IMG/VR virus record: IMGVR_UViG_3300046507_000069
Span: 1-44,193 of that record
DNA length: 44,193 nucleotides
DNA from: a virus
Strand: one strand, 5' to 3'
Shown: positions 1 through 44,193 of the stretch, one piece after another
How positions within the stretch are numbered: position 1 is the first letter of the stretch
How the letters are laid out: each line of letters begins with the position of its first letter
The notes under the pieces: model-generated
What the model was told of the DNA's origin: nothing
The model's input: only the letters and a program-made list of their open reading frames with translations
The model's database searches: none
Program-made: the position numbers and the translations under genes

Positions 1-147
1 CGGGTCCCAGACGATGTACGGCATCTTGCAGCCGACAAAGCTGACGCCTTCCCAGTACAGCGTCGTGCCGAACATCGTGCCTTCGGCATCGGTGTCGGTC
101 GCGCCAGAGGCGTAGATGACTTCGAAGTTTGCCTTGTTGGCTTCGAT
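1..147. repeat. Terminal overlap, copy 1 (circular join)
   Basis: These 147 bases are repeated at 44047-44193 with one difference (g at 127, t at 44173). Joining the copies keeps one reading frame open through the tail-fibre gene, which shows that the window is a circular or circularly permuted assembly cut at an arbitrary point. It is unlikely to be the phage's physical terminal repeat, because it lies inside a structural gene and far from the TerL/early-gene boundary where T7-like genomes end. Confidence 0.93.
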
Positions 148-1332
148 GCTCATGCCGCCGTAGTTGAGATAGACAACCTTCGTGCTCGGGTCCTGCCACC
201 ACGACATCTGAAGCGACGTCGAGGCGAGGTCGAGGACGTGCTGTATCGGCTCGTATTCCCAACCATCAATCGACTCGGGGCCGGTGCTCGCGAACTTGCG
301 GAACAGGGCCTGCACGGTGTGCGTCGGAACAGTGCCGGCCTTCGAACGCCACGTCGCGTCGGTACCCGGCGTCAGCTCCCACACGATCTCCTGTGCAGTG
401 AGGTCGTTGAAGATGAACCGCACAGTGCCGGGGCCGTCGTATGCCCTGATCATGAACGGGCGTGCAACGCCGGCCACCTTTCGGTCAGACGCGCGAAGGT
501 TCAGAACCTCCTTGCTGTCGCCTGGCAGGATGAAGATGTTGCCGTTCGCAATCGTGAGAGCGTGCTTGACGGTCTGCACCGGGTCCGTGCGGGTGCCCGT
601 CGCGCTGTCGCTGCCGTTCTTCCACGAGACGAAGATCGAGAACTTGTCGGCTCGCCTGTTGTCCGTGGAGAAGCTGGTGAAGGCCGAGTAGTCCTTGGTG
701 AACCATTCGTACAGATTGAACGTGTGGCGCGCGGTGCCAGAGCCGTACACCGACAGAATCTTCCCCTTCAGGAAGCTGAACTTGGTGTGCGGGTTGACGC
801 GCGGGCCACGTACGGACAACTGACTGGCAACCGAGAGCGCAACGTCGCGCGCTGCTTCGGCCGCAATCCTTGCCGCGTCGGCGGCTGCACCGCTGTTGAC
901 TGACCGCAGGTAGGCGAGCGTCACAGCGTCCTGCGGGTCGATGGGGTCACCGACGTTGACGATGCGGCGACCGCGCGCATTCATCTGCAGGGTGGTCTCG
1001 TCGGGGCCGAGGCTATCGTGGACGCCGTCGAGGGCTTCCTGTGCGAGATAGAGAAGCTGCCTTCCCATCAAGTCGAGGTCGGCCTCACCCAGCGTAGATG
1101 CGTCGGTAAAGTCGACCAGCGGTGCGTCACCCTTCGTGGTCCGCTTGACGCGAACTTCGGTGCCGACTGCGGGAGCCACTTGGGTCTGAACGAGACCGTC
1201 GTTGATGCGCGTGTAGGGAACAGAAGTGTTGTTCACCAGCACCGCGATGTCGGCGAGCGCGATGTAGGGGAACGGGATGGCGAAGTTCTTGGTCGAGCCG
1301 TTGCCCGTGTAGAGCGCGTAGGATAAAGCCAT
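1..1332 (-). CDS. Tail fibre protein, N-terminal part (T7 gp17-like; continues at 44046)
   Basis: Reading down from the ATG at 1332-1330 (ribosome site AGGA), the frame is open to base 1 and continues in frame at 44046, ending with TAA at 43246-43248; the joined protein is 710 residues. The first 140 or so residues (beginning MALSYALYTGNGSTKNFAIP) match the T7 tail-fibre N-terminal domain that attaches the fibre to the tail. The following part, with a segment reading GTRTDPVQTVKHALTIANGN, looks like the start of a right-handed beta-helix of the kind found in depolymerising tailspikes. This is the probable host-recognition protein. The fold of the distal part is inferred, and the enzymatic activity is unknown. 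Confidence 0.9.
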   Translation of the reverse strand, partial: MALSYALYTGNGSTKNFAIPFPYIALADIAVLVNNTSVPYTRINDGLVQTQVAPAVGTEVRVKRTTKGDAPLVDFTDASTLGEADLDLMGRQLLYLAQEALDGVHDSLGPDETTLQMNARGRRIVNVGDPIDPQDAVTLAYLRSVNSGAAADAARIAAEAARDVALSVASQLSVRGPRVNPHTKFSFLKGKILSVYGSGTARHTFNLYEWFTKDYSAFTSFSTDNRRADKFSIFVSWKNGSDSATGTRTDPVQTVKHALTIANGNIFILPGDSKEVLNLRASDRKVAGVARPFMIRAYDGPGTVRFIFNDLTAQEIVWELTPGTDATWRSKAGTVPTHTVQALFRKFASTGPESIDGWEYEPIQHVLDLASTSLQMSWWQDPSTKVVYLNYGGMSIEANKANFEVIYASGATDTDAEGTMFGTTLYWEGVSFVGCKMPYIVWDP

Positions 1333-1343
1333 TGCCTGTCCTG

Positions 1344-1379
1344 AAAAAGGAAAAGGCCCGCTCAGTTAAGAGCAGGCCT
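1344..1379 (-). terminator. Rho-independent terminator between core protein and tail fibre
   Basis: On the minus strand the 10-bp stem AGGCCTGCTC/GAGCGGGCCT (one T-G wobble, loop of six, 1354-1379) is followed by a T-rich tract (1344-1353). It lies after the gp16-like gene and its T-tract runs almost into the ribosome site of the tail fibre. It should reduce read-through from the virion operon into the fibre and packaging genes. Confidence 0.85.
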
Positions 1380-1405
1380 ATTGAGTGGGTGGACGAGTGG
1401 AGCGG

Positions 1406-4400
1406 TTAGCGCGGCTTGCGCGTCTCCTTCTCGGGGAGATTACTGATCATGGAGTTGTAGACAGACATCCACGGCAGGAAGTTCTGGAAGGGCGTTACAG
1501 ACAGCAGACGACGAGCGTCGGGCTGAGTGAACGGGCTTCCACGGGTCATCGTCTCTGCGACACCGCCGACGCCCTTGTGGAGCTTGTCGAGGAGGTCAGC
1601 AGTCGGATTGCCCAGCAGTCCCGAGGTGAGACCAGAGGAGCGCGTGTCGAAGATCGGGTCGTAACCCAATGCTCCTGCGCCGAAGTCCACGCCCATCGGC
1701 ATGAACGAGGCCCAGCCGGCGCGCTGGAAAGTCGCTTCAGCGATCTTCTTGGCGGACAGGCGGTCGTCCAGAAACTTCTGCCTATCAGATCTTCCGAGTG
1801 ACTGCAGATGCGTCTGGCCGATGTACACGCCGGCACCGAGAACGCTGGAGGCTGTGAAGCCAACGAACGACTCCCAGTCGCGCATGTTGACGCTGTAGAG
1901 GAATTGCTTCGACCACGCGCCGAGCATGAACGCTCTGAACTGGAAGATCATCTTGCCCATGTCGGAGCTGAAGAACATGTTGGTTTGACCCAAGTCGTTC
2001 TCCTGCACCAGCCGTCGCGACATACGCCACAGCGCGTTCTCGAAAGCGTTACGCGTTTCGGGATGCCACGCATCGACGTTGAGGTCCTTGATCTTGCCGA
2101 CGCGGACTTCGCTGTCGTGATAGACAACGGTGTCGCGCAGCTCCTTCTGAACCTTCGTGATCATGTCATCGCTCAAGCCCATCGCACGGAGGCGCGGTAG
2201 GTTGGCGTTGGTTGCACCTGAGGCCTCGTTGATGAGGCGCGAGAGTGAAGCCTTGGCGGCCCAGCGTTGCAGGTACACGTTGATCGGAGCCATGAACGAC
2301 ATGACGTTGACGGCACGCTTGCCCTTCTCCAGAACAGCCTCCGTCTTGTCCAACATTGACCCGTTCGGGGAGATGACGGTGTGCTCACCGAAGTCGTCGA
2401 ACCGGTTGTTGGCAGCGCCGCGCATCCAGTCCGTTCCGCCCTGAGTGATGTACTCCAGCTCGTTCGCCAGCTCATCGCTGACACGTCCGGTCTTGGCGTT
2501 GCGCCACAGAGAGCGCAGCGACGGCATGCCTTCGAGGGCAGCGCGGAAGCCGGCCTGACCGAGGAGCTGACCAGCGTCACCGATCTGCGCGAAGCCGACT
2601 TGGTTCATCACGCGGATGAAGTTGTAGTCGCGCAACAGGCGCAGCATCTGGTTGGTCGGCTTGCCAGTCCCCGTGATCGCGTCGTGGATGAAGTTCAGAC
2701 GCTCCACGTCCTTCTGCAGAAGCTTGGGGTCGTGACCGATCTCGTCGGAGACGGACGACACCTGCTTCATGAGGGTGTCCCACTCACTGCGCTTGGTGAT
2801 GCCGTCAACGAGGTACTGAGGTGCACTGTCGGGGTTGAGCTTCCACTTCGGGTTCTCGATGCGCAGCCGGCCCATTGCCAGTTGACCTGACATCTGCCGA
2901 TTGTACATCGCGAAGAGCTTCTGGCTGTCGTTCTCGAAGATGTCAGCCAGGCGGACGTTGTGCGTCTCGCCAGTGACGTTGTCCTTGAGTGTGCCCGTGA
3001 AGTTCTCGTCCATCAGCGTGCGGTGCTTCGTACGGCTCACGCCGCCTTCACCCGGCTCCTTCTGGAAGCGAGCGATGAACGCAGAGGCCTCGTCGTTCGA
3101 CATGTCAGTCGCTTCGAGCAGCGCGTGGCGCAGCCCGTCAACGTCCTCACCGAACAGAGCGCGGCCACCGGACAACTCCTGTCCAGCCTGCACGTCGCGG
3201 ATACGCTTGTACCAGCCACGGCCGATGCGATCAGCCAGCTCGCGGTCGATGTCGGGGTTCAGCCCGCGCACCGCGTCAGCGATGAACGCGCCGATCTGCC
3301 TGTCACCGAAGCGCTCGGTCCAGCCCTGAAACTTCTCCCGGCTGATAATGCGTGGGACGTAGTTTGCATTCTGGGGAACGTCGGGCGACAAGATCGGCCG
3401 GCGAGTGGTGCCATCGAGCTTACCGGGGTTGACCAGAAGGTCATGGTAGTCGGCGTAGAGCTTCGCGTTCGATGCGGCCTGCTTCTGCACTGCCGGGTGG
3501 AACGTGACGCTGGGGTCTTGGTTGCGGATTGCTTCCGTGACCGATTGCCTGAACTCTCCCTCGCGGGCTTGGCGCTGCGCCCAGTTGAGCTTCAGGTCAT
3601 CTGCCCATGCCTTGTAGTTCGACGTGTAGTCCTGCATGAAGCGCGTCTCGAAGCCGAGCTGGACCTTGCGCTGGGTCTCGGACACCGCGAACGGAGTCTC
3701 CAGTCCCTTGGCTCGGCCCACGGTGTCTTCCACCAGATGCGCGCCGAGCAGCCGCGTAGCGACGTTGTCGGACGTGCCGAGCTGGCCGGCGAAGTCGAAC
3801 CGGGCCTTACCGAAGACAGCCTTGGGGGCGATGTCCTCGACGGGAGCGCCGAGCCAGTCGTAGGTGTCCGTGCGGACGGCCATACGCGGTGACGCCTGTG
3901 CAGCGCCGATGCTCGCCTCGCCTTTGATGGCCTGCGCTTCGATTGCCTGCATCAGGCTCTTGCCCGTGCGAGCGGTCTGATCAGCGAGGTCGGCCATCGC
4001 CGGGTTCTTCGCCAGTGCACCGAACGCGCCGCCGAGGAGCATGCCACCGGCACCTGCGTAGAGCAGATCGTGGTCCTGTCCAGTCGGGCGGTTCATCACC
4101 GAGGGCAGCGTCTGTGCGCCGGCCGCGAAGCCGCCTTCCATCGCGCGAGCGAGGATGACCGAGATGCGACCACCCTTCACAGCGCCGGCAGCGGGAGCAG
4201 CCAATGCGGCAGCAGCCCAGCCCACCGGGTCAACGATAGCGCCCATAGTGCGCAACGCCGTGCCCGTGAGGCCGAGGCTGTCCATCTGACGTTCGTACAG
4301 CAAGTCCTTCTGCATCTCGCGAGCGAGGAAGCGGGCGTGACCTTCTGAGTGAGCGCGGTCGAAGTATCCCCAGTTCTCTTCGGGGACACCATCGGTCAGC

Positions 4401-5188
4401 TCTTTGTAAAGCTCCGGGGTCCACCTGAAGTCTGGGTTCGGAATGTACTTGTCGTCGCCGTGGAAGGCCCACTTCAGTGCGCTCTCGTTGACGACAGCGT
4501 TGAAGGTGGCCTCACCCAGGCTAGGGGCATTTGCGTTCGCCTTGATCTGTGCATCGCGGATTTCGTTGCGAGTGACAGGTTCGGTAGGACGCGTGTCTTC
4601 CGTCGAGAGCTGTGCGCCTTCAACAGGCGGCACCTCAACGGGGACGTTAGCCGCGCGCGGTGTCGGCGTGTAGTTGTCGGCGTACGGACTTACGCCACCA
4701 CTGACACGGTCTGACCAAGCGCGGAGCTGCCCGACCGTCCGGTATTTGCCGAAGACACCGGGGTTGGCAGCGATAGAGGACGACTGGACAACGTTCTGGA
4801 TGGGTGTGTCGTCGGAAGCTTTCACGACGCGCGGGGCGTCACCAGTTCCGAGGAAGTGCGCGAGATAAGCCTCGCCACCGGAAATGCGCCGACCGAGCGC
4901 ACCCTCCATGATGTCCATGTTCTCTTTAGTGAACCGGGGAATGCCCCGAGCCTGTTGGTCAGGGTCAAACCGGTTCGTGAGAGCGAGGTCAGGATTGCGT
5001 TTCGACAATCCATCCCACGTCCCCTTGATGAACTGAAACGGGCCAGATGCACTGGTCGTGTCGTTGCCGATGTTGCGAAAGCCGGACTCTTGGCCACCTG
5101 TGCGGCGCAAGAACTCCGGGTTCACACCATCCTTCGAGGCTTGCTGTTCGAGCGAGCCCCACCAAGACGGCAGTGCACCTTCAGCCAT
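1406..5188 (-). CDS. Internal virion protein with lytic transglycosylase domain (T7 gp16-like)
   Basis: This 1260-residue protein is close in length to T7 gp16 (about 1318). Its N-terminus has the soluble lytic transglycosylase signature: the catalytic glutamate E34 in GGQESGFRN, followed by SGPFQFIKGTW. In T7 the homologue is ejected into the cell at infection, cuts peptidoglycan and forms part of the DNA-conducting channel. The remaining 1100 residues are Ala-rich and helical with no other motif I recognise. It follows the gp15-like gene by 20 bp, in T7 gene order, and is the last gene before a strong terminator. Confidence 0.93.
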   Translation of the reverse strand: MAEGALPSWWGSLEQQASKDGVNPEFLRRTGGQESGFRNIGNDTTSASGPFQFIKGTWDGLSKRNPDLALTNRFDPDQQARGIPRFTKENMDIMEGALGRRISGGEAYLAHFLGTGDAPRVVKASDDTPIQNVVQSSSIAANPGVFGKYRTVGQLRAWSDRVSGGVSPYADNYTPTPRAANVPVEVPPVEGAQLSTEDTRPTEPVTRNEIRDAQIKANANAPSLGEATFNAVVNESALKWAFHGDDKYIPNPDFRWTPELYKELTDGVPEENWGYFDRAHSEGHARFLAREMQKDLLYERQMDSLGLTGTALRTMGAIVDPVGWAAAALAAPAAGAVKGGRISVILARAMEGGFAAGAQTLPSVMNRPTGQDHDLLYAGAGGMLLGGAFGALAKNPAMADLADQTARTGKSLMQAIEAQAIKGEASIGAAQASPRMAVRTDTYDWLGAPVEDIAPKAVFGKARFDFAGQLGTSDNVATRLLGAHLVEDTVGRAKGLETPFAVSETQRKVQLGFETRFMQDYTSNYKAWADDLKLNWAQRQAREGEFRQSVTEAIRNQDPSVTFHPAVQKQAASNAKLYADYHDLLVNPGKLDGTTRRPILSPDVPQNANYVPRIISREKFQGWTERFGDRQIGAFIADAVRGLNPDIDRELADRIGRGWYKRIRDVQAGQELSGGRALFGEDVDGLRHALLEATDMSNDEASAFIARFQKEPGEGGVSRTKHRTLMDENFTGTLKDNVTGETHNVRLADIFENDSQKLFAMYNRQMSGQLAMGRLRIENPKWKLNPDSAPQYLVDGITKRSEWDTLMKQVSSVSDEIGHDPKLLQKDVERLNFIHDAITGTGKPTNQMLRLLRDYNFIRVMNQVGFAQIGDAGQLLGQAGFRAALEGMPSLRSLWRNAKTGRVSDELANELEYITQGGTDWMRGAANNRFDDFGEHTVISPNGSMLDKTEAVLEKGKRAVNVMSFMAPINVYLQRWAAKASLSRLINEASGATNANLPRLRAMGLSDDMITKVQKELRDTVVYHDSEVRVGKIKDLNVDAWHPETRNAFENALWRMSRRLVQENDLGQTNMFFSSDMGKMIFQFRAFMLGAWSKQFLYSVNMRDWESFVGFTASSVLGAGVYIGQTHLQSLGRSDRQKFLDDRLSAKKIAEATFQRAGWASFMPMGVDFGAGALGYDPIFDTRSSGLTSGLLGNPTADLLDKLHKGVGGVAETMTRGSPFTQPDARRLLSVTPFQNFLPWMSVYNSMISNLPEKETRKPR

Positions 5189-5208
5189 GTTTCATTTCCT
5201 TGTGAGTG

Positions 5209-7491
5209 TTAGAACGGGTTGGGCGGTGGAGTGAACGCCGGTTGCGCGAGATTGGTGTTCACGCGGTCGACGTTGGCGTTACGTGCGGCATCGAGACGGT
5301 TCTTCTCGAAGTCCATCAGCTTGGGCAGACTGAAGATGCCTTCGGGGTGATCGACGATCATGCCGGGAGACTTCTTCAAGACGATGCGCCATTCGCCAGC
5401 GGCGTTGCCAATGGGCTGCACGGTGAGGTCGGACTTGGAGACGCCCTCCTTCTCGCCGTACTTGTTCGCGTAGTCTTCGATGTAGCGCTTCGCCATGTCG
5501 GGGAAGGCAGCAGGGATTGCGCGGTCGCCAGTGCGAACGAGATAGTTGTTCACGTTGACGTAGTTCGCGTTGACCCGCTTCTTCGCTTCGTCGATGGCGA
5601 CAGACGGGCTTGCGCCCAGCTTCGCGAAGTACTTGGCAGCGGTCTCGATCTGCGGAGCGATCTCACCAGCGTTGTCGGGAGCGCCGTTCATGATGAAGCC
5701 CGGCACCGTGCTCTTCACGGCTGTCGAGATGTCATCGAACTTCTGCTTCCAGTACTGGCTCTCGAACTTCGTGGGGTCTTTGTTGACCTCACTAGCGTTG
5801 ATCGCAGCGGTGCGCTTGTCGAAGCCGGCGACCTGAGTGCCGAACCGCATGGCCTCATAGAAGTCCATGCCGGCGTCGTCGAGGTGCTTCTTCAGCAACT
5901 GCGGGTTCTTCGCGTAGAGCTGGTTGTACAGATCACTGGCCGCGTCGAGACCCTGAGGCAGCTTGGAGCCCGAGAGTGCAGCAGGAGTGCCCTGCATGTA
6001 TCCGCGCTTGAGCAACGAGGTCCACTGCGGGTTCTCTTCGCCGTTCTGGCCGAACCAGTTGGCCTCGCGGTCGAACGTCTGGGCACCGGTCTCACCGCGC
6101 TGAACAGCAACGGCTTGCGAGCGGCGCAGGAAGTTGTCGACAACCTCGCCACGGATTTTGTCCGCAGTGAGCGTCTTCTCTTTCCCGTTCTCGTCGGTGA
6201 CCTTCTGGTCCTTCACGGCCCACAGACTGCCCTGCCCTGACAACGTCGAGGCATCGTTGATGACAGCTTGGTGCTGACCATCGGCGAGCTGACGCGAGCG
6301 GACCTTCTCTTCGAGCTTCGAGACTTCAGCGCGGCGCTTCTCCAGCACGGCATCGCTGTGGCGCTTCATCGAGATGATCTGCTCGTCAGTGAAGCGGCCG
6401 GGGTTGGACTGGTGTTCGTCCACCAGCGTCTGATACTTCTTGTCGTCGATCAGACCTTGGTCAGCCTGCTCCTGCCAATTAGAGTGGCTGTCGAAGCTGT
6501 CCCGGTGGTTACGCTGGCGCACTTCCTTGTCAGCCGCATCGAGCAGCTTGACGGACATGTCCGCGTACTTCTGATTGTTCGCCAGCGAGCCGAGTGCATG
6601 ACCGTCAGGGGCCACGCGATCTTCGTTCAGCAGCTTCTGCACCAACTCCGCTTGGAGCTTCGGGTTCGAAGACTGGCTGATGCCCTGCGTGAGCGTTGCC
6701 GCCATCTTGACGACAGCCGCATCTTGATCCGCATAGGGAACGTTCAGGAGGTCCTTGTTGCCCTTGTAGGTGGACCGCAGTTGACTGACGATGTCGTCGG
6801 CCGACTTACCAGAGCTGATGCCCTGCCCGATGATGGCGGTGCCGATCTCGTAGATGCCTTGGCGCGTCTCGGTGTTCACACGGTCGGTGCGATAGCCGGC
6901 CTGATCATTCCTGAGCTTTGCAGCCGCAGGGCCGAACACGCCGTTGAAGCCTGACGAGAAGTGCTTGTCGTTGCCGTACTGATCGAGCGCCGGCTTGGCC
7001 ACACCAGCGACCAGCTTCTCGACGTCGCCGCCATCCTTGTTGAAGCCGTTCTGGTATTGGTCGTTCAGCTCCTGCGTCTTCTGCAGAGCGACCCGCTGGC
7101 CGTACTGCTTCATGAACGCGGCGCGGAACCACGGGTTGCTCATCTCGCCGATGGTGCCCTCTTGGACGCCCTTCTGGGCTTCCTCGAAAGTCATGCCGCC
7201 GATCTTGTTGGACGCGAGCGCTTCCTGCTGTGCCTTCTGGTCATCAGCGACTGCGCCAGCGTAGCCGTTCAGTGCCGGGTTGAGCGTGCCGAGCGCCGCA
7301 GCGAGCTGATGAAGTCCAGCCCCCGCCGCCTGGGTGGTGTCCTCAGGGCGCGAGTAGGTGCTCACCGGAGCTGCCTTCGGGGACAGATCGGGAGCCGGCC
7401 GGTTGCCTGCGGTCTGCGCGCGAGCGTCAGCGGTGATCGTACCGCCCTGCCCGGCGCGCTGGGTCGGCGTTAGTCCTGCAACTGTAGCCAC
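5209..7491 (-). CDS. Internal virion protein (T7 gp15-like)
   Basis: A 760-residue, largely helical protein, matching T7 gp15 (747) in size and position between the gp14-like and gp16-like genes. In T7, gp14, gp15 and gp16 form the internal core that is ejected and makes the periplasmic tunnel. The N-terminal 60 residues are Pro/Thr/Ala-rich and probably flexible. No catalytic motif is visible, and the assignment rests on synteny, length and composition. It begins 3 bp after the stop of the gp14-like gene, implying translational coupling. Confidence 0.85.
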   Translation of the reverse strand: MATVAGLTPTQRAGQGGTITADARAQTAGNRPAPDLSPKAAPVSTYSRPEDTTQAAGAGLHQLAAALGTLNPALNGYAGAVADDQKAQQEALASNKIGGMTFEEAQKGVQEGTIGEMSNPWFRAAFMKQYGQRVALQKTQELNDQYQNGFNKDGGDVEKLVAGVAKPALDQYGNDKHFSSGFNGVFGPAAAKLRNDQAGYRTDRVNTETRQGIYEIGTAIIGQGISSGKSADDIVSQLRSTYKGNKDLLNVPYADQDAAVVKMAATLTQGISQSSNPKLQAELVQKLLNEDRVAPDGHALGSLANNQKYADMSVKLLDAADKEVRQRNHRDSFDSHSNWQEQADQGLIDDKKYQTLVDEHQSNPGRFTDEQIISMKRHSDAVLEKRRAEVSKLEEKVRSRQLADGQHQAVINDASTLSGQGSLWAVKDQKVTDENGKEKTLTADKIRGEVVDNFLRRSQAVAVQRGETGAQTFDREANWFGQNGEENPQWTSLLKRGYMQGTPAALSGSKLPQGLDAASDLYNQLYAKNPQLLKKHLDDAGMDFYEAMRFGTQVAGFDKRTAAINASEVNKDPTKFESQYWKQKFDDISTAVKSTVPGFIMNGAPDNAGEIAPQIETAAKYFAKLGASPSVAIDEAKKRVNANYVNVNNYLVRTGDRAIPAAFPDMAKRYIEDYANKYGEKEGVSKSDLTVQPIGNAAGEWRIVLKKSPGMIVDHPEGIFSLPKLMDFEKNRLDAARNANVDRVNTNLAQPAFTPPPNPF

Positions 7492-7494
7492 GGA

Positions 7495-8025
7495 TTATCC
7501 AGTCATCTTTTTGTACCCGGTCGCGGCGTTGAGGCCAGTCGAGCCGAGGTTGATCGCGAGCCCGAGAAGGCTGGGCTGCACGCCATGCTTGACCGAGTTG
7601 ATGCGGTCGTTGGTGCGCGCGGTTACGCCCAGCTCTTCGGTGTTGAGCTGCTGCAGGGACATCTCGGAGTTCTCTTTGATGCGGTCGTTCGTTCGTCCGC
7701 CAGCGCCGTAGATGTCGTTGACCAGACTGTCGACGGACAGACCAGAGATGCCGGCCTCGCCTGCGGCCACGGTCGCGTGAGCGGCCCGAGCGCGGGTGTC
7801 CAGCATGTTGTCGAACGTCTTCTCACCAGTCGCGTCCTGTTCCTGAATGCGGCGCAGGGCGATCTGGTTGTACTCGTTAGAGCCGGCCGACAGAGCGTTC
7901 GTGCGGTTGGCGTTGTAGAGGTTCTCTTGCGCAGTTGCCTGCTGGGAAGAACCAATGAAGTCAGCGCCTGATTTAGCAGCGCCGACCATGAAGGTGCTGA
8001 CGGCAAGCGTCATCGGGTCACACAT
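7495..8025 (-). CDS. Internal virion protein (T7 gp14-like)
   Basis: A start at the ATG at 8023-8025 gives 176 residues beginning MCDPMTLAVSTF and has the ribosome site GAGG. The frame stays open for 27 further codons upstream, but that part lies inside the previous gene and has no better signal. T7 gp14 also begins with MC and carries a hydrophobic N-terminal stretch. In T7 this ejection protein forms the outer-membrane pore. The middle of the protein is helical and Gln/Asn/Ala-rich. The start overlaps the end of the gp13-like gene by 16 bp. Confidence 0.85.
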   Translation of the reverse strand: MCDPMTLAVSTFMVGAAKSGADFIGSSQQATAQENLYNANRTNALSAGSNEYNQIALRRIQEQDATGEKTFDNMLDTRARAAHATVAAGEAGISGLSVDSLVNDIYGAGGRTNDRIKENSEMSLQQLNTEELGVTARTNDRINSVKHGVQPSLLGLAINLGSTGLNAATGYKKMTG

Positions 8026-8489
8026 GACAACCTCACAAATTCCAAGAAGGGTCGCCGTTGTGGGCCGATGGCCGCGTGGCGATTGATGAAGATGCAGCCG
8101 TGCCACTTCAGGAAACGGATGTGCGCGGTGTTGCGCTCATCAACGAGGTTCCAGAGGACGGGATACTGCTGCTCGAATTTAGCGAACCACTTACGGCTCT
8201 CCCTGAGGAAGCCCTTGCGGTTCTGATGGAGACCCTTGGCGCACAAAAGCCAGATGGCTCCGACGCTCGGGTCAGGTGTGGCGCGTACGCCCCAGATACA
8301 GATTGGTTTGTTCAGTGCATGCTTGTTGCACAGGACGTGGCACTCGCTGGACAGCTCGATGCCGCCGAGCAAAGCATCGACAATGGCAAGGCCACTGGCA
8401 GCTTTGACTTCGGCGGCATCTTCGGGGAGCAGTCGGGTAGCGAGATAGACAGCGTCAGCGCGTGTAGCGCGTCTCGCTACTACCGACAT
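8010..8489 (-). CDS. Internal virion protein A (T7 gp13-like)
   Basis: A 159-residue protein. Its C-terminal half has the stretch YPVLWNLVDERNTAHIRFLK followed by WHGCIF, which closely resembles T7 gp13 (YDTLWNYVWVGNTSHIRFLK). The layout is that of a degenerate GNAT-like fold. In T7, gp13 is needed for virion morphogenesis and core assembly. Its ATG shares a base with the stop codon of the gp12-like gene, so translation is coupled within the virion operon. Confidence 0.85.
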   Translation of the reverse strand: MSVVARRATRADAVYLATRLLPEDAAEVKAASGLAIVDALLGGIELSSECHVLCNKHALNKPICIWGVRATPDPSVGAIWLLCAKGLHQNRKGFLRESRKWFAKFEQQYPVLWNLVDERNTAHIRFLKWHGCIFINRHAAIGPQRRPFLEFVRLSCVTR

Positions 8490-10921
8490 TACATTCTCCT
8501 TGATCGTGCGACGAACATGCCTTCCCAGTCCGCACTGAGGATTGAGTAGGGAAGCGGCTCGTCGCTGGTCAGCTCGATCACCACGTCGATGTTGCGGGCC
8601 ATGATCGGCACCCGGAAGATGCCTTCGATCAATGACACGTCACCGAGGACGGACTGGCCGTTGCCTACTTGTCGACCGGTCATCACGTTGAGATACGTGT
8701 CCCGGCTTCGGGGGGTTACCTCGACGCGGAAGTATCCGCTCTTGCCGTGCGTCAGTGTCATGCGGCGAACGTTGAGGCGGCCTTCAGCGATGGACGTTGA
8801 ACCTCCACCGGCCGTCTGCTCGCGTATCTCGAACTGAGAGAACACGTAGCGAGACTTCATGACGCGCCCCCAACGGAAGTGCGTCAGCCTTCCCTTCGTC
8901 AAGCAGATCACGGACGAACCCGTCATCGAGAACTTGAGCTGCTGGCCCGGCTTGAACTTGTCGTTGCCGTCCCACGCGATAAGGAAGTAGTCCTCGTCGA
9001 GGTCCACCGGGTACGGCAGCTCGAACGAAGTCTGGTCGATGTCATCGTGGTACGTGACGCTGAAGCAGGTATCCTCAGTGACCATCCGGTCCATGTGGAG
9101 TGTGAACGGGCGTGTGCCGTCAACCGCACTGGTGGTGACCGTGAGGACTTCCATGTAGACGCCGTCCGGTCGACTGATCAGCAGATGCAGATCGCTCTCG
9201 ATGAAGTCGGCGTTCAAGATCACATCGTTGGGCCCGAAGGTCCAAGTGTGCCACGCTGACTGCAGCTTGGTGTCGCCGCTGAGATAGAACTGATAGATGA
9301 ACAGCTTCGACGGAGCGTCGTGCGACAGGGCCACCAGCATGCTCTCAGTGTCCGACGCGGTCAGCTTGAACACGCCACCGGGGATGTACTTGGGCACATG
9401 CGCGGTGATGTCCTGCGCCGTCTTCGTCTGCGTGTACACGTCAACTCCGAACTCGCGAACGAGGCTGAAGTTGTTTCGGTTCTGCGTGAAGTAGACGAAG
9501 CTGCCGAGGGTGATCGGCTTCGTGGCCTTGGAGTTCTCATAGTCGGTCGTCGGGTCGATGGCCGCCGTCTTCACGGTGAGCACATCGCCGGTCTTGCCGA
9601 GGATGAACTGCGTCTGCTCGGAGAAGAGCATCAGCGTCTCGTGGAATGGCACAGCGTGATCGAGCACGGCCACCTTCGTTGTGGACACTGCGATGTCGAT
9701 GGGGTCCGTATCCAGAACCTGAATTGCCGAGCCCTTGAAGAAGTTGAAGTAGTCTCCAGCGACCGACATGATCACGTTCTCGTCCGACAGCAGACCGAGG
9801 CGGTTGCGGTGGAAGAAGATGTCGTTGAGCGTGCGGCCGACAAAGGACGGCATCGGGTTGGACTTGGTGACGTCGCCTACCGTACGCGAAGCCCAGTCGG
9901 CGGCCTTCATGGTGAACGTCCCGTCGCTGTTGCGAACGAGGACGAACGGCATGGTGCTGGCCAACAGGCTCTTCACTTCGTTCGGCTTGCACGTCTCTTT
10001 CCAGACGCCACCGAACGGGGCACCGGTCTTGGCGACGTACTCGACCCAGTAGGACTGGTTGAACGAACCGCCCTCGCCTTGCACCTCGCACTTGAACCCG
10101 TCGACCGCGATGGCCGGCAAGTCGGTGAAGCGCTGCGTCGAGCCCTTGATGATGATGCTCGCTTGGTCACCGAACGAGTCGCCGCAGTACGCGACGAAGT
10201 CAGCTCCGTTGACCCGCGTGATCTTGACCGTGGACGAACCGGCGCGCTGGTAGGTGTAGACGGTGTCGTCGGCGCCTGCCACCTGAACGCTGGTGAACGT
10301 CGAGCCTACGCCGCCACCGCCGTTGCCGATCATGAACGAAGAGATGTAGTCGGTTGCCACGGAGCCAGGCGATGGGTTGCCGTCAGGGTCCGCAGAGCCC
10401 GTCAGCACATGGCCTTGGTGTCCGTCGATGGTGAGCGTATAGGTCGCGTTCTGTGCGGCCGACTTGACCCACCAGAGCGCCTCAGGTTCGCGCGCGGGCA
10501 CGAGGTCGGTGTTGTCCTGCTGGACGGTGACGGTCTTGTTCAGGATGAACGTGTAGTCGGCTACGGTGAGCGCGACGAAGTCATCGGCCGGCGCAGCAGA
10601 CATCAGGTACTCGGCGGCACCCGCTTCCAAGGTCACCGTCTTCCGAACGCCTGCAAGGTCGTAGACCATGATGGAGTTGTCGGAGATGATGACGCGATAG
10701 CGCTCGGTGCGGTCGCGGTTGATCAGATGCGTGAACGCATTGGTCAGGGGCTCGTCAGTGATCTTCGCGGAATGCTTGGTGCCGTTACGCGGGCACAGGC
10801 CGTCCACTACGGAGCTGTTACAGTTCTCCTGAAGCTCACACTGAGATGACAGGCGCAGCGCGTTGGGCTGCTGGCTGACCCCGTTGACGAGGTTAGCGAT
10901 GGACGTCGATACGAGGCTCAT
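8489..10921 (-). CDS. Tail tubular protein B, nozzle (T7 gp12-like)
   Basis: An 810-residue protein beginning MSLVSTSIANLVNGVSQQPN. The SIANLVNGVSQQP stretch is a hallmark of T7 gp12 (794 residues), which forms the tail nozzle and the attachment surface for fibres. It is beta-rich throughout, as expected. The gene overlaps gp11-like by 4 bp (ATGA) and is followed directly by the gp13-like gene, exactly as in T7. Confidence 0.95.
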   Translation of the reverse strand: MSLVSTSIANLVNGVSQQPNALRLSSQCELQENCNSSVVDGLCPRNGTKHSAKITDEPLTNAFTHLINRDRTERYRVIISDNSIMVYDLAGVRKTVTLEAGAAEYLMSAAPADDFVALTVADYTFILNKTVTVQQDNTDLVPAREPEALWWVKSAAQNATYTLTIDGHQGHVLTGSADPDGNPSPGSVATDYISSFMIGNGGGGVGSTFTSVQVAGADDTVYTYQRAGSSTVKITRVNGADFVAYCGDSFGDQASIIIKGSTQRFTDLPAIAVDGFKCEVQGEGGSFNQSYWVEYVAKTGAPFGGVWKETCKPNEVKSLLASTMPFVLVRNSDGTFTMKAADWASRTVGDVTKSNPMPSFVGRTLNDIFFHRNRLGLLSDENVIMSVAGDYFNFFKGSAIQVLDTDPIDIAVSTTKVAVLDHAVPFHETLMLFSEQTQFILGKTGDVLTVKTAAIDPTTDYENSKATKPITLGSFVYFTQNRNNFSLVREFGVDVYTQTKTAQDITAHVPKYIPGGVFKLTASDTESMLVALSHDAPSKLFIYQFYLSGDTKLQSAWHTWTFGPNDVILNADFIESDLHLLISRPDGVYMEVLTVTTSAVDGTRPFTLHMDRMVTEDTCFSVTYHDDIDQTSFELPYPVDLDEDYFLIAWDGNDKFKPGQQLKFSMTGSSVICLTKGRLTHFRWGRVMKSRYVFSQFEIREQTAGGGSTSIAEGRLNVRRMTLTHGKSGYFRVEVTPRSRDTYLNVMTGRQVGNGQSVLGDVSLIEGIFRVPIMARNIDVVIELTSDEPLPYSILSADWEGMFVARSRRM

Positions 10922-11499
10922 CGGTTGAGCACCCGAGCGACGGCCCAGCCGTTCATCATGTTGTAGTCGCCGTTCTCCGCTTCAGCGTTCTGAAGGTCCA
11001 CAAGCGCACGGAGTTCATCCTGCGCGTGGAAGCCGGCCAGCTCGGTGGAGCCGACAGCGTTCTGCTGGAAGCGACGGGCAGCGCGGAGCGCGATGTAGTT
11101 GCGGGCTGCTTCGGGGATTTCCTCGAAGTCGAGCATCACGACCAGATCGACGGTGTAGCTGCGCGTGAAGGCGTAGGTGTGGTTGACGCGGTCGTACAGG
11201 CGAGTGCCGCGTTGCGTCAGGTCAGCGCCCTCGTCGTCGCCGACAGTGTCGACCTTCAACGTGTTCGCGGGCAGCTTGAGATTACCGTCAACGTCAGGCG
11301 TGAGCGGGAGCCTGATCTCGGTGTTCCAGTGCCAGCCGTTCTTCTGAACTTCACGGCTGACGTTGACGACAGTGCGCAGCGCGACTGCTGCGTCGACCAG
11401 CCCACTGCCTTCGACCCGATTGACCGGGGCTTCACCGATGGCGAACAGACACATGTTCACCGCGTCGAGGGTCGTCATGGGTGTAAGAGAGGTGGACAT
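10918..11499 (-). CDS. Tail tubular protein A, adaptor (T7 gp11-like)
   Basis: At 193 residues this matches T7 gp11 (196). It contains LDAVNMCLFAIGEAPVNRVE near the N-terminus and LALRAARRFQQN-type helix text (IALRAARRFQQNAVGS) near the C-terminus, both typical of the gp11 head-to-tail adaptor. The product forms the ring between portal and nozzle. It is the first gene after the capsid terminator, as gp11 is in T7, so its level probably depends on partial read-through. Confidence 0.93.
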   Translation of the reverse strand: MSTSLTPMTTLDAVNMCLFAIGEAPVNRVEGSGLVDAAVALRTVVNVSREVQKNGWHWNTEIRLPLTPDVDGNLKLPANTLKVDTVGDDEGADLTQRGTRLYDRVNHTYAFTRSYTVDLVVMLDFEEIPEAARNYIALRAARRFQQNAVGSTELAGFHAQDELRALVDLQNAEAENGDYNMMNGWAVARVLNR

Positions 11500-11517
11500 T
11501 GGTTTCTCCAGAGGACG

Positions 11518-11550
11518 AAAAAAAGGGCCGGCCCAAATGAGGACCGACCC
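11518..11550 (-). terminator. Rho-independent terminator after capsid gene (T7 T-phi equivalent)
   Basis: On the minus strand the stem GGGTCGGTCC/GGGCCGGCCC (10 bp including two T-G wobbles, six-base loop) is followed by seven T residues (11518-11524). Its place between capsid and gp11-like genes is that of T7 T-phi, the terminator that sets high capsid expression against low tail expression. Confidence 0.92.
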
Positions 11551-11551
11551 T

Positions 11552-11579
11552 GTCTACCCACGAGTGGATAGGTTGTGCC
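11552..11579 (-). promoter_or_regulatory. Copy of the 16-bp intergenic element, in a small hairpin
   Basis: The minus-strand sequence at 11564-11579 is GGCACAACCTATCCAC. The CTATCCAC can pair with the GTGGGTAG just after it, making a compact hairpin directly ahead of the capsid terminator. This is the only clear copy in the structural gene block. It starts 4 bp after the capsid stop codon and lies 64 bp before the gp11-like start. Confidence 0.6.
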
Positions 11580-11583
11580 GTGA

Positions 11584-12564
11584 TTAGACCGGCGAGAGAC
11601 CAGCGACGATCTCGACAGCCGCTTCCGGACGCAGCGAGCCGTGGCCCACAGCGTACTTCGCAACCATCAGCGTGCCCTGACGACGGATGTCGTAGGCAGC
11701 TTCCATGCCCAGATCGAGCAGCTTCACAGTCGCGACGGCGGACTTGTGGATGACCAGACCGGCGGTCTTGGTGAAGTCGCCAGCGTAACGGTTGCCCGTA
11801 CCGGCCGACAGCGTGCCGTTGGCAACGTTGGTCGACGGCAGGTTGGTCGTCTTGATCACCGTGATGCCGGCGATGCGGAAGACCTTACCATCCGAGTACG
11901 CACCAGCGCCGCCCCACAGGGAGTTGATGGTGTCCTTCGCCTGAACGAGCGCGTAGTACTGGCCCGGTCGGCAGAAGAAGACGCGGTCGGTTTCGGGGAC
12001 CGAGTTGTTGTCCATGATCTCGGCGGCCTTGAACAGCGCGTAAGCGATGTCGAGACCAACGGTCACGAAGTCCTTGGTCGCGGGACCACCGAGCGGACCC
12101 TGATAGATGGACGAACCACCCGGCAGGCCGGTCACGTTGGCGGAAGCGCGAGCGGTCAGCACGGCCTTCTGCAGGATGTGCTTGTCCATCTGCGTGGCCA
12201 GAGCGCGACCCATCTCGGTCGAATAGATCGAGCGAGCGTCGTAGTGCTGCTTGGCTTCGTCGATGTTCGCCACGAACGAGTGCGAGATGAGCAGATCGTC
12301 GATCGTCACGACCACTTCGTTCGCCGGGGTCTGGAGACCGGTGATCTCGTTGCCGGGCGTGTGGTATTCCGCACCGATGCGGCCGAAGGTCGGGAACTGG
12401 GCAGACTTGCCGTTCGCGATGGTCTTCATCTGGGTCCACGCCAGAGCGACGTTGTGAACCTCGAAGGCAGTCAGGACTTCACCAGCGAAGACCTTCAGGA
12501 AGAGAGCGTCCACATCACCGGAGCCATTGATCTGGCCGGAACGGACGGGAGTAGCATTTGCCAT
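11584..12564 (-). CDS. Major capsid protein (T7 gp10-like)
   Basis: The ATG at 12562-12564 gives 326 residues beginning MANATPVRSGQINGSGDVDA, close to T7 gp10A (345). The frame is open for another 79 codons upstream, but that stretch is low in structure-like composition and covers a non-coding leader, so I reject it. Capsid-type features are VFAGEVLTAFEVHNVAL near residue 30 and the C-terminal GHGSLRPEAAVEIV. The ribosome site is weak (AAAGAG). I see no slippery site for a gp10B-like frameshift at the end. The gene is followed by a terminator. Confidence 0.95.
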   Translation of the reverse strand: MANATPVRSGQINGSGDVDALFLKVFAGEVLTAFEVHNVALAWTQMKTIANGKSAQFPTFGRIGAEYHTPGNEITGLQTPANEVVVTIDDLLISHSFVANIDEAKQHYDARSIYSTEMGRALATQMDKHILQKAVLTARASANVTGLPGGSSIYQGPLGGPATKDFVTVGLDIAYALFKAAEIMDNNSVPETDRVFFCRPGQYYALVQAKDTINSLWGGAGAYSDGKVFRIAGITVIKTTNLPSTNVANGTLSAGTGNRYAGDFTKTAGLVIHKSAVATVKLLDLGMEAAYDIRRQGTLMVAKYAVGHGSLRPEAAVEIVAGLSPV

Positions 12565-12805
12565 TTTAGAAAAAACTCTTTGTGAGCGTTTTGGGGAAGA
12601 GGCTTCCGCTTGAACGTGCTCACTCACTCGACGAGGTTGTCCGACGCATCGGGCCAAGTGGTGCTGTGATGTTGTTCTGGCGTGCCAGAGGTCACCGCGT
12701 AAGAACGCAGGTGTGACTGTTCCCAAGGGGAAGTGTGGGGATGTCGCGAACGCAATCGCGCGGCCTATGTCCCTCGCCCTTTCGGTAACGAGGCATCCCA
12801 AGTAT
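12565..12805. other. Capsid leader, 241 bp without a gene
   Basis: No convincing gene, and no good match to the 17-bp phage promoter on either strand. It holds the dyad TCTGGCGTGCCAGA at 12676-12689, similar to the exact 14-bp dyads at 32624 and 38651. A T-run just before the capsid ATG lacks a strong stem. A long leader here may hold a capsid promoter that I cannot recognise. Confidence 0.5.
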
Positions 12806-13186
12806 TCAGACCCTGAAGCGGAGTCCGCTGATAACGATGCGATTGCCAGCGGCGATCACAGTGGCCCCGGTTTGGAAGACCACGACGACTTCGGGCACAG
12901 GAGCGAACGTGCCGCGCAGGAGCGAACCAGTGAGTGCCTGTTCGAACCCCATGATGCACCCACGGTGGTTCGGGGTGAACGGCGTCGAGATGCTCAGGTT
13001 GCCTCCGGGGTTTCCAGAGCCCAGCGCAGTCAAGGTGATGTCAATGTCGACTACGGCGACGTCGCCCTCCTTCACCCACTTCGCATTGTTGACAGTGAGT
13101 GTGTGGCCAGTGAACGTCCCGGTGCCTGACGAAACGGAAGGCGTGTATGAGCCAGACGTTAGCGGGACGCCTGAGAACCCGCTCAT
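12806..13186 (-). CDS. Hypothetical small virion protein, beta-rich
   Basis: A 126-residue protein rich in Gly, Ser, Thr and Val, beginning MSGFSGVPLTSGSY and ending VISGLRFRV. The alternating hydrophobic pattern suggests an all-beta sandwich, like capsid decoration or head-fibre proteins. It overlaps the preceding gene by ATGA and lies between that gene and the capsid gene, which supports a head-associated role. I do not recognise a family, and the decoration role is inferred from position and composition. Confidence 0.75.
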   Translation of the reverse strand: MSGFSGVPLTSGSYTPSVSSGTGTFTGHTLTVNNAKWVKEGDVAVVDIDITLTALGSGNPGGNLSISTPFTPNHRGCIMGFEQALTGSLLRGTFAPVPEVVVVFQTGATVIAAGNRIVISGLRFRV

Positions 13187-13527
13187 GCGACGTAGTCCAC
13201 GTTGAACGCAACAACGTCAGCGGCGGCCACTGCAGTCGTGTCCGCGTCGGCGACCAGCTTGGTGAACGCGTAGCCGAACCCCGTATAGAACGGGAGACCT
13301 GTGGCCCACTCATAGACGAACGCTTGGCCGGCGGGGATGACCATCTTCTTGCGGATGGGCGTGGTGCCGGGGACAGGAGCGGTCGCCGCGTCGTAGAGGA
13401 CGAGGAAGACATCGTAGGCGGCGTTGTTCTTGCCGCACAGCGTGAGCACCTTTACCGGCGACGGACAGACAAGTGTCGCGTTGGTGGATGCGGCCGACGA
13501 CGGCAGGCGGGCAGTTGATTGTGCCAT
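13183..13527 (-). CDS. Hypothetical small virion protein
   Basis: A 114-residue protein beginning MAQSTARLPSSAASTNATLV, with a central segment reading VFLVLYDAATAPVPGTTPIR and an aromatic GLPFYTGFGYAF stretch. It is beta-rich and has no signal peptide or membrane segment. It lies between the spanin genes and the next structural gene, coupled to the latter by an ATGA overlap. It probably belongs with the capsid group. No family recognised. Confidence 0.75.
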   Translation of the reverse strand: MAQSTARLPSSAASTNATLVCPSPVKVLTLCGKNNAAYDVFLVLYDAATAPVPGTTPIRKKMVIPAGQAFVYEWATGLPFYTGFGYAFTKLVADADTTAVAAADVVAFNVDYVA

Positions 13528-13531
13528 GCGG

Positions 13532-13804
13532 CTATTTCCAATTGGCTTGAAGGGAATTGTACCAAGCCAGCATGCGCTGCCCGCACATGCGGTTCACAGC
13601 CAGGCGGACACGGTCTTGCTTCCACAGGCTCTCCACTTCAGCCACCGTCAGTGCCTTATCGGGGATGCCGACAGCGTCACGGAAGCAGTGCTGAAGATCA
13701 GCGGGAGCGTAGGGAAGTTGTGATGGGCTTACGTTATCGGACGGCCCGCACGCGGCGAGCGGCATCACGATCAAGGCAAGCGCCAGTATTCGGAGGCGTT
13801 TCAC
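13532..13804 (-). CDS. Outer-membrane spanin lipoprotein (Rz1-like)
   Basis: The GTG at 13802-13804 gives 90 residues starting MKRLRILALALIVMPLAACG: a positive n-region, a hydrophobic h-region and the lipobox LAAC with the lipidated Cys at 19. The site AAGG lies 7-8 bp upstream. An o-spanin anchors in the outer membrane and pairs with the i-spanin to fuse the envelopes at lysis. The gene starts inside the i-spanin gene in another frame, the classic overlapped Rz/Rz1 layout, but extends well past its end. The mature part, longer than lambda Rz1, has two Cys that could form a disulphide. Confidence 0.85.
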   Translation of the reverse strand: MKRLRILALALIVMPLAACGPSDNVSPSQLPYAPADLQHCFRDAVGIPDKALTVAEVESLWKQDRVRLAVNRMCGQRMLAWYNSLQANWK

Positions 13805-14123
13805 TTGCCAACCTTTCCAACTCTTTGATGCGTGCTTGGTCTTTGCCGGCGCGATCTGCGTCAGCCTTGGTTGCCAACTGAAGGGCACCGATGCGGTGCT
13901 TGAGGGTTGCGATCTCCGCAGCCTTCTCTTCGTTGACGCGGCGCTGGTACGCACTCTTGTCGACCTGCATGTACAGGAAGCCGAGGGCGAGAACGCCGAG
14001 GGCCGCGAGAGCGACCTTCCAGTTCTTCGAGAACCACGCGACGGCACCGAGGCCAACGACGGCGACACCAGTGACGATGATCAGTCCGAACGTCGAACCG
14101 ATGTAGGAGAGCATCCAGTCCAT
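13734..14123 (-). CDS. Inner-membrane spanin (Rz-like)
   Basis: The ATG at 14121-14123 shares its A with the TAA of the endolysin and gives 129 residues. Two adjacent hydrophobic stretches (about residues 8-28 and 35-50: FGLIIVTGVAVVGLGAVAWF, then VALAALGVLALGFLYM) are followed by a charged, coiled-coil-like periplasmic region (residues 53-108). This is the i-spanin layout, although one membrane segment is more usual than two. It acts with the overlapping lipoprotein. Confidence 0.82.
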   Translation of the reverse strand: MDWMLSYIGSTFGLIIVTGVAVVGLGAVAWFSKNWKVALAALGVLALGFLYMQVDKSAYQRRVNEEKAAEIATLKHRIGALQLATKADADRAGKDQARIKELERLASETPPNTGACLDRDAARRVRAVR

Positions 14124-14689
14124 TAGTGACACCTCTTGAATACCCAGACGCCGCTGCAAACGGGAGCAGCGATCTTCACCGGCACCGGGGGTTTCGACAC
14201 CGCAGCGACATCCCGTACATCCGGGGACGAAGAGCTGGGCGTGAGACAGATGCGGCGTTCGGCTTCACGACGGCGCGTGAGGCCACGGACCTTCTTGCCG
14301 CTGGCGTGGTCGTACGCGAGGAGCGCATCGCATGCGCCCTTGTGGTCACCAGCGTTGAGCCGGCGAACCATCGCGGACTTCCGGAATGCACCGGAGCCAA
14401 CGTTGTAGGCGAATGACGTGTACGCGATCTTCTCGTTGTCGCTGACCTTCACCTTGATCGACGGTGCGATCTCGTTCCAGTAACGCGGCAGCTTGTTCGC
14501 GAGCATGTCGGTGCACTGCTCTTTGGTGTAGCGGTCACCGAGCTTGACGCCTTCGGTCTCGCCGTAGCAGACCGTGGGGAGATTGTGAGCGAGGCGGTCG
14601 GGGTACGCTTTCAGAGCGAGGCCTTCGAAGCCGCCGACGAACGTGGCACAAACGGTGAGCCACGTCGCAGCCTTCTTGAAGTTAGCCAT
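14123..14689 (-). CDS. Endolysin, GH24 lysozyme with signal-anchor N-terminus
   Basis: The ATG at 14687-14689 (site GGGAG) gives 188 residues beginning MANFKKAATWLTVCATFVGG; a further 16 codons upstream are rejected. The weakly hydrophobic N-terminal segment is typical of signal-arrest-release endolysins. GH24 motifs follow: catalytic Glu22 in GGFEGLALKAYPD, Asp31, Thr39 in LPTVCYGET, and NVGSGAFRKSAMVRRLN. A 40-residue Pro/Ser/Val tail with two Cys follows the fold; its role is unknown. It overlaps the holin gene by 8 bp and the i-spanin start. Confidence 0.92.
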   Translation of the reverse strand: MANFKKAATWLTVCATFVGGFEGLALKAYPDRLAHNLPTVCYGETEGVKLGDRYTKEQCTDMLANKLPRYWNEIAPSIKVKVSDNEKIAYTSFAYNVGSGAFRKSAMVRRLNAGDHKGACDALLAYDHASGKKVRGLTRRREAERRICLTPSSSSPDVRDVAAVSKPPVPVKIAAPVCSGVWVFKRCH

Positions 14690-14939
14690 CGACGCCGATC
14701 TCCCGCTGCGCGACGATGCGCAACACGAGGGCACCACCCGTCACTGCGGCCATGATGGCGGCGTAGAGTACGTTCGGGCTTGAGGCGTCGAGGATGAACG
14801 GCAGAGCCGCTTCAGCAACAGAGAACAGGAACGCGAGCACGCACAGCCAGAACGACCATGCGTGGTTCACAATCCAGTGCCAGTCATGCACCAGTCCGTA
14901 CTTCTTCTGTCGCACCGAGGGGACCGAAGTGTCGGACAT
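14682..14939 (-). CDS. Holin-like membrane protein
   Basis: This 85-residue protein has the site AAGGA and two membrane segments (about residues 27-50, WSFWLCVLAFLFSVAEAALP, and 56-77, VLYAAIMAAVTGGALVLRIV). The HDWHWIVNHAWSFW stretch is typical of a phage holin-like family (I believe DUF7940). Being directly upstream of and overlapping the endolysin supports a holin role, controlling the timing of lysis. With a signal-anchor endolysin it would act as a pinholin. A second candidate lies at 43004-43237. Confidence 0.8.
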   Translation of the reverse strand: MSDTSVPSVRQKKYGLVHDWHWIVNHAWSFWLCVLAFLFSVAEAALPFILDASSPNVLYAAIMAAVTGGALVLRIVAQREIGVDG

Positions 14940-14951
14940 GGTGCTTCCTTG

Positions 14952-15779
14952 TTACATGATGTTGGAGCGAGAGAGCCGGTTGGCCACGTCCGTGCGATAG
15001 GCAGGGTCGGTGGCGTAGCGCGGGTCCTTCATCGCGGTGGTGAGTTCGGCAGTCGAGCGGAAGACGTCGCCGCTGACTTGCGCTCCGTTTCCAGAGCCGC
15101 CACCGATGAGCGTCGGCGACGAACCGTTGTCCGCCGTGTAGCGGGCCTTCAGTCCATCGACAGCGAGCTTCATGGCACTCTTGTCACCGGAGTTCACCGC
15201 CGTGTTGTAAGCGGTGATGTCGGCGGGCGAGAGCGCGTCCTTGGCCCACGTCACCATCTCGGTGTAGGCTTCCTCGCCTCCGACCGCAGTGAACACTTCG
15301 GTGCGGATTTGTGCAGCGAGTGCCTGCTGTCCAGCGATGTAGCCGTCAGCGACACCCTTGTTGATGCCGGCCTTCGACAGCTTCTCGTAGGTCGCGTCGG
15401 ACAGCTTGCCGTCCTTGGCGAACTCGGCGTTGATCTCGTCGAAGTTCAGTCCAGCGTTCTCGACCTGAGCGCGTGCGCCCTCTTCGGTCTTCGGGACTTC
15501 GAGCGTCGGAGCAGCGGTCTTGTCGGCCGGCGGCGTGGTGCCGGTGCCGAGCTTCTTCTCCAACTCGGTGTACGACTTCGCAAAGTCTTCAGCGGTGGCG
15601 AACTTCTCGGGGAGCCAGGCGGGGCGATCAGCGGGAGGAGTGGTCGAAGTTTCACTGCCAGCGGCAGCTACAGGTGAAGTCTGTCCTTCGGCCTTCGCGA
15701 TCATTGCGGCGTCGTGGCCTTCGGGCGCAGCGGTCGTCGTGGTGTCGACGCCAGCGCCAGTGTTCAGTGCAACGGTCAT
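14952..15779 (-). CDS. Scaffolding (capsid assembly) protein (T7 gp9-like)
   Basis: A 275-residue acidic, Ala/Thr/Glu-rich protein. Its N-terminal 50 residues are disordered-looking (TTTTAAPEG). They are followed by RPAWLPEKFATAEDFAKSYT and then ELEKKLG, a stretch common in T7-type scaffolding proteins, then helical sequence. It guides capsid assembly and is absent from mature virions. It sits after the portal as in T7, but five other genes separate it from the capsid gene, which is unusual. It shares ATGA with the upstream small gene. Confidence 0.9.
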   Translation of the reverse strand: MTVALNTGAGVDTTTTAAPEGHDAAMIAKAEGQTSPVAAAGSETSTTPPADRPAWLPEKFATAEDFAKSYTELEKKLGTGTTPPADKTAAPTLEVPKTEEGARAQVENAGLNFDEINAEFAKDGKLSDATYEKLSKAGINKGVADGYIAGQQALAAQIRTEVFTAVGGEEAYTEMVTWAKDALSPADITAYNTAVNSGDKSAMKLAVDGLKARYTADNGSSPTLIGGGSGNGAQVSGDVFRSTAELTTAMKDPRYATDPAYRTDVANRLSRSNIM

Positions 15780-15976
15780 TCAGTTCTCGTGACTACGACC
15801 ACGCCGTTGGTGTCGACCGATACGGTGACGCCGGGCGGTGGTTCTGGTTTCGGTTCAGGGGCCAACGCGGACACCGCAGGTTCAACCAAGGTTTCCACAT
15901 CAGTCGGAATCACTGGTGCGGCTTCGGTTGTCTGCGGTGGCCTAGCGGTGGGCGCTCGGTTAGCCTTGCGGGCCAT
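15776..15976 (-). CDS. Small Pro-rich hypothetical protein
   Basis: 66 residues, with a basic start (MARKANRAPTARPPQ), an acidic/Pro-rich middle (APEPKPEPPPG) and a hydrophobic end (VTVSVDTNGVVVVTRTE). It overlaps the end of the portal gene by 17 bp and the scaffold start by ATGA, so it is probably translated as part of the head operon. Function unknown; it may be a head-assembly accessory. Confidence 0.65.
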   Translation of the reverse strand: MARKANRAPTARPPQTTEAAPVIPTDVETLVEPAVSALAPEPKPEPPPGVTVSVDTNGVVVVTRTE

Positions 15977-17504
15977 TCGGTGCCTGTGGTTTCATTTGGT
16001 CTCTCACGATGTCCATGCCCTTGGGGCCGAGCTTGTCCATCATCTGTCGGGCCTGCGCGGCCTGTTGAGCGGCCTGCACTTCCTGATCGGTTGCAACCAA
16101 GCCGGCCATGTCGATGCCAAGCGAGGTGCCAACGCGGCTGATGTAGTCGCCGACCTTGAGGTACGTGGCGATCACTTCGGGGCCGAGCGGCTGCAGACGT
16201 TGCAACAGCGTGTCGAGCTTGGTGAGGTCGTGACCACGGCCAAGAGCTTCGAGGCCAGTCGTGATGACCGGACGCACCATGCCCTTCGGCAACGCGGGGA
16301 GCTTCTTCTGTCGCTCCATCTGCCACATGATACGCGTGACGAACGGGAGCTGAAACTCCTGAGACAGGATGCTGTAGACGCCACCGAGTCCATCTTCCAA
16401 CTCGCTTGCGACATACCGAATCTCTTCGGCGGTCACTCGCTCGCCAGATCGCTGGACGCTGGAGTTCAACAGGAAGGCCATGCTGACGCGCTTCTCAATG
16501 CTCTCCATCACGCCTTGCGCGACTTTGAAGTCATTGAACTTCTCCATGTGGAGAACGGTCACGTCATCGGCCTTGCCGGCTCGGACTGCCAAGTTCGGAG
16601 CGTCCTGCACCACCTTCATGTTGGTGGAGCCGTTCGGGTTCACGAGGAAGAGAACCTTCGCAGCGGCTGCAGAGCCCTCGACGATTGCCTGAGAGAGCGC
16701 TTCGAGTGACTTCAGGTCACCGATGTACTCTTCGACGTAGCCACGTCCGTAGCTCTCACCGTCGATCTTCGACCACCTCAGAGGTATCCAAGGTGACTTG
16801 CCAATCGGGTAAGTGCCGTACGAACCGGGGATGATTGCGTCGTGGACTTCTTGATAGACCTTCCAGAACTTGCCGTCTTCGGAGCGCTGCACATGAGTGT
16901 ACAGAGCGCACTTGGCGTTCGGGTCTTTGCTCTCAGCGCCGGCAGGAATGAGCTGGCGAACATGCGGAGGCATCGCGCTGTGCGCCATGTCTTCCTTGGT
17001 GATGATCTCCAGCACGTTGCCCATCGGGTCGCGCTCGATGCAGAACCGGTCGAGACGGAAGAGCTTCATGCCGCCGCCTTCGGGCAGATAGCAGAGAGCG
17101 TTGCCGTCGTTGATCAGATGCTTGATGGCTTCGAACGCGGTGACGCGCATCGCGCCAGCTTCGATCTGGCCCATCACTGAGCGCTCGATCATGCCGAGAG
17201 CCTTCTCGACTTCGGCGCGCATGCCCTCCTGCTTCGTCATCTTGATGAGCGTGAAGTCATCGACCTGAAGACGGAAGAAGGGACTGTTGGGCGGCAGCAA
17301 GGCCAGCAGCAACTTCGCAGCGAGGTTGTTGACGCCGCGTGCGCCGATGCCTTGGTAAGGCGTGGAGAGCTTGGTGAAGCCTGTGTGGCCCTCAGGGGGC
17401 ATCAGGCCGGGAATGGTGAGCAGCGCAGCGTCACGCGCGCGGTCGAGGAAGGGACGACGGGGCGCTTCGAGCTGCGTGTAGCGGCTCGCGGCGGTGTTGC
17501 TCAT
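15960..17504 (-). CDS. Portal (head-tail connector) protein (T7 gp8-like)
   Basis: 514 residues against 536 in T7 gp8. It has the typical early FTKLSTPYQGIGARGVNNLA and KLLLALLPPNSPFFRL stretches, and FLLNSSVQRSGERVTAEEIR in the second half. The portal forms the dodecameric vertex through which DNA is packaged and ejected and nucleates procapsid assembly. It overlaps the gp7.3-like gene by ATGA. Confidence 0.96.
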   Translation of the reverse strand: MSNTAASRYTQLEAPRRPFLDRARDAALLTIPGLMPPEGHTGFTKLSTPYQGIGARGVNNLAAKLLLALLPPNSPFFRLQVDDFTLIKMTKQEGMRAEVEKALGMIERSVMGQIEAGAMRVTAFEAIKHLINDGNALCYLPEGGGMKLFRLDRFCIERDPMGNVLEIITKEDMAHSAMPPHVRQLIPAGAESKDPNAKCALYTHVQRSEDGKFWKVYQEVHDAIIPGSYGTYPIGKSPWIPLRWSKIDGESYGRGYVEEYIGDLKSLEALSQAIVEGSAAAAKVLFLVNPNGSTNMKVVQDAPNLAVRAGKADDVTVLHMEKFNDFKVAQGVMESIEKRVSMAFLLNSSVQRSGERVTAEEIRYVASELEDGLGGVYSILSQEFQLPFVTRIMWQMERQKKLPALPKGMVRPVITTGLEALGRGHDLTKLDTLLQRLQPLGPEVIATYLKVGDYISRVGTSLGIDMAGLVATDQEVQAAQQAAQARQMMDKLGPKGMDIVRDQMKPQAPNGPQG

Positions 17505-17728
17505 TGTGGGATATTCAATCCTACGCCGGCACCAGAGGCGCGGTCGATGCGGAGGCTTGAGGTCCCCTTGCGCTTCGCGGCGAGGGACGCTGCGTCACCC
17601 GAGGGTGTCAGGTCGGATTGCGCCGAGGCTGCATTGGGGTTCGCGATCTGGTCGGGCAAAGGCGCAATGGGCTTCGCGGGTGTCGGCCGGTCGATGCCGA
17701 ACCAGTTGTCTAGGACGGCTGCACACAC
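17501..17728 (-). CDS. Tail assembly / host-specificity protein (T7 gp7.3-like)
   Basis: 75 residues from a GTG at 17726-17728 with the site AAAGG. The C-terminus SSLRIDRASGAGVGLNI follows the pattern of T7 gp7.3, which ends SLSVARSSGGGINI. It also has the same position just before the portal. T7 gp7.3 is a virion protein needed for adsorption or fibre assembly. The rest is Ala/Pro-rich and low in structure. Confidence 0.7.
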   Translation of the reverse strand: MCAAVLDNWFGIDRPTPAKPIAPLPDQIANPNAASAQSDLTPSGDAASLAAKRKGTSSLRIDRASGAGVGLNIPQ

Positions 17729-17735
17729 GGTGTGA

Positions 17736-17921
17736 TTACCTTTGAATGACGGTTTCGTTCTGCTCGGTGAACTTCGCGCGCAGGAAGCGCACGACTTCGC
17801 ACTCGCCGGCTTTGAACCAGACTTGCCGGTCGGACCACTTCAGGTCAGCCGAGCGTTCTGGGAAGGCCTTCTCAAGAGCTTCGAGGAGGTCTGCCGGGAT
17901 GGCGGGGAATGGTTTTTCCAT
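17736..17921 (-). CDS. Small hypothetical protein, first gene of the late block
   Basis: 61 residues beginning MEKPFPAIPADLLEALEKAF, with the site AAGGGAA before the ATG. It is charged and mixed helical and has no motif I recognise. It is the first gene after the terminator-promoter pair at 17945-17998, so it should be expressed with the late genes. Confidence 0.7.
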   Translation of the reverse strand: MEKPFPAIPADLLEALEKAFPERSADLKWSDRQVWFKAGECEVVRFLRAKFTEQNETVIQR

Positions 17922-17944
17922 GAGTTCCCTTGCGGTGTTTGTTC

Positions 17945-17961
17945 CTAGAGGGACGGCTCAT
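17945..17961 (-). promoter_or_regulatory. Phage-RNA-polymerase promoter candidate for late genes
   Basis: The minus-strand sequence is ATGAGCCGTCCCTCTAG. It matches the 17-bp promoter consensus at 13 positions, with the -8 to +1 part (CCCTCTAG) intact. The start site would be 17945, 24 nt before the first late-block ATG. A terminator lies directly upstream, as expected where a new transcription class begins. Confidence 0.7.
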
Positions 17962-17962
17962 C

Positions 17963-17998
17963 GAAAAAATTAGGCAGGGGTAATCTGCCTAATCTTTT
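17963..17998 (-). terminator. Strong Rho-independent terminator closing the middle block
   Basis: ATTAGGCA/TGCCTAAT, 8 bp, with a nine-base loop, is followed on the minus strand by six T residues (17963-17968). The plus strand also has TCTTTTTG after the stem, so it may work in both directions. It separates the nucleotide-metabolism genes from the structural genes. Confidence 0.93.
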
Positions 17999-18007
17999 TG
18001 CTGTCAG

Positions 18008-18103
18008 TCACTTACACTGCAGGCGTTCGTTCACGATGTCGTAAGCCGTCCTGCCGCAGCGCTGGCACACCATTCGCAGCGGCTCCATCAGGTGGCCCTT
18101 CAT
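18008..18103 (-). CDS. 31-residue zinc-ribbon-like protein
   Basis: The frame starting at the ATG at 18101-18103, which overlaps the preceding stop as TGATG, encodes 31 residues. They contain CQRC and a final CK, with a conserved-looking RTAYDI segment between, resembling one knuckle and a half of a zinc ribbon. It ends 10 bp before the terminator. Tiny proteins of this layout occur in many phages; the function is unknown. Confidence 0.6.
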   Translation of the reverse strand: MKGHLMEPLRMVCQRCGRTAYDIVNERLQCK

Positions 18104-18558
18104 CAGGTCACCAGATCGTGGAGCACCGGAGGCTGGTAGAACGGCCCCTTGGCGATCTTGCCCCACGGGTGCCGCTCGATCTCGCCGTTCGGTCCACGCT
18201 TGGACATGTTGGAGGCGTGCACGCGGGCGAACGCTTCCTTGAACACCGCGTCCCCGAAGAGCCCGTCAGTGATCTCCAGAACGCGCTTGATGGCCGCTAC
18301 GGTGGTCGCGTCGACCTTGCCCGGCTTCCCGTCAGGTGTTCGCGAAGCGCCTACGCAGTAGCTGCAGTAGAGCACGTCGCAGGCTTCCTTCAGGAGGTTC
18401 TCCAGCGCAGCCTCGAACTCCACCAGTTCCTCGTTGAGGCCACGGACGTTGGTCTCCAGATCACGCGGTGCGTTGAACGCCCGCATGAACTCAGTGACCA
18501 TCGCCGAGCGCATCTGGTGTCGCCTGGGTGTGTCAGCCGGCTTTGTTTTGGTCTGCAT
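18103..18558 (-). CDS. MazG-like nucleotide pyrophosphohydrolase
   Basis: A start at the ATG at 18556-18558 (site GAGAAGG) gives 151 residues. The all-alpha NTP pyrophosphatase metal-binding pattern is visible: NEELVEFEAA (E-E-x-x-E) followed by KEACDVLYC (E-x-x-D). A C-terminal FARVHASNMSK is typical of phage MazG-like proteins. Enzymes of this family hydrolyse (d)NTPs or alarmones, and in phages they may tune the nucleotide pool. It overlaps the DUF3310-type gene upstream by 26 bp. Confidence 0.8.
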   Translation of the reverse strand: MQTKTKPADTPRRHQMRSAMVTEFMRAFNAPRDLETNVRGLNEELVEFEAALENLLKEACDVLYCSYCVGASRTPDGKPGKVDATTVAAIKRVLEITDGLFGDAVFKEAFARVHASNMSKRGPNGEIERHPWGKIAKGPFYQPPVLHDLVT

Positions 18559-18934
18559 TGCGAGCCTTCTCCTCTTCAAAGGCGATCTTCTTGGTCAGCA
18601 TGTCGCGAGCCTTCTTCAGGTCTTCGATGCCGTTCTTGAAGCGCCAGCGGGACACATACTTGATGACGTTGCCCTCAGTGAACGGGATGTTGTTGGCTTC
18701 GATGTAGGTGAGCGGCTGTATCGTCATCCGCTTGTAGTGGTCGCCGCCGATCTGCACGTCGAGCGGCTCGGGCTTGGTCACTGCCCTGCGCAACAGCGCT
18801 TCAGCTTCGGAGCGGTTCGCTTCAGATTTCGCTTCCGCTACTATGTGACGGCATCGCGCCGCATCGCCGGAGCACCAGCAAGGATGCGCAACAGACTTCT
18901 TGCAGAAGTCACACTTCTCTCCCATCACAGACAC
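18533..18934 (-). CDS. DUF3310-family protein with N-terminal zinc motif
   Basis: A GTG start at 18932-18934 lies 8 bp after AGGAGA and gives 133 residues; an ATG nine bases downstream is the alternative. The C-terminal half has GGDHYKRMTIQPLTYIEANN and then GNVIKYVSRWRFKNGIEDLK, the DUF3310 signature found in many phages. The N-terminus adds a Cys cluster (CDFCKKSVAHPCWCSGDAARC), suggesting a zinc site. The function of the family is unknown, but it often neighbours nucleotide-metabolism genes, as here next to MazG. Confidence 0.85.
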   Translation of the reverse strand: MSVMGEKCDFCKKSVAHPCWCSGDAARCRHIVAEAKSEANRSEAEALLRRAVTKPEPLDVQIGGDHYKRMTIQPLTYIEANNIPFTEGNVIKYVSRWRFKNGIEDLKKARDMLTKKIAFEEEKARNADQNKAG

Positions 18935-19161
18935 GCTGCGTTCTCCTTTCGCCACTTGATGAAGTTTCGGATGTGCATCGCGGTCATCAGGATGTTGACC
19001 GGGAGCAGGCCCCAGAGGCCCTCGTAGATCATGAGGGACCACCAAGGGATTTGACTGAGCAGCCCCAGAGCGGGACCGCTGGTTCGCTTGTTGCCGTACG
19101 CCCACGACGACATGATCGTCATCGCGGACGCGGCGAGCTGGATGCCGTAGGTGACACTCAT
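18925..19161 (-). CDS. Small membrane protein
   Basis: 78 residues with about three hydrophobic segments (QLAASAMTIMSSWAYGN, PALGLLSQIPWWSLMI, GLWGLLPVNILMTAMHI), a GNKRTSGPALGLL loop and a basic C-terminus (RNFIKWRKE). Phage proteins of this pattern are sometimes likened to a fragment of PnuC-type transporters. It overlaps its neighbours on both sides (ATGA upstream). The role is unknown. Confidence 0.7.
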   Translation of the reverse strand: MSVTYGIQLAASAMTIMSSWAYGNKRTSGPALGLLSQIPWWSLMIYEGLWGLLPVNILMTAMHIRNFIKWRKENAACL

Positions 19162-19355
19162 TCGCCGGGCACTTCGATGAATGCCTCAGTGACAAGAACC
19201 TCACCACGGTGACGATAGATGCGGGAGGCCGCTGCACGAGCACGGCCGGCGTGCTGGTAGAGCTTCGCCGTCTGCGCGCCGATGCGCCCGGTCTTCACCG
19301 GGTCACCGTTGCGTAGCAGGACGTAGCCCACCTTCAGCTTGATGGTGGTGTCCAA
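19158..19355 (-). CDS. Small hypothetical protein, TTG start
   Basis: From a TTG at 19353-19355 with the site AGAGG it encodes 65 residues beginning MDTTIKLKVGYVLLRNGDPV. It is basic (AGRARAAASRIYRHRGEVLV) and may bind nucleic acid. It overlaps the end of the exonuclease gene by 22 bp and the next start by ATGA. No family recognised, and the start codon is inferred. Confidence 0.6.
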   Translation of the reverse strand: MDTTIKLKVGYVLLRNGDPVKTGRIGAQTAKLYQHAGRARAAASRIYRHRGEVLVTEAFIEVPGE

Positions 19356-20113
19356 AGGATTGGCCTCTTGTTCTTGAAGTCGAAGTCGCGGGCGCGGAGG
19401 ATGCGAGCAACGCGGGCTTGTGTGAGGGCTTCCTCTTCTCCGAGGCCCTTGCCCTCGTATGCCGCGACTACAGCCTTCCACACGTCGCCCCAGTAGTTGG
19501 ACGGGGACGCATCGGCAGTTGCGACAGCGAGGATGGCTTCGGCTTTCTTCGGGCCAACTCCGGGGAGCCCAGAGTAGCCGTCAGTGCTGTCGCCCATCAG
19601 CGTCTGGTACATATGGCTGACGTTGGCTGCGTCTTCGTCGATGTGCACCACGTCGTCATCGAGCGTGCGGAGATAGAGACCGGGGATGGTCTTCATGTCC
19701 TTGTCGATGGAGACGATGATCTTCTCGCCCTTGAGGCCGGGCCACGTCGCGTAGATGCCCATCACGTCGTCGCCTTCGAGCGTCGAGCGAACGACACCAG
19801 CGAGCTTGCCGATCATCCACTCGCGCACCGGCTTGAGCGCCAGAGGCTTCTTCACGTTGGACCGCTTGCCCTTGTAGCTGGGCAGGATGGCCATGCGCCA
19901 ATTCGGATTGTCGTAGTCGGTGAGGCAGAGCTTGTAGCTGGCCGCATCGAGCTTCGCCATGTAGCTGTCAATCGTATCCTTGATTGCTCGCTTCACGGCG
20001 GTCTCGTCAACGTGCCACGTCCAGTAGCCCGGCTCCCACTGAGTTGCGACTTCGACGGCGCATGAGGCCTTGTAAGCGATCACGTCGCCGTCGATCAGTG
20101 CAATGCGAGGCAT
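19334..20113 (-). CDS. 5'-3' exonuclease (T7 gp6-like, FEN/PIN fold)
   Basis: 259 residues. Metal-binding acidic residues appear in ALIDGDVIAYK, STLEGDDVMGI and VSIDKDMKTIPG, and the helix-hairpin region is GDSTDGYSGLPGVGPKKAEA. This is the layout of T7 gp6 and the polymerase I 5'-nuclease. In T7 gp6 degrades host DNA, removes RNA primers and aids recombination. It overlaps the preceding small gene by TGATG. Confidence 0.94.
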   Translation of the reverse strand: MPRIALIDGDVIAYKASCAVEVATQWEPGYWTWHVDETAVKRAIKDTIDSYMAKLDAASYKLCLTDYDNPNWRMAILPSYKGKRSNVKKPLALKPVREWMIGKLAGVVRSTLEGDDVMGIYATWPGLKGEKIIVSIDKDMKTIPGLYLRTLDDDVVHIDEDAANVSHMYQTLMGDSTDGYSGLPGVGPKKAEAILAVATADASPSNYWGDVWKAVVAAYEGKGLGEEEALTQARVARILRARDFDFKNKRPILWTPPSS

Positions 20114-20223
20114 CAGTCGCGGCCTCGCTTGATCAGGTGTCGACCGTGGTGCGCGATGATGCCCACAAGCATCACCAGAGAGAACGCGCCGCAGCCGTAG
20201 AGGAACTGGTGTGTCCCGGTCAT
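20113..20223 (-). CDS. 36-residue membrane protein
   Basis: The ATG at 20221-20223 (site GGAGCAACTC) encodes 36 residues with one membrane segment (FLYGCGAFSLVMLVGIIAHH) and a basic end (RHLIKRGRD). It is coupled by overlaps to its upstream neighbour (ATGA) and to the exonuclease (TGATG). The function is unknown. Confidence 0.6.
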   Translation of the reverse strand: MTGTHQFLYGCGAFSLVMLVGIIAHHGRHLIKRGRD

Positions 20224-20351
20224 GAGTTGCTCCACTTGTCGATGAACTGCAGGAAGGCCCACACCGACTTGGCGTAGGCCCACAGCCAATGCGCCGAGAA
20301 GCCCACGAAGAAGCACACGGCGATGGCAGCGATGTATTGGACGGCGATCAT
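20220..20351 (-). CDS. 43-residue membrane protein
   Basis: The ATG at 20349-20351 follows GGAGTAACCC and encodes 43 residues with an N-terminal hydrophobic helix (AVQYIAAIAVCFFVGFSAHW) and an amphipathic, Trp-rich rest (LWAYAKSVWAFLQFIDKW). With the next gene it makes a pair of tiny membrane proteins between polymerase and exonuclease genes. The role is unknown. Confidence 0.6.
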   Translation of the reverse strand: MIAVQYIAAIAVCFFVGFSAHWLWAYAKSVWAFLQFIDKWSNS

Positions 20352-20354
20352 GGG

Positions 20355-20585
20355 TTACTCCGCGAGCAATGCCCGAAGGCGTTTCAGTCCCGCAGCAGTG
20401 ACCAGCCATTCACGCCCGTACATGCCGGTGGCAACGCGGGTGGTGATGAGGCCGTCACTTGCTGCGAGGGCGATGATGTCCGCGTTGGTGCGGGCGAAGT
20501 CGCTCTTGGTTGAGAACGGCTTCGTCCACGCACGCTTGAGGACGTCAGTGAGTTTCAGCCCAATTCGAGCCGACCTTGTATTCAC
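20355..20585 (-). CDS. Small winged-helix-like hypothetical protein
   Basis: The frame ends at 20355 and overlaps the 3' end of the DNA polymerase gene. A GTG at 20583-20585 gives 76 residues; no start has a good ribosome site, so the true start could be 15-30 bases further in, near the polymerase stop. The C-terminal part (TSDG-like LAASDGLITTRVATGMYG, then REWLVTAAGLKRL) resembles a small winged helix. Coding status is moderate and the start uncertain. Confidence 0.5.
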   Translation of the reverse strand: MNTRSARIGLKLTDVLKRAWTKPFSTKSDFARTNADIIALAASDGLITTRVATGMYGREWLVTAAGLKRLRALLAE

Positions 20586-22539
20586 CGTCGATGGGGACGC
20601 GCATTGCGTACTTCTCGCCGGCTTTGCGCATTGCCTGTCTGATCGTCTGTCCGACTTCATCGGCTATGTCCTCTCTGGTTTCGTTCTGGAGTTCATCGTG
20701 GATGTGCGCGACGAGCGCCCAGTCCGTAATCCATTCCCATCCACGCATGGATAGGTCGTCATAAGCGATGACCGTGCATTCCTTCGCGAGCACGGCACCG
20801 GCACTCTGCAACAACGTGTTGAGAGCAGCGTGCGCCGAACGTACGAAGAGACGCCGACCATCGAGACCGATCAGACACTTCGAGGATGCAGCCTTGTCAC
20901 CCACAGCTTCGATCAGCTTGGCGAGCGCAGGCAGTTGCTTCAGGAAGCGAGCCTTGAGCATCTCGCCCTTCACGATCATCGCGCAGACGACTGGGTCGAA
21001 TGCACGGCCATCGCGTTCGAGACGCTTCATCGCCCTGCCCCAACGTGCGCGCTGGGTCTCAGGGTAACGCTCGATCTCTTCTGCACTGACACCGACGATA
21101 CCGCCGAGCTTCTCGCCGCCCGCCCCGTAGAGGAAGGCGTAGATGAAGGTCTTCGCAATATCACGGCCGGTCTTCTGCTTGCCGAACACGTTGTAGATCG
21201 TGTGCGGGTTCAGACCGAGCGCCTTGGCGTTGAGCGAGTGGACGTCGCTCTCGTCCTTGGAGCTGCCCTCGACAACGGCCTTGCCGTAAGCCCCGCCGTC
21301 GTATCGCGCCATGTAGTGCGACAGACAACGCAACTCAACGCCCGACAGGTCAACGCCGACCAGCTTGTAACCCTTGCGGGCCACGAAGAGTGCGCGGCAT
21401 TCCTCACCGTACGCGGACCCTACCTTGGGCACCTGTGCGATGTTCGGTTGACTGTGGGTGCACCGTCCGGTGATCGCACCGAGCGTGTTGACAGACGCGT
21501 GGATGGCCCCGCCGCGCTCCAGACGGAGCCACGCTTGGTCACCTTCAGCGAGCTGGCCGATGCGCTTCTCAACGAGGAAGTGATCTGCGAGCACCTTGGC
21601 TTCGGGGTATTCGAGTTTCGACAAGATCGTTTCGTCGACCTTGGGCTGACCACCCGGAGTGAACTCCAGCGGTTGCCATCCCTTCGCCTTCAGACGATCT
21701 GCGATCATCAGTCGGGACGAAGGGTTGAACTCGACGGTGTGCTGCTTGACGAACGGAACGCCCTTCACGTAGCCGCGAGACTTGTTGTTCACCTTGGGGA
21801 TGAACGTCTCCTCGACGACCTGAGGCGGGAACGTTTCCTTCAACGATGCGGCGATCACCAGCCGGCGCTTGACCAACTCGGCGTACAGCTTCTGTGCTGT
21901 GTCCTTGTCGAACGCGAAGCCCCGCCGTTCCATCATCGCGAGGATGGTGGCGAAGCGGTGCTCCAGCTCGACAGCGATGGGGCTGGTCGGAGTGGACAGG
22001 CACTTGTTCAGCAGAGCGAGCGTCACGCGCCCGTCCTGCTTCATGTAGTCGTGCATCTCCGCGTTCCAGCGCACCCACGCTTCGGGGTCCGGTTCGCCAT
22101 TCGACAGGTAGCCGTACTGACCTTTGAGGATACCCAGGCGGAAGCCCCACGCTTCGAGAGCGTGCGAGCCAACGTAGTAGCCGGGATACGTGGTGCCGTT
22201 CTTCGCGGCGAGCTGGCGTGCCCTGTAGTCTGCATCGCGCAGCTCGGGGTACTTCAGCTTCGTCAGGATGATCGTGTCGGTGATCTTCTGGTCGGCGCGA
22301 GGCTTCCAGCCGTGCAGCTTCTCCAGCACCGGGATGTCGTACTTGATGATGTTGTGACCGATCAGTTCGTCGGCCTGTGAGAGGGCATCTAAGGCGCGCT
22401 CGATTGGCTGGTGACCGGGTTGGTCCGCATAGTCGAACAGCTCACCCGTATCTGCGTCCACGTTGACGTGACAGTGTTGACGCGTGACTTCAGCCAAGAA
22501 CCCATTCGCTTCGATATCGAAGACGAGACGTTTCGCCAT
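20545..22539 (-). CDS. DNA polymerase I-family (T7 gp5-like)
   Basis: The ATG at 22537-22539 (site GAGAGGGC) gives 664 residues (T7 gp5: 704). The open frame continues far upstream through a structured leader and the previous gene, which I reject. The exonuclease domain has D8-x-E10 (FDIEANG), IGHNIIKYD and YMKQD (D169). The polymerase domain has motif A GVDLSGVELR (D397), motif B RDIAKTFIYAFLYGA (K463) and motif C VAHIHDE (D615). In T7 the enzyme works with host thioredoxin; I cannot tell whether the thioredoxin-binding loop is kept. Confidence 0.97.
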   Translation of the reverse strand: MAKRLVFDIEANGFLAEVTRQHCHVNVDADTGELFDYADQPGHQPIERALDALSQADELIGHNIIKYDIPVLEKLHGWKPRADQKITDTIILTKLKYPELRDADYRARQLAAKNGTTYPGYYVGSHALEAWGFRLGILKGQYGYLSNGEPDPEAWVRWNAEMHDYMKQDGRVTLALLNKCLSTPTSPIAVELEHRFATILAMMERRGFAFDKDTAQKLYAELVKRRLVIAASLKETFPPQVVEETFIPKVNNKSRGYVKGVPFVKQHTVEFNPSSRLMIADRLKAKGWQPLEFTPGGQPKVDETILSKLEYPEAKVLADHFLVEKRIGQLAEGDQAWLRLERGGAIHASVNTLGAITGRCTHSQPNIAQVPKVGSAYGEECRALFVARKGYKLVGVDLSGVELRCLSHYMARYDGGAYGKAVVEGSSKDESDVHSLNAKALGLNPHTIYNVFGKQKTGRDIAKTFIYAFLYGAGGEKLGGIVGVSAEEIERYPETQRARWGRAMKRLERDGRAFDPVVCAMIVKGEMLKARFLKQLPALAKLIEAVGDKAASSKCLIGLDGRRLFVRSAHAALNTLLQSAGAVLAKECTVIAYDDLSMRGWEWITDWALVAHIHDELQNETREDIADEVGQTIRQAMRKAGEKYAMRVPIDGEYKVGSNWAETH

Positions 22540-22775
22540 TAGATGCCCTCTCTCGGAGTAGCTAGATGTGAAAAGAGCCCACCTCAGTCGATGATCAATC
22601 GACCTATGCTGTTCATTCAGCAGACGCGTATGACGCAGCCCTTGGAGTACGGGCGCGGAGGGACGCGGGCGGTTGTTGGTGATCTGTGATTGGTCGCCCG
22701 AGAGAATGCCGGTGTCAGGTCTCCGGTCTTTAGCTTCCCCACCACGGGGCACTGCTTCTCTCGGGCTAAGGGTAA
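22540..22775 (-). other. DNA polymerase leader, 236 bp without a gene
   Basis: This stretch lies between the bL12-like gene and the DNA polymerase ATG. The frame is open only as an extension of the polymerase. It contains the 71-nt fold at 22696-22766, an inverted repeat GTCGAT/ATCGAC at 22587-22603, and a TCTAG sequence at 22562-22566 that matches only the 3' end of the phage promoter. Right after the upstream stop codon there is ATTACCCTTAGCCCGAG, an 11/17 promoter match whose -10-like part is poor. Confidence 0.6.
22696..22766 (-). ncRNA. Structured RNA element, possible three-way junction
   Basis: A perfect 11-bp stem (GCCCGAGAGAA with TTCTCTCGGGC) closes a 71-nt element. Inside, two smaller hairpins can form on the minus-strand transcript: CCCC-GTGGT-GGGG and CCGG-AGACCTGACA-CCGG. 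The result resembles a three-way junction or a tRNA without one arm. It lies about 155 nt upstream of the polymerase ATG. It may be a translational regulator, an RNase III substrate or part of an origin. I know of no named family with this form. Confidence 0.5.
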
Positions 22776-23279
22776 TCAGCGCGCGTACATGCGCCGAACG
22801 TGTGCCTGCTCGGCGTTCTCGCCCGGCAAACGGAAGTCGTCGATGCGGACCAGCATGTCGAGGGGAGCTTCGGTGATCAGCACCACGGTCCAGTTGACGC
22901 AGCGGAAGCCGAAGTCGACGACATAGACTGTCGGCGAGCACGCTGCACTGGAGTCGAACTCGAACGCCGTGATCGGGCCGCACGTCGTCATCCGGTAGCG
23001 GTCGCCACCGTCCAGCTTCGGAACGTTGCCGCGCGGACGCGGGATGGAGCCGAGCACGCGGTCGGTGTTCTTGCTGTCACGCACTTCCACGCGGCCTGCC
23101 ATCGGGTCGGGCTTGGGCTGCGGTGCGGGGGTCTTCTTGACGTACGGCTCAACCGCCTCCACCCAGTCCTTGGCCTCTTTCAGGCCCATGTGAGTGTGCC
23201 AGCGGAGCGCCTTGATCGCATCGATCTTGCGCCCGGCAGCGGTGTGTTCGAGAACGGTCTTGATATTCGGAATCATCAT
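22776..23279 (-). CDS. Hypothetical protein with bL12-like N-terminal segment
   Basis: 167 residues, ATG at 23279 with site GGAG. Residues 19-42 (IDAIKALRWHTHMGLKEAKD, then WVE) closely resemble the C-terminal domain of ribosomal protein bL12 (typically IKxVRExTGLGLKEAKxLVE), the part that contacts translation factors. A Pro-rich linker (KKTPAPQPKPDP) leads to a beta-rich domain with three Cys. The bL12 likeness is seen in the sequence; the idea that it touches the host translation machinery is inference. Confidence 0.7.
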   Translation of the reverse strand: MMIPNIKTVLEHTAAGRKIDAIKALRWHTHMGLKEAKDWVEAVEPYVKKTPAPQPKPDPMAGRVEVRDSKNTDRVLGSIPRPRGNVPKLDGGDRYRMTTCGPITAFEFDSSAACSPTVYVVDFGFRCVNWTVVLITEAPLDMLVRIDDFRLPGENAEQAHVRRMYAR

Positions 23280-23290
23280 TTAACGCTCCA

Positions 23291-23306
23291 GTGGATAGAT
23301 CGGGTT
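23291..23306 (-). promoter_or_regulatory. 16-bp intergenic element (before bL12-like gene)
   Basis: Minus strand AACCCGATCTATCCAC. It overlaps the TAA of the methyltransferase gene and ends 11 bp before the ATG of the bL12-like gene, leaving just the ribosome site between them. Confidence 0.6.
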
Positions 23307-23877
23307 ACGGGTTTGCCTTGAAGAACGCTTTCGCGAACCCCGCTGGCGTGGCACTCCGAAGCAACGCTCGCTCCGGTGATGGCGACATCAGGTGCATCTT
23401 GCTGCCCTCAGTGGGCTCGACAGGTGTGCGCTCTGGTGTGTTGAAGACGCCCCACAGACACGTCAGCTTCGTGTAGGGGTCGCCGTGGTGGTTGGGATGG
23501 AAGGTGTACTGCGGTGGACCGAGGAAGCGGCTGATGCGTCCTACGGGGTTCTCGAAGGCCCACCACTGTGGCCGATGGAAGAGCACGATGCGCGAGCACG
23601 CGTCGGCAACCGAGAGAGCCTCGATCAACGCGCGTTCGCCCTTGGCCTTCCACCAGCGTGCACCGCTCGAAGAGAAGTCGGTGCATGGGAAGCCGGCGAG
23701 GATGCCGTGGATGCGTTCCTTGGTGAAGTGCATGAGACGCACGTCGCCAGTACCGCCCTCGCCACCCTTCCAGACTTGCGGGTCGATGATGCGAACATCA
23801 TAGCCGGCTTCCCTGTATGGCTTCGACCAGCTCCCCGTGCCTCCGCAGAGGTCGAGGATGATCTTACGCTTTAGCAC
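23305..23877 (-). CDS. Cytosine-C5 DNA methyltransferase-like protein
   Basis: The GTG at 23875-23877 gives 190 residues beginning MLKRKIILDLCGGTGSWSKP. DLCGGTGSWSKPYREAGYDV is SAM-binding motif I, AGFPCTDFSSSGARW carries the catalytic Pro-Cys, and WWAFENPVGR fits motif VI. The protein is short for a C5 methyltransferase and I see no separate target-recognition domain, as in several orphan phage enzymes. It may modify phage DNA against restriction. No cognate nuclease lies nearby. It overlaps the upstream gene by 14 bp. Confidence 0.82.
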   Translation of the reverse strand: MLKRKIILDLCGGTGSWSKPYREAGYDVRIIDPQVWKGGEGGTGDVRLMHFTKERIHGILAGFPCTDFSSSGARWWKAKGERALIEALSVADACSRIVLFHRPQWWAFENPVGRISRFLGPPQYTFHPNHHGDPYTKLTCLWGVFNTPERTPVEPTEGSKMHLMSPSPERALLRSATPAGFAKAFFKANP

Positions 23878-24172
23878 GGGCTGTGCTCTCAGCGCGCACC
23901 GATGGGATGTGCTTGTCACGCCACCAGCGAGCTTCTCCGATCTCGGTTGCAGACAAGGACCGAGCGATGGCCGCACCGCTGCCGCTCGTCAGGTCTCCCT
24001 TCGTGACACGCTTGGTGTACCACTCGGGCAGCTTGGCGTACGACCGAAGCAGGAGCTGACAGAGCTGATCGTAGCCGCAGTCGTCCAGCGGTGCGTCGGC
24101 CTCGATCTCGTAGAGGTAACAGGACCACAGGTGCATCTTGCACTGCCAGTCCCAGATTTCCTCGTGCGTCAT
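23864..24172 (-). CDS. LigA adenylation-subdomain-like protein
   Basis: The ATG at 24170-24172 shares TGATG with the preceding stop and follows AAGG, giving 102 residues. The segment YEIEADAPLDDCGYDQLCQL resembles the Ia subdomain of NAD-dependent DNA ligase (Y-x-x-D-x-P-x-x-x-D-x-x-YD-x-L), which binds the NMN half of NAD. No nucleotidyl-transfer lysine domain follows, so it cannot be a complete ligase. Similar phage proteins are labelled LigA-related; their role is not known to me. Confidence 0.65.
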   Translation of the reverse strand: MTHEEIWDWQCKMHLWSCYLYEIEADAPLDDCGYDQLCQLLLRSYAKLPEWYTKRVTKGDLTSGSGAAIARSLSATEIGEARWWRDKHIPSVRAESTARAKA

Positions 24173-24363
24173 CAGTTGGCCTTCCGTTGACACGACTGGC
24201 AGAAGCCCGACTGTGCGAAGACGTGCATCGCGGCGTGAGTGTCGAACAGGAACACCACTGCGGTGTCGTTAGGTGACGGCCAGTTGATCTCGGCGTCACC
24301 CTCGCTTGCACACCCCGCGCACGATTGCTCGTGAGCGAGGCATGCGATTTGTTTGTCAGCCAC
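24172..24363 (-). CDS. Small Cys-rich protein
   Basis: A GTG at 24361-24363 preceded by GGAGGAAAC gives 63 residues. It has C-x5-C-x2-C near the N-terminus (CLAHEQSCAGC) and C-x2-C near the end (FCQSCQRK), the makings of one zinc site. It is first in a run of overlapping genes leading to the methyltransferase. Function unknown. Confidence 0.7.
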   Translation of the reverse strand: MADKQIACLAHEQSCAGCASEGDAEINWPSPNDTAVVFLFDTHAAMHVFAQSGFCQSCQRKAN

Positions 24364-24373
24364 GTTTCCTCCG

Positions 24374-24389
24374 GTGGATAGATCAGGTC
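24374..24389 (-). promoter_or_regulatory. 16-bp intergenic element (after primase-helicase)
   Basis: Minus strand GACCTGATCTATCCAC. It overlaps the TGA of the primase-helicase and ends 10 bp before the GTG of the Cys-rich gene, directly abutting its ribosome site. Confidence 0.6.
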
Positions 24390-26022
24390 AAAAGTCGCCC
24401 GGCGGTTCGCCTGGCTGCGTGGTGTCGTTGAACCCGAAGGTCTCTTGGCTTTCGAACAGCTCGGAGGTCATCGGGTTGTAGTCGAGCATGATGGTCTTGC
24501 CCGTGGCGCGGCCGGCGAAGCGGTCCTTCAAGATGCGGAACGTCGTCCGCTTCTCTTCGTCCTCTTCCGGTTGCTGGTTGCGCTCCAGCGCGTACATGCA
24601 GTGGCACCAGAAGCCGATGGCCCTGCTGCCCTTGAAGTGCTTGATCATCACGCGCCCACCCTCTTCGTGCGGCTTGCCTTCCGGTGTTGCCAGATGCGAG
24701 ACGAGGTGGATGATGATGCGCAGCTCTTTGCACAGCGCTGACATCTGCGACAGGATACGCTCCAGTCCCTTACGCTCGTCATCTTCGGCCGCAGCGAGCG
24801 CGGTCAGATGGTCGAGGTAGAAGACGCGGACGCCTTCGCTATGGTTGAGGTAGCGAATGTGCCCTTGGATGATCTCCCAGTCGGTGGCACCGAAGCTGTC
24901 GTAGAGGAACAGCTTGCCGCTGCTCTCCAGATCATCGACGGCCTTCTCCAGCTCGGCCTGCGTCCACCCATCGTCTGGGATGTGGAAGCAGCGCTTGGCG
25001 TACTTGCCTGCGATGCGGACGCCGGTCTCTTCCGGAGGCTGCTCCAGTGAGAACACGCCGATGGGCTCGTTGAGCACCGTCATGTCGTGCATCATCTGCT
25101 GCGTCAGGAAGTCCGTCTTGCCGACACCAGTGCCCGCGCCGAGCGCATAGATGTGGCACCAGTGTCGGCCGTACGTCAGCTCGGTGAGCGTCGGGAGAAA
25201 CCACGAGAGGCCGAAGATCTTCGGCTCAAGCATCTTGGCGCGGACATCCTTCAGCGTGACGATGCCGTCAGGCCTGTAGGTCTTCGCTTCCCAGATCGCC
25301 TTGATGACTTCGTCGCCGCGCTCGGCCAAGAGCAGGGCGTTCGGGTCTTTCTCGCCGAGGTGAGCGACCTTGCACTTCCCCGGAGGGAACAGCGCTGCGC
25401 ATTCTGCAGTCGCGAGGCGGCCGGGTTCGTCCATATCGAACATGAGGATGACTTCCTCGAACGAGCAGAGGTAGTCGAGCTGCTTGGCGATTGCCTTGCG
25501 TGCTCCCTTCGTGCCGTTCGGGAGACTAACCACAGGCCATTTGTTGCCCTGCAGTTGACTTACGGTCATCTTGTCGATGCCGCCCTCAGTGATGACGATC
25601 TTCCGGCCGCCCCGCTCCCATAGATGTTGACCATCGAGCATCGCTTCATCGAGCGAGCCTATGATCGGAAAGTCCTTGTCCGCTGTGCGGAGCTGCTGTG
25701 CGACGAGGTCGCCGGATGCGTTGTAGAACGGTGTGATCTGCACAGTCTTGCCGTGCCACCTACCGACCTTGTAGCCGAACTTGCGGCACGTCTCTTCGGT
25801 GATGCCACGCTTGGGCAGCGCTTTGATCTCGCCGTCGATGAAAGGTCCTGACACGGCTTCGCGCCTCCTGTGCGTTGATGGTTGATCGGTGCCCGGCTCG
25901 TAATGGTCACAGCTCACTGAGAAGCAGTAAGCGTGACCATCCGAGTACCGAATGAGGTTGTCTCTGGAGCCGCACGATGGGCAGTGCTCCTTCCCGATTG
26001 CTCGGGATGTGTTCTTCTCCAT
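24388..26022 (-). CDS. Primase-helicase (T7 gp4-like)
   Basis: 544 residues (T7 gp4A: 566). Domains in order: a zinc-binding domain with C14, C17, C33 and C38 that reads the priming site; a TOPRIM primase core with E146 in VITEGGID and D196-x-D198 in LMFDMDEPG; a linker; and a RecA-like hexameric helicase with Walker A GAGTGVGKT (K302). It unwinds the fork and makes primers for the gp5-like polymerase. There is no sign of a separate short (4B-like) product. Its ribosome site is GAGG. Confidence 0.97.
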   Translation of the reverse strand: MEKNTSRAIGKEHCPSCGSRDNLIRYSDGHAYCFSVSCDHYEPGTDQPSTHRRREAVSGPFIDGEIKALPKRGITEETCRKFGYKVGRWHGKTVQITPFYNASGDLVAQQLRTADKDFPIIGSLDEAMLDGQHLWERGGRKIVITEGGIDKMTVSQLQGNKWPVVSLPNGTKGARKAIAKQLDYLCSFEEVILMFDMDEPGRLATAECAALFPPGKCKVAHLGEKDPNALLLAERGDEVIKAIWEAKTYRPDGIVTLKDVRAKMLEPKIFGLSWFLPTLTELTYGRHWCHIYALGAGTGVGKTDFLTQQMMHDMTVLNEPIGVFSLEQPPEETGVRIAGKYAKRCFHIPDDGWTQAELEKAVDDLESSGKLFLYDSFGATDWEIIQGHIRYLNHSEGVRVFYLDHLTALAAAEDDERKGLERILSQMSALCKELRIIIHLVSHLATPEGKPHEEGGRVMIKHFKGSRAIGFWCHCMYALERNQQPEEDEEKRTTFRILKDRFAGRATGKTIMLDYNPMTSELFESQETFGFNDTTQPGEPPGDF

Positions 26023-26037
26023 TGAGCCTCGTTGTTG

Positions 26038-26214
26038 TCAGATGCGGTCGTTGGTCCTCACGCACTCGCTGGTGATCTTCGCCTGCCTGAAGTCGCGTGC
26101 GATGACGCCCTTCATGTGCTCGCAGGTGAACCGCGTGGGGAACGTCACCCAGAGACGACGCTCCACCGGGTGGTGAAGCGCCATCGTCAGGACGACAACC
26201 TTGAGGGTGAACAT
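26038..26214 (-). CDS. 58-residue hypothetical protein
   Basis: The ATG at 26212-26214 overlaps the preceding stop as TGATG and gives 58 residues beginning MFTLKVVVLTMALHHPVERR. It is basic, with WVTFPTRFTCEHMKGVIARD in the middle. It lies 15 bp before the primase-helicase start and is probably translated by coupling. No family recognised. Confidence 0.6.
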   Translation of the reverse strand: MFTLKVVVLTMALHHPVERRLWVTFPTRFTCEHMKGVIARDFRQAKITSECVRTNDRI

Positions 26215-26696
26215 CACGCGCGGCGAGCGGTGACCAACGAGTATTCGGCGTAGGGCTTGCCGGTCTCGTCCTTGTGCATCGTGGTCACGATCTTGTGGCC
26301 CTTGCTCTTCAGCTCATGGATGCGAGCAGCCAGGCGGAAGATGCGGTAGACGCCGAACGCTTCGAGCTGGGTGATCGACTTGCCCGAGACCAGATGGTTC
26401 AGGATGCGGTCGCCCTGCTGCTTCGCCTGAGGAGCTTTCGCTGCGGGGGCTATAGCGTCGGGTAATGCGGTGACGAAGTCGCGGTGCACGTACCAATGAG
26501 TCGGAGCGCTCGCGTCGACACCCTCCACCAGACCGTGACCGGCGTGGCCATCGAAGCGAGCACCGAAGTTGATCAGGACCAGTACACCGTACTCACCGAC
26601 GACGATGCCCTTGAGCACGTCTGACGTGCGGTAGTCGATGTGTCCGAGGGCGGTCGCGTTGACGCTTTGGCCCACATTGAACTTGTTGATTTCCAT
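26214..26696 (-). CDS. Helix-turn-helix protein with N-terminal beta domain
   Basis: 160 residues. The first 75 or so are beta-rich with ALGHIDYRTSDVLKGIVVGE and look like a small barrel. After a Lys/Ala/Gln linker, residues 95-155 (ILNHLVSGKSITQLEAFGVY, then RIFRLAARIHELKSKGHKI) match the phage winged helix-turn-helix pattern. A DNA-binding role is likely, perhaps in replication or transcription control. A phage promoter lies inside the linker region. Confidence 0.7.
   Translation of the reverse strand: MEINKFNVGQSVNATALGHIDYRTSDVLKGIVVGEYGVLVLINFGARFDGHAGHGLVEGVDASAPTHWYVHRDFVTALPDAIAPAAKAPQAKQQGDRILNHLVSGKSITQLEAFGVYRIFRLAARIHELKSKGHKIVTTMHKDETGKPYAEYSLVTARRA
26450..26466 (-). promoter_or_regulatory. 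Phage-RNA-polymerase promoter inside the HTH gene
   Basis: Minus strand ATTACCCGACGCTATAG, predicted start 26450. It differs from the promoter at 32317 at only two of 17 positions and continues CCCC after the start, as that one continues CCC. The location in the linker codons of the HTH gene lets it drive the 58-residue gene and primase-helicase. Confidence 0.75.
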
Positions 26697-26738
26697 AATT
26701 CCAATTCTCCCAGATGTCGGGGTGCGATGATCGCGTTG

Positions 26739-26754
26739 ATGAATAGATGCGGGC
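26739..26754 (-). promoter_or_regulatory. 16-bp intergenic element (divergent copy, before HTH gene)
   Basis: Minus strand GCCCGCATCTATTCAT, the least conserved of the clear copies (T in place of C within the core). Its 5' half forms one arm of the hairpin at 26749-26773. It ends 42 bp before the HTH gene. Confidence 0.5.
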
Positions 26755-26773
26755 AGAGTCCTCCCCTGCCCGC
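26749..26773 (-). terminator. Hairpin after endonuclease gene
   Basis: GCGGGCAG/CTGCCCGC, a perfect 8-bp stem with a nine-base loop, follows the endonuclease stop by 5 bp. It lacks a T-tract, so it may be an RNA-processing or stabilising stem rather than a true terminator. Confidence 0.5.
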
Positions 26774-26778
26774 GCGTG

Positions 26779-27189
26779 TCATTCCTGGAACCAGCTCTCG
26801 GGGATGCGCTTGTCAGCGAACTGGAAGCCGTGTTTGCGGCACCAGTCGGCGTAGAGCGTTGGACTTCCCTTGCGGATGCGTTGACGGGAATTGCTGAAGA
26901 CGAAGCGGATATCCAGATGCGGATGCTGCGCCTTGACCAGCAGATGCTTTTGGCGGTCGGCAGTCTCGAAGCGACCTTTGGTCTCCACGATGATGCCGTT
27001 CGGTAACCGGAAGTCGGGCGTGTATTTGCTCGGCTTCGAGGGCTTCACGTACTCGATCTTGAAGCTCTCGTACTCCGGGTCGAGACCGGTGGTCGTCTTG
27101 ATCTGCTGACCAATGACTTCCTCCAGTCCCGACCTAAAGCCCAGTGCTAACCCGACGTCAGAAGTCTTCGTCGTCTTTGGTCGACGCAT
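26779..27189 (-). CDS. Endonuclease I, Holliday-junction resolvase (T7 gp3-like)
   Basis: The ATG at 27187-27189 gives 136 residues (T7 gp3: 149), with 17 residues before the conserved FRSGLE, comparable to T7. The active-site set E23, D59, E69 and K71 has exactly the T7 spacing (E20, D55, E65, K67), in RSGLEEV, YTPDFRLPNG and IVETKGRF. The end, GSPTLYADWCRKHGFQFADK, also matches. It resolves branched DNA and cuts host DNA. It overlaps the SSB gene by 32 bp; the start has no strong ribosome site. Confidence 0.93.
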   Translation of the reverse strand: MRRPKTTKTSDVGLALGFRSGLEEVIGQQIKTTTGLDPEYESFKIEYVKPSKPSKYTPDFRLPNGIIVETKGRFETADRQKHLLVKAQHPHLDIRFVFSNSRQRIRKGSPTLYADWCRKHGFQFADKRIPESWFQE

Positions 27190-27919
27190 CGTCGTCCGTC
27201 TGGTCGTCTTCGTCCTTGTCGGCGTCATCGTCCGAAGCATCATCGTCACCGATGGTGTCTTCGTGCGTGTAGCCGCCCTCTTCAGCACCGAAGCCGAAGC
27301 CAGCAGCGTCACGTTGTCCGCCCTGCACCAGCTTGAGCACCTGAGCAGCCTGCAGCTTCAGCTTGAGGCCAACAGCCCCAGTGCCGGGGATGAAGTAGGG
27401 ACGCGCCGAGAACGCAACGATGCCTTCCGAGCCGCCCCAGATTTCGGGCACCTTGGTGATCGGCTTGCCGCTGGCGTCGAAGATCGAGGGCTTCGCAGTC
27501 CATCTCTTCTCTTTGCCGGTGCCCTTGTCCTTGTACTTGCCAGACGCCGGCATCGCGAACTTGAACTTGATCTCGCCGGTCGGCTTCTCGGTCTCCTGAT
27601 CGTACAACGTCGTGAAGAGGTCGTTGATCTGGATGCCCTGCTTGCCGTTGGATTTCTCCAGCTTCTTGCGGGCGTCAACCTTCAGCTCTTTGAACGCTGC
27701 CTTGCCGGCTTCGATGGCTTCGTTGAAGAGCGGCTGGAGCTGTTCGATCAGCGCCTTGGTCTTCTCGTCGTCCGCCTTAGCGCGGGCCTGCACGGAGTAT
27801 TCGCCGGCCGGCTTCGGGTAGTCCTTGGTGCCGTAGTCGGCCTTGTCGAGCTTCGGGTAGTCCCACACGAGACGCGGGGTGCGAAACTCGGGGTCTTTCT
27901 TCTTGGCTTCTTTTGCCAT
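27158..27919 (-). CDS. Single-stranded DNA-binding protein (T7 gp2.5-like)
   Basis: 253 residues (T7: 232). A beta-barrel region with PTGEIKFKFAMPASGKYKDK and FSARPYFIPGTGAVGLKLKL is followed by a 35-residue Asp/Glu-rich tail ending DDEDF. The acidic tail with terminal Phe is the gp2.5 hallmark; in T7 it docks on polymerase and helicase. The gene overlaps the endonuclease gene, as in T7 gene order (2.5 then 3). Confidence 0.93.
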   Translation of the reverse strand: MAKEAKKKDPEFRTPRLVWDYPKLDKADYGTKDYPKPAGEYSVQARAKADDEKTKALIEQLQPLFNEAIEAGKAAFKELKVDARKKLEKSNGKQGIQINDLFTTLYDQETEKPTGEIKFKFAMPASGKYKDKGTGKEKRWTAKPSIFDASGKPITKVPEIWGGSEGIVAFSARPYFIPGTGAVGLKLKLQAAQVLKLVQGGQRDAAGFGFGAEEGGYTHEDTIGDDDASDDDADKDEDDQTDDDASTKDDEDF

Positions 27920-27946
27920 GTAGTGGTGCCTCGTTTGAATTGAGTG

Positions 27947-27962
27947 ATGGATAGGTCGAGAC
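27947..27962 (-). promoter_or_regulatory. 16-bp intergenic element (before SSB)
   Basis: Minus strand GTCTCGACCTATCCAT, nearly the consensus. It lies 4 bp after the stop of the upstream gene and 27 bp before the SSB start. Confidence 0.65.
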
Positions 27963-27966
27963 GCGG

Positions 27967-28356
27967 TTAGATCGCGTGCTTGACCACTTCAGGCATGGGG
28001 ACGAACGTCACGCCGTGCGCGCTGTCGGTTTCGAAGCTGTAGAGCCAGCCACCCGGCACGCGAAGACGCATGGTGTCGGAGGTGACGGTCTCCCAGCCGT
28101 GCTTGCCGTTGCCCTTGTATTCCTGCGTGGGCTTCTTCACGGCCTTCGGCTTCGGCTGGACCTTGACTTCCCAGTTGTCGTCACCGTGGTACGTGAGGTT
28201 GGAACGCGAATTGAACGCGATGATGACGGAAACCGTAGCGGCGAAGCCATTCACCTCGACCACTTTGTAGAACGCCGGTCCCCAGCCATCCTTGCGAACT
28301 TCGTCGCCGGGCTGCAGCTCTTTCGAGCGCTTCACTTCGGTCTTCAGCTTGCTCAT
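27967..28356 (-). CDS. Hypothetical protein
   Basis: The ATG at 28354-28356 (site AAGGA) gives 129 residues beginning MSKLKTEVKRSKELQPGDEV. It is basic in the middle (KVQPKPKAVKKPTQEYKGNG) and beta-rich, with KDGWGPAFYKVVEVNG near residue 25. It precedes SSB and may be a replication accessory protein. No family recognised. Confidence 0.75.
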   Translation of the reverse strand: MSKLKTEVKRSKELQPGDEVRKDGWGPAFYKVVEVNGFAATVSVIIAFNSRSNLTYHGDDNWEVKVQPKPKAVKKPTQEYKGNGKHGWETVTSDTMRLRVPGGWLYSFETDSAHGVTFVPMPEVVKHAI

Positions 28357-28381
28357 GTGTTGATCCTTCAAAGGTTGATGT

Positions 28382-28489
28382 TCAGTCGACTTCCTTGATC
28401 GCCTGTGTGAGGCCATCAATGGCGTTGCCGATGCGGTGCAGGCCGAAGTACACGGCGAGCACCAGCAGCAGCGCGGCGATCTCGGTCAC
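28382..28489 (-). CDS. 35-residue membrane micro-protein
   Basis: A GTG at 28487-28489, overlapping the preceding TGA and following AAGGTG, encodes 35 residues with a hydrophobic N-terminal helix (TEIAALLLVLAVYFGL) and an amphipathic tail (AIDGLTQAIKEVD). Its layout recalls other single-pass phage micro-proteins. Function unknown. Confidence 0.55.
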   Translation of the reverse strand: MTEIAALLLVLAVYFGLHRIGNAIDGLTQAIKEVD

Positions 28490-28680
28490 GCGAGCACCTT
28501 CAGTCGACGTTGGTGAACCCAGCGCCAGCCTTTGGTTGGATGCAGATACTTGATGCTGCTACCGTCTTCCTTGGCGTGCAGAGCACACTTCGGAATGACG
28601 GCGTTCCATTTCGCGGTTTCGAGCTGGGCGATGAACTGTGCGAACTGCGCAGCGCCCGGCATGATGGACTTGCCAATCAT
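28486..28680 (-). CDS. Small hypothetical protein
   Basis: 64 residues beginning MIGKSIMPGAAQFAQFIAQL, with the site GAGGG. The end is basic and aromatic (HPTKGWRWVHQRRLKVLA). It is linked by overlaps to both neighbours in the micro-gene cluster after the polymerase. No family recognised. Confidence 0.65.
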   Translation of the reverse strand: MIGKSIMPGAAQFAQFIAQLETAKWNAVIPKCALHAKEDGSSIKYLHPTKGWRWVHQRRLKVLA

Positions 28681-28829
28681 CGGCGGGCCCTCTTCAGTTG
28701 CCGCGTGGCCTTCATCGGCTGGCTCTTGCGATTGGTCATGTCGCGGGTCTCATGGGCTTCTTTAGTGCCCCGAGGGTCCAGCCAGCCATTCCCGCGTGAC
28801 TGACGTTTGGTGAGATGCTTGCGCGCCAT
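28677..28829 (-). CDS. 50-residue strongly basic protein
   Basis: The ATG at 28827-28829 has the site GGAGG and gives 50 residues beginning MARKHLTKRQSRGNGWLDPR. About a third are Lys, Arg or His, so nucleic-acid binding is plausible. It overlaps the 52-residue gene upstream by 68 bp in another frame, which is substantial for a T7-like genome. Confidence 0.55.
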   Translation of the reverse strand: MARKHLTKRQSRGNGWLDPRGTKEAHETRDMTNRKSQPMKATRQLKRARR

Positions 28830-28920
28830 TGATGGCCTCCAGTTTTTTCTCGATGCGTTCGAGGTGGTCGTTGATCGCCGCCAGTCCGCTGATCATGACG
28901 ATCAGCATGAAGAGCTTCAT
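28762..28920 (-). CDS. 52-residue membrane/coiled protein
   Basis: The ATG at 28918-28920 overlaps the preceding TGA and gives 52 residues: a hydrophobic helix (MKLFMLIVMISGLAAI), a charged helix (NDHLERIEKKLEAING) and a polar end. The ribosome site for the next gene lies within it. The single-helix plus coiled segment recalls small holin- or antiholin-like proteins, but there is no other evidence for that. Confidence 0.55.
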   Translation of the reverse strand: MKLFMLIVMISGLAAINDHLERIEKKLEAINGAQASHQTSVTREWLAGPSGH

Positions 28921-29060
28921 CACCGGCGATACATCCGTTCGAGGGTTTCGACGTCGAGGCCGGCTTCCATCAGCGAAGCGGCGAGCGTCAGCGGCAGGGC
29001 ATCGCCCTTGTCCCAGTAGCGTTGGGCCTTGGCGAGCAGTCGTTCGATACGTGGGTTCAT
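28920..29060 (-). CDS. 46-residue hypothetical protein, first after RNA polymerase
   Basis: The ATG at 29058-29060 (site AGGA) gives 46 residues beginning MNPRIERLLAKAQRYWDKGD, with LAASLMEAGLDVETLERMYR. It is helical and resembles small helix-turn-helix-sized phage proteins. It is the first gene downstream of the phage promoter at 29097, with a leader of about 37 nt. Confidence 0.6.
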   Translation of the reverse strand: MNPRIERLLAKAQRYWDKGDALPLTLAASLMEAGLDVETLERMYRR

Positions 29061-29094
29061 CGGGTCGTGTCCTGTTGGGGTTGAAGCCTTGTGG

Positions 29095-29131
29095 TGCTAG
29101 AGGGGCGGGTAATGACGTTTCCCCTCTAGCA
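29095..29131 (-). promoter_or_regulatory. Phage promoter inside a perfect 11-bp inverted repeat
   Basis: The minus strand 29097-29113 is ATTACCCGCCCCTCTAG, the promoter consensus, start site 29097. Its 3' part forms one arm of the perfect inverted repeat TGCTAGAGGGG/CCCCTCTAGCA (29095-29105 and 29121-29131, 15 bases apart). The other arm therefore also carries the -8 to +1 part on the plus strand. Transcripts from the RNA polymerase gene would form this hairpin, while initiation here would begin the middle class. Confidence 0.82.
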
Positions 29132-29143
29132 TCGTATTGATAA

Positions 29144-29159
29144 GTGGATAGTTTCACGC
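29144..29159 (-). promoter_or_regulatory. 16-bp intergenic element (after RNA polymerase)
   Basis: Minus strand GCGTGAAACTATCCAC. It includes the polymerase TGA, and the 5' half is poorly conserved. It lies 31 bp upstream of the promoter at 29097-29113. Confidence 0.5.
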
Positions 29160-31679
29160 GAAGAAGTACGGCGATGCGAGCACCTGAGTGAGGTCCAGAT
29201 CACCCTTCTCCGGAGGCACAGGAAGCTCTGCACCCTCGCCGGCTGCTTGCTGGAAGTCAGCGAACAGATCGGCGATCACGTCGAACTCGGTGTACATCCG
29301 CAGGAACTGCTCACGCAGGCTGCATGCCAGCTCGTTGGCGTATCCAGCATGGCATCCAAACGAGTCGTGGATAAGTGAGAACGCACTAATCCCCTTGGTT
29401 GCCGCTGCGTTCACTGTCATCATCAGGTGACTGGCGTCCAACGAGTGGATGACGTTGGGTGCGATGCCTGATGCCTGCTTGCGGCTGTCGAGCTTGCCTC
29501 CGTGGTCCTTGTCGAGGTTCACCTTGATGTTGACGCCGCCGAAGGTCAGCTCCAGCCGTATCGTGTCGCTCAGTTGGTAGTTCTGAGCGGCGACGAAGCC
29601 GACCGGTGTCTTCCAGATCATCGGCTCACCGTTCTTCGAGACCACCCGCGCGCAGGCCTGCAGCCAGTCCATAGCGTGCTTGGCAGCGACCACCACCTCG
29701 CCCACGCCGTCCCAGATCAGGCCTCCCATGTAGCTCGCCGCAGAGAACCCATCGCCTTCGAACGGGAAGTCTTGGGTCTTGTCTGCCTTCCACGGCTTGA
29801 TGGTGTCGACGAACACCTGATCGCGGAAGCCGAACCGCTTGGCACCGTACGCCAGCGTCATCACTGGGCGCTTGGTGACCTTGCGGCTCACCTTGCCGAG
29901 CCAGCCGAGCGCGATAGACGACAGCGCCGGGCCGTCCGCTTCCACCTCGTTGCCATCCGCATCCTTGCGCTTGACCTTGGTGGGCGTGTGGTCGACCGCG
30001 TCCCGCTCAACCATCTTCACGACAACGTCGGCCACCTTCTGATAGATGTCAGAGGGCTTCAGGCCGGGTGTCAGGTTGACCGCTGCGGCACCGACAGGGT
30101 CCAACAGCAGTGCGCTGAAGTTCTGCAGGCCGTTGCACGTACCGTCCATCTGCACGGGCAAGCGGGATTTGTACGCGAGACCTTCGCGCACGTAGCCTGC
30201 CCACTCGAAGCAGAACGCGAGGGCCTGCCACGGCTTCTCTGCGGTCGTCCAGAAGCGGTTGCCGATGGGGTCTTCGGCTGAAGCGATGATGTGCTTCTCG
30301 TTTGCCTTCACCCAGGCGGAGCGATCTTCGAACGAGACCTTGTCGACGCCCCAGCAGCCGGCACCGTGAGAGGCCAGCCACTTCACGCCCTCCTGCGAGC
30401 TGATCGCCACCTCGTCGGAGAACTGCAGCAGGCCACGGCAGCTATCGTTGCCCTGCGGGTGCAGATACAGCGTAGCGGGATACACGCGGCCCCTGAAGTC
30501 GAGCTGATGCGGGAAGTAGAGCGCCTCACGGTCCTTCAGCATGTTGGCCACCCACGTCATGCGGATGAACTGGATGCGCTTACAGGTGGACCGAGCGTTC
30601 TCTTCGTGGGTGCTGTGGGTCTCTTGCTTCCACCGCGAGAACTCCACCTTCTGCCCGTCAGTCATCGCATCGAACTTCAGGTCGGTGGTCAGCCAGAACG
30701 GGCGAGCGGGCAGCGGCGTCGACTGCGCTTCGGGGATTGCACCGAAGGACAGCGAACGCTGATACATCTCATCCATCACCGCGAGCACTTGCTTGTTGAC
30801 CGACCACCGAGTGTTCTGGATGGCGTTGATGGCCGAGTACACGCCGGGCATCTCGATCTTGGCAAGGCCGTTGAGGTAGTTCTTGTCGCCAGTCTTCACC
30901 AGCGTGAGCCGGCGCACCCTGCCCGACCAGTAGCCGCCATCGAACGGAGTCGACCACGGCTTCGGCGGGATGATGGTGGGCAGATAGAGCGGCCACATGA
31001 TCGAGCACCGCTTGTGCTCTTCCTCGATCCACTCAATGGTGCCCAGCGTGGGCTCCAGTGTCTTCCGGGTCTGGCCCTTCACGGTCTCAACGTGCAACGT
31101 GGCGAGGCCGGTGCTTTCGAGGAACAGCTCCACCAGCTTGAGGCCAACGAGCGCACGCTTCTTGACGGGCCACTCTTCGAACTTCGTCTCCACCTTGCGT
31201 GCACTGCTGCGCATGTGACGGCGCTTGTAGGCATCGCTCGGTGACTGCTTCGCCTTCGTGAGGGTCTTCTTGAACGTGTAGAACTTCTGGTCCTTGAACG
31301 CGCGGTAGTGCAGCTCGTCTTCGATCAGCATGGCAACGTCAACGCCGGCTGCGGTGAGCGACACACGGGAAGACAGCCTGTCCAACACCGAGCGCACCGT
31401 GAGGTGCACCACGAGGTCCACGTCGAGGTCCTTGAGGGTGTTGTAGGCTTCACTGCGTCGACCGGCCTTGCCGCTCTTCGCCTCTTCGAGGAACTTGCGG
31501 AGCGCTGCAGCCATGCGGACATGCGCAACGCCCATCAGGCGCTTCGCTGGTGCCGTGTTGGCCTCGCGCTCGTTCTCCTTCGCTTCGGCGACTTGCTTGA
31601 AGTAGCGGTCGACGCCCATCGAGCGCATCTGCTCTTCGAGGGCGATCTGTTCGTCATAGAGGGGGTGCTGTTCAGACAT
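29154..31679 (-). CDS. Single-subunit RNA polymerase (T7 gp1-like)
   Basis: The ATG at 31677-31679 (site AAGGAAG) gives 841 residues (T7: 883). Catalytic motifs: A, QMDGTCNGLQNFS (D512); B, RKVTKRPVMTLAYGAKRFGF (K603, Y611); C, SLIHDSFGCH (D772); and the terminal YFFA resembling the T7 FAFA foot. The specificity-loop region (VGFVAAQNYQLSDTIRLELT and following) differs from T7, fitting a different promoter. It transcribes middle and late genes. An element of the 16-bp family, but no 17-bp promoter, lies directly upstream. Confidence 0.98.
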   Translation of the reverse strand: MSEQHPLYDEQIALEEQMRSMGVDRYFKQVAEAKENEREANTAPAKRLMGVAHVRMAAALRKFLEEAKSGKAGRRSEAYNTLKDLDVDLVVHLTVRSVLDRLSSRVSLTAAGVDVAMLIEDELHYRAFKDQKFYTFKKTLTKAKQSPSDAYKRRHMRSSARKVETKFEEWPVKKRALVGLKLVELFLESTGLATLHVETVKGQTRKTLEPTLGTIEWIEEEHKRCSIMWPLYLPTIIPPKPWSTPFDGGYWSGRVRRLTLVKTGDKNYLNGLAKIEMPGVYSAINAIQNTRWSVNKQVLAVMDEMYQRSLSFGAIPEAQSTPLPARPFWLTTDLKFDAMTDGQKVEFSRWKQETHSTHEENARSTCKRIQFIRMTWVANMLKDREALYFPHQLDFRGRVYPATLYLHPQGNDSCRGLLQFSDEVAISSQEGVKWLASHGAGCWGVDKVSFEDRSAWVKANEKHIIASAEDPIGNRFWTTAEKPWQALAFCFEWAGYVREGLAYKSRLPVQMDGTCNGLQNFSALLLDPVGAAAVNLTPGLKPSDIYQKVADVVVKMVERDAVDHTPTKVKRKDADGNEVEADGPALSSIALGWLGKVSRKVTKRPVMTLAYGAKRFGFRDQVFVDTIKPWKADKTQDFPFEGDGFSAASYMGGLIWDGVGEVVVAAKHAMDWLQACARVVSKNGEPMIWKTPVGFVAAQNYQLSDTIRLELTFGGVNIKVNLDKDHGGKLDSRKQASGIAPNVIHSLDASHLMMTVNAAATKGISAFSLIHDSFGCHAGYANELACSLREQFLRMYTEFDVIADLFADFQQAAGEGAELPVPPEKGDLDLTQVLASPYFFA

Positions 31680-31716
31680 GCGTCTTCCTTTGTGGACTGA
31701 CGGTTGCAATGCAGGG

Positions 31717-31732
31717 ATGGATAGATCGGGAC
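31717..31732 (-). promoter_or_regulatory. 16-bp intergenic element (before RNA polymerase)
   Basis: Minus strand GTCCCGATCTATCCAT, between the 69-residue gene and the polymerase; 37 bp before the ATG. Confidence 0.62.
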
Positions 31733-31744
31733 GCAGCTATGGCG

Positions 31745-31954
31745 TCAGAGCGGGTTGATGCCGTTCACCGCGAGCCACGCGTCACAGTGCGGGAGCAAGT
31801 CAGTGAACGTGCTGTCTTCGTGGTCTGGGGAGAACGCGAGCAGATCACGGGCGAGGTCGTCGGCAGGCCACAGCCTCAGTTCGGTGTAGCCTCCCTCCAA
31901 CGCAGTGTTGAGGGCTTGGAAGACGGTGGCGCGGAGATTGGTGCTCATGCTCAT
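31745..31954 (-). CDS. Small acidic hypothetical protein
   Basis: 69 residues beginning MSMSTNLRATVFQALNTALE, overlapping the upstream gene by ATGA. It is acidic (LWPADDLARDLLAFSPDHED), the last gene before RNA polymerase. Small acidic proteins in this place often inhibit host enzymes in T7-like phages, but nothing specific shows that here. Confidence 0.65.
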   Translation of the reverse strand: MSMSTNLRATVFQALNTALEGGYTELRLWPADDLARDLLAFSPDHEDSTFTDLLPHCDAWLAVNGINPL

Positions 31955-32250
31955 GCACCGTTCTGGTACGAGCCGGGCGTCCAGCTCATGTCGGAGACGC
32001 GCTGCTCGGCCTTCGCCGCCGCATCACGCCAATGTGAGATTGATTGCTGATCGAACGCGCGGAGCTGGCGCAGGGTCTCGACGTGCTCGGTCAGGCGGGC
32101 GATCTGCTCGATCTGCTCGCACTCCAGATCGGTGCGGCAGCGCCTGTTCGCGGTGGGGGCAAAGCGAGGACCCTTGTAGGCGAACCACGGGTAGACGCTG
32201 GTGTCGACTGAGTAGCCGTTGGCTTGGAGGTGTTGGCGGTCGGTGGGCAA
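31951..32250 (-). CDS. Hypothetical protein
   Basis: 99 residues beginning MPTDRQHLQANGYSVDTSVY. A basic segment (FAPTANRRCRTDLECEQIEQ) is followed by a helical stretch of possible coiled coil. It is the first gene after the tandem phage promoters, with a leader of 40-65 nt. The start at 32250 has no clear ribosome site nearby, so a shorter form is possible. Confidence 0.6.
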   Translation of the reverse strand: MPTDRQHLQANGYSVDTSVYPWFAYKGPRFAPTANRRCRTDLECEQIEQIARLTEHVETLRQLRAFDQQSISHWRDAAAKAEQRVSDMSWTPGSYQNGA

Positions 32251-32291
32251 GGGTCAGCTCCTATACACGTTAGTGCATGATCGGTGGCATG

Positions 32292-32308
32292 CTAGAGGGG
32301 CGGGTAAT
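32292..32308 (-). promoter_or_regulatory. Phage-RNA-polymerase promoter, tandem copy 2
   Basis: Minus strand ATTACCCGCCCCTCTAG, start 32292. The sequence downstream of the start (CATGCCACCGATCATG) resembles that after the promoter at 38947 (GATGCCCCCGATGATG), so the two may be derived from one copied segment. Confidence 0.85.
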
Positions 32309-32316
32309 TGGCTGGG

Positions 32317-32333
32317 CTATAGGGGCGGGTAAT
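32317..32333 (-). promoter_or_regulatory. Phage-RNA-polymerase promoter, tandem copy 1
   Basis: Minus strand ATTACCCGCCCCTATAG followed by CCC; start 32317. The TATAG start region is identical to T7's, and the -16 to -12 part (ATTAC) matches T7 at four of five positions. It overlaps the TGA of the 61-residue gene and lies 25 bp before the second copy. Together they would drive the genes leading into RNA polymerase, giving positive feedback. Confidence 0.88.
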
Positions 32334-32518
32334 CAGCGATAGAGCCGGCCGCGCCAGTCGAGCGCCGTCCAGCTCGTGGACTTCAGGATGTGCAGCAGCA
32401 GGTCCAGCTCGCGCGGTGTAAACTGAACCTCTTCGGTCCACGGCCCGGCCTTCTTCGCTGCCTCAACGAGCGTGATCAGGTCGGTGGTGGAGGTGATGTG
32501 GTGGCCTTCAACTGGCAT
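32333..32518 (-). CDS. Small hypothetical protein
   Basis: 61 residues with a strong ribosome site (AGAAGGAG), beginning MPVEGHHITSTTDLITLVEA. A helical segment (FTPRELDLLLHILKSTSW) follows. It is the only gene between the integrase terminator and the tandem promoters. No family recognised. Confidence 0.7.
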   Translation of the reverse strand: MPVEGHHITSTTDLITLVEAAKKAGPWTEEVQFTPRELDLLLHILKSTSWTALDWRGRLYR

Positions 32519-32555
32519 GGTCGTTCTCCTTCTGTGCGCGGATAGATACCCGCTG

Positions 32556-32571
32556 GTGGATAGATGTGCAA
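32556..32571 (-). promoter_or_regulatory. 16-bp intergenic element (before 61-residue gene)
   Basis: Minus strand TTGCACATCTATCCAC, with a divergent 5' half. Twelve bases further on, a partial core ATCTATCC occurs again near 32536-32544. Confidence 0.5.
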
Positions 32572-32623
32572 GCCCGTAGTAATCCGGTGGTGGATGTGTC
32601 TGTGGCCTCCCCGGCGTTCACGA

Positions 32624-32637
32624 TGTGGCACGCCACA
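32624..32637. repeat. 14-bp dyad TGTGGCACGCCACA, copy 1
   Basis: Six-base arms TGTGGC/GCCACA around AC. An identical 14-mer is at 38651-38664, and a variant (TCTGGCGTGCCAGA) is at 12676. All three are in non-coding DNA. It is operator-like, just downstream of the integrase transcription unit. It is not a sigma-54 promoter, since the TTGC half is absent. Confidence 0.5.
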
Positions 32638-32668
32638 GGTCTCAGTAAAACGCAAGACTAATGCAGAT

Positions 32669-32684
32669 GTGGATAGGTCGAGAC
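32669..32684 (-). promoter_or_regulatory. 16-bp intergenic element (after integrase terminator)
   Basis: Minus strand GTCTCGACCTATCCAC, the best match to the consensus, directly downstream of the integrase terminator and about 150 bp before the 61-residue gene. Confidence 0.65.
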
Positions 32685-32689
32685 ACAAG

Positions 32690-32721
32690 CAAAGTGCCCG
32701 CAGCGCAGAGGCAACGGGCAC
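32690..32721 (-). terminator. Terminator after the integrase gene
   Basis: GTGCCCG/CGGGCAC, 7 bp, 14-base loop (32694-32721), followed on the minus strand by TTTGCTT. The T-tract is short, so termination may be partial. It would isolate integrase transcription from the RNA polymerase block. Confidence 0.65.
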
Positions 32722-32793
32722 CTGATTACTTGATTAATGCTGAAGTGGATTGCACTTGACGTTGGAACCTAAAGATCGTGCTACTTCGAATAC

Positions 32794-33933
32794 TTAGACG
32801 GCTTTCCTGAAGAACTTCAGCACGTTATCAGTATTCGTGCCCTCGTCTTCCGGTGCCACTGCAGCCGGTGTGGCGGGCAATGTGGCATGTGGCGTTTTGT
32901 TCAGCAGCGCGATGGTGGCGGCCAGTCGACGGCCCGAGATATGGATGTATCGCTGGCTCATTGCAAGCGTCGAATGCCCGGCCAGCTTCTGGATGTCCGT
33001 GGCCTCCGCGCCGAGGTCGGCCAGCCGGCTGCAGAACGTATGGCGCATGGTGTGGGGCACCAGCGTCTCGTCGGCGATGCCACAGGTCTCCAGAAGCGTG
33101 TTCCAGCGGTGGCGGATGGCGGACTTCGTCAGCTCGGGGAACAGCTTGGAGCCAGGCGGAAGCGCTTCGGTGCGCCTGTGCCAGATCGCGGCGGCCCGGT
33201 CGGTGAGCGGGATGGTCCTGCCCTTCTTCGACTTGCAGATGCTGCCGTCGAGCACCAGCACCACCGCGCTGTTGCTGCCTTCGAGGCCGTGGGCGTGCGC
33301 CGTGGTGACCTTGCGGGCCTCGCCCTGCCGCATGCCGGTGTCCACTGAGAGCACGATGTAGTCAGCCATGTCCTGATCGCCCTTCAGCATGGCGACGGCT
33401 GTGAGCTGGGCCTCCTCGACTTCCGACACGGTCCTGATGCGCCCCTCCGCTTCGGGCAGGAAGTCGATGACCGGCTTGACGTAGCGCTGCCCGGCGAACA
33501 CCAGCTCCAGCTTGGTGCCCTCCGTCACGATCTTGGACAGGGTCGCCAGCTTGCGGTTGATGGTGCCGTTCGCAAGGCCTTCCTTCAGGCGCAGCGTCTT
33601 GTAGGCCTCGATTGCCGCGTAGTTGACCTTGGGCAGCGCCGTGGCGGCACCGAAGTGGCCCTTGAGGTGAGCGGCGTTGTTGATGCTCCACTCGGCCGAC
33701 GACTGCCCCTTGACCTTCCAGTGGTTCTCCACGACGTAGTCAGCGAGCTGGCCGAACGTGGTGATCTTCTTGGGGTCGGCGGCTCCAGGAATTTCTGTGC
33801 CAGCCTCCAGAGCGGCGCGCGTGGCGTCGTGCCACGCCTGCGCTTCGACTGCGGTCTGGAAGTCCTTGCGCAGCCGCGTGCCCTTCCAGCTCACCGTGGC
33901 TTGAAAGCTCTCGCCCCTTGGCTTAACACCCAT
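32794..33933 (-). CDS. int: Tyrosine integrase
   Basis: 379 residues with site AGGAG. The N-terminal 60 residues form an arm-binding-like domain, 61-165 a SAM-like core-binding domain, and 170-335 the catalytic domain with the full set: R202 (DTGMRQGE), a Lys in SKKGRT near 236, H294-x-x-R297 (HTMRH), H320 (AGHSTLAMS) and Y329 (RYIH). Phage integrases of this type recombine attP with a host site, often a tRNA gene. Its start codon is 30 bp from a complete tRNA-Leu. An integrase is uncommon in T7-like phages and indicates a capacity for lysogeny. Confidence 0.95.
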   Translation of the reverse strand: MGVKPRGESFQATVSWKGTRLRKDFQTAVEAQAWHDATRAALEAGTEIPGAADPKKITTFGQLADYVVENHWKVKGQSSAEWSINNAAHLKGHFGAATALPKVNYAAIEAYKTLRLKEGLANGTINRKLATLSKIVTEGTKLELVFAGQRYVKPVIDFLPEAEGRIRTVSEVEEAQLTAVAMLKGDQDMADYIVLSVDTGMRQGEARKVTTAHAHGLEGSNSAVVLVLDGSICKSKKGRTIPLTDRAAAIWHRRTEALPPGSKLFPELTKSAIRHRWNTLLETCGIADETLVPHTMRHTFCSRLADLGAEATDIQKLAGHSTLAMSQRYIHISGRRLAATIALLNKTPHATLPATPAAVAPEDEGTNTDNVLKFFRKAV

Positions 33934-33947
33934 TGTGGTCTCCTGAG

Positions 33948-33963
33948 GTGGATAGATTGAAAC
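33948..33963 (-). promoter_or_regulatory. 16-bp intergenic element (before integrase)
   Basis: Minus strand GTTTCAATCTATCCAC. It lies exactly between the tRNA 5' end (33964) and the integrase ribosome site. Confidence 0.6.
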
Positions 33964-34048
33964 GCGGGTATGGCGGAATTGGTAGACGCAGCGGCTTTAG
34001 GTGCCGCCGCTTAACGGCGTGGGGGTTCGAGTCCCTCTACCCGCACCA
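33964..34048 (+). tRNA. tRNA-Leu(UAG), probable attachment site
   Basis: Acceptor GCGGGTA/TACCCGC is perfect, the discriminator is A and the CCA is encoded. D arm GCG/CGC, anticodon arm GCGGC-TTTAGGT-GCCGC with anticodon TAG, long variable arm CGC...GCG, T arm with TTCGAGT. It looks fully functional. It is one of the few features on the plus strand. Being beside the integrase suggests that it carries attP and restores the host tRNA after integration, as in some marine T7-like phages whose attP matches a host tRNA-Leu. A translational role is also possible. Confidence 0.95.
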
Positions 34049-34444
34049 TCAGGCCACGTTGTAGATGCGGCTGATGGCTTCCTTCGCGGTGGGCGACTTC
34101 AGGTCGAACGCCGGGTCCAGATGGCGCATCACGGTGTTGACCACCTTCTGGCCCTTCGTGGTCAGATAGATGATCTTGCGGCGGCGCTCGCGCGGGTCGT
34201 CAACGGCCTCGACGAGGTCGTACCCTTCCTTGCCCAAGCGGTGATACTTCGAGAGCATCGCCACGTTGCGCGAGCAGGACGACTGTGCGAGCCCGGTTTG
34301 CTCCGACAGCTTCTGCATGGTGATGCCGGGGTTCACCGCCACCACCAGAAGGCACTCAATGGTCTGCGCCGGAATGTACGGGTCGATCTCTCGCAACGCT
34401 GAGAGGAAAGCGACGGCCGTGTGTAGCGGCTTCATTGATGACAT
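34049..34444 (-). CDS. MarR-like winged-helix transcriptional regulator
   Basis: 131 residues, site GGAG. The region 41-106 (MQKLSEQTGLAQSSCSRNVA, then a wing with DDPRERRRKIIYLTTKGQKV) is the MarR pattern: recognition helix, DxR wing and TKGQ. MarR proteins bind short palindromes as dimers. Its stop codon directly abuts the tRNA 3' end, so marR and tRNA converge. With integrase nearby it is a candidate lysogeny regulator, replacing a CI-type repressor; that role is inference. Confidence 0.85.
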   Translation of the reverse strand: MSSMKPLHTAVAFLSALREIDPYIPAQTIECLLVVAVNPGITMQKLSEQTGLAQSSCSRNVAMLSKYHRLGKEGYDLVEAVDDPRERRRKIIYLTTKGQKVVNTVMRHLDPAFDLKSPTAKEAISRIYNVA

Positions 34445-34448
34445 TGCA
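34437..34448. promoter_or_regulatory. ATTGCAAT palindrome in the MarR gene leader
   Basis: ATTGCAAT, an 8-bp palindrome, covers the gap between the ribosome site and the ATG of the MarR-like gene. The longer palindrome GGATTGCAATCC at 37903-37914 contains it. TTGCAA-type palindromes are common MarR operators, so autoregulation is plausible. Confidence 0.4.
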
Positions 34449-34479
34449 ATCTCCTGCGGCTTTCAATCTGTCTACGCGA

Positions 34480-34508
34480 ATAATCCGTCCATGGAAAGTT
34501 AGTTCCAA
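34480..34508 (-). promoter_or_regulatory. Host-type (sigma-70) promoter for the MarR-like gene
   Basis: On the minus strand TTGGAA (34503-34508), a 17-bp spacer and GATTAT (34480-34485) match TTGACA/TATAAT at four of six positions each. The AT-rich context is unlike the surrounding sequence. It ends about 35 bp before the ATG. A host promoter would let the regulator be made in a lysogen. Confidence 0.55.
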
Positions 34509-34536
34509 AAAATCTGAAGTGCAAGGTTAAAAAGGT

Positions 34537-34842
34537 CTAGATGTCGAACGCGTCTTGGAGTAGCGCCGGGCTTGAGTCGATGATCACCTGCTCCTGCACG
34601 ATGGGGCTGATGGCCATCAACTGCGGCGGGTCGGTCACCCAGCCCATCACGAACGCGAAGGCGAACACTGCAGCAATCCTCGCGTCCCGCTTGATGCGCC
34701 TCTCGGCGAACGATGCGCAGACGTAGGTGCGCCCCAGCCACATTTCGAGGTTCCAAGGTGAGGTGCGTGCACCCCAGTCTGCGCTGATCTCGCGCCCGAC
34801 ATAGAGGCTTACATGGTAGGCGTCGGTGTAAAACAGTTCCAT
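34537..34842 (-). CDS. Hypothetical protein, possible membrane association
   Basis: 101 residues (site GGAAG) beginning MELFYTDAYHVSLYVGREIS. A hydrophobic segment (IAAVFAFAFVMGWVTD) lies at about residues 56-71 after a basic stretch (ERRIKRDAR). The C-terminus is acidic. It is upstream of the MarR-like gene. No family recognised. Confidence 0.65.
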   Translation of the reverse strand: MELFYTDAYHVSLYVGREISADWGARTSPWNLEMWLGRTYVCASFAERRIKRDARIAAVFAFAFVMGWVTDPPQLMAISPIVQEQVIIDSSPALLQDAFDI

Positions 34843-35037
34843 TGTCGCTTCCGTGGGTTAGGAGGGCCAGCCGCACCGGCCGTTGGTGTGCGAATGATTA
34901 ATAGAGCGGCATTTTTACACACGCAACAACAATCCACGCTTGGAATGCAAACCCCGTAGTCGTACGGGATTGCCTTCGCCTGGGTGACACAATTCCATTC
35001 CACATTCGAGTCGGACTCGCGGGTGGATTGCTGGCTG

Positions 35038-35439
35038 TCACTCGCCGCTGAACCGCTCGGCGAGCAGGCCCACCGGCCAGCAGCGAACGCGCATGATGCC
35101 GCGCTGGCGCAGCACTGGCGGTGCGGGCACGTAGTCACAGCGCTTGTGACGATGCGCCAGCCAGAAGCCATCGCGCGCCGTGGTCTCGGGCACCGCGTAG
35201 TCCATCAGGTCCAGCATTTCGGGATGACAGCGCGCCAGATAGCCGAGCACCGTGTCATAGCCATCGGGCACGTTGCGTGACAGGCATTCGAGGTGCCGCT
35301 CCGCAACGGTGGGCGCGCAGGGCAGCGCAGTGTCGGCCTTCAGCTCCATCAGAGAGCGCCGCAGATCGTCCAGCGCGTGCGCTAAGACGTCGATGTTGTG
35401 GGCGATGGTCTCGATTGCGTACATCCGTTTGTCCTTCAT
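35038..35439 (-). CDS. Hypothetical protein
   Basis: The ATG at 35437-35439 (site AAGGGGA; a GTG three bases upstream is the alternative) gives 133 residues. The N-terminal half is helical (IETIAHNIDVLAHALDDLRR), the C-terminal half basic with several Arg and two Cys. A host-type promoter lies directly upstream. No family recognised. The 195 bp between this gene and the next holds only a weak TTGCGT/TATTAA promoter-like pair. Confidence 0.65.
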   Translation of the reverse strand: MKDKRMYAIETIAHNIDVLAHALDDLRRSLMELKADTALPCAPTVAERHLECLSRNVPDGYDTVLGYLARCHPEMLDLMDYAVPETTARDGFWLAHRHKRCDYVPAPPVLRQRGIMRVRCWPVGLLAERFSGE

Positions 35440-35453
35440 CACGTTCCCCTTGC

Positions 35454-35482
35454 GTTCTATTTCCGATTTTCAGAAGTGTCAA
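35454..35482 (-). promoter_or_regulatory. Host-type (sigma-70) promoter
   Basis: On the minus strand TTGACA (35477-35482) is a perfect -35, followed by a 17-bp spacer and TAGAAC (35454-35459) as -10. It is 15 bp before the ATG of the 133-residue gene, so the transcript would have a very short leader. This is the best host promoter match I found in the window. Confidence 0.65.
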
Positions 35483-35487
35483 CTAGG

Positions 35488-35539
35488 TGCTTCGTGAGGG
35501 GCCAGAGGTTGTTCGCCTGTCTGGCCCCGTGTCGAAGCA
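35488..35539 (-). other. Long bipartite hairpin, possible RNase III site
   Basis: Outer stem TGCTTCG/CGAAGCA (7 bp) and inner stem GGGGCCAGA/TCTGGCCCC (9 bp), separated by small unpaired bulges (ACAC and TCA), with a 13-base loop. It begins at the base before the stop of the 62-residue gene and has no T-tract. T7 early mRNA is cut by RNase III at intergenic hairpins of this kind. Confidence 0.55.
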
Positions 35540-35728
35540 TCAGTCGCGGCTCATTGCGCACGCGGCCATCCACGCCCGGTCTTCCGAGGTGAAGTCGCCG
35601 TGTGTCTCTGAGGGCCTGCGCGGGCGCTTTGGTGTGATCACCAGCCAGCCCGGCGTGTCGTCGCTCTTCTCAACCTTGAAGCCCGCACGCGTGGCCTCAG
35701 TGATTGCGTCAGTCATGGTAAGCGGCAT
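35540..35728 (-). CDS. Small hypothetical protein
   Basis: 62 residues beginning MPLTMTDAITEATRAGFKVE; the ATG overlaps the TAA of the preceding micro-gene and has site GGAGGA. Contains DDTPGWLVITPKRPRRPSE. It resembles small two-strand, one-helix phage early proteins. No family recognised. Confidence 0.65.
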   Translation of the reverse strand: MPLTMTDAITEATRAGFKVEKSDDTPGWLVITPKRPRRPSETHGDFTSEDRAWMAACAMSRD

Positions 35729-35823
35729 TAGAGTCCTCCGAGGGTCCAGCCAGCGAGCGCCAGCACGGTGATGAACGAGACAGCGAGGAACAGCTCGGCG
35801 TCCCAGCGAGCGATGTGAGCCAC
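35728..35823 (-). CDS. 31-residue membrane micro-protein
   Basis: A GTG at 35821-35823 with site GGAGGAC encodes 31 residues with one membrane helix (ELFLAVSFITVLALAGWTLG). It is joined to the next gene by TAATG and starts 2 bp after the preceding stop. Function unknown. Confidence 0.55.
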   Translation of the reverse strand: MAHIARWDAELFLAVSFITVLALAGWTLGGL

Positions 35824-35824
35824 G

Positions 35825-35989
35825 TCAGTCCTCCGGGTGTGAGAGATAGACGGCCTCGACGACTGCGCAGTGCACCGTCAGGCCAGCTTGGTTTCCGAGG
35901 TGCCACGCGTAGTAAGCGAAGCTCCACAGCGGGTGCGGGTTGGCGCGATCATTCACCAAGCCCGCGTGGTATCCGTCGTCGTACGGCAT
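35825..35989 (-). CDS. 54-residue hypothetical protein
   Basis: The ATG at 35987-35989 gives 54 residues beginning MPYDDGYHAGLVNDRANPHP, rich in His and aromatic residues (LWSFAYYAWHLGNQAGL). The ribosome site is weak. Its 3' end contains the ribosome site of the next gene. No family recognised. Confidence 0.6.
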   Translation of the reverse strand: MPYDDGYHAGLVNDRANPHPLWSFAYYAWHLGNQAGLTVHCAVVEAVYLSHPED

Positions 35990-36001
35990 TGGTGCGCGCC
36001 T

Positions 36002-36196
36002 TCAGTTGATGATGATGCCGTCGCAGATCGCCGCTTCGACCAGCGAAGGGGCCTGCCTGCAGTCGACGTAGAGAACAGCGCCGAGGAACATCCACGGTTC
36101 GGCCTGCACTTCCTCGCGCAGCCATTCGCGGCCCGCGTCGGTGTTGGGCTGGAAGCCAACGAGGTTTCCGTTCTGGATGGTCTGGATATCGATCAT
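36002..36196 (-). CDS. Small hypothetical protein
   Basis: 64 residues, site GGAG, beginning MIDIQTIQNGNLVGFQPNTD, then AGREWLREEVQAEPW. The pattern suggests a compact alpha/beta protein. It lies 32 bp after a 16-bp element. No family recognised. Confidence 0.65.
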   Translation of the reverse strand: MIDIQTIQNGNLVGFQPNTDAGREWLREEVQAEPWMFLGAVLYVDCRQAPSLVEAAICDGIIIN

Positions 36197-36228
36197 GGGT
36201 TTAACTCCGATTTGCGTTGAATGCAGTG

Positions 36229-36244
36229 GTGGTTAGATCAGGGC
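36229..36244 (-). promoter_or_regulatory. 16-bp intergenic element (variant)
   Basis: Minus strand GCCCTGATCTAACCAC, with A for T in the core. Placed between the 110-residue and 64-residue genes. The sequence near 40920 (ACCTAACCAC) shares this core variant. Confidence 0.5.
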
Positions 36245-36258
36245 AGCGCTGCGCGCCT

Positions 36259-36591
36259 TCAGCCGGTGATGATGATGGTGTTTTTGGTGTAGGTGACGGT
36301 GACGGTCTCGCCGTGCCCGAAGACATTGAAGACACGCGCGCCGACAATATCGATGATGGGTTTTTCGCCCTTGCCCGATACGGTGCCCTTGGCATCGCGC
36401 GCCAGTTCATCGAAGCGGCTTTGGTCGACGACCGTCAGCGTCAGCACGCGGTCATTGTCAAACCACTTGCGGCGATACAGCGCGCCCGGTGTGAAGCCAG
36501 CAGCGACAAGCCGCTTGCCTTCGATCCAGATACGCGTCCGCGTTCCAGCCTTCGAAGTGTTGCCTAGTTTCGTGGTAAAGGTTTCCGCCAT
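36259..36591 (-). CDS. Hypothetical protein with SymE/AbrB-like segment
   Basis: The ATG at 36589-36591 (site GGAG) gives 110 residues. RIWIEGKRLVAAGFTPGALY near residues 20-39 resembles the G-x-L-x-x-AGF-x-x-G segment of SymE and AbrB-like swapped-hairpin folds, and VTVTYTKNTIIITG ends the protein with the matching strands. DNA or RNA binding is possible. The likeness is from memory of the family pattern. Confidence 0.65.
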   Translation of the reverse strand: MAETFTTKLGNTSKAGTRTRIWIEGKRLVAAGFTPGALYRRKWFDNDRVLTLTVVDQSRFDELARDAKGTVSGKGEKPIIDIVGARVFNVFGHGETVTVTYTKNTIIITG

Positions 36592-36684
36592 GTCACTCTC
36601 CGGTGTCATGAGTTGCCGATGGGCTCATCGGGCACCGCATCACGGTGCGACCATCGTGCACGCTAGGTGCACTAGGTTTCGCCC

Positions 36685-37026
36685 TTAGGGATTGATGACA
36701 GGGACAGCCGCCAGTTTCGCCAGCAGGCCCTGCGCGCCGAGACGCGCGACCGCACGGGCAATGACAACTTCAGCGGCCTTGCGCGACATCATCCGCGCGT
36801 TGTGCCCAGCGCGGCACATGTGCTCGACCTTGATGGGATTGAGATACCCGACCACCATCCCAGACGCGAAGTGCACCAACGTGTTGCCCTCGCCGCCCTG
36901 CAGGACAAACTTGACGCGCGTCTCGCCAACCTTGAGCCAAGCGACTTTGCCAGAACGCTCCTCTAATCGCGTCTCGCCTGTTGCCCTGATCGCGGTCGGA
37001 ACTTTGTAGGTGATGGTGGTAGCCAT
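36685..37026 (-). CDS. Hypothetical early protein
   Basis: The ATG at 37024-37026 (site GGAG) gives 113 residues beginning MATTITYKVPTAIRATGETR; a 21-codon upstream extension is rejected. It has a beta-rich N-terminal half and a helical, Ala/Arg-rich end (SRKAAEVVIARAVARLGAQG). No family recognised. Confidence 0.7.
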   Translation of the reverse strand: MATTITYKVPTAIRATGETRLEERSGKVAWLKVGETRVKFVLQGGEGNTLVHFASGMVVGYLNPIKVEHMCRAGHNARMMSRKAAEVVIARAVARLGAQGLLAKLAAVPVINP

Positions 37027-37060
37027 TTTCGATAACTCCGTTTGAGGGTTCAATTCGATT

Positions 37061-37076
37061 GTGGATAGATCAGGCC
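37061..37076 (-). promoter_or_regulatory. 16-bp intergenic element (after first early gene)
   Basis: Minus strand GGCCTGATCTATCCAC followed by A, so its last nine bases (CTATCCACA) differ from a DnaA box (TTATCCACA) by one base. The TGA of the 248-residue gene is inside it. Confidence 0.6.
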
Positions 37077-37816
37077 GCATGTCTGGCATTGAAGGCGTTC
37101 ACCTTGCCCGCATCGCCATGCGCCATAATGGCGATATCAACGCGCGCCTTCGCAGTCGTACCGCCGCAAGCCTTGCATGCGTCGCAGGAAGTTTTCGCGC
37201 CAGCCTCTTTAGATGCCGGGCACACAATCTCCCTGCCCTGTAGCTCTTCCGAAGCGGCCCTGACGCGGAACGTGCGCCAGCCCAGCGCCTTCGCTACGGT
37301 TTGCTCTGACGCGCTATCGCAGCTCGCCATGCAATACTTCTGCAGCCCATCGAAGCGACCGGTTGCCCATTGGTGAGTGTAGCCAGTCTTCGCAGTGATA
37401 TGCGCCAGCATGCCGTCCCAGATCGCCACGGGTACCGCCGCCGGGTCACCATAGGAACCAAGCCGCACCATGCGCCCGGCCAGCAAATCGCCAGCCTCTT
37501 GCGCCGTCATGGTTGGATACAGGCCGCGCTGCGCGCCTTTCCAGACAACCAAGGGCGCTTGAAATACGACGACGTAGCAGGAACGGTTAGCGCCGTTGCC
37601 AGCGCCGCGATGCACGCAATCCCCGCAGATCGAAACATCGTTGCCAGTCTTCACAGCGTCAACCGGTGACATGTCATCGCGCATAATCCACGTTTGGATC
37701 AACCCGCCGCCAGTCTTTTCGTTGCGCGACTTGCGCCCTGCAATGCCGGTAGCAATGGCAACGATTGGTTGCCCGTCAATCATCGAAGGTCCGCGATAGA
37801 AGATAAATCCGTTCAT
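37070..37816 (-). CDS. Cys-rich hypothetical protein, first early gene
   Basis: 248 residues beginning MNGFIFYRGPSMIDGQPIVA. Cys pairs occur in SICGDCVHRG (with a third in RSCYVVVF), in KYCMASCDSA and in a C-terminal knuckle TSCDACKACGG, suggesting two zinc sites. The core has VWKGAQRGLYPTMTAQEA and VRLGSYGDPAAVP. I have seen similar proteins in other phages and plasmids without a known function. As the first gene of the main transcript it may act on the host early in infection. Confidence 0.75.
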   Translation of the reverse strand: MNGFIFYRGPSMIDGQPIVAIATGIAGRKSRNEKTGGGLIQTWIMRDDMSPVDAVKTGNDVSICGDCVHRGAGNGANRSCYVVVFQAPLVVWKGAQRGLYPTMTAQEAGDLLAGRMVRLGSYGDPAAVPVAIWDGMLAHITAKTGYTHQWATGRFDGLQKYCMASCDSASEQTVAKALGWRTFRVRAASEELQGREIVCPASKEAGAKTSCDACKACGGTTAKARVDIAIMAHGDAGKVNAFNARHAA

Positions 37817-37831
37817 AGCTTGTATTCCTTG

Positions 37832-37847
37832 GTGGATAGGTTGAGAC
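37832..37847 (-). promoter_or_regulatory. 16-bp intergenic element (before first early gene)
   Basis: Minus strand GTCTCAACCTATCCAC. It is the first copy in the direction of transcription, 15 bp before the ATG and next to the ribosome site. Confidence 0.62.
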
Positions 37848-38076
37848 GTGGTTTCGTGCCGCGCTGCGTTGCGCTTGACCGGTTTGTCTCATATCCATTT
37901 GTGGATTGCAATCCCCTTGTGCGAAAAAACTTTAGGCGGCGACGTCAAATCGCACCTAACGCATTGTGCGGACTCTCGAAATTAAATTGAGAAAACTTGC
38001 ATTGCGCGGCCTGGCTGGCGCATTTGCACCATCAAACGCGTGGCGATATGCTGCGTTCGATGCACCTAACGAGGCA
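37848..38076. other. Early leader / divergent intergenic region
   Basis: No gene accepted on either strand. It is locally AT-richer than the genome, holds the 12-bp perfect palindrome GGATTGCAATCC at 37903-37914 beside the hairpin ATCCA-TTTG-TGGAT, and starts the series of GCACCTAACG repeats. Host early promoters for the minus-strand genes should lie here or upstream, but no match to TTGACA-17-TATAAT is convincing. Confidence 0.5.
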
Positions 38077-38493
38077 ATGGCGATGCAACAGCGACCGACA
38101 CCAAGCGAATTCGGCTATCGATTGTGCGGCGCGTGGTTCGTTGTGATCTGCATTGCCGCGTTGATTGGCATTGAGCATGCTGAACGCGTTGCGGCTATCG
38201 CTGGCGCTATCGCGTGGTTGATCTATGTGGCGTATCGGCGGCACTTCGAGCGCACATCACAACGTGACGAAAGGCGCGGTCTATGACACCAAGCGACACA
38301 TTGCGGTTGATCGCAGCGATTGCCTCACCGCTCACCAAGGCGTGCACCGAACGTGACCGGCTGTTGCTCCTAAGGTCCATCGAAGTGCTGGCATCGCGTG
38401 CACTGGCGCAGCATGATAAGCCCTGCCCCGATGGTGAGCCAAAGCGTGGCACCAAGCGTGCACCTAACGCTGCAACCGAACGTGCACCTAACG
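37951..38493 (+). repeat. Four direct copies of GCACCTAACG
   Basis: Copies of GCACCTAACG begin at 37952, 38062, 38460 and 38484. The last two are 24 bp apart and encode the RAPN repeat of the 77-residue protein; the second lies directly before the ribosome site of the 69-residue gene. Inverted near-copies (CGCTAGGTGC) occur at 36661 and 38582. The layout recalls the CCTAAAG repeats beside T7 genome ends. Confidence 0.65.
38077..38286 (+). CDS. Small membrane protein on the plus strand
   Basis: The ATG at 38077 follows CGAGG and gives 69 residues beginning MAMQQRPTPSEFGYRLCGAW. Two hydrophobic segments (LCGAWFVVICIAALIGI and VAAIAGAIAWLIYVAY) are separated by EHAER, with a basic end. Codons such as CGA, TTG and GCT are commoner than in the rest of the genome, suggesting separate origin. 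The frame extends 37 codons upstream to a GTG, but without a ribosome site. It is opposed to all neighbouring genes. Confidence 0.6.
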   Translation: MAMQQRPTPSEFGYRLCGAWFVVICIAALIGIEHAERVAAIAGAIAWLIYVAYRRHFERTSQRDERRGL

Positions 38494-38516
38494 TGCCATC
38501 GAAGTGGCCTTGGTGA
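38283..38516 (+). CDS. Small hypothetical protein on the plus strand
   Basis: 77 residues beginning MTPSDTLRLIAAIASPLTKA, joined to the membrane-protein gene by ATGA. The first half is helical; the second is Pro/Lys-rich with two RAPN repeats and ends PSKWPW. The overlap with an upstream gene that has a good ribosome site is the main evidence that it is translated. Confidence 0.5.
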   Translation: MTPSDTLRLIAAIASPLTKACTERDRLLLLRSIEVLASRALAQHDKPCPDGEPKRGTKRAPNAATERAPNVPSKWPW

Positions 38517-38650
38517 AAACGATTAGGCACCCGCTCTCTCACGCTCTCGCATTTACGCGCGGTCGGAGCACGTTGATTGCACGCTAGGTGCTGCGCATTG
38601 CCTATATCATCCAGCACATTTGCGAGCACAATCAATGCGATGTGCTCTCT

Positions 38651-38664
38651 TGTGGCACGCCACA
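38651..38664. repeat. 14-bp dyad TGTGGCACGCCACA, copy 2
   Basis: Identical to 32624-32637. Here it lies in the presumed genome-end region, downstream of the plus-strand gene pair. Confidence 0.5.
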
Positions 38665-38946
38665 CGCTCCGAACGTGCACTTTCCGGCCAGCCAACGCGC
38701 ATCTGGGCCGGGCCTACGGGGGGAAGCGCCGGCCGCCAGCCTATCGATACTCACTCACATTTTTCGTGGATTTAGTCGGGGGACCATGACGGATGGAAAC
38801 TGAGGCAAAACTCTTGTTGCACCTCAGTCCAACCTCAGTGGCACCTTGACAAGGCTGGGGTGAGGCGTGAGCCGAACCCCAGCGGGCCGCGCTGCAGGAA
38901 ACCGAGGCAGCACGTTAATCCCTATACATACATCATCGGGGGCATC

Positions 38947-38963
38947 CTAGAGGGTCGGGTAAT
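38947..38963 (-). promoter_or_regulatory. Phage-RNA-polymerase promoter in genome-end region
   Basis: Minus strand ATTACCCGACCCTCTAG, one base from the consensus, start 38947. No gene follows on the minus strand for 1.1 kb. In T7 the promoters phi-OR and phi-OL sit near the genome ends and serve replication as well as transcription; this may be the equivalent. Confidence 0.82.
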
Positions 38964-39054
38964 TGGAAGTGCCTGTGCCGCAGTGGGTTCCTGGACTATG
39001 CCTCTAGGAAGCCCTCAGGAGCCCGCTGAGTGGCCTCCCGTGGCCGGGCTATAT

Positions 39055-39089
39055 GGGTAGCACCCGAATGGATTTACGGAATGCTACCC
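39055..39089 (-). terminator. Hairpin after TerL gene
   Basis: GGGTAGCA/TGCTACCC, a perfect 8-bp stem with an inner CCG/CGG pairing, lies 66 bp beyond the TerL stop. There is no T-tract on either side, so it may be a packaging-signal or processing structure rather than an intrinsic terminator. Confidence 0.45.
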
Positions 39090-39154
39090 CCTAGTCTGTT
39101 AATCCACGGTGGGGATTTGAACCCTACGTCAGGTCCATCCCGCAGGTGGGTCGA

Positions 39155-40858
39155 TCAGCGTCCGAGCTGGACCCAAGTTCCACTGGAGTTCCCCTGCCGG
39201 CCAAGGACGGTCTCGGCGAAGTCTTCGAGCATCTTGTCCAGAAGTGCCTCTCGGTGCTCTTCTGCGGCCTGCTCAGTGTCCCTGCCCATGTGCTCGATCC
39301 AATACGCCACCGCGATGGCAAGCGCATCCAGACGGTCGTCATGGGCCAGAGCGCCCTTCTCGCGGGTGAGGCGAGCGAGCTGGTAGATCAGGCCGTACTT
39401 CGGGTTCCCTTCGGTGCTCCGGTAGTCCTCTTCGATCACCTTGCGGTCGACGATCAGCCGGTGCTGGTTCATCAGCGGTTCCAGCGTGTCGGCGATGCGG
39501 CGTTCCTTCTGGACCGAGTGGCGCACCTCTTCACAGGTGACCGGCCAAATCTTGGCGACCACCGGCTTGAAGAGCTGGGTGAACATGCCGTCACCGAAGT
39601 TCTTCTCGATGACCACCTCGTTGACCTTGTGGGTCGCGGCGATCACCGCCAGCGCCTTCAGGGTGCTCTCGCTGTAGCCGTCCTTGAAACCACCGGAGGC
39701 GACGAGGAACAGGTTGCCGTGGAGTATCTTGACGACGGCGTACGTGGTCTCGTCCTTGCCGCCGCCCGAGGGGTCGATGGACAGGACGCTGCCGGTGTAC
39801 TCGGCCATCTCCTGAGAGAGCCAGAGCGGCGTGTGGTAGCGGTCGCCGGCCAGCGCGGTGTTGGGCAGATCGTTGATGACGTTGTCCGCCCCGTTGCCCC
39901 AGACGAGCTTGGCGGGTGCCATGCGGGGGTCGAGGGTCTGGACGATCAGATCACGGATGCGCAGCGGGTAGCGGTCGGCGTCGGACAGCGTGGTGTCCAA
40001 CATGAACTGCAGGGCGAAGCCTGACCGGCCGTACTCGCCCTCGCGTTCGAGGAGGTCGAGGTCGTTGAACCGAGGTGACACTGCGTGGCCTGGCTGGGCA
40101 CCGCGTGCGATCATGTCCATGATGAACGGGGCGAGCCGGCCCTTGTACTTGTCGACGTCCGCAGGGATACGCGCGGGCCAAACCCTGATCTCGTAGCCGC
40201 GTTCGGGTAGCGAGTTGTAGATCGACATCTCCGACTGCGGAGTGCCGAGGTACGTGATGAAGCCGGTCTCGGGCTTGGCGACGGCGGCGAACTCCTTCAC
40301 GGCTTCGAGCAGGAAGTCTCGGCCGTTCTGGGTCGCTGAGTTGTTCAAGCTCTCGATGTCGTCGGCGATGATCTCGTCAGCGCGCGAGCCCGTGAGCTGG
40401 CCGGTGATGCCGACCGACTTGACGCTCGGGTCCTTCGAGGTGCGCGCCGGGCCGACGTCGAACATGATCAAGCTGTCGCGCTGACCCTTGCCAGCCTTCA
40501 GGTGCTTGAGGATGTCCATCTCGTCGATGAGACGCTTAACGAACTGGGACAGAGCATCGGCGTACGGCTTCGAGGCCGAGACCACCATGATCTTCCAGTC
40601 GGGATTGCAGAGCAGCCGCCAGCACACGAACGCGCCGTAGACCCAAGACTTGCCCACGCCCCGGAAGGCCATGATCATCTTCTTCTTGGGGCCGTGCTGC
40701 AGGTAGTAAGCGATGTCGTACTGCTCGGGTGTCGGGTCCGGTAGACCCAGATGTTTCCACGCGAGGTACAGAAAATTGCGGAAGTCGGATTTGATCGGGT
40801 CAGTGTCGACCAGCGGGAGCGGCGACGTGAGCGATGAAGTGCCTTGTAGGTCTGTCAT
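39155..40858 (-). CDS. terL: Terminase large subunit (T7 gp19-like)
   Basis: 567 residues (T7: 586). The ATPase has Walker A FRGVGKS (K70) and Walker B EIIADDIE (D166, D167, E169). The nuclease domain includes VLSIDPSGGGKDETTYAV (D362) and a late acidic stretch DDRLDALAIA. TerL pumps DNA into the procapsid and cuts concatemers. It is the last gene before the genome-end region, as in T7. Confidence 0.97.
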   Translation of the reverse strand: MTDLQGTSSLTSPLPLVDTDPIKSDFRNFLYLAWKHLGLPDPTPEQYDIAYYLQHGPKKKMIMAFRGVGKSWVYGAFVCWRLLCNPDWKIMVVSASKPYADALSQFVKRLIDEMDILKHLKAGKGQRDSLIMFDVGPARTSKDPSVKSVGITGQLTGSRADEIIADDIESLNNSATQNGRDFLLEAVKEFAAVAKPETGFITYLGTPQSEMSIYNSLPERGYEIRVWPARIPADVDKYKGRLAPFIMDMIARGAQPGHAVSPRFNDLDLLEREGEYGRSGFALQFMLDTTLSDADRYPLRIRDLIVQTLDPRMAPAKLVWGNGADNVINDLPNTALAGDRYHTPLWLSQEMAEYTGSVLSIDPSGGGKDETTYAVVKILHGNLFLVASGGFKDGYSESTLKALAVIAATHKVNEVVIEKNFGDGMFTQLFKPVVAKIWPVTCEEVRHSVQKERRIADTLEPLMNQHRLIVDRKVIEEDYRSTEGNPKYGLIYQLARLTREKGALAHDDRLDALAIAVAYWIEHMGRDTEQAAEEHREALLDKMLEDFAETVLGRQGNSSGTWVQLGR

Positions 40859-40879
40859 GGTCTCTCTTCAGGCACGCCT

Positions 40880-40909
40880 AGAGACCCCACGCGGTTAAGC
40901 GCAGGGCCT
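40880..40909 (-). other. Hairpin between SGNH hydrolase and TerL genes
   Basis: GAGGCCCTGCG pairs with CGTGGGGTCTC across an eight-base loop with three G-T wobbles. There is no T-tract. The downstream arm runs into TCTCTAGG, resembling only the start-site end of the phage promoter. It may be a processing site or a leaky terminator. Confidence 0.45.
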
Positions 40910-40925
40910 CGTTGGGGGCTTGTGG

Positions 40926-42335
40926 TTAGGTGATCATGCTCGTGATCGCACCGCGCACGGCTCCAGCGGCACGGAAGCCGAGGAACTCATTGCCGGCGAG
41001 CGACGGGTGAGCGCCATCCGGGTCGACGTAGACATCGGAGTTGCCAGTGCTGTTCGGTGCACCGAGCTTGCCCGTGCCGTTCAACCAAGTGGGCACTGCG
41101 GTTGACACCGGAGCGAACTTGCAGAACGGGTCGTTGAACTGGGTGACAGCAGCAGCGATGGCACCTTCGCACGCGATCTGCGCAGCGTTGGGTCCAGCGT
41201 TGCCGGCCTGACAGCCAAGCACCACGATGGGCGTGTTCGGATACATCTTGCGCAGGAGCTGGTAGCACGCGAGCGCTTCAGCCTGCACAGCGGCAGGAGT
41301 GTTCGACGAGTCGTTGTAGCCGTGGGCAATGACGATGACGTCGTACGGCCCCTGATAGGCCACGAGCGGGATGAGGTCGCGCAGCTTCGAGCGGGTGCCG
41401 GTCGCGGTCGCGAGGTAGCCGGTCTGTCCGACAGCGAGCTGCCTACAGTCGCGGATGCCGAGCAGCTCACAGGCGATGACGTTCCACGCAGCGTTGGGCA
41501 CCGGGTAGACCGTGGCCGCGCCGTTGGTGCCTTCGCTGTAGCTATCGCCGAACCATCCGCAGCGGAGCACTTGCGATTGCGAGGGCTTCCACACGGTGCA
41601 CGTTGCCGTGGTCCTGATGGTCTTGATCAGACACGGACCCTTGGACGGCAGCGACGGAACGAGGACGCGGATGCGCCGAGGCTTGCGGGATGCGAACGTC
41701 ATCGTGATGAACGTGTCCGCATTGGCCGCACCAAGGCCGGTGACACCAACCTTGTCGACGTACTGGCCATCGACCTGCAGCATCACCTTGACGGCGTTGC
41801 TCATGAAGATGGTGAGCTGGACCTTGTCGGAGTCGGTCGAGAACTCGAAGGCCGAGGCCCACTGGTTCTTGTCAGCGAAGCCGCTGCCGATGTTTCCGTT
41901 GGTCGACGGCAGCACGGTGGTGACCGGCATGCAGGCGTAGGCAGTCAGGACGGGGTTCGGAACGCCGCCATACCACGCAACCTGATTGAGCGCGAAGGGC
42001 GTGAGGACGCCACCGGTCGCAATCGAGTTGACCGTCAGTGTGCCGTCAGAGGTCGCGCCAACAGCCACGGTGGGCGGGGTCGACATCACGTCGCGCTGAT
42101 AAGGGTTCACCTCGTGCGCGGTGTCCATGATCGCGCGCATGCGCTTCGCGTTGTCCATCGCGACACTGCCAACCCAGATGGCCGCGCGCAGAGAGTTGTC
42201 GACGCAGATGTACGTGCGGTTGGCGACGAAGTCGAACCACTCGAAGCCTACGGGAAACCCCCGAGAGCCATCGGCGTTTGCGTCAGGAGGCGCGGGAAAG
42301 TTCGGCCCCTGATTGGCCGTGTACGGGAGATACAT
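40926..42335 (-). CDS. SGNH/GDSL hydrolase, virion-associated
   Basis: 469 residues, site AGGA. The N-terminal 60 residues (GFEWFDFVANRTYICVDNSL) resemble tail-protein attachment domains. A beta-rich middle is followed by the hydrolase: block I GWFGDSYSEG (Ser265), block II GQTGY, block III AHGYNDSS (Asn341) and block V DPDGAHP (Asp440, His443). Such enzymes deacetylate or de-esterify surface polysaccharides. A location between TerS and TerL, with a tail-like N-terminus, suggests a second receptor-modifying protein alongside the tail fibre. Confidence 0.88.
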   Translation of the reverse strand: MYLPYTANQGPNFPAPPDANADGSRGFPVGFEWFDFVANRTYICVDNSLRAAIWVGSVAMDNAKRMRAIMDTAHEVNPYQRDVMSTPPTVAVGATSDGTLTVNSIATGGVLTPFALNQVAWYGGVPNPVLTAYACMPVTTVLPSTNGNIGSGFADKNQWASAFEFSTDSDKVQLTIFMSNAVKVMLQVDGQYVDKVGVTGLGAANADTFITMTFASRKPRRIRVLVPSLPSKGPCLIKTIRTTATCTVWKPSQSQVLRCGWFGDSYSEGTNGAATVYPVPNAAWNVIACELLGIRDCRQLAVGQTGYLATATGTRSKLRDLIPLVAYQGPYDVIVIAHGYNDSSNTPAAVQAEALACYQLLRKMYPNTPIVVLGCQAGNAGPNAAQIACEGAIAAAVTQFNDPFCKFAPVSTAVPTWLNGTGKLGAPNSTGNSDVYVDPDGAHPSLAGNEFLGFRAAGAVRGAITSMIT

Positions 42336-42342
42336 TGTGTTC

Positions 42343-42573
42343 CTAATTCGGGAGGGAGTTCTCGTCGGAGTGCACGGGGAACGGTAGTGCCTGTTCCTTC
42401 AGCTTCTCGGTTGCGGCATGCGTGCCCTTTGCAGGGGCGATGCCTTGGTCGCGAAGCATTGCGCGGGCGACTGCGAGGTCAGCAGCGGTTGCCTCGCCGG
42501 TCTTGATCTTGGACAGCAACGCATTGACGGTTGCGTCATAGAGGTCGCCGAGCAGATCGTCGTTGGTCTTCAT
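42343..42573 (-). CDS. terS: Terminase small subunit (T7 gp18-like)
   Basis: The ATG at 42571-42573 (site GGAAG, ATGA overlap with GNAT) gives 76 residues (T7 gp18: 89). DLYDATVNALLSKIKTGEAT and AADLAVARAMLRDQGIAPAK match small terminases of T7-like phages of Proteobacteria. It recognises DNA and regulates TerL. A 1.4-kb hydrolase gene separates it from TerL. Confidence 0.85.
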   Translation of the reverse strand: MKTNDDLLGDLYDATVNALLSKIKTGEATAADLAVARAMLRDQGIAPAKGTHAATEKLKEQALPFPVHSDENSLPN

Positions 42574-43004
42574 AGTTGCTTCTTCCAATACAACGCCGCC
42601 GGAAGGCCCCAAGGCTTCGCCGGTTCGTACAGCACATAGCCGCGACGAATGAGCGAGTTGGCCGATGGGGTGTTCTCAGTGGTGTCGGTGATGGTGTGGG
42701 TCCACCCGAGCTTGCGCGCGTGCGCTTCTCGGACGGCGATGAGACGCTGTTGAAGTCCCTTGCCACGGTGCGCTTCGAGCACACCTACGCGATACAAGTA
42801 GCCGGTGTTCAGCCACTGCGCCGAAGCCTTCATCCCACAGAAGGCCACTGGTTCTCTGCCATGATAGGTGAGCCACCAGAAGCCGTACTCTGGGTCGACG
42901 TTCGGTGCAGTGCTGCCGAAGGTTAGTTCGTGCAGCTCGCGTATCGTATCGGCAATGTCGTCGTCAGCTCCATCGACCCTGCGGGTGCGATAGGCTGGCT
43001 TCAT
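42570..43004 (-). CDS. GNAT-family N-acetyltransferase
   Basis: 144 residues. Motif A is clear: YLYRVGVLEAHRGKGLQQRL, with the acetyl-CoA loop R-G-K-G-L-Q. SANSLIRRGYVLYEPAKPWG is motif B. The substrate is unknown. It overlaps both neighbours by ATGA, so it is made with the tail-fibre and packaging proteins. It might modify a virion or lysis protein, or a host target. Confidence 0.87.
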   Translation of the reverse strand: MKPAYRTRRVDGADDDIADTIRELHELTFGSTAPNVDPEYGFWWLTYHGREPVAFCGMKASAQWLNTGYLYRVGVLEAHRGKGLQQRLIAVREAHARKLGWTHTITDTTENTPSANSLIRRGYVLYEPAKPWGLPAALYWKKQL

Positions 43005-43237
43005 CAGTGGCCAGATGCCGAGGCGGCAGCGAGCAGCTTGGTGAAGTCGACCTTGCCAAGAAAGAACGCAGCGGCGAAGGCGAAGCCGGTGAAGTACACC
43101 AGCTTGCTCTCGACCTTCCGCACCCTCTCCTCAAGCTCTTCATGCTTCACGCCACCCTTGTTGAGGATGTCGATCACAAGATCGAGCTTGCCTTCCACGC
43201 GACCGAGATCGCGCGTCTGTTCGGATTGTTCACTCAC
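43004..43237 (-). CDS. Small membrane protein with coiled coil (second holin candidate)
   Basis: A GTG at 43235-43237 (site AAGGTG) gives 77 residues. A charged coiled-coil-like region (VEGKLDLVIDILNKGGVKHE, then ELEERVRKVESKL) is followed by one membrane helix (VYFTGFAFAAAFFLGK). The order resembles XhlA-type holin partners. It occupies the place of T7 gp17.5 holin, directly after the tail fibre. Its role beside the holin-like gene at 14682 is unclear. Confidence 0.7.
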   Translation of the reverse strand: MSEQSEQTRDLGRVEGKLDLVIDILNKGGVKHEELEERVRKVESKLVYFTGFAFAAAFFLGKVDFTKLLAAASASGH

Positions 43238-43245
43238 GGTACACC

Positions 43246-44193
43246 TTAGATCAACGGATTGTAGGTGCCGACAGTGCCACCGGCTTCGATGGCTCCCTCG
43301 ATCCCGTCGAAGAACGACTGGAAGATGTTGAGGGTAGCGCCTGCGGCAATGTAGATGCCGTAGGATGCGATGCCGCTGGCCTCGACGTTGTCCGCCCAAG
43401 TCGGACCTTCGAACCACAGGTTCTGGTACGCGTCGACATGCCCACCGACGTCCCCGCTGTACGGAGACAGACCACGGGTGCCGATCAGAAGGATGTACGG
43501 ACCAACGTTGTTGGCGTTGACGACGTGCGCGATGTTCTGGCCGAAGTTGCCGAAGTACTTGCCGTTGATGTGGACACCAACGCCAGCGCCGTGGCACGAC
43601 GAGCCCTGACAGTTCCTGTTCGATGCACCGAGGCCGTTCGCGGACATGCCGCCACCAGCCTGCCAGTACCCCGGATTGTCCGGAGGGTTCAGCCCGAGGG
43701 CCGTTCCGATGCAGAGATAGAAGATGCCGTTGAGCGTCACCGCGTCATTGAACGCGTAGGTCGACCCAGCCGAGTATTCGCCACGGAAGTTATACGGGCT
43801 CTTCTGGTTGAACAGACCGTTGTTGAACGAGCGGCAATCGATCTCGGCGAACTGAAACTCGACGCCGAGGCCGGGGAAGCCGTCGATGCCGCGTTCGTAA
43901 TAGTTGAAGCCGTCCGAGTTCAGACAGTGAGCGCTGGTGCACTCCTGCGAGTGGGTGATCGCACCTTCAGCGTGGAAGTTCGCACTGGAGCCGAACAGCA
44001 TGCTGCAGCGGTACATGAAGTTGACCGGGCGCAGCGTGGTGTTGTCCGGGTCCCAGACGATGTACGGCATCTTGCAGCCGACAAAGCTGACGCCTTCCCA
44101 GTACAGCGTCGTGCCGAACATCGTGCCTTCGGCATCGGTGTCGGTCGCGCCAGAGGCGTAGATGACTTCGAATTTTGCCTTGTTGGCTTCGAT
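43246..44193 (-). CDS. Tail fibre protein, C-terminal part (continues from base 1)
   Basis: This is the 3' part of the gene that begins at 1332. The frame enters at the window edge (in circular coordinates it continues from base 1) and ends at 43246. It is Gly/Asn-rich with repeated short strands and aromatic residues (GEYSAGSTYAFNDAVTLNGI; GLSPYSGDVGGHVDAYQNLW), in line with a beta-helical receptor-binding or depolymerase domain. The stop is followed after 8 bp by the GTG of the small membrane protein. In the overlap this copy encodes Lys where bases 1-147 encode Asn. Confidence 0.88.
   Translation of the reverse strand: MEANKAKFEVIYASGATDTDAEGTMFGTTLYWEGVSFVGCKMPYIVWDPDNTTLRPVNFMYRCSMLFGSSANFHAEGAITHSQECTSAHCLNSDGFNYYERGIDGFPGLGVEFQFAEIDCRSFNNGLFNQKSPYNFRGEYSAGSTYAFNDAVTLNGIFYLCIGTALGLNPPDNPGYWQAGGGMSANGLGASNRNCQGSSCHGAGVGVHINGKYFGNFGQNIAHVVNANNVGPYILLIGTRGLSPYSGDVGGHVDAYQNLWFEGPTWADNVEASGIASYGIYIAAGATLNIFQSFFDGIEGAIEAGGTVGTYNPLI
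44047..44193. repeat. Terminal overlap, copy 2 (circular join)
   Basis: Matches bases 1-147 except at 44173. See the entry at base 1; counting only one copy, the genome is about 44,046 bp. Confidence 0.93.

Follow-up and report, generated by a model that had tools for sequence, protein, structure and literature searches.

The block of integrase, tRNA-Leu and MarR-like genes at 32794-34444 of a T7-like phage genome is very probably a lysogeny module of the tRNA-dependent kind, in which the tRNA-Leu(UAG) gene carried by the phage replaces a host gene destroyed on integration. The integrase would recombine a 12-nt core at 32762-32773 with the anticodon loop of the host tRNA-Leu(UAG) gene. The host gene would then be split, as it is in related lysogens, because too little sequence is shared to restore it, and the phage gene would supply the lysogen with the essential tRNA it had lost. 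The anticodon match argues for this replacement, as does the fact that a search of the genomes of five related lysogens found no other intact copy. The likeliest candidate for the lysogenic repressor is the MarR-like protein.

The integrase block and its genome

The stretch analysed (the window) is a complete IMG/VR record of 44,193 nt. A 147-bp repeat (99% identical, at 1-147 and 44047-44193) is the overlap of a closed assembly rather than a physical terminal repeat. Because both contig ends lie among tail genes and share this repeat, we infer a closed map of approximately 44,046 bp, opened at an arbitrary point in the tail-fibre region; the integrase/tRNA/MarR block is thus not an assembly-edge artefact. 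The window encodes the single-subunit RNA polymerase, DNA polymerase, portal and T7-like terminase of Autographiviridae-type phages (PHROG, Pfam). Its closest named phage at the DNA level is Rhizobium phage vB_RleA_TRX32-1 (vTRX32-1; 71.5% identity, terminase region), its GC content is approximately 61%, and its host is likely an alphaproteobacterium. A GDSL-lipase-like protein (PF13472) with a head-decoration PHROG match adjoins the terminase (40926-42335); it may belong to the virion and attack surface polysaccharide. The features of the block and its surroundings are as follows.

34049..34444, minus strand: MarR-like winged-helix regulator, 131 aa (PHROG 9665, E 1e-28)
33964..34048, plus strand: complete tRNA-Leu(UAG) with encoded CCA (ARAGORN; Rfam RF00005, 55.4 bits)
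32794..33933, minus strand: tyrosine integrase, 379 aa (PHROG 1, E 2e-41; Pfam PF00589, E 1e-18)
32762-32778, minus strand: 17-nt block CGATCTTTAGGTTCCAA around the core, common to the window and its sister phage L008 (sequence comparison)
32762..32773, minus strand: predicted attP core TTTAGGTTCCAA, corresponding to the anticodon loop and 3' anticodon stem of tRNA-Leu(UAG)
32694..32722 (approximate), minus strand: terminator-like hairpin between attP and the RNA polymerase gene (equivalent hairpin in relatives)
29154..31709, minus strand: single-subunit RNA polymerase, 851 aa (PHROG 414, PF00940)

Along the minus strand, the MarR-like gene (34444-34049) is followed by antisense tRNA-Leu, integrase (33933-32794), attP core (32773-32762), terminator-like hairpin (~32722-32694) and RNA polymerase (31709-29154). 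As the original prediction held, the integrase has its full catalytic set: besides the PHROG 1 and PF00589 matches, R202, K234, H294, R297, H320 and Y329 are invariant in an alignment of nine members. The tRNA, 30 nt from the integrase start, proved complete, as had also been claimed; both ARAGORN and Rfam recognise it, and it folds into a cloverleaf with a variable arm, A73 and encoded CCA, the last directly abutted by the stop codon of the MarR-like ORF. The window and L008 tRNAs differ by seven substitutions in 85 sites. In two anticodon-stem base pairs both partners are substituted, and every pair remains intact; the predicted fold is preserved through compensated changes.

Split tRNA-Leu genes and the predicted attachment site

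Bacterial genomes were scanned with the integrase alignment for related prophages. In the informative ones, the sequence beyond the integrase end is host tRNA-Leu from the anticodon loop onward, that is the 3' half of the gene, and the matching 5' half lies approximately 40 kb away (on a separate contig in Maritalea). Both junctions were identified in five lysogens, in which tRNA-Leu is split at the anticodon loop and the shared core is 9-15 bp; a sixth prophage gave one junction.

R. anhuiense lysogen, both junctions: shared core CAGATTTAGGTT
R. mongolense lysogen, both junctions: shared core CAGATTTAGGTTCTG
Rhizobiales AFS091568 lysogen, both junctions: shared core GACTTAAAA
Litchfieldella lysogen, both junctions: shared core CTGGATTTAGGTT
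Maritalea lysogen, both junctions: shared core TTTAGGTTCTG
Telmatospirillum prophage, one junction only: CAA tRNA and CAA site

When the flanks were joined in silico, a tRNA-Leu 84-86 nt long was recognised in each of the five, and its anticodon was the one expected. The phage tRNA is uninterrupted within these prophages, and phage and host tRNAs are clearly different in alignments. In a pattern search of the draft genomes allowing few mismatches, the remaining intact tRNA-Leu genes of the five lysogens were other isoacceptors, and the split isoacceptor was intact in the prophage only. The statement in the vTRX32-1 paper that the phage tRNA lacks the core is not general, as the Litchfieldella prophage tRNA retains most of it. 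Integration at a host tRNA-Leu, which the original prediction had put forward, is very well supported by the split genes of relatives, but the complete tRNA beside the integrase is not the site. The prophage search that it had recommended likewise found relatives in split tRNA-Leu genes and no prophage of the window phage or of L008; among 51 genomes from the order of R. anhuiense, the integrases recovered were just 35-36% identical, and no close prophage was found.

Three other loci were noted. A degraded integration remnant of approximately 3 kb (G007:C23 74463-77744; L036, L214, L215) was excluded from the junction set; a truncated integrase is joined there to a tRNA-Leu(UAA) 5' half in the opposite orientation, with an intact UAA tRNA on the other side. 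In Marinobacter EhC06 (L027, ~1965-2040), a related integrase with no phage tRNA nearby is followed by a tRNA-Sec(TCA)-like 3' half, from a gene that may be dispensable. An apparent tRNA-Arg(TCG) 5' half downstream of the integrase in L014 (~1450-1510) suggests another target and another kind of attP.

In the window, CGATCTTTAGGTTCCAA lies past the integrase stop, on the other side from the tRNA and just outside 32794-34444. In L008, whose integrase is 75% identical, the 17 bases are unchanged and the flanks vary. Relative to the integrase, the core lies where the two junctions place the proven cores of related lysogens, and relatives with a UAA tRNA, including LUZ100, have CTTAAAA in the equivalent place. 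The 5' side of the window core is unlike known anticodon stems. The 12-nt core is the probable attP, placed by its position and sequence; it is defined by analogy, since the scan yielded no prophage of this phage or L008. Neither in the window nor in the tRNA-bearing relatives examined is the core followed by a T-arm, so the host tRNA gene would not be rebuilt, in agreement with the split halves in relatives; the window thus lacks the 3' part of a tRNA that canonical tRNA-integrating phages carry in attP. The junction predicted for the window phage is a tRNA-Leu(UAG) 5' half ending in TTTAGGTTCCA and followed by phage DNA, and its host is predicted to have no second intact tRNA-Leu(UAG).

We then analysed loci with a tRNA-Leu near an integrase, masking the tRNA and seeking leucine anticodon-loop heptamers up to 300 nt downstream of the integrase. 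With integrases clustered at 90% identity, the carried anticodon recurs in attP in 31 of 38 clusters (20,000 label shuffles: mean 13.5, maximum 23), and at 60% identity in 18 of 24 (mean 7.0, maximum 15), the clusters being not fully independent and the loop set having been picked after examples had been seen. The anticodons concerned are UAA, UAG and CAA, and the window itself is concordant, with a UAG tRNA and a UAG core. Seven of the 38 clusters lack a concordant loop close to the integrase; among them are phages in which a further gene immediately follows it. The genome of Bordetella phage BB8 (L216, ~7035-7060) combines an integrase with a UAG-like core, CTTAGGA, but contains no tRNA gene; the gene upstream of its integrase has no PHROG 9665 match. 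Should BB8 integrate at this core, lysogeny should fail, and it has perhaps decayed to a lytic life. In Lo5R7ANS (L004, 6161-7582), the integrase and tRNA-Leu are separated by a BglII-like restriction enzyme and a methyltransferase, and attP was not located at this locus.

The complete tRNA-Leu might instead be attP itself, or a remnant of imprecise excision, given that it adjoins the integrase and that tRNA genes are common attachment sites (PMC10134795). We consider this very unlikely. The real junctions in relatives lie across the integrase, which rules out the complete tRNA as attP; the phage tRNA is whole in those prophages and differs from its host counterpart; and a remnant would neither stay folded by compensated changes nor match the anticodon of attP.

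Many virulent phages carry tRNAs for translation or for countering tRNA-cleaving defences. A role of this type in lytic growth (mentioned in PMC10865867), with the gene next to the integrase by chance, is highly improbable here: CTA makes up just 12 of 798 Leu codons (1.5%) in the 22 long ORFs of the window, so codon supply is a weak explanation, and in most relatives the tRNA is the integrase's neighbour, with an anticodon that follows that of attP. It is also unlikely that the module integrates only transiently in a phage that is lytic in practice. The T7-like cyanophages S-TIP37 and P-SSP7 do integrate without stable lysogeny (PMC8776855), and stable lysogens of LUZ100 were not obtained (PMC10134795). 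However, the attP of those cyanophages is a tRNA segment (PMC8776855), and relatives with the same arrangement as the window sit as prophages in sequenced genomes; one of them, vTRX32-1, was induced from its lysogen, and its authors read its tRNA as a replacement (PMC8631192). Replacement of a destroyed host tRNA-Leu(UAG) is thus the reading we favour for the window.

A candidate repressor, operator-like sites and the RNA polymerase

It had been suggested that a MarR-like gene with a host-type promoter faces the tRNA. The gene and its convergence on the tRNA were upheld, but a sigma-70 scan found no such promoter (one site in the region versus 2.1 expected). PHROG 9665 also contains the integrase-adjoining genes of LUZ100, vTRX32-1, Pasto and Lo5R7ANS, and a homologue is present in 10 of 12 related records. 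Pfam MarR_2 (E 0.0015) is below the cut-off for the window protein and HTH_24 above it; the best solved-structure (PDB) matches are MarR regulators, and the vTRX32-1 homologue passes MarR_2. Pfam recognised no further repressor in the early region, consistent with the earlier remark that no CI-type repressor is visible. The MarR-like protein is the likeliest lysogenic repressor; that it acts as the switch is a hypothesis, proposed earlier for LUZ100 (PMC10134795), to which an operator-like motif lends indirect support.

This motif reads CTATCCAC on the transcribed strand, and the 9-mer family that includes it is more over-represented than any other in the window and L008. It lies mostly just upstream of genes, in a single orientation, and near matches to GTGGATAGAT number 12 versus 1.2 expected. 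The motif search gave these sites, all on the plus strand.

37832..37841: operator-like site directly 5' of the early 248-aa gene
37061..37070: operator-like site, early region
33948..33957: operator-like site CTATCCAC in the gap between the tRNA and the integrase start
32669..32678: operator-like site 3' of attP
32556..32565: operator-like site in the interval between attP and RNA polymerase
31717..31726: operator-like site
29144..29153: operator-like site 3' of RNA polymerase
24374..24383: operator-like site 5' of a middle gene
23291..23300: operator-like site 5' of a middle gene
11564..11573: operator-like site in the late region, with the best palindrome TATCCACTCGTGGGTA

Counted at 12 or more of 14 matches, the palindrome TATYCACnnGTGRATA is enriched (5-14 sites versus 0-0.45 expected) in the window, L008, LUZ100, vTRX32-1, L011, L120, L012 and the AFS091568 prophage, and weakly enriched in Litchfieldella (three sites) and Pasto (two). 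It is absent or present once in T7, gh-1, BB8, Lo5R7ANS, L112, L143 and L106. As Lo5R7ANS, L143 and L106 have the MarR-like gene too, a link between this protein and the TATCCAC palindrome is no more than suggestive. Since the window, LUZ100 and vTRX32-like attL regions are where the motif was first seen, L008, L011, L120 and L012 are the more independent tests. In LUZ100, CTATCCAC occurs between the -35 and -10 boxes of host promoters P1 and P2, apart from the phage promoters that have been mapped (ATTACCACACAG), which disfavours its being a phage promoter. A search of the window for a phage promoter of its own recognised none.

The terminator-like hairpin lies 24-80 nt 3' of the core in all 11 sequences examined, and the RNA polymerase match starts 0.2-1.1 kb past the core in nine of them, the other two sequences being short. 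With attP between the integrase and the terminator and polymerase, integration would put the polymerase at the opposite end of the prophage from the MarR-int operon. According to the LUZ100 authors, the polymerase is first expressed via read-through of that operon (PMC10134795), a route that would be cut in the lysogen. We propose tentatively, as a possibility rather than an expectation, that dispersed TATCCAC-nn-GTGGATA operators, all in one orientation, serve as binding sites for the MarR-like protein and that integration unlinks the polymerase from the MarR-int operon. If the unlinking is true, read-through could no longer reach the polymerase in the prophage, and transcripts coming from the split host tRNA would be stopped at the terminator. 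The operator-like sites and the int-attP-terminator-RNA polymerase order are the newer, unproven part of this account, and offer concrete tests of how a T7-type polymerase stays silent in a lysogen.

Comparison with known systems

T7-like phages are often presumed to be strictly lytic and are picked for therapy. A complete tRNA-Leu by the integrase, with the same anticodon in a short downstream core, is a feature easily read from sequence that points to lysogeny by gene replacement.

For the vB_RleA_TRX32-1 group (Paadamvirus; PMC8631192), Ford et al. 2021 described a core of 12 bp and proposed that the phage tRNA takes the place of the interrupted tRNA-Leu. Those phages resemble the window in being T7-like, with an integrase, an adjoining antisense tRNA-Leu(UAG) and a core, CAGATTTAGGTT, downstream of int and within the host tRNA-Leu; unlike the window, they have an integrase that is only ~34% identical to it, another core sequence and a prophage proven to be inducible. 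Pseudomonas phage LUZ100 has MarR, antisense tRNA-Leu, integrase, attP-like core, terminator T4 and RNA polymerase in the same order, so the arrangement itself is already published (PMC10134795). It differs in its UAA anticodon, with a matching UAA core, and in forming no stable lysogens. Its authors regarded the tRNA-Leu as a remnant of imprecise excision (PMC10134795); because the UAA core matches the UAA tRNA, it is arguably not one, and the present results offer a second reading, as a replacement.

Among T7-like phages, HTVC019P-type pelagiphages and uv-Fonsiphage-EPL also integrate in tRNA-Leu(TAG), and their own tRNA-Leu is said to replace the lost one (by Chen et al. 2019 for the Fonsibacter phage), but their hosts are SAR11 and integrase similarity is low (PMC6811365). 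Cyanophages P-SSP7 and S-TIP37 share an attP downstream of int and a tRNA-Leu target, whereas their attP is a tRNA segment and their integration is transient, without stable lysogens (PMC8776855). Guerrero-Bustamante and Hatfull 2024 proved the mechanism in actinobacteriophages, including mycobacteriophages, gave it the name tRNA-dependent lysogeny and did not settle how widely it occurs elsewhere (PMC10865867). Fionnbharth and Gaia have an 8-17 bp core in a tRNA gene, no reconstruction and a cognate phage tRNA; they are phages of Actinobacteria unrelated to the window, and their tRNA requirement is proven by mutants. Thus, the mechanism is already known in a few phages, and what is added here is the anticodon rule across isoacceptors and host classes, which extends tRNA-dependent lysogeny to alpha- and gammaproteobacterial hosts and to at least three leucine isoacceptors.
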